Part shown: positions 1 through 22,848 of the stretch, piece by piece | Position numbering within the stretch: position 1 is the stretch's first letter | Layout of the letters: each line of letters begins with the position of its first letter | Source: a virus | Direction: 5' to 3' (one strand) | DNA: 22,848 nucleotides | IMG/VR virus record: IMGVR_UViG_3300044682_000027 | Coordinates: 1-22,848 of that record | Notes under the pieces: model-generated | What the model saw: only the letters and a program-made list of their open reading frames with translations | Told to the model about the DNA's origin: nothing | Databases searched by the model: none | Translations under genes and position numbers: made by a program

Positions 1-703
1 TGTTTATGGTGGAAGCATGTAAGCATGTAGAATTTGATGGGAAAGATACGGTAACAGTAGACCCCGCCGGTTGGGCAGCAACAAATGTTCCGATAGAATT
101 AAGCGCGGTCGAATCATCCGTGGAACCGTCGCATTTAACACCGAAGAAACTGGAAGGCCATACTCCGTTTAGCGCGCTATTTGTGGCCTGCGGGGTAGTC
201 AGGACAGCAGATAGACCGCCAAGATTAGCCAGAGTCGTCTCTGCCGGCGTTCCCGTGGAACCTCCATTCCATGCGAGCGGTCCTTGCATGGTCTGTAGGG
301 AGGTATCGGTCAGCGAGACCCCCCCCAGGGAAGCTAGTGTCGGAGAAGGGCAAAATGCCAAGGTGCAAACAAAAGGGATGTTGTCTTCGGTAAAAATGAT
401 ATTTCCGATAGGGTCCGAAAGAACGAACTTGTAAGCTGCTTGAATTCCTGCTATATTTGCCGATCCGGTCAGATCGAGAATGATCGGGTTTGTGTTCTGC
501 GCAGTCCCTGTGCTGTCCGTGAAAGTCGCCTGCGGTGTCGTAGTACCCGCCGCAAAGGTTGCCAATTTGCATCCTGCGCATGCCTGGCCGATTTGGTTTA
601 CGAAGGTTTGGTGAAACTGCGACACAGGAGCAACGACAGTTTGCGCCTTCGCCATGACGAAAGTAAGGGCCAGTAACGCGATAATCGCGAGTTTCTTTCT
701 CAT
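1..703 (-). CDS. Tailspike/tail fibre with pectate-lyase-like fold, N-terminal part (runs off the left edge)
   Basis: The frame is open from an ATG at 703 to the window edge, giving 234 residues without a C-terminus. An AAAGGA sits upstream of the start. The protein begins with a Sec-type signal peptide: MRKK, a hydrophobic core IIALLALTFVM, then AKA before Q. Around residues 195-210 it reads FFGVKCDGSTDDSTALN, the G-x-K-x-D-G-x-T-D-D-x-x-A-x-N/A signature that opens the pectate-lyase-3 type right-handed beta-helix of many phage tailspikes. It follows the ejection genes, as gene 9 follows gene 16 in P22. The expected role is receptor binding or polysaccharide depolymerisation at the virion tail. 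The catalytic region lies outside the window, so enzymatic activity cannot be judged. A signal peptide on a tailspike is odd, because tailed phages assemble in the cytoplasm. Confidence 0.8.
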   Translation of the reverse strand, partial: MRKKLAIIALLALTFVMAKAQTVVAPVSQFHQTFVNQIGQACAGCKLATFAAGTTTPQATFTDSTGTAQNTNPIILDLTGSANIAGIQAAYKFVLSDPIGNIIFTEDNIPFVCTLAFCPSPTLASLGGVSLTDTSLQTMQGPLAWNGGSTGTPAETTLANLGGLSAVLTTPQATNSALNGVWPSSFFGVKCDGSTDDSTALNSIGTFVAAQPAGSTVTVSFPSNSTCLHASTIN

Positions 704-727
704 TCGGTGTATCCTTTGGGGGTGTTA

Positions 728-868
728 ATGATTCTTTACATTGCGCTCGGCTATTTCACCGGCTTATTCTGGCAGGCGAAGAACGATGTCCAGCTTGCCA
801 TTGCCGAAAAGCTTGTCTGGCTGGCTGCTTGGCCTGTCTGCCTCGTTGTCTCTTTCCTGCGCAACTAA
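728..868 (+). CDS. Small (46 aa) two-helix membrane protein on the opposite strand, possible moron
   Basis: An ATG at 728 preceded by GGGGGTG opens a 46-codon frame ending in TAA at 866-868, directly beside the convergent stop of the leftward gene ending at 869. It fills the gap between two minus-strand genes almost exactly, with 24 nt to the divergent start at 703. The peptide has two hydrophobic segments, residues 2-15 (ILYIALGYFTGLFW) and 29-44 (LVWLAAWPVCLVVSFL), separated by a charged stretch (QAKNDVQLAIAEK). Codon choice resembles that of the neighbours. No family is recognised. In P22 the corresponding interval between gene 16 and gene 9 carries immI, including the membrane superinfection-exclusion protein SieA. 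A similar role is inference; a holin-like role is an alternative. Confidence 0.6.
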   Translation: MILYIALGYFTGLFWQAKNDVQLAIAEKLVWLAAWPVCLVVSFLRN

Positions 869-2491
869 CTACTGCGGTGGCGGGAGTCTGAGCGGTTGGG
901 CATTGGCTGGAAGCGCCGGCTGAGGCGACTTGCGAAGTTGTTGCATAAGCGCTGCTACCCGCTCACCTTGACTCATCCCCGGATCGGGAGCCATCAGAGG
1001 GATTTTCCCGCCAGCCTGAGCCGGCAGCAGGTTGGTAGTCTGCGGAGGCCGGAAAGTCGGCGCGGGGAACGGTTCTGCCGGTTGCGCTGCCTTGAATGCG
1101 CGGGCAATCATCGAATCCGAGGAAGTGAAATTCTTCATCGCCTGGGATGTGACAATGTTTCCTGCTCCTTCGCCGATGCTGCCAATCCCACCCATGACAT
1201 TGCCTGTGAGGACTTGGCCGGCGCCCTTGACTGCCGTCCCGATTCCCTTCGCTGTTGAGATCTGCTCGGCCAGCGATACAGGATTCTGCCGCATGGCAAC
1301 CAGCTGGCGCCCATAAAGCTCCTTCTGGACATTGGTCAGCGAACCATAGGCCTGCTTGAGCTGCGCTGCTCCTGGCCCGCTCAGGGTGTCTAGCTTGCTA
1401 TAGAGAGCGCTGCGGAGCGCATCTCCTTCGGCGATGGTCGGAGAGATTTGCGGATCATTCTGAGCAACCTGCTGGCCTACCTTGTTCTTTGCGTAATAGG
1501 TATTGAGCTCTGCGTTGGTGGACTGGAGGAAGTCTTCGGCATCCGTGAGGCTCATCGGCTTCCTATACGTATCCGCCGTCTGCTCAATCTTCGCCACTAG
1601 GCTGGGATTCTGGGCCGCCGTACGCTTGTCGATGCTGTTCATCATTGCATCGGCAATCTGGTTTCCGTCGATGGTGGTTCCTGTCGCCGCGGCGGGTCCA
1701 AGCCTCTGCTGGTATTGCTGCCAGATCTGCTTCTTGGCGAGATTGGCTGTCTGAAGCGCATCGTCCACCCCGGTTACTGGATGCCCGAGTTGCACTTCTG
1801 CCGATTTCATCTGTGGAAGTGCCTGCTGAATAGCGTCATTCCACCCGGTGTTGTTCTTTCCTGGCTTGATGGCGCGGGTGAGCAAGTCTTCAGGGGTGCC
1901 ATCTACGAAAGAAGGGAAAACCTTGCTGGCGAGCTGCTTAGCTGCTCCACCCGCTGCGGGGACAATCCCTCCTCCGCCTCCCGAGTCATCCACTGCGCGT
2001 GCTACCGGTCCAGCCTCGCCGCCTCCAGCAAGCGCCAAAGCCGCTTGTGGGATAGCAGCAACAGCCTCGCCGCTGGGATTCTGCACGAAAGGCGTGATTG
2101 CCTTCTGCGCGAGGTCATATTGGTCGCCGACATTACCGAGAGCGGCGCGCCCCGTCTGCGCAATTCCAGCGACGGTGTTCAATGGATGAACGATAGGAGT
2201 CAGGAGGCGAGTTGCGCCCGCGCCTAAATTGGTTCCCAGAGATGACATGAGCTTGCCGATGCTGGAGGTATCAACCGGTACCGTTTGCGCGGCCCTATCA
2301 AATGCCTGATGTGCTGGGTCTGTGCCGGTAAGAACAGAGCCAAGGCTCCATCCAGAGGAAGACGGGGGAGCCGCGATCGGCTTTCCGCTCGAATCCCATT
2401 CGGTGGCAGACAGGGGGGCAGTAGCGGAAGGAGAAACCGGCTGGCCGTTCGCATCCCACTCGACTACGGGCGCGGTTGCTGAAGTTGCCAT
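869..2491 (-). CDS. Putative ejection/internal virion protein (gp16 position)
   Basis: 540 aa, ATG start with AAGGGA upstream. The gene overlaps the preceding one by 28 bp, which suggests translational coupling. The N-terminus carries two copies of a short motif, EWDANGQPVS at about residue 11 and EWDSSGKPIA at about residue 31, then an Ala/Gly/Pro-rich region and a helical, Gln-rich centre. Around residues 420-450 there is a Gly-rich, weakly hydrophobic stretch (GQVLTGNVMGGIGSIG). I recognise no catalytic domain. It is the last of three large, Gln/Ala-rich, low-complexity proteins between the tail accessory genes and the tailspike, exactly where P22 has its ejection genes 7, 20 and 16. I therefore infer a protein delivered with DNA into the cell envelope. 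Sequence similarity to P22 gp16 itself is not visible. Confidence 0.6.
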   Translation of the reverse strand: MATSATAPVVEWDANGQPVSPSATAPLSATEWDSSGKPIAAPPSSSGWSLGSVLTGTDPAHQAFDRAAQTVPVDTSSIGKLMSSLGTNLGAGATRLLTPIVHPLNTVAGIAQTGRAALGNVGDQYDLAQKAITPFVQNPSGEAVAAIPQAALALAGGGEAGPVARAVDDSGGGGGIVPAAGGAAKQLASKVFPSFVDGTPEDLLTRAIKPGKNNTGWNDAIQQALPQMKSAEVQLGHPVTGVDDALQTANLAKKQIWQQYQQRLGPAAATGTTIDGNQIADAMMNSIDKRTAAQNPSLVAKIEQTADTYRKPMSLTDAEDFLQSTNAELNTYYAKNKVGQQVAQNDPQISPTIAEGDALRSALYSKLDTLSGPGAAQLKQAYGSLTNVQKELYGRQLVAMRQNPVSLAEQISTAKGIGTAVKGAGQVLTGNVMGGIGSIGEGAGNIVTSQAMKNFTSSDSMIARAFKAAQPAEPFPAPTFRPPQTTNLLPAQAGGKIPLMAPDPGMSQGERVAALMQQLRKSPQPALPANAQPLRLPPPQ

Positions 2492-3990
2492 GATCCCTTT
2501 CCGCCGTTACCCTGCGGGTTCCATGTCGCATTGGCTGGTACGCCTTGTGGCCTCGCTGGGGGCGCTGCTGCCCCGGGTAGGCCTTTTCCATACATGCGCT
2601 GCATGATGGGGTTGTCACCCATGCGTGACTGCCACTGCGAATTGACCGCATTGCGAACGCCAGCAAAGGACCCGGCTCGAGCATCGGGGCTCATTGCCGC
2701 CTTGAAGAGATTGAAAGCCGCATTCCTGGATGCATCGCTCCCAGTTCCACCGCCCATAACCTTGGAATAGTCGTCTGCTGCTCCTACCGCAGCCGAGGCG
2801 TATTGAGCCAATGGGCCGTTGCCGGTCGCAGCCTTCGCCCAATCCTCTGCGGTATTGAGAGCGGGTAGGGAGTGCTGCGGGATCTTCTTTGCCGCTTCGG
2901 CGAGTTGATCAAGCGTCCCACCGGGAGCCGTGAGGGATTTGATGGACTGGAAAACTGCTGTGTTTGTCGGAGACTTGGCCACATCGTAATAGGCGTCCAT
3001 CTGCTGGGCGTTATATTGGCCATTGCTGAGTTGGTGCGCGCCATTTAAAGTCTGCTGGATAAATTCAGGCGTAGCACCCCGGGCCTTGAGTTCGGATAAG
3101 GTAGCGTCTCCGCTGACCAATAACTTGGCGGCTGCCATCGGATCGCCCTGGGAGAGAGCCTGATGTTGAGCAGCGAGGGACATTTCTCCCGGCATCCGCG
3201 CCGATTCCTCCGCACCGGCCTTCTGTGCGGCTGTCTGGATCGCATTCTGCTGGATTTGCTGAGCACCTGGAGCCGTCCCGAGCGCAATCGATGCCTGAGA
3301 GGGCTCATAGAGCGAGCTTTGGGGATTCATCTGAGCTTGGAGTTTCTGTGCGCCGGTCTGGGCTTCCGTGGCGCGCGCCTGAGCCGTAGTATCCGCTGCG
3401 CCGAGTTCGCGCTGCTTGGGGGATGCCTGAATAGCCGCATCCACGATCTGCTTCAGCGCCTGCGGATTGTCAATCTGCTGGCGTATCTGCTGCAATTGCG
3501 GGGTCTGTGGAAGGGAGTCAAAGAGGCTATGTGCAAGCGCCGGATCATAGCCAGCCGCCTTGACTGCGGCGGCTGCCGAGCCTTCCATATCTGCTTGTTT
3601 GGACTGAAGATCAGCCTTTGCTGTTTGAAGATCAACGCTGCTTTTCTGGAAGTCGACAATATTCTTCATCACAGCGGGGGTTTGATAAGCTGCTGGACCG
3701 CTTGCCAGACCCTGCTGCAGCTTGTTCGGATCGAGCGTTGCTTGCCCGTTCGAATCGGTTGTCATGGCCCCGGCATAGGCTTTATTGAGTGCCTGCCGTG
3801 CCGCCAAATCCTGCTGTTGCTGCTGGATTCCAAGACCGCCCGCCTGTACCTGCTGCTGGAGAGCCTGTTGCTGCAAGGGCTGATTCTGCATCAGGCTCCG
3901 GAGCTGCACAATCTTGGAAGCCTGATCGAGCGCGTTCGGCGGCTGCGCGGGGGGTTGGACAGAGAGCGCTGCGAGAGGAATTGATCCCAT
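2464..3990 (-). CDS. Putative ejection/internal virion protein, Gln-rich coiled coil (gp20 position)
   Basis: 508 aa. The ATG overlaps the stop of the upstream gene by one base (TAATG). The first about 180 residues are very rich in Gln, Ala and Leu (LQQQALQQQVQAGGLGIQQQ) and predict as long helices or coiled coil. The middle contains repeated Ala/Gln helices, and the C-terminus is Pro/Gly/Trp-rich (NATWNPQGNGGKGSWQ). There is no signal peptide and no recognisable enzyme motif. Length (P22 gp20 is about 470 aa) and position in the ejection cassette support an internal virion protein that forms part of the DNA-translocating assembly. The family assignment rests on synteny and composition, not on a recognised domain. 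Confidence 0.6.
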   Translation of the reverse strand: MGSIPLAALSVQPPAQPPNALDQASKIVQLRSLMQNQPLQQQALQQQVQAGGLGIQQQQQDLAARQALNKAYAGAMTTDSNGQATLDPNKLQQGLASGPAAYQTPAVMKNIVDFQKSSVDLQTAKADLQSKQADMEGSAAAAVKAAGYDPALAHSLFDSLPQTPQLQQIRQQIDNPQALKQIVDAAIQASPKQRELGAADTTAQARATEAQTGAQKLQAQMNPQSSLYEPSQASIALGTAPGAQQIQQNAIQTAAQKAGAEESARMPGEMSLAAQHQALSQGDPMAAAKLLVSGDATLSELKARGATPEFIQQTLNGAHQLSNGQYNAQQMDAYYDVAKSPTNTAVFQSIKSLTAPGGTLDQLAEAAKKIPQHSLPALNTAEDWAKAATGNGPLAQYASAAVGAADDYSKVMGGGTGSDASRNAAFNLFKAAMSPDARAGSFAGVRNAVNSQWQSRMGDNPIMQRMYGKGLPGAAAPPARPQGVPANATWNPQGNGGKGSWQLQQPRP

Positions 3991-5195
3991 TAGAAGCTAT
4001 TCCCGTCTGCGGTGACAGAGTTCGCCGCGTTAAGATCGCTGGAGCCTTGCGTTGCGCTCAGTGAATTGAGCAGGGCGAGATTGCCGAGGTTGCTGGTTAC
4101 CCCGCTCAGACCCCCGCTCAGGGCGTTTGCCGATCCGACCACGCCGGATGCATTAGCCGCGCCAGCATTCTGGAGAGCGGAGCCGATATTCGCGCCGGTC
4201 GAGAGCAGGTTGCTCGAAACGCCGGACGCCGCACTTGATCCAAGCTGCCCGAGTTGAGCCGCCGTTGTCTGCCCGAGTCCTGCTAGATTGGCGAGCCGGT
4301 TGTATTCGTTGGTCTGCTGGTTTTGGAACTCATTGTACCCCGAAGCATAGGTGTTATATGCATCGTTGTAGACGTTCTGATAATTGGTAGAGGCTAGGTT
4401 CTGCCCGTAGGCATCGAGGGCTTGAGCTGTTCCGCCAGTGAGCAGATTCCCTTGCGCGGCGGCTGACTGCTGCATCGCCTGTTCGCCAAGCTGCAACTGT
4501 GCCTGCTCGCCGGGTGAGTTGAGGGCCTGCTGTGCTGTCGGGGCAACGAATGGGCCGCCGGGATAGGCTTGCAGAAGCGAGCCGGGTGCGCCGTTGGCCG
4601 GATTGACCAGAGAGCCTAGATTTGTGGTTCCTGTGGCAGTCGTGCCACTCGAAGGTGTTGCGCCGAGACCAGCCGTGTAAGGCTGCAGCGTCGATCCGGT
4701 GCCGGGCGTTGTCGGTGTACCATTTGGGCCGACCGTAGCGATTGTATTTCGGATGTTGTTGTTCGTGTTGAGTATCGGCTGGGGGCTGGATATTGTGTTC
4801 TGCGGGGTTGCCCCGTATGGCACCGCACCGGATATTGGCTGCCCATTGGTCCCGGTGGGCACGGCGCCTGTGGTACCTGCGCCGGTAAACGCGCCTGGAG
4901 TTCCCGCCGTTGCGCCTGTGGTAGTGGGAGGGGTGATTCCTAGCAGCGAATCGAGGTTGGCCTCTGCGCCTATGCCTGATTGCAGGAAAGGGGCTAGATT
5001 GGATTGCTGCTGCCCGTATTCGCCTTCCTCGAAGCCTAGAGCCTGCTGCGACTCTTCGTATTGGAGCTGCGCGGCTTGTTCTGCGGCTGCAGACTGATCT
5101 CCTGCAGCAGTCTGCGAAGCGCTGGCGCCGATGGCCGCCCCGCCGATTGATCCAATTGCCCCGATAGTTCCCGCTGCGATGGCCGCTGTTGACAT
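3990..5195 (-). CDS. Putative DNA-ejection protein with glycine-zipper-like N-terminus (gp7 position)
   Basis: 401 aa, ATG four bases after the stop of the GNAT gene. Residues about 5-28 form a small-residue-rich hydrophobic helix with repeated G-x-x-x-G/A spacing (AAGTIGAIGSIGGAAIGASA), as in membrane-inserting N-termini of podovirus ejection proteins. A Gln/Glu/Ala helix follows (about 30-65), then a long Thr/Pro/Gly/Asn low-complexity region (about 85-215) and a helical C-terminal half with QNEYNRL-type repeats. It is the first of the three-gene ejection block and lies directly downstream of the ACP and GNAT genes, which makes it the first candidate to test as their substrate. The ejection role is inferred from the N-terminus and synteny; it is longer than P22 gp7 (about 230 aa). 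Confidence 0.65.
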   Translation of the reverse strand: MSTAAIAAGTIGAIGSIGGAAIGASASQTAAGDQSAAAEQAAQLQYEESQQALGFEEGEYGQQQSNLAPFLQSGIGAEANLDSLLGITPPTTTGATAGTPGAFTGAGTTGAVPTGTNGQPISGAVPYGATPQNTISSPQPILNTNNNIRNTIATVGPNGTPTTPGTGSTLQPYTAGLGATPSSGTTATGTTNLGSLVNPANGAPGSLLQAYPGGPFVAPTAQQALNSPGEQAQLQLGEQAMQQSAAAQGNLLTGGTAQALDAYGQNLASTNYQNVYNDAYNTYASGYNEFQNQQTNEYNRLANLAGLGQTTAAQLGQLGSSAASGVSSNLLSTGANIGSALQNAGAANASGVVGSANALSGGLSGVTSNLGNLALLNSLSATQGSSDLNAANSVTADGNSF

Positions 5196-5199
5196 GCCT

Positions 5200-5646
5200 T
5201 CAAATCCTCTTGATGAATGCGAAGTCGCTCAACTTATACCCGAGAGCGGCAAATAGTTTGGAATGGTCACGGTGAATTTTGCATGACAGGTAAACCTTGA
5301 TAGCGCCCAGCCTACGGGCTATTCCTTCGGCGCATCGGATCATCTTGGCTCCCGTACCCGACCTGCTCTCTGGGCTCACGTAATAAGCGTCCACGATGAA
5401 CATGGGAGGCGATGACTTATAGTGCAGGTGTCTGCTGAAGATCGCTAACAGGTAACCGACCATCTTGCCGTCTTCCCGCGCAGTGATCACCTTGAACATG
5501 CCGATGTTTTCCATCGCCTTCATTTTCTCGATGTCAGGGTCGATGTTCAGATCGAGGTCGAGCCCCAGCTCCTGCCAGTGCGCATAGACCAGATCCTTTG
5601 CCTCAGCTGCCCACGTAGCCACCGATTCAAGCTGGAATGTTGTCAT
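5200..5646 (-). CDS. GNAT-fold N-acyltransferase
   Basis: 148 aa, ATG with AGGA about six bases upstream. The gene overlaps the end of the ACP gene by 20 bp. The layout is that of GNAT: strands 2-3 at residues 50-70 (MFKVITAREDGKMVGYLLAIF, hairpin at DG), strand 4 at 83-90 (FIVDAYYV), the acyl-CoA loop PESRSGTGA (92-100), helix 3 (MIRCAEGIARRLG) and a C-terminal LFAALGYKLSDFAFIKRI typical of the family. The pyrophosphate-binding loop is atypical: R-S-G-T-G-A is one residue short of, or lacks the central glycine of, the usual R/Q-x-x-G-x-G/A. T7 gp13, encoded beside internal virion genes, belongs to an acetyltransferase-like family, so a GNAT beside ejection genes has a precedent. Whether this enzyme uses CoA or the neighbouring ACP as acyl donor cannot be told from sequence. 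Confidence 0.85.
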   Translation of the reverse strand: MTTFQLESVATWAAEAKDLVYAHWQELGLDLDLNIDPDIEKMKAMENIGMFKVITAREDGKMVGYLLAIFSRHLHYKSSPPMFIVDAYYVSPESRSGTGAKMIRCAEGIARRLGAIKVYLSCKIHRDHSKLFAALGYKLSDFAFIKRI

Positions 5647-5833
5647 AGATATCCTGAACGGTTTCTATTTTGGGAACTGCGCTATCAGGAATCTCGCCGA
5701 ACTCCTCGCCGATGCGCATCAGGAGCATGGTGAATTCGAGGGAATCGTCGACTAGATCACTGATCTTAGAATCGGCATTGCATGCCTTGCAAGTTTCATC
5801 TGCGACCGCCGCTATCACGTCTTCAATCGTCAT
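5627..5833 (-). CDS. Acyl carrier protein (68 aa)
   Basis: ATG with GAGGG upstream, six bases after the stop of the fibre gene. The protein is small and acidic and follows bacterial ACP along its whole length: N-terminal helix TIEDVIAAVADE, then DLVDDSLEFTMLLMRIGEEF with the phosphopantetheine attachment Ser31 in a D-S-L-E box, the helix-2 recognition surface, EIPDSAV, and KIETVQDIYDNI matching the K-I-x-T-V-Q-x-x-x-D-x-I of E. coli ACP. It is about nine residues shorter than AcpP, mainly in the loop before the Ser. It would be cytosolic, made as holo-ACP by the host AcpS, and would carry acyl chains as thioesters. The 20-bp overlap with the GNAT gene implies coupled synthesis. No other fatty-acid genes are present, so acyl loading must come from the host. 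Confidence 0.9.
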   Translation of the reverse strand: MTIEDVIAAVADETCKACNADSKISDLVDDSLEFTMLLMRIGEEFGEIPDSAVPKIETVQDIYDNIPA

Positions 5834-5839
5834 TTGCCC

Positions 5840-7627
5840 TCAATTAAGAACGGTGAAGCGATATGTGCTCGTGTCTGTCGCACCACATAACACGCTAAAT
5901 CCAGTGCCCGCTGTCAGAGTCTTGATGGCGGGCGTTGTTGTTATAACACCGCCAGCGGTTTCTAGTGTTATTAGAATATCCGATCCCACAATAACTGGAG
6001 TTGATGCGACTGTGATTGTGCCTGCTGCTGTGCAAGTGAATGTTCCTCTGCGAGCTGTCGGAGGAGTAAATCCACCAGTGCTGCCAATTAAAATTGTCCC
6101 GCCGCTTGCAATACCGAGTCCGAGAGTTACATCAGCAGCGGTTGCATTGTCGTTGAAAACAATGCTGGCCGACTGATTGGCTGAGGCTGACTTGCCAAGC
6201 TGAATCGCGTTAAACCCGTTCGTAGCCATCGCCGAATTAAAGATCATGAACGGTGTCGTGGATGTGCTGTTCTGGACAAATGTTCCCTGATTGCTCAGTC
6301 CCCCAAAAGTCCCCAAGCCTGTGCATGTAAGGATTCCCGTACCGGAAGACGAGCATCCAGCAGGAAGTCCGCCGCTACTAGAATTTGCCAGCACAAACGC
6401 ATCTGTAGCGAGAGCTGTAGTGTTATCGCCTACGGTCTGTGTAGTTGCTGACGTTCCATTCGGAAGCGTTGGCGTACCGCTTAGATTAGCCGCAGTGCCT
6501 GTGGTATTCACACTGCCCGCAAATGTCTCAGCATTTGATTGTGCAGTAGCAGCCGCACCCGCTGCATCAAACGCCGACGTGGGCTGAAACGCCGCTGTGC
6601 CAAACGAACCGCCGGCAGCACTAGTAAGGGCAGTAAGACTAATAAGCGTACTGTTTGTTGTCGCCGTTATGTTTGATGCTGTCGTTGCACTAGTCGCATT
6701 TCCAGCAAATCCTCCAGGAGCAGTAACTTTTCCCGTGGTATCAATTGTCATAAGAGGATTGCCTACTATACCAAAAGAAGCTGTATTAAGTGAAGATGCT
6801 AAACCTCCTACATTATTGAACACAACCTCAGCGGAGTTGTTGCCAGTCGTCGCTGTGCCCAATCTTATAGCAGTCAGATTGCCAATTGCTAGATTTGCTT
6901 GAAGAGAGGTTATTACAGTAGCTGACACAGATGCAGTACTTGCGGCACCAAAAGGACCAGTCAGGGTGCAACCTGCAAGAAGACAAGCTGTACCGGCGGC
7001 AACGAATGTGGAGCTGGGCTGGAACGCTGCCGTGCCGAATGCGCCCCCGGCTGCTGTGGTCAGAGCGGAAAGCGTCACAAGGGTGGAATTCGTGGTTGCG
7101 GTCACGTTACCGGCCGTATTCGACGTCGCCTGATTCAGGGTTGGCACATCGGCTGCGACGATGGCGCGGAACGTGGGAGCGGAGCTTCCGGTGGCCGGGC
7201 CAGCGAGGAAAGTATTTGCCGACTGGGAATTGAATGAGAATGCCTGCGTTCCGCTCGCGCTGAGGGTGGTCGGCGATGCAGACATGAACGAAGGAAGGCT
7301 CCATGTGATGCTGCCAATTCCGCTCCCGCTGCTCGATCCGGTGAAAGTGCAGGTTGTTCCCGAGCAGGACCCGGCCCCGGTGTTGAAATTGAAAGTAAAT
7401 GCGCCCGTAGTGCCGTTGATGCTGGCCACTCCGGCCCCGCTGCCTCCGGGGATGACATATACCCCGCCGACGCAAGCGAATATGCCGCCTATAGTAGTGC
7501 TTTGCACGAGGGAATTAGGTACAGAGCACGAGGTTCCCGCTGGATTTCCAGTGAATAGATTGATCTGCGGGATGCGCTGCGCGGCGAGCGGCAAGGCCAG
7601 CAGGAACAGGAGAGCCATTTTCTTCAA
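5840..7627 (-). CDS. Tail/head fibre-like repeat protein with Sec signal peptide
   Basis: 595 aa from a TTG start whose TTGA overlaps the TGA of the upstream gene. This start is preferred over a longer frame because it gives a clean signal peptide, MKKMALLFLLALPLAA before Q. The mature protein is Ser/Thr/Gly/Ala/Asn-rich. A block of about 33 residues is duplicated (residues about 174-206 and 319-351, both N-[VI]-T-A-T-T-N-S-T-L ... GTAAFQP), and a second short unit (A-I-x-L-G ... N-x-S-A-x-[VI]-V-F-N) also recurs. The C-terminal about 70 residues (RGTFTCTAAGTITVAS ... TGTGFSVLCGATDTSTYRFTVLN) resemble a beta-domain that I recall at the end of many phage fibre proteins. A trimeric fibre shaft with a C-terminal knob is likely. 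The signal peptide is unexpected for a virion component. Confidence 0.7.
   Translation of the reverse strand: MKKMALLFLLALPLAAQRIPQINLFTGNPAGTSCSVPNSLVQSTTIGGIFACVGGVYVIPGGSGAGVASINGTTGAFTFNFNTGAGSCSGTTCTFTGSSSGSGIGSITWSLPSFMSASPTTLSASGTQAFSFNSQSANTFLAGPATGSSAPTFRAIVAADVPTLNQATSNTAGNVTATTNSTLVTLSALTTAAGGAFGTAAFQPSSTFVAAGTACLLAGCTLTGPFGAASTASVSATVITSLQANLAIGNLTAIRLGTATTGNNSAEVVFNNVGGLASSLNTASFGIVGNPLMTIDTTGKVTAPGGFAGNATSATTASNITATTNSTLISLTALTSAAGGSFGTAAFQPTSAFDAAGAAATAQSNAETFAGSVNTTGTAANLSGTPTLPNGTSATTQTVGDNTTALATDAFVLANSSSGGLPAGCSSSGTGILTCTGLGTFGGLSNQGTFVQNSTSTTPFMIFNSAMATNGFNAIQLGKSASANQSASIVFNDNATAADVTLGLGIASGGTILIGSTGGFTPPTARRGTFTCTAAGTITVASTPVIVGSDILITLETAGGVITTTPAIKTLTAGTGFSVLCGATDTSTYRFTVLN
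6575..7108 (-). repeat. Duplicated ~33-residue unit within the fibre gene
   Basis: Coding copies at 7010-7108 and 6575-6673 encode near-identical blocks starting N-[VI]-TATTNSTL and ending GTAAFQP[ST]S. Spacing between copies is 336 bp. The duplication marks an internal shaft repeat of the fibre protein. Confidence 0.7.
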
Positions 7628-8415
7628 GGGAACACCACCACATCTATCGTGAAAGATCCCCAACTGATGCCGCTCACTACCGGCAACGTTATCTGCGCTC
7701 CAACGGTATTGGCAGCCGTCACTCCTACCAGCAGGTTCTGAATGTTAGCCGCGATGCCCAGATATCCTCCGTTGTTCGACCCTATGGCTGCCATCCCTAC
7801 CGCTGCCCCGGTTACCGTTCCCGACCCCGCGAAGGTGCCGCTTGCTGCCCCGCCAGCATTGATGACCACAGTTCCCTTGAGATAGGCGACCGCTGTCGAA
7901 GTCGCATTGACCGTGACCGCTCCGGTTCCGCCTGCCGGGCTGATCGATACACCGGTTCCAGCAATGATCTGCGTTACGGCCGTGGGAGGCGTTACCGGCT
8001 CCCAGGTCGTGCCGTTGAACTCAAGAATCTGGCCGGCCACCGGTCCCGATGCGGAGAGAGCTGCAAAAGCCAGCTTGCCGCCGGCTATCGGGCTACCCGT
8101 TCCGTCTGCGATGAAATTTATGTTCTGGTTCGTATAAATCCGGCTGAAGTCGATGCCGGGCGGGAGCATGATGCCGGTAAGGTCGAGATTGGCAGTCTTC
8201 TCATTCAGCGCGATAAGCGTGCCAGAAAGCCCTTCGGGAATCCCGGCAACCTCGATTGTCGAGCTAAGCTTACCCTGCTGATTGAATGCGATATTGATCG
8301 TCTGCCCGGCGTATTGGAGCCATCTCCGAGCCGCATCCGTAAGCATTCCGTTCCGGTCCACGAATGGGCTGCGGATGATCGTTGCCGAGAGAACCTGTCC
8401 TGAGGTGTTGCTCAT
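7624..8415 (-). CDS. Fibre/tail-tip structural protein (gp26 position)
   Basis: 263 aa, with an ATGA overlap to the gp10-like gene upstream. The N-terminus contains PFVDRNGMLTDAARRWLQY, a P-x-V-D-x-x-G-x-x-T-x-x-x-x-x-W pattern common in phage tail fibre and baseplate proteins. The rest is beta-rich and Gly/Thr/Ala-rich, including QILEFNGTTWEPVTPP and repeated IIAGTGVSISP-type turns usual in fibre shafts. There is no signal peptide, unlike the next gene. It occupies the slot of the P22 tail needle gp26 but does not look like a long coiled-coil needle, so a different tail closure or adapter for the following fibre is possible. Confidence 0.6.
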   Translation of the reverse strand: MSNTSGQVLSATIIRSPFVDRNGMLTDAARRWLQYAGQTINIAFNQQGKLSSTIEVAGIPEGLSGTLIALNEKTANLDLTGIMLPPGIDFSRIYTNQNINFIADGTGSPIAGGKLAFAALSASGPVAGQILEFNGTTWEPVTPPTAVTQIIAGTGVSISPAGGTGAVTVNATSTAVAYLKGTVVINAGGAASGTFAGSGTVTGAAVGMAAIGSNNGGYLGIAANIQNLLVGVTAANTVGAQITLPVVSGISWGSFTIDVVVFP

Positions 8416-9899
8416 TTCGCCGCCGAGATTGCGCTGGTGTTCAGATAAGCATCAACGATTGCCACAGGAACAGGATCAATAATCGACATTTCGTAAACCC
8501 TGTACCGCGATCTTCCGAGCCGCCTCCAGATTACCCGCGTGGTGAATTCTCCAGCGAATCCCAAGGGCATAGGGTGTAGATTTGACCAAGTTTTCCCCCG
8601 GTCATCGCTCCACCTCAGCAGCACGATTGCCGATCGAGGGTTGCCCGAACCGTCCAGCAATGGCGGCTGAGGGCTCTGGCCGCTATCAAAGTCCACTGTG
8701 AGGTCCGAATGAAACATGTACTGCATCTCATCGCCGATCGTGGGGGACCTGCGTACCCTGCGGATATTGTTGCCGTTCGAGGTCAGGAAGTTTTGGTTCA
8801 ACTGATAGAGATTTCCTGAGTTCCAGTCCCCAACGATGTGCAGGCCACCGAACGCGTAAACGTGGTTCCAGCCGAAATCGGGTTGCCACTGCGCCGTAAC
8901 CGGGTTCCACTCTGCGCGCTTATGCCAGAGCGACTCCACGTTGTCATAGACCCATGCCCACTGCGCGCCTGGGATGTAAACCACCCAGAATTCGTGCCCT
9001 GCATCCTGATAGGCGTAGGTGACAATTCCCGCGATCTGAGCTGCAGTATAGGTCGCAAGGTCGGTCTCTACCGCGTAGGTGGAGATCCGGGTGGGGGTGT
9101 ATCCGTTCGCCCGCCAGGCCATCCGAGAGCCGCGAGCATCGGCGCCGATCCAGAATATGGAGTTGTCCAGCCGGGCCGGAGAGAAAGTTGCCGCCGATCC
9201 GGTTTCGATCAATGCACCCGGGATTACGTCATAAATCTCAGCGCTGCCGGTGTCCTGATAGGGCTGGGTGCGCGCCGAACCGAATACCCAGAGTTCCCGC
9301 TGATTGAAGATGAGCGAGACGATATTTTCAGCGAAAACAGAGACTTCGTTGACAAGCTGGCCAGGCCATGTGGTGCCGTCCAAAACCTGTGATATCTGAA
9401 ATATGTTGCTGTTGACAAAAGAAACCACGAAGAAGCTGTCCGCGTAGTCACATTGCAGCGGAACGGAGTGCAGCATCGCAGTGACATTTACCAATGTGGA
9501 TGTAGCGATTACCCAGCAATAGGCTTGACCGCCGCTGACAATCAATACTTGGATGGAATTGAACGCCAGCGATGCCGGATTGCCATCATTTGCCACAGTC
9601 CCGAGGACGGTGAAAACTCCAGCAGCCGTGACTGAAACAAAGTTCGTCCCGGTTACCGCATAGAGCGTGGTGCCCGTCCATAGAGTGGCACGCGGAACGG
9701 CGCCCAGCGCACAAAACACCGTCTTGCCCGGCGTACCGAGGTAAGCCTTGAGAGGGAGAGCAGTTTCGCCGCCGTATGCCTTAACTGGGACGATCGCGCC
9801 GACAGATTCAACCGTCTGAGCATAGAGATTGATGCATTCCTCAGCGGCAATTGCCGTCGATCTCGCTGTATATGAAGCTCCGACAAAGCCAAAGCGCAT
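8412..9899 (-). CDS. Packaged-DNA stabilisation protein, P22 gp10-like tail accessory factor
   Basis: 495 aa; the ATG overlaps the stop of the gp4-like gene (TGATG). It begins with RFGFVGASYTARSTAIAAEECINLY, the start typical of the family, continues with many short beta-propeller-like strands, and ends with the diagnostic LLRWSDDRGKTWS ... VIWRRLGRSRYRVYEMSIIDPVPV stretch. The P22 homologue (about 470 aa) forms part of the tail hub that plugs the portal channel and carries the tail needle and tailspikes. Order and overlap (gp4-like, then gp10-like) match P22. I am confident of the family; binding partners are inferred. Confidence 0.88.
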   Translation of the reverse strand: MRFGFVGASYTARSTAIAAEECINLYAQTVESVGAIVPVKAYGGETALPLKAYLGTPGKTVFCALGAVPRATLWTGTTLYAVTGTNFVSVTAAGVFTVLGTVANDGNPASLAFNSIQVLIVSGGQAYCWVIATSTLVNVTAMLHSVPLQCDYADSFFVVSFVNSNIFQISQVLDGTTWPGQLVNEVSVFAENIVSLIFNQRELWVFGSARTQPYQDTGSAEIYDVIPGALIETGSAATFSPARLDNSIFWIGADARGSRMAWRANGYTPTRISTYAVETDLATYTAAQIAGIVTYAYQDAGHEFWVVYIPGAQWAWVYDNVESLWHKRAEWNPVTAQWQPDFGWNHVYAFGGLHIVGDWNSGNLYQLNQNFLTSNGNNIRRVRRSPTIGDEMQYMFHSDLTVDFDSGQSPQPPLLDGSGNPRSAIVLLRWSDDRGKTWSNLHPMPLGFAGEFTTRVIWRRLGRSRYRVYEMSIIDPVPVAIVDAYLNTSAISAAK

Positions 9900-10753
9900 C
9901 AGTAATTAACCGGGGTATCGCTGATCCAGTTGTAAGCCCTGAGAGCCGGGCTATTAAGCGCCGGGTCGCACTTGAGATCAATGATCGGGGCATTCATTGT
10001 CTTGATCGTGGCCAGCGCCTGCCCGGCTGCCGCCGTCAACTGAGGGGTGAGCTCGCCGGGCCACTCGATCGCCATCCTGACGGCCAGATTGTATACCAGC
10101 GCCTCGTAGTAGCCGGGTGGGAATGAGTAGGAATTCGCGATGGCAAGGAAGTTGAGCTGCGTCCAGGTGTAAAACGCGATCTGGAGAGTGCTGATATTCG
10201 GGATCGGCCACAGATTGATGTTACGGAAAGGGAAGCTGTTGTCATCCCATACCATCGTTGGCAATGCGCCGGTGATGCCCTTTACGGGTACTGCCTGCCA
10301 TTGCTGAAACGTGGCGACACCGAGAGGAAGTTCAAGCGGCTGCTGGGGATTGGCAAGGCTTATGACGCCATATCCATCGATCCGCGGAGGGCGTGCGGTA
10401 TTGAAGTCAGCTCCACCGGGCCCGAACTGATAAGTCTGCTGCCCTGAGACGAGGTTGAAAACCTGCCGCTGGATGACGAAGATTAGATTCCGCTGGGCAT
10501 TCCACGAATCCAGCATCCCATTGGCCATCATCAAGGCGTCATTCGCATCGGCGAACACGAATTGCTCGCCCGATGCAAGGATATGGGCAGCGCGCCCGGC
10601 CCGATTGATGATGTCGAGGCCGGTGAACTGGACCGCGCCCGCAGGAGCACTGGGAGTCTCAGGTGCGACCGGTACCAGCGATAGCGACTGATCTGTCTCG
10701 TTGACAGTGAGGTTATAGCTATTACCGGCCTGATCCTGAAGAATGATTCCCAT
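9899..10753 (-). CDS. P22 gp4-like head-to-tail connector (tail accessory factor)
   Basis: 284 aa. The ATG directly follows the TAG of the upstream gene, and no good Shine-Dalgarno is visible, so coupled translation is likely. The core of the family is clear: LDIINRAGRAAHILASGE, then DANDALMMANGMLDSWNAQRNLIF, then FNLVSGQQTYQFGPGGADFNTARPPRI and a C-terminal FPPGYYEALVYNLAVRMA. In P22 gp4 docks on the portal after packaging and extends the channel; it is only about 166 aa. This protein has an N-terminal extension of about 45 residues and a longer C-terminus, as many environmental members do. It works with the portal and the gp10-like protein. Confidence 0.86.
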   Translation of the reverse strand: MGIILQDQAGNSYNLTVNETDQSLSLVPVAPETPSAPAGAVQFTGLDIINRAGRAAHILASGEQFVFADANDALMMANGMLDSWNAQRNLIFVIQRQVFNLVSGQQTYQFGPGGADFNTARPPRIDGYGVISLANPQQPLELPLGVATFQQWQAVPVKGITGALPTMVWDDNSFPFRNINLWPIPNISTLQIAFYTWTQLNFLAIANSYSFPPGYYEALVYNLAVRMAIEWPGELTPQLTAAAGQALATIKTMNAPIIDLKCDPALNSPALRAYNWISDTPVNY

Positions 10754-11230
10754 CTAGAGGTTATCCGAGTCCTTTTTCTGCTCAGTGTAGCTCAGGTGCG
10801 CGAGGTTCTTGTAATCCATCCAGCCGATCTTCTTCAGATCCGCCTCGCGTGCGGGACTCTCCGCGATCTTGGTGCGGTTGCCCTTCTCCCATACCGCATG
10901 AGCACCGTTGAACAGGTCCAGGGCGTTCTGGTACTGCTCGGGGCTCGAAGCTCCCTTCGCGAACTGATTGATCGTTGGCTCGGGATTCTTGCCGTAATCG
11001 GGGTGATACAGCATCTTCGGGTGCTGGTTCTCCGCTGGATCGAACGGAGCCGGGATATAGGCCATAACCTTGTTGCCGTCTTCGTCGATGGCCATGCCGT
11101 AGGTATGGTTTCCCTTGGCGTGCTCGAGAGTGGCCGGAACATGGACGGTTTGAAGCTTTTTCCTCACGACGAATGTCTGCCCTTCAATCTTCTCGCCGGG
11201 CTGGCGCAACTGCTGTGCAGTAAGAGGCAC
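10754..11230 (-). CDS. Hypothetical protein between coat and gp4-like genes
   Basis: 158 aa if translation begins at the GTG at 11230, which has GGAG six bases upstream. The in-frame TTG four codons earlier has no such site. The protein is hydrophilic and soluble in character, with MPLTAQQLRQPGEKIEGQTFVVRKK at the start and YGMAIDEDGNKVMAYIPAPFDP near the middle, and a charged, Lys-rich C-terminus (YTEQKKDSDNL). No family is recognised. It sits where head-completion or decoration genes are usual, and it abuts the gp4-like start. Confidence 0.75.
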   Translation of the reverse strand: MPLTAQQLRQPGEKIEGQTFVVRKKLQTVHVPATLEHAKGNHTYGMAIDEDGNKVMAYIPAPFDPAENQHPKMLYHPDYGKNPEPTINQFAKGASSPEQYQNALDLFNGAHAVWEKGNRTKIAESPAREADLKKIGWMDYKNLAHLSYTEQKKDSDNL

Positions 11231-11280
11231 CGTATTCTCCAAATCTAGGGCGGCTGGTTAGACCGCCCCGAGGTTGAGGG

Positions 11281-12114
11281 TTAGTAGGACGAGCCGAACT
11301 TCTGCGTTACCGGATCGTATACCCAATACATGATCTTCCCGGCCACAGCGGTCGTAGCATTGGCAATATTTCCGGTCGCCGTCGCAGTGAAAGCTCCCGT
11401 TGGCACGATAGCAAATACGCATGTCCCAACCGTGGATGCCGCGAGAGGCGTTTGGCCAGCGCATCCTACAGGGAGGGTAAAAGACGTGATCGCGCCGGTT
11501 GAAACGCTAAACATCGAACTGGGAACAGCCACCGCGCCCGCACCGGAAAGAGTTCCGCCGTTGGGAGCCCCGGCTACAAAGAACAGCGGATTGTTGAATC
11601 CGGGAGTCCATGTACCAGTCTGCGCAGAGCAAATCCACTGAGCGCCTGTGATGATGTTCACCCAGGGCGTCAACAGCGTGTTTGCGGCCGTGCAAGCCGC
11701 TCCGTTACCTCCCGGAGGATCGGAAGCCTGTAGCCCACCGGATCCGGCTGTCTGCGGAGCATTGGTCTGAATAAGCGCCATTGCTCCCAGAGCATGAACT
11801 GCCGCCCTGGTTCCCTGCTGCGCCCGGAGCACATTGAACACGGTGGTTTGACCGGTCACGGCGCTGAGGATGCCAAACAGTTCCTGATCGATATAAACGA
11901 AAGTCTGCGGCTGGCCATTGTTCGCGACGTTGATACCAGTGGCAGACGTGAGGCTCAGGGTTGTGTTGTAGCTGCCGCCACCCTGCCCGGAGCCGCCACC
12001 GGCGCCTCCGACAGTGATAGCAGCGGCAAGCGTGGTTTGCGTCAAGGCTGTCTGGGCGTAAGAGCTCCCAGCCAGACCGAAGGCGATTGCGAGTAATGCA
12101 AGAATCTTTTTCAC
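11281..12114 (-). CDS. Signal-peptide protein in the head-tail gene block, fibre-like
   Basis: 277 aa, GTG start with AAGGAG upstream. It starts with a strong Sec signal peptide, MKKILALLAIAFGLAGSSYA before Q. The mature part is rich in Ala, Gly, Thr and Asn, contains a glycine linker (GGAGGGSGQGGGSYNT), then FVYIDQELFGILSAVTGQTTVFNVLRAQQGT, a sequence style seen in phage surface fibres, and ends with beta-rich segments. It lies directly after the coat gene. It may be an exported adhesin or a capsid-associated fibre; no domain is firmly recognised. It is one of three signal-peptide-bearing proteins in this virion cluster. Confidence 0.6.
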   Translation of the reverse strand: MKKILALLAIAFGLAGSSYAQTALTQTTLAAAITVGGAGGGSGQGGGSYNTTLSLTSATGINVANNGQPQTFVYIDQELFGILSAVTGQTTVFNVLRAQQGTRAAVHALGAMALIQTNAPQTAGSGGLQASDPPGGNGAACTAANTLLTPWVNIITGAQWICSAQTGTWTPGFNNPLFFVAGAPNGGTLSGAGAVAVPSSMFSVSTGAITSFTLPVGCAGQTPLAASTVGTCVFAIVPTGAFTATATGNIANATTAVAGKIMYWVYDPVTQKFGSSY

Positions 12115-12141
12115 GTGTTTCGTCTCCTTTGCTGTGAATTC

Positions 12142-13362
12142 TTACGAAGCGATGCGAGTGGCCAATTCGGGGTAAAGCGTGGTCCATCCATACAGGATGT
12201 CCAGGCGGGTGGGGAACCGGTCCGTGTTGATGTCATAGGCGCGCACCAGGCGGATCGAGCAGCCCAGTTGCTTGTCATTGACGCGATCGGCGATATCAAC
12301 TCCTCCAGGCAGAGGAAGATCGGCGCAACCGAAGGCGAAAGCATCCTTGTGGAATGCCAGCCCGCGGGGCGAAGAGGTTCCTGAAGTCCCCTGGATGTTG
12401 ATTGCCGCGCCGTTGGTCGGCGAAGCGGTCACGGTCTGGAAAGGACCGGCCAGGATGATGCCCAGGCCGCCAGGACCAGAGATCGGGATAGTTGCCACGC
12501 CAGCTCCGTTGGCCACAACGTTCTGGGTGACCACGAACTGCCGCAGGGAGCCGGTTGACTGCTTGTTCTGTGGATTGACCGCAAATGTCCCCTGGAAGCT
12601 CACCACGTCGCCCTGGTTGAGGATTGCAGCGTTCGCGGTCCATCCAGAGGTGGTGATGGCAGAGCCGGTCTGGTTGGCGGCATTGATCGTGCCCACAACC
12701 CCGCCGTAAGCGCCAACGGTCTGAACGCGAACGTTCTGATCCATCGACCACTTGAATCCGATGGTTCTACCCATCGTGCCCTCTGAGTACTGCTTTTCGA
12801 TGTCCGAAGCGTCATGGAACAGACCCTTGAGCGCATCGACAATAACCGCCTGCATCGCCGGCGAGACGACCAGAGCGCGGTCCTTGTCCCGGGGCGCCGC
12901 TTCCTCGTCCAATCTCTGTCCGCCCTGAAGGTAGGTCAGCAACTGGTTGGGAACCGTGCCGGGGGTGCCGATTTCGTTGTAGACATTGAGGTATTGGCTC
13001 AAGCCGTCGAAATCGATACCGTTGGCCACATTTGCGATCGCCGGCATGATGAAGCGCTCGGAGAAATCATCGATCGACAGCGCCAGATCCTGAGAGCTGA
13101 AGATGATGTCGACGCCGCGCTGCACATTGAGGGTCAACGGGACGCTGGTTTCGGTCGCATCTTCAAGCTGGAGAGCCTGACCAACGCGGCCTACATATCT
13201 CGGGGGCTTGCGGATGTTGAGCACGGTGCCGATTTTCGCGCCGGCCCGGCCATATTCGTCGTCAAAGTCCCGGCGAACATACTTCGTGAAAGTCAGGTTG
13301 TTCTCAAGAACACGCAAGGCCTCCCGCGTGATCATCGAAATTGTTAATAGGGTGTTTGCCAA
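12142..13362 (-). CDS. Major capsid (coat) protein, P22 gp5 family
   Basis: 406 aa. The start is TTG at 13362, with AGGAG positioned just upstream. The N-terminus MANTLLTISMITREALRVLE followed by NNLTFTKYVRRDFDD, KIGTVLNIRKPPRYVGR, FSSQDLALSIDDFSERFIMPA and NEIGTPGTVP is diagnostic for the P22 coat protein, which has the HK97 fold with an inserted Ig-like domain. P22 coat is 430 aa, so the length fits. It assembles around the scaffold protein encoded just upstream. The central region (about 220-330) is beta-rich and could correspond to the insertion domain. A TTG start on what should be the most abundant virion protein is notable and is compensated by a strong ribosome site. Confidence 0.94.
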   Translation of the reverse strand: MANTLLTISMITREALRVLENNLTFTKYVRRDFDDEYGRAGAKIGTVLNIRKPPRYVGRVGQALQLEDATETSVPLTLNVQRGVDIIFSSQDLALSIDDFSERFIMPAIANVANGIDFDGLSQYLNVYNEIGTPGTVPNQLLTYLQGGQRLDEEAAPRDKDRALVVSPAMQAVIVDALKGLFHDASDIEKQYSEGTMGRTIGFKWSMDQNVRVQTVGAYGGVVGTINAANQTGSAITTSGWTANAAILNQGDVVSFQGTFAVNPQNKQSTGSLRQFVVTQNVVANGAGVATIPISGPGGLGIILAGPFQTVTASPTNGAAINIQGTSGTSSPRGLAFHKDAFAFGCADLPLPGGVDIADRVNDKQLGCSIRLVRAYDINTDRFPTRLDILYGWTTLYPELATRIAS

Positions 13363-13378
13363 GGTGTTCTCCTAGAAC

Positions 13379-14239
13379 TCAGCGGGCGGAACGATATCGC
13401 TTGTAATCCTGATACGACATCTGTCCCGGCTCCACATTTGATCCTGTTGCACCGCTGCCCACTGGCCGGATAGGCTGAGGGGCTTGCGATGCGGGTTTGG
13501 GCTTGGGAGTAGAAGGAGCGCTCAGCTTGTCCGAGATGCGCGCAATCGCCGCAATAGACTGCATAGGCCGCAAGTCATTGAGCTTTTTCGCTTCCTCGGT
13601 GTGAGTCGCCAGATAGTAGACGATATCCGCCGAATTCGGTTGTTCTACGATGGCCAAAGCTGCACTCTGAGGAATGGCTACATCCCCAAAAGTCTTTGAA
13701 ACCTCATCGAAGTCATCGTATTTGGCTCTCGCCTCGGAAAGTCGGTTGTTGTGCGCATCCCAAAGTTCGCGGGTTTCCTGCTGCTTGGCTGTTGACTGTT
13801 CGGCTTGGCGTTCCCGATCGCGCTTCCAATCGGCTCGGGCATCGAACCAATCATTAACGTTCTCGAAATCCTCAATCTTTGGCTCGCCGGGTTTCGGTGC
13901 TGGCTTGGCGACGGTTGCCGATGTTATGGCAGGCGTCTTGCTCTTGATGCTATTCAGCTCAGCTTCTAATTCGGCGGCTCTGGCTTCCACTTGCTTGTTT
14001 CTCGCCGTAAGCCTGTCAACGCGCTTCTGCCATCCGCTATGGGATTCGCCTTTCTGTCTCTCCGGTTTCTGCTCCGTGGTAACCGTTTCCGACTCGGTTT
14101 CAGTTTTGCCCTCTGCGGGCTCGGATTCTTCCTTTTCCTCCGGCTTCACAAAGGGCTCGCGCCAGTTTTCGCCGGTAGCGTGCTCAAGTTCCGCTTGGGA
14201 GGATGTCGTTGAGGCGATTGTGATTACTTTTTCGGGCAT
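13379..14239 (-). CDS. Scaffolding protein, P22 gp8-like
   Basis: 286 aa from the ATG at 14239 (GGAGAG upstream). A longer frame to 14326 would overlap the upstream gene and has an unlikely basic leader. The composition is that of a scaffold: a highly acidic Glu/Thr-rich N-terminal third (KPEEKEESEPAEGKTETES), a coiled coil at about 80-115 (RVDRLTARNKQVEARAAELE), further charged helices, a Pro/Ala linker, and a basic, aromatic C-terminal tail SYQDYKRYRSAR. In P22 the basic C-terminal helix-turn-helix binds coat. The gene lies between portal and coat as in P22 (gp8 is about 303 aa). Sequence identity to gp8 itself is not evident, so the call rests on composition and place. Confidence 0.82.
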   Translation of the reverse strand: MPEKVITIASTTSSQAELEHATGENWREPFVKPEEKEESEPAEGKTETESETVTTEQKPERQKGESHSGWQKRVDRLTARNKQVEARAAELEAELNSIKSKTPAITSATVAKPAPKPGEPKIEDFENVNDWFDARADWKRDRERQAEQSTAKQQETRELWDAHNNRLSEARAKYDDFDEVSKTFGDVAIPQSAALAIVEQPNSADIVYYLATHTEEAKKLNDLRPMQSIAAIARISDKLSAPSTPKPKPASQAPQPIRPVGSGATGSNVEPGQMSYQDYKRYRSAR

Positions 14240-14265
14240 GGAATTTGCTCTCCATTGGGATCGTG

Positions 14266-14652
14266 TTACGACTTGCGGGAAATCTTGACAGTGCAATTGA
14301 CCGCGTTTGCGTTGGCCGTGGTGCACTGGATGGCGATAAATGTGCCGATAAACTGGGGGACATCGATGCGCGCAACTCCCGAAGCATTCACGGCTGTCAC
14401 AGCGTCGGTGCCAACTTCGATGTAATTTCCCTGAAGGTCGGTATCAGCCTCCATCACCGTGAAGGAGAACGCTCCGGGCGCCGCGGCGAAAGAAATCTCT
14501 ACCGACAGAGCAGGAACTGTATTCCGCTCCGTCCCGAGAACCTCGAACTGTTGCGACAGGGCCCCCGTCGCCGGATTCTCGGTATTGAATGCCAGTTGCT
14601 GCTGCCCTGGATTGAGGGCGGGTGCTGGCGCAATAGTGTTATATGGCGGCAT
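14266..14652 (-). CDS. Small beta-rich structural protein, hypothetical
   Basis: 128 aa from the ATG at 14652, which has AAGGAG upstream and overlaps the portal stop by 14 bp. A longer frame exists but reads only arginine-rich shadow sequence in front of this ATG. The protein starts MPPYNTIAPAPALNPGQQQLAF and then alternates hydrophobic and polar residues (ALSVEISFAAAPGAFSFTVMEADTD), consistent with a beta-sandwich. It ends in ANAVNCTVKISRKS. The shape suggests a head decoration or minor structural protein. No family is recognised. Confidence 0.72.
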   Translation of the reverse strand: MPPYNTIAPAPALNPGQQQLAFNTENPATGALSQQFEVLGTERNTVPALSVEISFAAAPGAFSFTVMEADTDLQGNYIEVGTDAVTAVNASGVARIDVPQFIGTFIAIQCTTANANAVNCTVKISRKS

Positions 14653-16774
14653 TCGGCTCTCCTTGCGGCTGTGCCGCCTGTTGCTGCATCTGTTGACCGG
14701 CGTCCTGCGATGACTGCGCGGACTGGTTCTGTGCTGCCTGCTGGCCCTGCTGCAGAGCCTGTCCATGCTCCATCTGGCTCATCGCGGTATCGTGAGCCGC
14801 ATTGTGCAGCTCGGACCACACCTGCATCGTCTCCTGAGCCCTGTCCGAGGCGTCCTGAGTCTTGGCATTGATCTGGGCGATGACAATCTTTGCTTCCTGC
14901 TCCATTTGGAACATGCGCAGCTTCCCTTGCTGTTCCATCTGCGCAATCGACATCTTGCCCTGCTGTTCGAGCTGCTTGCTCTGAATCATTTCGTGCTGTT
15001 TCTGCAGCAATGCGGCCTGTTGCTGGTGAAGCTGATTCAATTGCGCAAGCTGGCCTTGAACCTTCTGCAGCTGCTCCTGTGGATCGCTGGTATCCGCCTG
15101 CTGGAGTTGTGGAGGAAGGAGCAGTTTGACCCGGTCGGCGATAGCGTCGGCCCCGGGAATGTCCATATTGCGGATGATGATGTCGGGGGCTCCCTGCTGT
15201 ACGATCGGGACTTCCTTCATCAGCTCCAGCTGGGTGGCAGCGGCTTCTTTTCGCTTTGTCTGATAGCTTGGACCGATATCAACCACCACATCGTAAGTGC
15301 CAACGCCAACATCGAAAACCTTCTTAATCGCTTCATCTTCCAAGGTGTCTCTGGCATCATCTTCCGTCATGCCGGTCGATTTCGAATTGAACACCCCAAC
15401 ATGGTCAATCGTATCGTCAGGCTTGATGATCCGCTGAATCCGGGGCGCATCATACACATAAGGGATCTGATCGATAAGGTACTTCCCGATGTGCGTCTTG
15501 GTGCGCTTCAGGTTGTCAGAATAATTAAGCGTAGAGACATCGCCCTGCTGCTGCTGGGCAAGAATGGCCTTGCCTGACTCATCCGGCGACTGCTGCTTTC
15601 CCAGGGAGGGGTTATACAGCCCTGTTGATGACATCAAATCTTCGCCGGCCTGCTTCACCAGCATCATCATTGCCTGAATCGGCGGCTCAGTGGCGTTTCT
15701 GCTCGGAGGCGGCGCGCCCTGGACAAAATGGTACTTCAGGAATGCCAGTTTCCTTACGTTGGCCTGCTGCCACTGATTCTCGTAACCTTCCACCTGGTCA
15801 TCAGTGACGAGCCAGGGCGCTTTGGTGCCAATACCAACTGCTTCGGTAGCAGCCGAACAGTGGTAGTTGTATTGACGCTGGGCGTCTTTGGCATCCCTCA
15901 CCAATCCTTTATAATGGCGTTTCCCGTCAACGTGCGTTTCCTCTGCATAAACGGGGAAAAGCGGCATGAATTTGCCCTTCAACTCCCGCTCATCAAGGAT
16001 GTCCTTCCCGGTGATCGTCGCCCAGTGCCATGTCCGGGTTATCTTGTCGCGCTTGCCTTTGCGTTTCTCCCGGGTTTCCTCGCACCAGAAGTATTCGGCA
16101 ACCCTGATTGTCTCCTTGCTCATCCAGCCGGGCGGCATATCGCCCATGCTTTGGAAGTCTTCGAGTCCGCAGAGAGCCGAATCGGGATATTCGTCCTCGA
16201 AGTCGTCTTTGGACATATCATCGACGACAAAACAGAACCTGGCATCTTCCCTGTTTGGCCGGCACGCACGCGGATCGCAGTATACGGAGAAGGGGTTGGA
16301 AATCATCTTGATCTTGATTTCCTGATCATCGCTGTCATCGTCCGCGTAATCCGTGACTGCCCTGATCCAGCCCGGGCCTCCGGTCGTTACAGCGAAGTCG
16401 AAGGCTATGTCATCGGCAATCTCTGACTCGGAGTTCTGCTCGATATGCCGGATCATGCCCTGAAAGACTTCTGCCGTCTCTTTATCGGCTCCCGAGCCTA
16501 CCGGGCTGACCTGAATAGCGGGGCGCTGCTGCCTCTGCTCATTGCAGACCTGCCGGATGAACTTTCCCAGCTGATTGAGAGTCAAGCAGGGCGTTCCATC
16601 GGCTGCGCGCTGCGTCTGAATCTCTGCCGGCCACTGCTCGGAAAGCTTGGCGAACTTCAGGTCATCGAGCGCCATGCGGCGATTTTCGGCCTCAGCATCT
16701 GCGCTGAGCTTGAATCTCGCATGAGCCTTGGCGAGGAACGACCTTGTATCCCTTGGTTCTTTCTCAGCAGGCAT
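14639..16774 (-). CDS. Portal protein, P22 gp1 family
   Basis: 711 aa (P22 gp1 is 725). The N-terminus RFKLSADAEAENRRMALDDLKFAKLSEQWP, the segment GKFIRQVCNEQRQQRPAIQVSP, FDFAVTTGGPGWIRAVTDY and NPFSVYCDPRACRPNREDARFCFV are hallmarks of the P22-type portal. The C-terminal about 140 residues are Gln-rich heptad-like helices (QLNQLHQQQAALLQKQHEMIQ), matching the long helical barrel of P22 portal. It forms the dodecameric DNA channel at one capsid vertex. The ATG overlaps the end of the GroES-like gene by 11 bp, so the two are likely translated together. Confidence 0.93.
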   Translation of the reverse strand: MPAEKEPRDTRSFLAKAHARFKLSADAEAENRRMALDDLKFAKLSEQWPAEIQTQRAADGTPCLTLNQLGKFIRQVCNEQRQQRPAIQVSPVGSGADKETAEVFQGMIRHIEQNSESEIADDIAFDFAVTTGGPGWIRAVTDYADDDSDDQEIKIKMISNPFSVYCDPRACRPNREDARFCFVVDDMSKDDFEDEYPDSALCGLEDFQSMGDMPPGWMSKETIRVAEYFWCEETREKRKGKRDKITRTWHWATITGKDILDERELKGKFMPLFPVYAEETHVDGKRHYKGLVRDAKDAQRQYNYHCSAATEAVGIGTKAPWLVTDDQVEGYENQWQQANVRKLAFLKYHFVQGAPPPSRNATEPPIQAMMMLVKQAGEDLMSSTGLYNPSLGKQQSPDESGKAILAQQQQGDVSTLNYSDNLKRTKTHIGKYLIDQIPYVYDAPRIQRIIKPDDTIDHVGVFNSKSTGMTEDDARDTLEDEAIKKVFDVGVGTYDVVVDIGPSYQTKRKEAAATQLELMKEVPIVQQGAPDIIIRNMDIPGADAIADRVKLLLPPQLQQADTSDPQEQLQKVQGQLAQLNQLHQQQAALLQKQHEMIQSKQLEQQGKMSIAQMEQQGKLRMFQMEQEAKIVIAQINAKTQDASDRAQETMQVWSELHNAAHDTAMSQMEHGQALQQGQQAAQNQSAQSSQDAGQQMQQQAAQPQGEPNAAI

Positions 16775-17045
16775 TCACTTTGCCGAATATATCGCCTTGG
16801 CGGATGAGCGTATACTCGCCGCACTCTGCATCGTTCAGACTGAACCGCACCACTTCGCCGGGGACCACGTCCATCGGGTAGCGGCCACCCTTATCGCGGC
16901 GCCTGCCGGGGCCGACAGATACCACCAGGCCAACGTGAGAGCGGTTCTCTGCCACCATCGGGATATGGATCAGATCGGATACAAGTTCGGGGATGAGCTT
17001 CACTACGATGCCGTCATGCAATGGCTGGAATGCTGACAGGTCCAC
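16764..17045 (-). CDS. GroES-like co-chaperonin (phage-encoded)
   Basis: 93 aa from a GTG at 17045 that overlaps the preceding TAG (TAGTG) and has GGAGGGG just upstream. An in-frame longer frame reaches 17318 but only reads through neighbouring genes. The sequence follows GroES end to end: FQPLHDGIVVK for the first strand, a mobile-loop region ending IHIPMVAENRSHVG, then LVVSVGPGRRRDKGG, YPMDVVPGEVVRF, and EYTLIRQGDIFGKV like the ESDIL end of GroES (97 aa). The glycine pair normally before the hydrophobic tripeptide is replaced by SDL, while the I-x-I-P that contacts GroEL is kept. By analogy with T4 gp31 it would cap host GroEL, with the adjacent portal or coat as clients. Confidence 0.88.
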   Translation of the reverse strand: MDLSAFQPLHDGIVVKLIPELVSDLIHIPMVAENRSHVGLVVSVGPGRRRDKGGRYPMDVVPGEVVRFSLNDAECGEYTLIRQGDIFGKVNAC

Positions 17046-17263
17046 TATCCCCTCCGGTGCTTCATCAAGTCGCCAAGCATCACGGCCTTTTCCTTGATGC
17101 GCTTGGTGAATGACGAGTTGGAGCCGTGATGCATCGCTGCCAGGGCAACAGCCTCGCCGCGGCGCTTGGCCGTATCCATCGGGTATGAACCGGTACCGGA
17201 CTTTCCGGGCACGCCGCGCTCGGACTTGGGAACGGCCTTCTTTGCTGCCTCTGACATCGCCAT
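17045..17263 (-). CDS. Small basic hypothetical protein
   Basis: 72 aa. The ATG at 17263 overlaps the stop of the upstream gene (TAATG); a second Met two codons on is possible. The peptide is Lys/Arg-rich: EAAKKAVPKSERGVPG, then SYPMDTAKRRGEAVALAAMHHG and TKRIKEKAVMLGDLMKHRRG. The middle resembles the short P-x-x-x-x-x-A-R-x-A-x-A ... I-x-x-K-A unit that I recall in small phage head-associated proteins, but no family can be named with confidence. Its stop shares a base with the GroES-like start, and its final codons form that gene's ribosome-binding site. Confidence 0.72.
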   Translation of the reverse strand: MAMSEAAKKAVPKSERGVPGKSGTGSYPMDTAKRRGEAVALAAMHHGSNSSFTKRIKEKAVMLGDLMKHRRG

Positions 17264-17688
17264 TAGCTGAAGGCCACTCCGATAGCGCCGAGAACGCCCC
17301 ACTTCCCCTGATATGCACGGAAGAGCACGCTGGCTCCCTTGTTGCCGTTGAATGTGGCAGTATTGACGCCTGCCGATCCGGTTATCAGATTGCCGGTAGA
17401 GGTGACGGTGTGCGCATGGCCACCGACGTCCTGAAACAAGCAGGTAATACCGTCATCGGTACCCGCGACTGGCGCGCCAAGCGTGATCGCATCGACACCC
17501 GCCGAAGCAATGATGAAGTTTCCGCCGCGGACCTGATTGATGCCGAAGCTCGATCCGTTCGGAGAGGGAATCGCATCCGCCGCGCCTGTCAAGATGTTCA
17601 AAGGACCTTGCTGCGCATCGGTGTCGATAATGTCCTGCACCGCACCGCCAGTGTCGAAAGTTCCTGTCCTGTTGCCTACTGCTCTCAT
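17263..17688 (-). CDS. Beta-rich putative virion protein
   Basis: 141 aa, ATG with a strong AAGGAGATCGT leader. Gly, Ala, Thr and Asn are abundant. Notable stretches are GGNFIIASAGVDAITLGAPV, VGGHAHTVTSTGN and TATFNGNKGASVLFRAYQGK, which alternate like a beta-sandwich or a short fibre head. There is no signal peptide and no cysteine pair motif. The strong ribosome site and position in the head block suggest an abundant capsid-associated protein. An unusual inverted-repeat region lies just upstream of its ribosome site. Family not recognised. Confidence 0.72.
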   Translation of the reverse strand: MRAVGNRTGTFDTGGAVQDIIDTDAQQGPLNILTGAADAIPSPNGSSFGINQVRGGNFIIASAGVDAITLGAPVAGTDDGITCLFQDVGGHAHTVTSTGNLITGSAGVNTATFNGNKGASVLFRAYQGKWGVLGAIGVAFS

Positions 17689-17699
17689 ACGATCTCCTT

Positions 17700-17840
17700 C
17701 GATCTAAAAAGTTGGGGAATCTGCACTCGGTGCCATCTGCATCCTTGCGGAGCTTAGGAACATCGCCTGCGCGATCCAAGCATCAATTCTTGGGTATGCC
17801 CAGTCTCCCCAAAACTGAGTCGTTCCCGAGTGCAGACCTG
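17700..17840 (-). promoter_or_regulatory. Candidate structured leader (interleaved inverted repeats)
   Basis: The gap 17689-17847 has no convincing reading frame. TCTGCACTCGG (17720-17730) has a perfect 11-bp inverted copy at 17826-17836. TTGGGGA (17712-17718) has an inverted copy at 17806-17812 that can be extended with a two-base bulge. In the leftward RNA the halves occur as B-A-B'-A', a pseudoknot arrangement, followed by a run of U and then the AAGGAG of the gene at 17688. It may be an attenuator or translational control element. No known RNA family is recognised. Confidence 0.35.
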
Positions 17841-17847
17841 AGGGAAG

Positions 17848-18303
17848 TTAGGCAGTCTGCGCGATCGACGCCGAGAACACGGCAGACGTGGTGCCGGGCG
17901 TCAAGGTCACGGTCAGCGGAGGCGTGGTCACCGTGGTGCCATCGGGAGCGACGGCGGATGCCGCTGCCTGGAAGGAGGTACCGGTATCGTTCTGGGGCAC
18001 GCTGAACACCGAGCTGGTGGTATCTGCGCTGGTCACGATGGTCACGGTCGGATCGGAGCAGCTATAGGTCCACACGGTCGGCGTGGAGGGGGGAGTGGTG
18101 AGCGGTGCGCCGTTCTCAAGCAGGGTTGCGGCGAAAGTGCCGGTCGATCCGGCATTGATGTTTCCGATTGCCATGGTGTTCTCCTGGTGCAGTACTGCGG
18201 TGAAAACGGCGGGTTTGGGCTCAAGCAGGTGCAGCACGCGCTCAACGAGGTGTTCGAGGCGTCCAAGTCTGCGGTAAACTTCGCGAAAGAAATCGTTGCT
18301 CAT
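17848..18303 (-). CDS. Ig-like/decoration-type small protein with two possible starts
   Basis: The whole frame is 151 aa from an ATG (18303) in ATGA overlap with the upstream stop. An in-frame ATG at 18174 has an ideal AGGAGAACACC leader and would give 108 aa (MAIGNINAGSTGTFAATLLE onward). The short form is a beta-rich domain with VWTYSCSDPTVTIVTSADT, SFQAAASAVAPDG and TLTPGTTSAVF, like bacterial Ig-like repeats used for capsid decoration. The extra 43 residues of the long form are an amphipathic helix (FFREVYRRLGRLEHLVERVL). Both products may be made. I regard the 18174 start as the main one, because its initiation site is nearly identical to that of the coat gene. Confidence 0.72.
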   Translation of the reverse strand: MSNDFFREVYRRLGRLEHLVERVLHLLEPKPAVFTAVLHQENTMAIGNINAGSTGTFAATLLENGAPLTTPPSTPTVWTYSCSDPTVTIVTSADTTSSVFSVPQNDTGTSFQAAASAVAPDGTTVTTPPLTVTLTPGTTSAVFSASIAQTA

Positions 18304-18695
18304 TTGTGAGCGGGCGGTGCTGGGGTCCAGGCTGGCTTGACAGGCTCCAAGCGCGGGGCGTGGCCTACGGGGAGCGGATCTACGTTGTCATTCGCTGGAT
18401 TGACGTCGTGTTGCACCATCTGCCTTGTTGCGATGTCGACATGCACCGGTCCAGGGGTTGCGGGAACCAGCCTTCCTTGGGTAGCGCCAGGATGGGACAG
18501 GATAGCCGGCATGGGGGCAGCGTCAAATTCCCGCGCCATCCTCCACGGACACTTGGGATCGTGGTTATCGACTCCGCCAAGCTGATGCTGGTTGCACAAT
18601 GCGCAACGCTGGGTTGCATACTGCAAGGGCTCTGGCGTGTCGGCCAATGCCTTGACGATATCTGCTGCTGTGGGTTTGGGTGCTGCTTGATCCAT
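18300..18695 (-). CDS. Small protein with zinc-binding-like CCHC motif
   Basis: 131 aa from the ATG at 18695 (GAGG upstream), one base after the previous stop. A longer frame reaching 18947 runs through the upstream gene and is not credible. Residues 31-51 read CALCNQHQLGGVDNHDPKCPW, giving C-x2-C-x10-H-x3-C, a plausible zinc knuckle. The C-terminus is Pro-rich (KPAWTPAPPAHK). It lies in the packaging-to-head interval. Function unknown; nucleic-acid binding is possible but not shown. Confidence 0.75.
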   Translation of the reverse strand: MDQAAPKPTAADIVKALADTPEPLQYATQRCALCNQHQLGGVDNHDPKCPWRMAREFDAAPMPAILSHPGATQGRLVPATPGPVHVDIATRQMVQHDVNPANDNVDPLPVGHAPRLEPVKPAWTPAPPAHK

Positions 18696-18696
18696 G

Positions 18697-19017
18697 TTAG
18701 TCCTCACCTTCTTCTGAGCGTTCCTCGTCCTTTGGATGCTCAACGCGCTCAGGTGCGCTATCGGATTCTTCCTTGCCGCCCGGCTCAGCCTTTTCTTTTG
18801 GCTCCATGCCGGCGATGTGGGCTGCGGCACCGTGCAGGTCGGCGAACTTCTTCTCCGCTGGCGGCTTGTATGCTCCACCCATCTGTACATAGTGATGCTG
18901 GACCGATACGCCACCGCCGATGTGCGGATGAATCTCAAGGTGATCAAGACCCTGCTTCGAAATGGGTCCGCGGCGAGGCGCCTTTGCTTCGCCGATAGCT
19001 GTGCGCATTTCTGCCAT
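18697..19017 (-). CDS. Hypothetical protein with acidic C-terminus
   Basis: 106 aa from the ATG at 19017, with AGGAG supplied by the end of the terminase gene. An in-frame TTG upstream lies inside that gene. The N-terminal half is His- and Gly-containing (LDHLEIHPHIGGGVSVQHHY, then FADLHGAAAHIAGM). The C-terminal third is nearly all charged residues (KEKAEPGGKEESDSAPERVE and onward). No family recognised. It is conserved in position between terminase and portal, as are small accessory genes in related phages. Confidence 0.72.
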   Translation of the reverse strand: MAEMRTAIGEAKAPRRGPISKQGLDHLEIHPHIGGGVSVQHHYVQMGGAYKPPAEKKFADLHGAAAHIAGMEPKEKAEPGGKEESDSAPERVEHPKDEERSEEGED

Positions 19018-19025
19018 GAAATCTC

Positions 19026-20306
19026 CTAACTCATCCAACTCTGTGATGCGGTACCGTATCGGGTATCCGCTGGCTTTTCCTTACGCGCCGGCTCTTTGAT
19101 GCCGACCGCCATTGTCCTCAGGGCATCCGCGGGATGGGATGCGTCGTCATGTAGTGGTCCCGATCTCGGCACGCCCAGCTGTGTCGCCGGGCCCCACTGG
19201 TATCGCCTTAGGTAGCTCAGTCCATCTGCGCACAGCTTCTTATCGAAGTAGAGCGTGGGGAACAAGGTGCGGACTGCATTGATCCCATCAGTGACGCTCA
19301 GCTGCTGGTTGCACCGCGTCTTGAATCCCTTGGCGCGCATGATCTCTTCAATGCTCTTGCCGGTGCCAAGGCTCTTTGCGGCGCCGTCCCAGGGAAGAAA
19401 GCATGTGCCCAGCGTATAACCCCAACTCTGAACCTCTTGCAGGTAGAAGTCGATGGCCTGGTGATCGAACTCGAAGTATCGAAGCACCTTGATTTCAAAC
19501 GGTGTACGCTGTGCAGCCCAAATGGAAACGCGATCAGCAAACCCAAGATCCCAGAATGTGTCAACCGGCCTCATCGGATCGTAGGGAACATCCCGTATCC
19601 GTCCTTCGCGCTCCGCGAGCTGAATCTCCTGCTTGTAGATCGCGCCTTCTACCGTTGACCGTGTGGCGCCCTCGTAGACGTGATGGAAGGTGTCGGGATC
19701 GCGTTCTTTGAGGGTTTCAATCTTCTGGCTGGACTCAGGGCTAAGCCAGTTATTGTCCAGGTAGGATATTTCGCATACGAAAGCGCCGGGTGGCGGATCA
19801 ACGATGAAATCTTGATAGACCGCATCCGTTTCCAGGTCCGGATTCAGCGAAAACCAGATTTCCGATCCGGGCTTGCGGATAGTTGGAAGAAGGATAGTCA
19901 AGCTGCGACGGCTTACAACCGATGCTTCCTCTATCCAGCATATGTCTATGGCTTCATAGGACTTTAAGCTGCTTACCGTCTGCTTGCGGAGGCCTGCAAA
20001 CACAAACTCGGTGCCGTTAATGCCTCGTATCTCCGACTGCAGAACCTTGTAGAAGTCATCCAGGCCGAGCCGGGCTATCTGATCACTCAGGAGCTGGTGA
20101 ACTGACTCCCTGATGGAATCCATCGTCTCGCGCCCACAGAGGATGCGTAGAGTCTTCTGCGCGCCAAGGATGAGCAATGCCTGAGCGATCGACCAAGACT
20201 TGCAGCCATCGCGGCCGCCGTAAAGCACTTTATACGGGTGCGGCTCAAAGAGCGGTGCAAGCTTCTCCGGGATCTTGATCTTAACCGAAGGGATTGCGGT
20301 GCTCAT
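19026..20306 (-). CDS. Terminase large subunit
   Basis: 426 aa, ATG in an ATGA overlap with the small subunit. ATPase domain: phosphate loop YGGRDGCKS (residues 29-37), Walker B IDICWIEEA (120-128) with the catalytic Glu pair, and a coupling segment with WFSLNPD. Nuclease domain: FWDLGFADRVSIW (about residue 250), then a central LPWDGAAKS, and HDDASHPADALR near the end carrying the last metal-binding Asp. The protein is of the terminase-3 type. It powers DNA packaging through the portal and cuts the concatemer. The phosphate loop has Cys where Gly or Ala is usual. Confidence 0.95.
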   Translation of the reverse strand: MSTAIPSVKIKIPEKLAPLFEPHPYKVLYGGRDGCKSWSIAQALLILGAQKTLRILCGRETMDSIRESVHQLLSDQIARLGLDDFYKVLQSEIRGINGTEFVFAGLRKQTVSSLKSYEAIDICWIEEASVVSRRSLTILLPTIRKPGSEIWFSLNPDLETDAVYQDFIVDPPPGAFVCEISYLDNNWLSPESSQKIETLKERDPDTFHHVYEGATRSTVEGAIYKQEIQLAEREGRIRDVPYDPMRPVDTFWDLGFADRVSIWAAQRTPFEIKVLRYFEFDHQAIDFYLQEVQSWGYTLGTCFLPWDGAAKSLGTGKSIEEIMRAKGFKTRCNQQLSVTDGINAVRTLFPTLYFDKKLCADGLSYLRRYQWGPATQLGVPRSGPLHDDASHPADALRTMAVGIKEPARKEKPADTRYGTASQSWMS

Positions 20307-20824
20307 CGTCCATTTGGTGGCTCAGGACGCACAAATTCGACGGTAATCTCTGCCTTAATCGGGCCGCCGTCAGCGCCGGTAAGCTCGGTCTGAAGCTTGT
20401 CGCCATACTTCTTGGGATTCCACTTTGCGAGCAGCTTGAGGCGTGTCTCGATGCGCAGCTTGCGATGCTCAATCATATCGGCGGTCTTGCGCTCAACCAT
20501 GTAAGCAGGCTGGCCCTCGTCATCGCACGCCTGAATTCCTTCAACCATCACCGGCTTAACTGTAACTATTTCACCGACTTCGGTATTGTCGGCAATATCA
20601 AGGCATTCCTGAAGAATCTGTGCCTCGCCTAAATCCCGCGCGCGTGCGAAGCGGGTAGACTCTAGCTTATCTTCCGTCTTCGCATCCGCTTCAAGCCAGT
20701 CGTAAACCAGGGAATAGGAAGGTTTGCCCTCCTGACGGCAATAGGCTCTGAGTGTTCTGCCTGACTCCAGCCAAGCATGTACCTCAGGAAGGAATTTATC
20801 TGGATGGAAACGAACCTCGCTCAC
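20303..20824 (-). CDS. Terminase small subunit, Sf6/P22-like
   Basis: 173 aa from a GTG at 20824 in a GTGA overlap with the upstream stop. A GTG four codons earlier is possible but lies within that gene. The N-terminal part contains a helix-turn-helix-like segment (PEVHAWLESGRTLRAYCRQE, then YSLVYDWLEAD). The centre reads QECLDIADNTEV, and the C-terminus has HRKLRIETRLKLLAKWNPKKYGDK, the R-K-x-x-x-x-x-L-x-P-K-K-Y-G-D motif of this family. It recognises the packaging site and hands DNA to the large subunit. Confidence 0.92.
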   Translation of the reverse strand: MSEVRFHPDKFLPEVHAWLESGRTLRAYCRQEGKPSYSLVYDWLEADAKTEDKLESTRFARARDLGEAQILQECLDIADNTEVGEIVTVKPVMVEGIQACDDEGQPAYMVERKTADMIEHRKLRIETRLKLLAKWNPKKYGDKLQTELTGADGGPIKAEITVEFVRPEPPNGR

Positions 20825-21114
20825 TGTCCCACACACAGCGCATTGGCTTGCATAATCAGCTCATAGCCGGCGCGGTTAGCTGCTTGTCCTGAGATTGGGG
20901 GCTGATACTTGATGTTCTTCAATTCAGCCCTGGGGAGAGCTTCGCGAAGACTTGCCTGCTCATTGCGGGCTTCTATGGATTCTTTCAGGGTGAGATCGCG
21001 GATGGATTCGCCTTCGATCACCCAGGCGCAGGCACAGGCGTCGATCGCCTTGAGGGCCTGGGAATACTTGAGCCGGATATTTTTGGAGATATTGAGAATG
21101 CGGTGGCTTTTCAT
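20821..21114 (-). CDS. Hypothetical protein upstream of terminase
   Basis: 97 aa from the ATG at 21114. A longer frame from a TTG at 21192 has an unlikely leader. No strong ribosome site is seen before the ATG. The protein is helical and charged: NISKNIRLKYSQALKAIDACACAWVIEGES, then LKESIEARNEQASLREALPR, and it ends in NALCVGQ. It shares a GTGA overlap with the terminase small subunit, so the genes are co-translated. No family recognised. Confidence 0.65.
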   Translation of the reverse strand: MKSHRILNISKNIRLKYSQALKAIDACACAWVIEGESIRDLTLKESIEARNEQASLREALPRAELKNIKYQPPISGQAANRAGYELIMQANALCVGQ

Positions 21115-21199
21115 TAGGGAGCCGAAGCCTATCGGGACTCGGAGCCGGTAAAGCGGTTGGAATCTGAAGATGAATATAACACCGAAGGACAATAAGCAG

Positions 21200-21346
21200 T
21201 CAATTAATTAATTTTCTTGCCTGGAAATACCTGATAGCCTCATCAATCGTTAAATCTCCTTCTACGCCCTTGACGCACTCCCACCGTTTGCCGACGGTAC
21301 AGAACCAAGCACCCAGCGCCTTATACATGTAGGGTTTCACTCTCAT
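21200..21346 (-). CDS. Small 48-aa protein with strong ribosome site
   Basis: The ATG at 21346 is preceded by GAGGAGGT, the best Shine-Dalgarno in the window. The peptide starts MRVKPYMYKALGAWFCTVGK, continues with RWECVKGVEGDLTIDEAIRY, and ends FQARKLIN. The pattern (Y-K ... W-x-C ... T-x-x-E-A-I-x-Y-F) resembles small phage proteins with a W-x-C strand followed by a helix, though I cannot name a family. It is the first gene of the leftward operon seen here, 85 bp ahead of the next one. Confidence 0.72.
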   Translation of the reverse strand: MRVKPYMYKALGAWFCTVGKRWECVKGVEGDLTIDEAIRYFQARKLIN

Positions 21347-21381
21347 CACTTACCTCCTCACTCGTAATAAACCCTGAGTGC

Positions 21382-21391
21382 GTGCGCGCAC
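21382..21391. repeat. Palindrome GTGCGCGCAC, copy 1
   Basis: A perfect 10-bp palindrome 35 bp upstream of the first leftward gene. The only other copy found by eye is at 22758-22767, beyond the last rightward gene. It may be an operator or protein-binding site; this is inference. Confidence 0.4.
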
Positions 21392-21711
21392 CTAATGACT
21401 CTTTATAATGCCAGATTCTAGAGGGCTTGAGCACACTGAAAGCAAGGGTAGTTACTCTCAGTGCGAGCAGAAACGGTATGCCGTCATCTGTCGGGTCTCG
21501 CGTTCTGGTCCCAAGCTCTCATTGCTTACGCTCGCCTCCCGCAGAAGGACGATCCTCTATCGACCAGAGAGCACGCGGGACGCGCGCAAGGGGCCGGTTA
21601 CTCTCTGGAGGACAACTCCATTGAGCCGAATGCACGGGGCCAAGCGCACGAAAGCATAGACCGAGACGAAACGCGAGTTGTCGGGGCTTTATGCAATTGA
21701 GTCCCTGGCTG

Positions 21712-21745
21712 TTGCAACTATATCAATGATTCTGGTATCCTACAA
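21712..21745. promoter_or_regulatory. Candidate overlapping divergent promoters
   Basis: On the minus strand TTGTAG (21745-21740), a 17-bp spacer and TATAGT (21722-21717) fit a sigma-70 promoter that would drive the leftward virion operon. On the plus strand TTGCAA (21712-21717), 18 bp and TATCCT (21736-21741) fit a weaker rightward promoter. The two share DNA, so their use could be mutually exclusive. This is consensus matching only. Confidence 0.35.
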
Positions 21746-21856
21746 GTGCATTCGATCCCTGGCAGTTTCGGTGCGGCCTCCTTGGTCTGATCTGGTTAGT
21801 TCACGATGCCCTGGCTCCCAGCTGGGGCATTCGTGTCTGTGCTCTACAATTACCGC

Positions 21857-21988
21857 ATGACAACCCCCCAGGGCTATGCGATGAATAAGGAAGACCACGA
21901 TCGGCGCGAGCTGGACAGGCTGATGAAACTAGAAGAAATAGAACGACTTAAACGCCAGCGGCAGGCGCGTCTCAATCCCCCGAAGTGA
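21857..21988 (+). CDS. Small charged coiled-coil protein
   Basis: 43 aa from the ATG at 21857; an in-frame ATG at 21881 would give 35 aa. The body is a single charged helix: KEDHDRRELDRLMKLEEIER, then LKRQRQARLNPPK. There is no Shine-Dalgarno. A TACAAT lies seven bases before the first ATG, so a leaderless message is conceivable. It is the first gene of the rightward cluster. Small size and simple composition leave real doubt. Confidence 0.45.
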   Translation: MTTPQGYAMNKEDHDRRELDRLMKLEEIERLKRQRQARLNPPK

Positions 21989-22008
21989 CTTTGCGCATCT
22001 AAAGTGGC

Positions 22009-22131
22009 GTGAAGCAGTCGCCGCCCAAGCCGAAGCAGGCAGTATTCATGGTGCAGACCAGGATAAACTTGGTCGCCGAGGGATTGCGCTCGAATTTGAT
22101 TGCCGTGTGGAATGCGAAGAAAGTACGCTGA
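22009..22131 (+). CDS. Possible 40-aa ORF between rightward genes (uncertain)
   Basis: A GTG-started frame in the gap 21989-22172, encoding MKQSPPKPKQAVFMVQTRIN, then LVAEGLRSNLIAVWNAKKVR. About three quarters of its third positions are G or C, as in accepted genes, but no ribosome site is visible. A different frame across the same stretch is also open (to TAA at 22154) without a start codon. Only one, or neither, is real. Confidence 0.25.
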   Translation: MKQSPPKPKQAVFMVQTRINLVAEGLRSNLIAVWNAKKVR

Positions 22132-22137
22132 TTCCGC

Positions 22138-22166
22138 TTTACATGCTGCATTAATAATTATAATAT
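22138..22166 (+). promoter_or_regulatory. Candidate promoter for the zinc-ribbon gene
   Basis: TTTACA (22138-22143) with TAATAT 17 bp on (22161-22166), overlapping a perfect TATAAT (22159-22164). Expected initiation is within a few bases of the GTG at 22173, which would give a leaderless or near-leaderless transcript. Confidence 0.4.
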
Positions 22167-22172
22167 CTAGCA

Positions 22173-22418
22173 GTGAAGACTTGCCTGCAATGCGGTTTGG
22201 AGTGGCTGCCGAGGGTTGCCAATCCCAGGGCGTGCCCGAAGTGCAAGCGGTATGACTGGGCTGAGGCGAAGAAGAGCCACGCGGCGGCGCCGGTCGAGCA
22301 GAAGCCAGTCTCCATCTCCTATGCACTCAAGGTCCCATGCCCACGCTGTCGCAGCTCCTCGAATATCGTTCCGTGGGGATCGATGGCCCGCTGTACCGCC
22401 TGCAGGATTAACTTTTAA
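22173..22418 (+). CDS. Double zinc-ribbon small protein
   Basis: 81 aa from a GTG with no Shine-Dalgarno. Two zinc ribbons are evident: C4-x2-C7 with C21-x2-C24 in CLQCGLEWLPRVANPRACPK, and C56-x2-C59 with C74-x2-C77 in CPRCRSS ... CTACRINF. The first follows the C-x-x-C-G-x-E-W-x-P-R-V-x-x-P-x-x-C-P-x-C pattern, which is common in small prokaryotic and phage proteins. The two halves are joined by an Ala/Pro/Lys linker. Nucleic-acid or protein binding is likely; the specific role is unknown. The next gene follows 17 bp later. Confidence 0.75.
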   Translation: MKTCLQCGLEWLPRVANPRACPKCKRYDWAEAKKSHAAAPVEQKPVSISYALKVPCPRCRSSSNIVPWGSMARCTACRINF

Positions 22419-22435
22419 CCCAACAAGGAGATACC

Positions 22436-22750
22436 ATGAACCCCACTAGTCCGCTCACGGCCCAGGAGTATAACGAACAGATGCAGCGCGAGAAGATGGC
22501 TGCTGCGAACCAGGAATGCGGAAAGATCAGGGGGATTCCAGCCCCTTCTTCCTTCGGCTACGACTATACGCAGGCGAGTGTAGCGCAGGGGACCACTCGC
22601 ACTTTCACCCTGAAAGAGGAAGCCGAAAAGCGCTTCATGGACCACCGGCAATCGGCTGATAAGGCTGAGCGCGCAATCGTGTTCCTGAGCGAGAATCCGG
22701 CCTTCGATGAGTTCGTTCGGCTCGTCAGGGCCGGCGTTATCCAGTTTTAG
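22436..22750 (+). CDS. Hypothetical 104-aa phage protein
   Basis: ATG with an excellent AAGGAGATACC leader. The sequence is hydrophilic and mostly helical: PLTAQEYNEQMQREKMAAAN, then CGKIRGIPAPSSFGYDYTQA, TFTLKEEAEKRFMDHRQSAD and a C-terminal FDEFVRLVRAGVIQF. It is the last gene of the rightward cluster and is followed by a palindrome and a terminator. No family recognised; the strong ribosome site and codon pattern make it a genuine gene. Confidence 0.75.
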   Translation: MNPTSPLTAQEYNEQMQREKMAAANQECGKIRGIPAPSSFGYDYTQASVAQGTTRTFTLKEEAEKRFMDHRQSADKAERAIVFLSENPAFDEFVRLVRAGVIQF

Positions 22751-22757
22751 CAGGTTC

Positions 22758-22767
22758 GTGCGCGCAC
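22758..22767. repeat. Palindrome GTGCGCGCAC, copy 2
   Basis: Second perfect copy of the 10-bp palindrome, eight bases after the stop of the 104-aa gene and just before the terminator. See copy 1 at 21382-21391. Confidence 0.4.
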
Positions 22768-22770
22768 TTG

Positions 22771-22799
22771 GGCCCATCCTTCACCGGGTGGGCCTTTTT
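22771..22799 (+). terminator. Rho-independent terminator of the rightward cluster
   Basis: GGCCCATCC (22771-22779) and GGGTGGGCC (22786-22794) form a nine-pair stem with one G-T wobble and a six-base loop, followed by TTTTT (22795-22799). It is placed 20 bp after the last rightward stop codon, and the U tract is on the plus strand only. Confidence 0.85.
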
Positions 22800-22848
22800 G
22801 CGCCTCTATATATTTCAATCCCATATCGCATTTGTGTTACACTCTCAG

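What the first reader, a model, noticed from the sequence alone, without database searches (positions are those of the whole stretch)
5200..5833. Phage acyl carrier protein overlapping a GNAT acyltransferase, placed at the head of the ejection-protein block
Seen: a 68-aa ACP with an intact D-S-L-E box (Ser31) and ACP-wide similarity, whose gene overlaps by 20 bp a GNAT-fold gene; four bases later the three ejection-type genes begin. Known: several GNAT-fold enzymes take acyl groups from acyl-ACP (LuxI-type synthases, HlyC-type toxin acyltransferases), and T7 gp13 next to internal virion genes is GNAT-like. Inference: the pair could acylate a virion protein, for instance the glycine-zipper N-terminus of the next gene's product, to help it enter the host membrane, much as RTX toxins are activated by acylation. 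Alternatives are modification of a host-envelope target, diversion of host fatty-acid flux, or synthesis of a small acylated signal. No other lipid genes are present, so the host would supply acyl-ACP or holo-ACP. I do not know of a described system of this kind in P22-like phages.
Basis: partly seen in the sequence, partly recalled or inferred. Interest (0 to 1): 0.88.

Follow-up and report, generated by a model that had tools for sequence, protein, structure and literature searches.

The report
Phage carrier protein paired with acyltransferase
A group of uncultured short-tailed phages always carries a small acyl carrier protein gene overlapping an acyltransferase gene just before the genes for the proteins injected into the host, which suggests, but does not prove, that these phages chemically modify their own injected proteins with a dedicated carrier.

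Summary
Window 5627-5833(-) encodes a genuine acyl carrier protein (ACP): PP-binding domain, D-S-L motif with Ser31 at the start of helix II, ACP fold. Window 5200-5646(-) encodes a GNAT with confident fold. They overlap by 20 bp and lie four bases before a gp7-like ejection gene. The pair is conserved: all 15 distinct viral contigs of this GNAT clade have the ACP overlapping the GNAT; D-S-L is invariant in all 15; both genes are under purifying selection. More distant GNAT relatives in many phages lack the ACP, but nearly all still lie directly before an ejection or tail-tip gene with a hydrophobic Ala/Gly-rich N-terminus; four have an aspartyl/asparaginyl hydroxylase gene upstream instead. 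ACP-paired GNATs differ from ACP-less ones in two active-site loops. Best reading: a phage-encoded, ACP-dependent N-acyltransferase that modifies a virion protein. The window's next gene product has no lysine or cysteine, so if that is the target its N-terminus is the only amine. Donor, acceptor and acyl chain are untested. I found no paper describing this pair.

The parts
5627..5833 (-). acyl carrier protein gene, 68 aa
   Evidence: Pfam PP-binding, PHROG 5934, profile match to PDB ACPs, AF2 model
5741..5743 (-). codon of Ser31, predicted 4'-phosphopantetheine attachment site
   Evidence: D-S-L invariant in 15 of 15 ACPs while the Ser codon varies over TCA, TCC, TCG, TCT
5627..5646 (-). 20-bp overlap of ACP end and GNAT start (translational coupling likely)
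   Evidence: overlap of 4 or 20-23 bp in 14 of 14 contigs with full genes
5200..5646 (-). GNAT-fold acyltransferase gene, 148 aa
   Evidence: Pfam Acetyltransf_1, PHROG 1249, AF2 pLDDT 90
5350..5364 (-). GNAT P-loop R95-S-G-T-G99, one residue shorter than in nearly all ACP-less relatives
   Evidence: 13 of 13 ACP-paired GNATs
5389..5391 (-). Asp86 on strand beta-4, candidate general base
   Evidence: conserved in 13/13 ACP-paired and 16/19 ACP-less relatives; DSSP strand 82-90
5419..5430 (-). HLHY motif (73-76) between strands 61-71 and 82-90, acceptor side; the loop up to Asp86 is one residue longer than in ACP-less relatives
3990..5195 (-). gp7-like DNA ejection protein, 401 aa, N-terminus MSTAAIAAG..., no Lys and no Cys; proposed acceptor
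   Evidence: PHROG 598 5e-9; composition and alignment
2464..3990 (-). second ejection-type gene (by position), 508 aa
   Evidence: position only; no family match
869..2491 (-). third ejection-type gene (by position), 540 aa
   Evidence: position only; no convincing family match

Best explanation
A two-gene, ACP-dependent N-acyltransferase cassette in the late operon of a clade of short-tailed phages. Shown: the ACP and GNAT are real, intact, co-conserved, overlapping and under purifying selection, and the GNAT belongs to a wider phage family that mostly sits directly before ejection or tail-tip genes. Inferred: the host phosphopantetheinyl transferase converts the phage ACP to holo form at Ser31 and host fatty-acid enzymes load it; the GNAT takes the acyl group from the ACP instead of CoA and puts it on a virion protein that must enter the host envelope, most likely the N-terminal amine (Ser2 after Met removal) of the gp7-like protein whose gene starts four bases later.
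For: 15/15 contigs of the clade keep the ACP overlapping the GNAT; D-S-L invariant with synonymous Ser codons and dN/dS about 0.1-0.3 for the ACP; ACP-paired GNATs form one clade, 99/98 support; candidate base Asp86 and His75 kept; two loops beside the active site changed in the ACP-paired clade; distant GNATs lie before ejection or tail genes with hydrophobic Ala/Gly-rich N-termini in several different gene families; another modification-type enzyme (Asp_Arg_Hydrox) precedes the GNAT in four phages; MSTAAI N-terminus conserved in 10 of 11 neighbours, no Lys in three.
Against: The AF2 model resembles acetyl-CoA GNATs and keeps most of the CoA loop. No PPTase or AMP-binding ligase in seven related contigs, several of them fragments. 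ACP association is a single event on the tree, so the loop changes could be unrelated to it. The hydrophobic N-terminus also occurs in ejection proteins of phages without the GNAT, so adjacency does not prove a substrate. One distant relative (L001) and the phages with a small protein before the portal fit the pattern less well. No biochemical data.
Confidence: 0.42

Rival explanations
1. The GNAT is an ordinary acetyl-CoA-dependent N-terminal or lysine acetyltransferase for virion proteins, and the ACP is a non-donor partner (chaperone, stabiliser or regulator of the GNAT).
For: Fold closest to acetyl-CoA GNATs including RimI; most of the family has no ACP; CoA loop largely kept.
Against: Strict conservation of D-S-L, needed for phosphopantetheine, in all 15 ACPs although the rest of the ACP varies; loop changes in the ACP-paired clade.
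Confidence: 0.25
2. The pair makes a small N-acyl molecule or modifies a host lipid or envelope component (like the ACP-dependent N-acyl amino acid synthases such as FeeM), to alter the host or exclude other phages.
For: ACP-dependent N-acyl amino acid synthases of this kind are known from soil DNA (PMC8762209); small enzyme with no obvious protein-binding extension.
Against: Sits inside the late structural block, nearly always directly before an ejection or tail-tip gene across the family; no Pfam match to FeeM- or LuxI-type families; no export or further biosynthesis gene recognised in the window.
Confidence: 0.15
3. The ACP diverts or sequesters host acyl groups or PPTase (host take-over); the GNAT is unrelated to it apart from operon position.
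For: Stand-alone phage ACPs are known and called auxiliary metabolic genes (PMC5463345, PMC10152775).
Against: Overlap with the GNAT in 14 of 14 complete pairs and absence of the ACP elsewhere in the loci held; placed with late structural genes.
Confidence: 0.1
4. A GNAT toxin-antitoxin pair with the small upstream gene as antitoxin.
For: A small gene upstream of and overlapping a GNAT gene resembles such operons (own knowledge); fold search lists a TacT toxin among many GNATs.
Against: Upstream protein is an ACP, not a DNA-binding antitoxin; relatives keep the GNAT without any such partner; no PADLOC match.
Confidence: 0.03

Closest known systems
FeeM-type N-acyl amino acid synthases (soil DNA; Van Wagoner and Clardy 2006, cited in PMC8762209)
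   Same: acyltransferase that takes a long acyl group from an ACP
   Different: acts on free amino acids; not known in phages; no Pfam match found for the phage GNAT; phage gene sits in a virion operon
HlyC/RtxC protoxin acyltransferases (PMC8339906)
   Same: ACP-dependent acylation of a membrane-penetrating protein encoded next door; GNAT-like fold
   Different: lysine acylation, no CoA-binding elements; here the CoA loop is mostly kept, an ACP is encoded in the operon, and the neighbour protein has no lysine
PHROG 1249 phage acetyltransferases before internal virion genes (Vibrio Zobellviridae, Pseudomonas PfAn1, others)
   Same: related GNAT in the same place before an ejection-type gene
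   Different: no ACP; P-loop one residue longer in nearly all; some have a 2OG hydroxylase upstream
T7 gp13 (PF11090, 'probable scaffold protein')
   Same: same map position, four bases before gp14
   Different: no detectable sequence relation to this GNAT family
Phage-encoded ACPs (PHROG 5934; Erythrobacter phage R6L, Vibrio phage R16F)
   Same: ACP on a phage genome
   Different: reported as auxiliary metabolic genes; no overlapping acyltransferase described in the passages read

Membership tests
Acyl carrier protein (PF00550) | PP-binding domain profile | tested here: met
   E 3e-4, 21.3 bits against a cut-off of 20.8; relatives up to 7e-13, one below the cut-off
Acyl carrier protein (PF00550) | D-S-L with phosphopantetheine Ser at the start of helix II | tested here: met
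   invariant in 15/15; Ser31 begins helix 31-45
Acyl carrier protein (PF00550) | ACP fold | tested here: met
   best PDB match E 5e-4; the listed matches are ACPs, alone or in complexes
Acyl carrier protein (PF00550) | carries 4'-phosphopantetheine and an acyl group | not testable with these tools
   needs mass spectrometry
GNAT acyltransferase | GNAT fold | tested here: met
   pLDDT 90; Z up to 16.4 to GNATs over 128-145 residues
GNAT acyltransferase | R/Q-x-x-G-x-G/A pyrophosphate loop | tested here: inconclusive
   R-x-G-[TA]-G, one residue short in all ACP-paired members
GNAT acyltransferase | acyl-CoA or acyl-ACP transfer activity | not testable with these tools
   needs enzyme assay
HlyC/RtxC toxin acyltransferase | HlyC sequence family | tested here: not met
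   only Acetyltransf models matched at E up to 1
HlyC/RtxC toxin acyltransferase | acceptor lysine in the neighbouring protein | tested here: not met
   no lysine in the window's gp7-like protein
LuxI / FeeM acyl-ACP-dependent synthases | family sequence profile | tested here: not met
   no Pfam or NCBIfam match; fold relation to them left open
T7 gp13 (PF11090) | gp13 sequence profile | tested here: not met
   hhalign probability under 1%; no GNAT match for gp13 in Pfam at E up to 0.5; fold relation not tested
GNAT toxin-antitoxin | DNA-binding antitoxin upstream | tested here: not met
   upstream protein is an ACP

The most novel reading that the evidence does not exclude
A phage-encoded carrier-protein and acyltransferase pair that attaches a fatty-acyl group to the N-terminus of an ejected virion protein: a lipidation system for genome-delivery proteins, part of a wider modification module in which different partner genes (ACP in one clade, an Asp/Asn hydroxylase in others) stand before a common GNAT.
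Probability: 0.27. Interest if true: 0.92.

Novelty: new variant of a known kind. Interest (0 to 1): 0.7.

Why it matters
How short-tailed phages get their ejected proteins through the host membrane is an open question. A dedicated acylation step would be a new principle and can be tested with two or three small genes in E. coli. It also gives a candidate function for the widespread but uncharacterised GNAT gene in front of ejection genes.

Tried and rejected
T7 gp13 homology: profile comparison with six gp13 sequences gave no signal; gp13 could not be folded here because its sequence came from an annotated record. Toxin-antitoxin and defence: no support. PPTase (PF01648) and acyl-adenylating enzymes (PF00501) in seven related contigs: none. 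Bacterial genomes with the GNAT or the portal: none found, so no host could be named. ACPs in other phages by tblastn: only weak hits in short unannotated records. Papers on a phage ACP-GNAT pair or acylated virion proteins: none found. In the VIA-align list LuxI, FeeM and HlyC structures do not appear among the top 50; this is no evidence against kinship. Net charge of the GNAT as a sign of ACP docking: not informative. ACP-GNAT complex prediction was not possible with the tools.

Full report
Observation. The ACP ORF runs 5833 to 5627 on the minus strand (68 aa, D30-S31-L32-E33) and the GNAT ORF 5646 to 5200 (148 aa); they overlap by 20 bp including the ACP stop, and the next gene starts at 5195 after four bases. 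The ACP just passes the Pfam PP-binding cut-off alone and matches the PHROG ACP family at 5e-6; a profile of the window ACP and eight relatives matches Aquifex ACP in the PDB at 1.7e-13. Its AF2 model (pLDDT 89.8) has Ser31 at the first residue of helix II, and the listed PDB matches are ACPs, alone or in complexes. The GNAT matches Acetyltransf_1 (1e-6) and PHROG 1249 (1e-9), and its model (pLDDT 90) is a standard GNAT fold. The next gene matches PHROG 598, DNA ejection (5e-9); the following two are ejection-type by position only.

Conservation of the pair. Close GNAT relatives (57-78% identity) were found in 14 further viral contigs. Every one has an ACP-like ORF overlapping the GNAT start, by 4 or 20-23 bp where both genes are complete. 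The ACPs vary a great deal (32-60% identity to the window; one is only 59 aa), yet D-S-L and two other Asp are invariant, and the Ser is written with all four TCN codons. Pairwise dN/dS is about 0.06-0.12 for the GNAT and 0.07-0.28 for the ACP among the closest pairs; pN is below pS in all 91 and 105 pairs. In the tree of 32 GNATs the ACP-paired ones form one clade, support 99/98. A profile search found no ACP in any other locus held. So the pairing arose once, as far as seen, and has been kept by selection.

The wider GNAT family. Distant relatives (19-35% identity to the window) occur in Vibrio Zobellviridae, Pseudomonas PfAn1, GP100, Limnohabitans DC33, Manatee Spring phages and a large marine siphophage group. 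They have no ACP. In nearly all of those examined the GNAT gene directly precedes a gp7/gp14-like ejection gene, a Zobellviridae core protein gene, a small protein gene before the portal, or, in the siphophages, a central tail fibre J-like gene. Most of these next-gene products share an Ala/Gly/Val-rich hydrophobic N-terminus (exceptions L001 and L090); about 10% of control ORFs in the same loci do, a figure that includes these very genes. The families are not all independent, and ejection proteins of phages without the GNAT have it too, so this is suggestive only. In four phages (L002, L004, L040, L041) the gene upstream of the GNAT is an Asp_Arg_Hydrox 2OG oxygenase, E 6e-14 to 2e-17, in several places on the tree. 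The GNAT thus looks like the core of a modification module with exchangeable partners (inference). P22-like phages related by the Hc3 protein can lack GNAT and ACP at this place altogether.

Signs of a changed donor. All 13 ACP-paired GNATs with full length in the alignment have a P-loop one residue shorter (R-x-G-[TA]-G) than 17 of 19 ACP-less relatives or more, and a stretch from HLHY to Asp86 one residue or more longer than all 19; K117 and C122 are invariant in the clade and absent outside it. Asp86 on strand beta-4, a usual place of the general base in GNATs (own knowledge), and His75 are kept across the family (13/13 and 16/19 each). This fits a change on the donor side with the acceptor chemistry kept, but it is one clade, and the CoA loop is not lost as it is in HlyC-type enzymes (PMC8339906), so CoA cannot be excluded. 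No PPTase or AMP-binding enzyme was found in seven related contigs; the host would have to supply phosphopantetheine and acyl groups.

Acceptor. The gp7-like product of the window has 401 residues with no lysine and no cysteine; two relatives (L008, L013) also have none, the others 2-7 lysines. Its N-terminus MSTAAI is the best conserved stretch, identical in 10 of 11 sequences. If this protein is the acceptor, the amine must be the N-terminus. That departs from the RTX comparison and sharpens the test. The other two ejection-type proteins have 23 and 24 lysines, so they remain possible targets. Published virion proteomics of the T7-like phage phiPsa17 found gp14, gp15 and gp16 but listed no gp13 (PMC4517105), which fits a non-virion role for the gene in that position, but gp13 itself showed no sequence relation to this GNAT family.

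Comparison with known systems. ACP-dependent acyltransferases of GNAT-like fold are known (FeeM, HlyC), and ACPs are known on phages (PMC5463345, PMC10152775), but no paper found describes an ACP-acyltransferase pair in a phage virion operon. The literature library is partial, so this is not proof of absence. I call it a new variant of a known kind. That the pairing is real and functional I hold at above 0.9; ACP-dependent acylation of a virion protein at 0.42; N-terminal fatty acylation of the next gene's product, as part of a wider module, at about 0.27.

Noticed in passing
window 11281-12114(-) and 5840-7663(-): Two proteins in the structural block begin with Sec signal peptide-like sequences (MKKILALLAIAFGLAGSSYAQ..., and KKMALLFLLALPLAAQ after a doubtful start). 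Similar starts occur in L010, L013 and L027. Exported phage structural-block proteins would be unusual.
   Followed up: no
L002:5378-6004, L004:5401-5997, L040:3391-3966, L041:3309-3866: Aspartyl/asparaginyl beta-hydroxylase-type 2OG oxygenase directly upstream of the GNAT in four distantly related phages.
   Followed up: partly
L028, L046, L080, L083 (of the group L044-L085): In the marine siphophages examined the same GNAT family sits between tail genes and a central tail fibre J-like gene with a very hydrophobic N-terminus.
   Followed up: partly
L029:3229 and L092-L096: T7-type gp14 proteins begin with Met-Cys (MCW, MCEPVS) or, in one case, MKMCDPVS, right after gp13; a conserved Cys near the N-terminus may be a modification site.
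   Followed up: no
L011:5204-5380 and L010, L015, L018, L024: Several of these ACPs lack 5-6 residues at the end of helix II; one is only 59 aa long, very small for an ACP.
   Followed up: no
L002 (PQ492659.1): Limnohabitans phage DC33, 39 kb and with what look like tailed-phage genes, is filed under Inoviridae in its record, which looks wrong.
   Followed up: no

Follow-up and report, generated by a model that had tools for sequence, protein, structure and literature searches.

A divergent GroES-like co-chaperonin is encoded in the packaging and head block of the virus analysed here, an IMG/VR record of 22,848 bases that is itself a fragment and whose whole length is hereafter called the window. 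Phage-encoded GroES was already known, and relatives of this gene had already been annotated as GroES; what looks new is that the gene is nearly universal, and fixed in place, in this family of viruses with a P22-type coat. We propose, with a probability of roughly 0.7, that the product acts as a co-chaperonin in the manner of gp31, capping host GroEL for the folding of head proteins, most likely the coat.

Identity and start site of the gene

The gene lies on the minus strand (16764..17045, stop codon included), reads from a GTG at 17045 and encodes a product of 93 amino acids. This product matched the Pfam Cpn10 model PF00166 with 41.2 bits (cut-off 21.1, E 1.8e-10), residues 6-89 being aligned with positions 2-92 of the 93 in the profile, which bears out the statement of a preliminary description of this DNA that it aligns with GroES along its whole length. 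It also matched PHROG 3188, 'co-chaperonin GroES', and a PDB sequence search supported the same identity. The co-chaperone GroES models of NCBIfam, which are equivalog or subfamily models, gave at best 40.6 bits against cut-offs of 96-136, and scores so far under these cut-offs indicate a divergent branch rather than an ordinary bacterial GroES. A chance match to GroES was ruled out by the score, the fold and the presence of the gene across the family, and a host fragment within the contig was ruled out by the terminase, portal, scaffold and coat genes that flank the ORF. A plus-strand frame across the same bases was dropped for a stop near its end.

A Shine-Dalgarno-like GGAGGGG (17049..17055, minus strand) precedes the GTG, which shares bases with the TAG stop of the ORF before it (17045-17302) in the junction TAGTG, just as the preliminary description had read it. 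A longer frame is also present (16764..17318), which starts with GTG, encodes 184 amino acids and still scores as Cpn10; its additional residues, about 90 by the earlier estimate and 91 by count, had been called spurious. In the closest relative, IMGVR_UViG_3300037849_000163 (L002), whose GroES is 92% identical by tblastn and 94% by alignment, the conserved Shine-Dalgarno sequence precedes TAG ATG, with an in-frame stop immediately ahead of the start codon, and the open frame comprises only 93 amino acids. Another relative, L004, whose GroES is 58% identical over 91 amino acids, likewise has its ATG start at the corresponding site. Since the frame is closed before the ATG in L002, and L004 has an ATG there too, the longer frame of the window is not conserved and the shorter start holds. 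A single base, an A that is present in L002 and missing from the window, explains the long frame as well as the start at GTG.

Gene neighbourhood

The genes around GroES, all on the minus strand, follow the order terminase small subunit, terminase large subunit, several small ORFs, GroES, portal, scaffold, coat, head-tail connector and tail/ejection genes. The terminase subunits are encoded at 20303..20836 (small, Sf6-like; PF20901, E 5.9e-22; PHROG 1482, E 5.2e-26) and 19026..20306 (large; PF04466, E 3.7e-41). Downstream of GroES, a P22-like head module comprises, in this order, the portal protein (14639..16774; 711 amino acids, 80 kDa; PF16510, E 1.3e-160), the scaffolding protein (13379..14326; PHROG 8865, E 4e-41) and the P22-type coat protein (12142..13362; 406 amino acids, 43.4 kDa; PF11651, E 1.6e-33), the last of which is our candidate client. 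The assignment of a GroES-like gene to the capsid module was thus sound.

The GroES stop overlaps the ATG of the portal gene (16774), the shared stretch being 11 nt long in the window as well as in L002. Translational coupling of GroES and portal is likely in the window, judging from this arrangement; the preliminary description had called the gene coupled to the portal. The overlap is 1 nt in L004, 4 nt in phage DSL-LC05 and, with starts as predicted, 8 nt in L026 and 17 nt in L028, and the genes abut in L025. Coupling is not universal in the clade of the window, since five other members have a gap of about 120 to 480 nt between GroES and the predicted portal start.

The small ORF preceding GroES (17045..17302, minus strand; 85 amino acids from a GTG) matched no Pfam or PHROG family and is dissimilar to the ORF at the same place in L004. 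The next protein upstream (17263-17688, minus strand; 141 amino acids), also without a family match, has a 35% identical homologue similarly placed in L004 (5002-5412), and is therefore a conserved member of the block. Elsewhere on the minus strand of the window, an acetyltransferase-like protein (5200-5646; PHROG 1249) lies amid the tail/ejection genes, and three long ORFs downstream of the head genes (869-2491, 2464-3990 and 5840-7663; 540, 508 and 607 amino acids) matched neither Pfam nor PHROG.

Predicted structure

Fold prediction had been suggested earlier as a check on the assignment, and it returned a GroES fold. The AlphaFold model, built from an alignment of 36 homologues, reached a pLDDT of 80.7 and a pTM of 0.72; prediction from the single sequence gave a pLDDT of 39.5. 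The best PDB matches to the model (Foldseek, VIA-align) were all GroES, with Z scores of 9-11 (1p3h, 11.0; 3nx6, 10.4; 5opx, 10.4; 1aon, 9.4). T4 gp31 (1g31) scored 6.8, and oxidoreductases with a GroES-like domain ranked under GroES, at Z about 7 and below. The low-confidence stretch of the model, residues 21-30, is the mobile loop, as expected. The protein of the window is, on this model, predicted to have the GroES beta-barrel fold.

Distribution among relatives

The search by portal turned up at least 580 relatives. Related records were picked by portal similarity only and then searched for Cpn10, which was found above the cut-off of Pfam's own model in 39 of 50. A family HMM was made from those hits and run on the portal loci, some of which had served to train it; 48 loci contained a GroES ORF in the flank covered, in every case on the portal strand and no more than about 4 kb ahead of the portal. 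Where at least 4 kb of sequence was available upstream of the portal, the gene was present in 35 of 37 viral loci, or in 28 of 30 after removal of portals more than 95% identical. A P22-type coat was found in 16 of 18 related records.

Several control sets contained no Cpn10: 42 viral contigs drawn by random 15-mer (1.05 Mb, against 1.28 Mb for the portal set), 19 T7-like records, T7 itself being likewise without one, and 12 other P22-type records, including P22, Sf6, APSE-1, BA3, X14, PAE2 and phiAX1. The same Pfam search recovered T4 through gp31 (29.9 bits), evidencing its ability to detect diverged phage Cpn10. No Cpn60 (PF00118) was found in any of the 24 related records searched, a set to which the window record did not belong. 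Acinetobacter phage MD-2021a also gave hits, but these were discarded as a host groESL within a bacterial stretch of the record. A portal search of genome contigs for the host returned only three metagenome bins, with diverged portals. In the Xanthomonas jumbo phage XbC2 (L012:3998-4285), an annotated GroES adjoins a structural protein and lies about 4 kb away from the large subunit of the terminase, and related jumbo phages are listed with a similar pairing.

Evolutionary history

The portal tree places the window, with strong support, in a clade of 12 whose GroES genes immediately precede the portal. A member of this clade, L030, is labelled differently only because its contig ends between both genes; read as a circle, it would match the layout of the clade. 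In a sister clade of 29, GroES lies 1.6-4 kb upstream, beyond the terminase where this is annotated. P22, Sf6 and the groups VvAW1/BA3/X14 and P26218/EBPR1 are without GroES. Two P22-portal viruses placed next to the clade of the window, L033 and L055, have no detectable Cpn10 in the whole record, which represents either losses of GroES or its replacement by an unrecognised protein. Presence and absence on the portal tree require at least three changes.

In the GroES tree, the copies from the window's clade are monophyletic (99/95) and those from the sister clade nearly so (89/82); the viral copies as a whole may or may not go back to one origin (support 60/87). GroES and portal distances were correlated, with a Mantel r of 0.78 overall, 0.53 within the window's clade and 0.77 within the sister clade. 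Substitution rates between the window and L002 (dN/dS about 0.1; 0.047/0.407) indicate that the gene is under purifying selection. Such a ratio, together with the portal-correlated distances, argues that GroES has been kept and inherited with the head/packaging block.

Mobile loop and roof hairpin

The GroES of the window was aligned with homologues of cellular (28) and other viral (39) origin. Its mobile loop reads PELV-SDL-IHIP-MVAENRS, with a core, SDLIHIP, at residues 23-29 (16959..16979, minus strand) that includes the hydrophobic tripeptide I-H-I. Set against the cellular GroES proteins, the window copy has two residues fewer in the loop and lacks about five near the position of Tyr71, and its roof hairpin is of full length. 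Comparison with gp31 and host GroES had been proposed earlier, and the loop proved shorter than the longer one of gp31 as well. A tripeptide [IL]-x-[VILM] is found in 39 of the 40 viral homologues, the exception being L088 with T at the third place, and it is retained against a mean column identity of only 26%. The preliminary description was right that the loop keeps I-x-I-P and has SDL for the glycine pair. Most sister-clade copies have S, then D/S/T/E/N, then I/V/L in place of the glycines, and from these alignments the loss is mostly a family trait rather than a peculiarity of the window gene.

The roof hairpin, flanked by the motifs VGP and VGD, is absent from L062 (1925-2182) and most other sister-clade loci (L041, L088, L099, L096, L059, L036, L054, L047 and L035). 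Its loss in that clade, as in T4 gp31, may be convergent.

Proposed function

In the reading that we favour, GroES would be expressed late from the packaging/head block, translationally coupled to the portal, and would assemble into a heptameric lid whose mobile loop contacts the apical domains of host GroEL through I-H-I. The resulting cage would enclose head proteins of the phage, the 43 kDa P22-type coat being the most likely, so that hundreds of coat copies could fold independently of host GroES. The partner would be host GroEL because no Cpn60 was found in the 24 related records. The usual capacity of the GroEL/GroES cage is about 60 kDa, a limit that the portal (80 kDa) exceeds, which makes the coat (43.4 kDa) the better candidate client. 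The argument made for gp31, a client that is too big, does not apply, since a 43 kDa coat would fit the ordinary cage. Nor does a P22-type head by itself demand a Cpn10, as P22, Sf6 and ten other P22-type records are without one, and the absence of a detectable Cpn10 from L033 and L055 also counts against this reading.

A stronger version, which we regard as unlikely although worth stating, would make the GroES-fold protein a dedicated part of the head and packaging machinery by now, either an obligate coat-specific lid, the sister clade having independently lost the roof hairpin like gp31, or a true portal/packaging component. Unlikely, too, is a general booster of folding capacity during infection, an auxiliary gene serving many host and phage clients and not dedicated to the coat or head. 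Unrelated phages do carry GroES without head linkage, such as the Manatee Spring siphovirus L013, where it lies among early genes, and Cpn10 is a core gene of HTVC023P-type pelagiphages (PMC9599517); however, the gene studied here is fixed in the packaging/head block in all 48 loci found, always on the portal strand and within about 4 kb, and its divergence tracks that of the portal. We consider it quite improbable that the protein competes with or modulates host GroES, binding host GroEL so as to redirect or block folding in the host or a defence that depends on the chaperonin, and contributes nothing positive to head folding: a mobile loop without the glycine pair and two residues shorter than that of host GroES could change the affinity for GroEL, but the gene lies in the packaging/head block and not in an early host-takeover region, and the intact barrel and roof hairpin of the window copy are those expected of a working lid. 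Least probable is reuse of the fold as a structural or packaging part, for head completion or as a portal or terminase accessory, which would suit the overlap with the portal gene, the position between terminase and portal and the existence of GroES-fold barrels in other proteins such as medium-chain oxidoreductases, but leaves the GroEL-contact tripeptide conserved in an otherwise unneeded loop despite the low column identity and is at odds with the sister clade, whose gene lies further upstream, beyond the terminase where annotated.

Comparison with known systems

A literature search of partial coverage returned no description of GroES in P22-type viruses, nor of its near-universality or fixed location. 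Two phages carry an annotated gene of this kind: DSL-LC05 (OR003940), where 'Co-chaperonin GroES' lies upstream of a P22-type portal with a 4-nt overlap, and Xanthomonas phage PBR31 (MT119766), where GroES lies upstream of a P22-type portal, before the terminase. Both copies are far diverged from that of the window, and the one of DSL-LC05 has no roof hairpin; the paper on DSL-LC05 (PMC10611076) makes no mention of GroES or chaperonin. The HTVC023P-type pelagiphages, likened here by description only, are a different group of short-tailed phages with GroES among their core genes (PMC9599517).

The protein of the window resembles bacterial GroES (1aon, 3nx6, 1p3h) in fold, length, roof hairpin and the I-x-I-P core of the mobile loop, and differs from it in having no glycine pair, a loop two residues shorter and about five residues fewer near Tyr71. 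Its closest functional parallel would be T4 gp31, which replaces GroES and is essential for the folding of gp23 (PMC6318259, PMC9576892), and the preliminary description had pointed out that T4 carries gp31 for its own coat. Both are phage-encoded Cpn10s, gp31 working with host GroEL as the window protein would; they are recognised by the same Pfam model (29.9 bits for gp31) and matched by predicted fold (Z 6.8), with 12% identity on structural alignment. They differ in that the mobile loop of gp31 is longer and its roof loops are missing (PMC6318259), whereas in the window protein the loop is short and the roof hairpin retained, and in that the gp31 gene, unlike the GroES gene of the window, is not adjacent to the head genes.

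The statement that P22 coat folding depends on GroEL/GroES proved too strong, as these chaperonins interact more with temperature-sensitive mutant coat than with the wild type (reviewed in PMC2267774). P22 serves as a model for coat folding with host GroEL/GroES, yet many of its environmental relatives carry a GroES of their own. The many short and diverse variants, with or without roof hairpin or loop glycines, are material for work on GroEL affinity. The need for a private co-chaperonin has so far been studied mainly in T4 gp31, and viruses that share a coat fold but differ in having a lid of their own offer a natural comparison for what makes a capsid protein need one.
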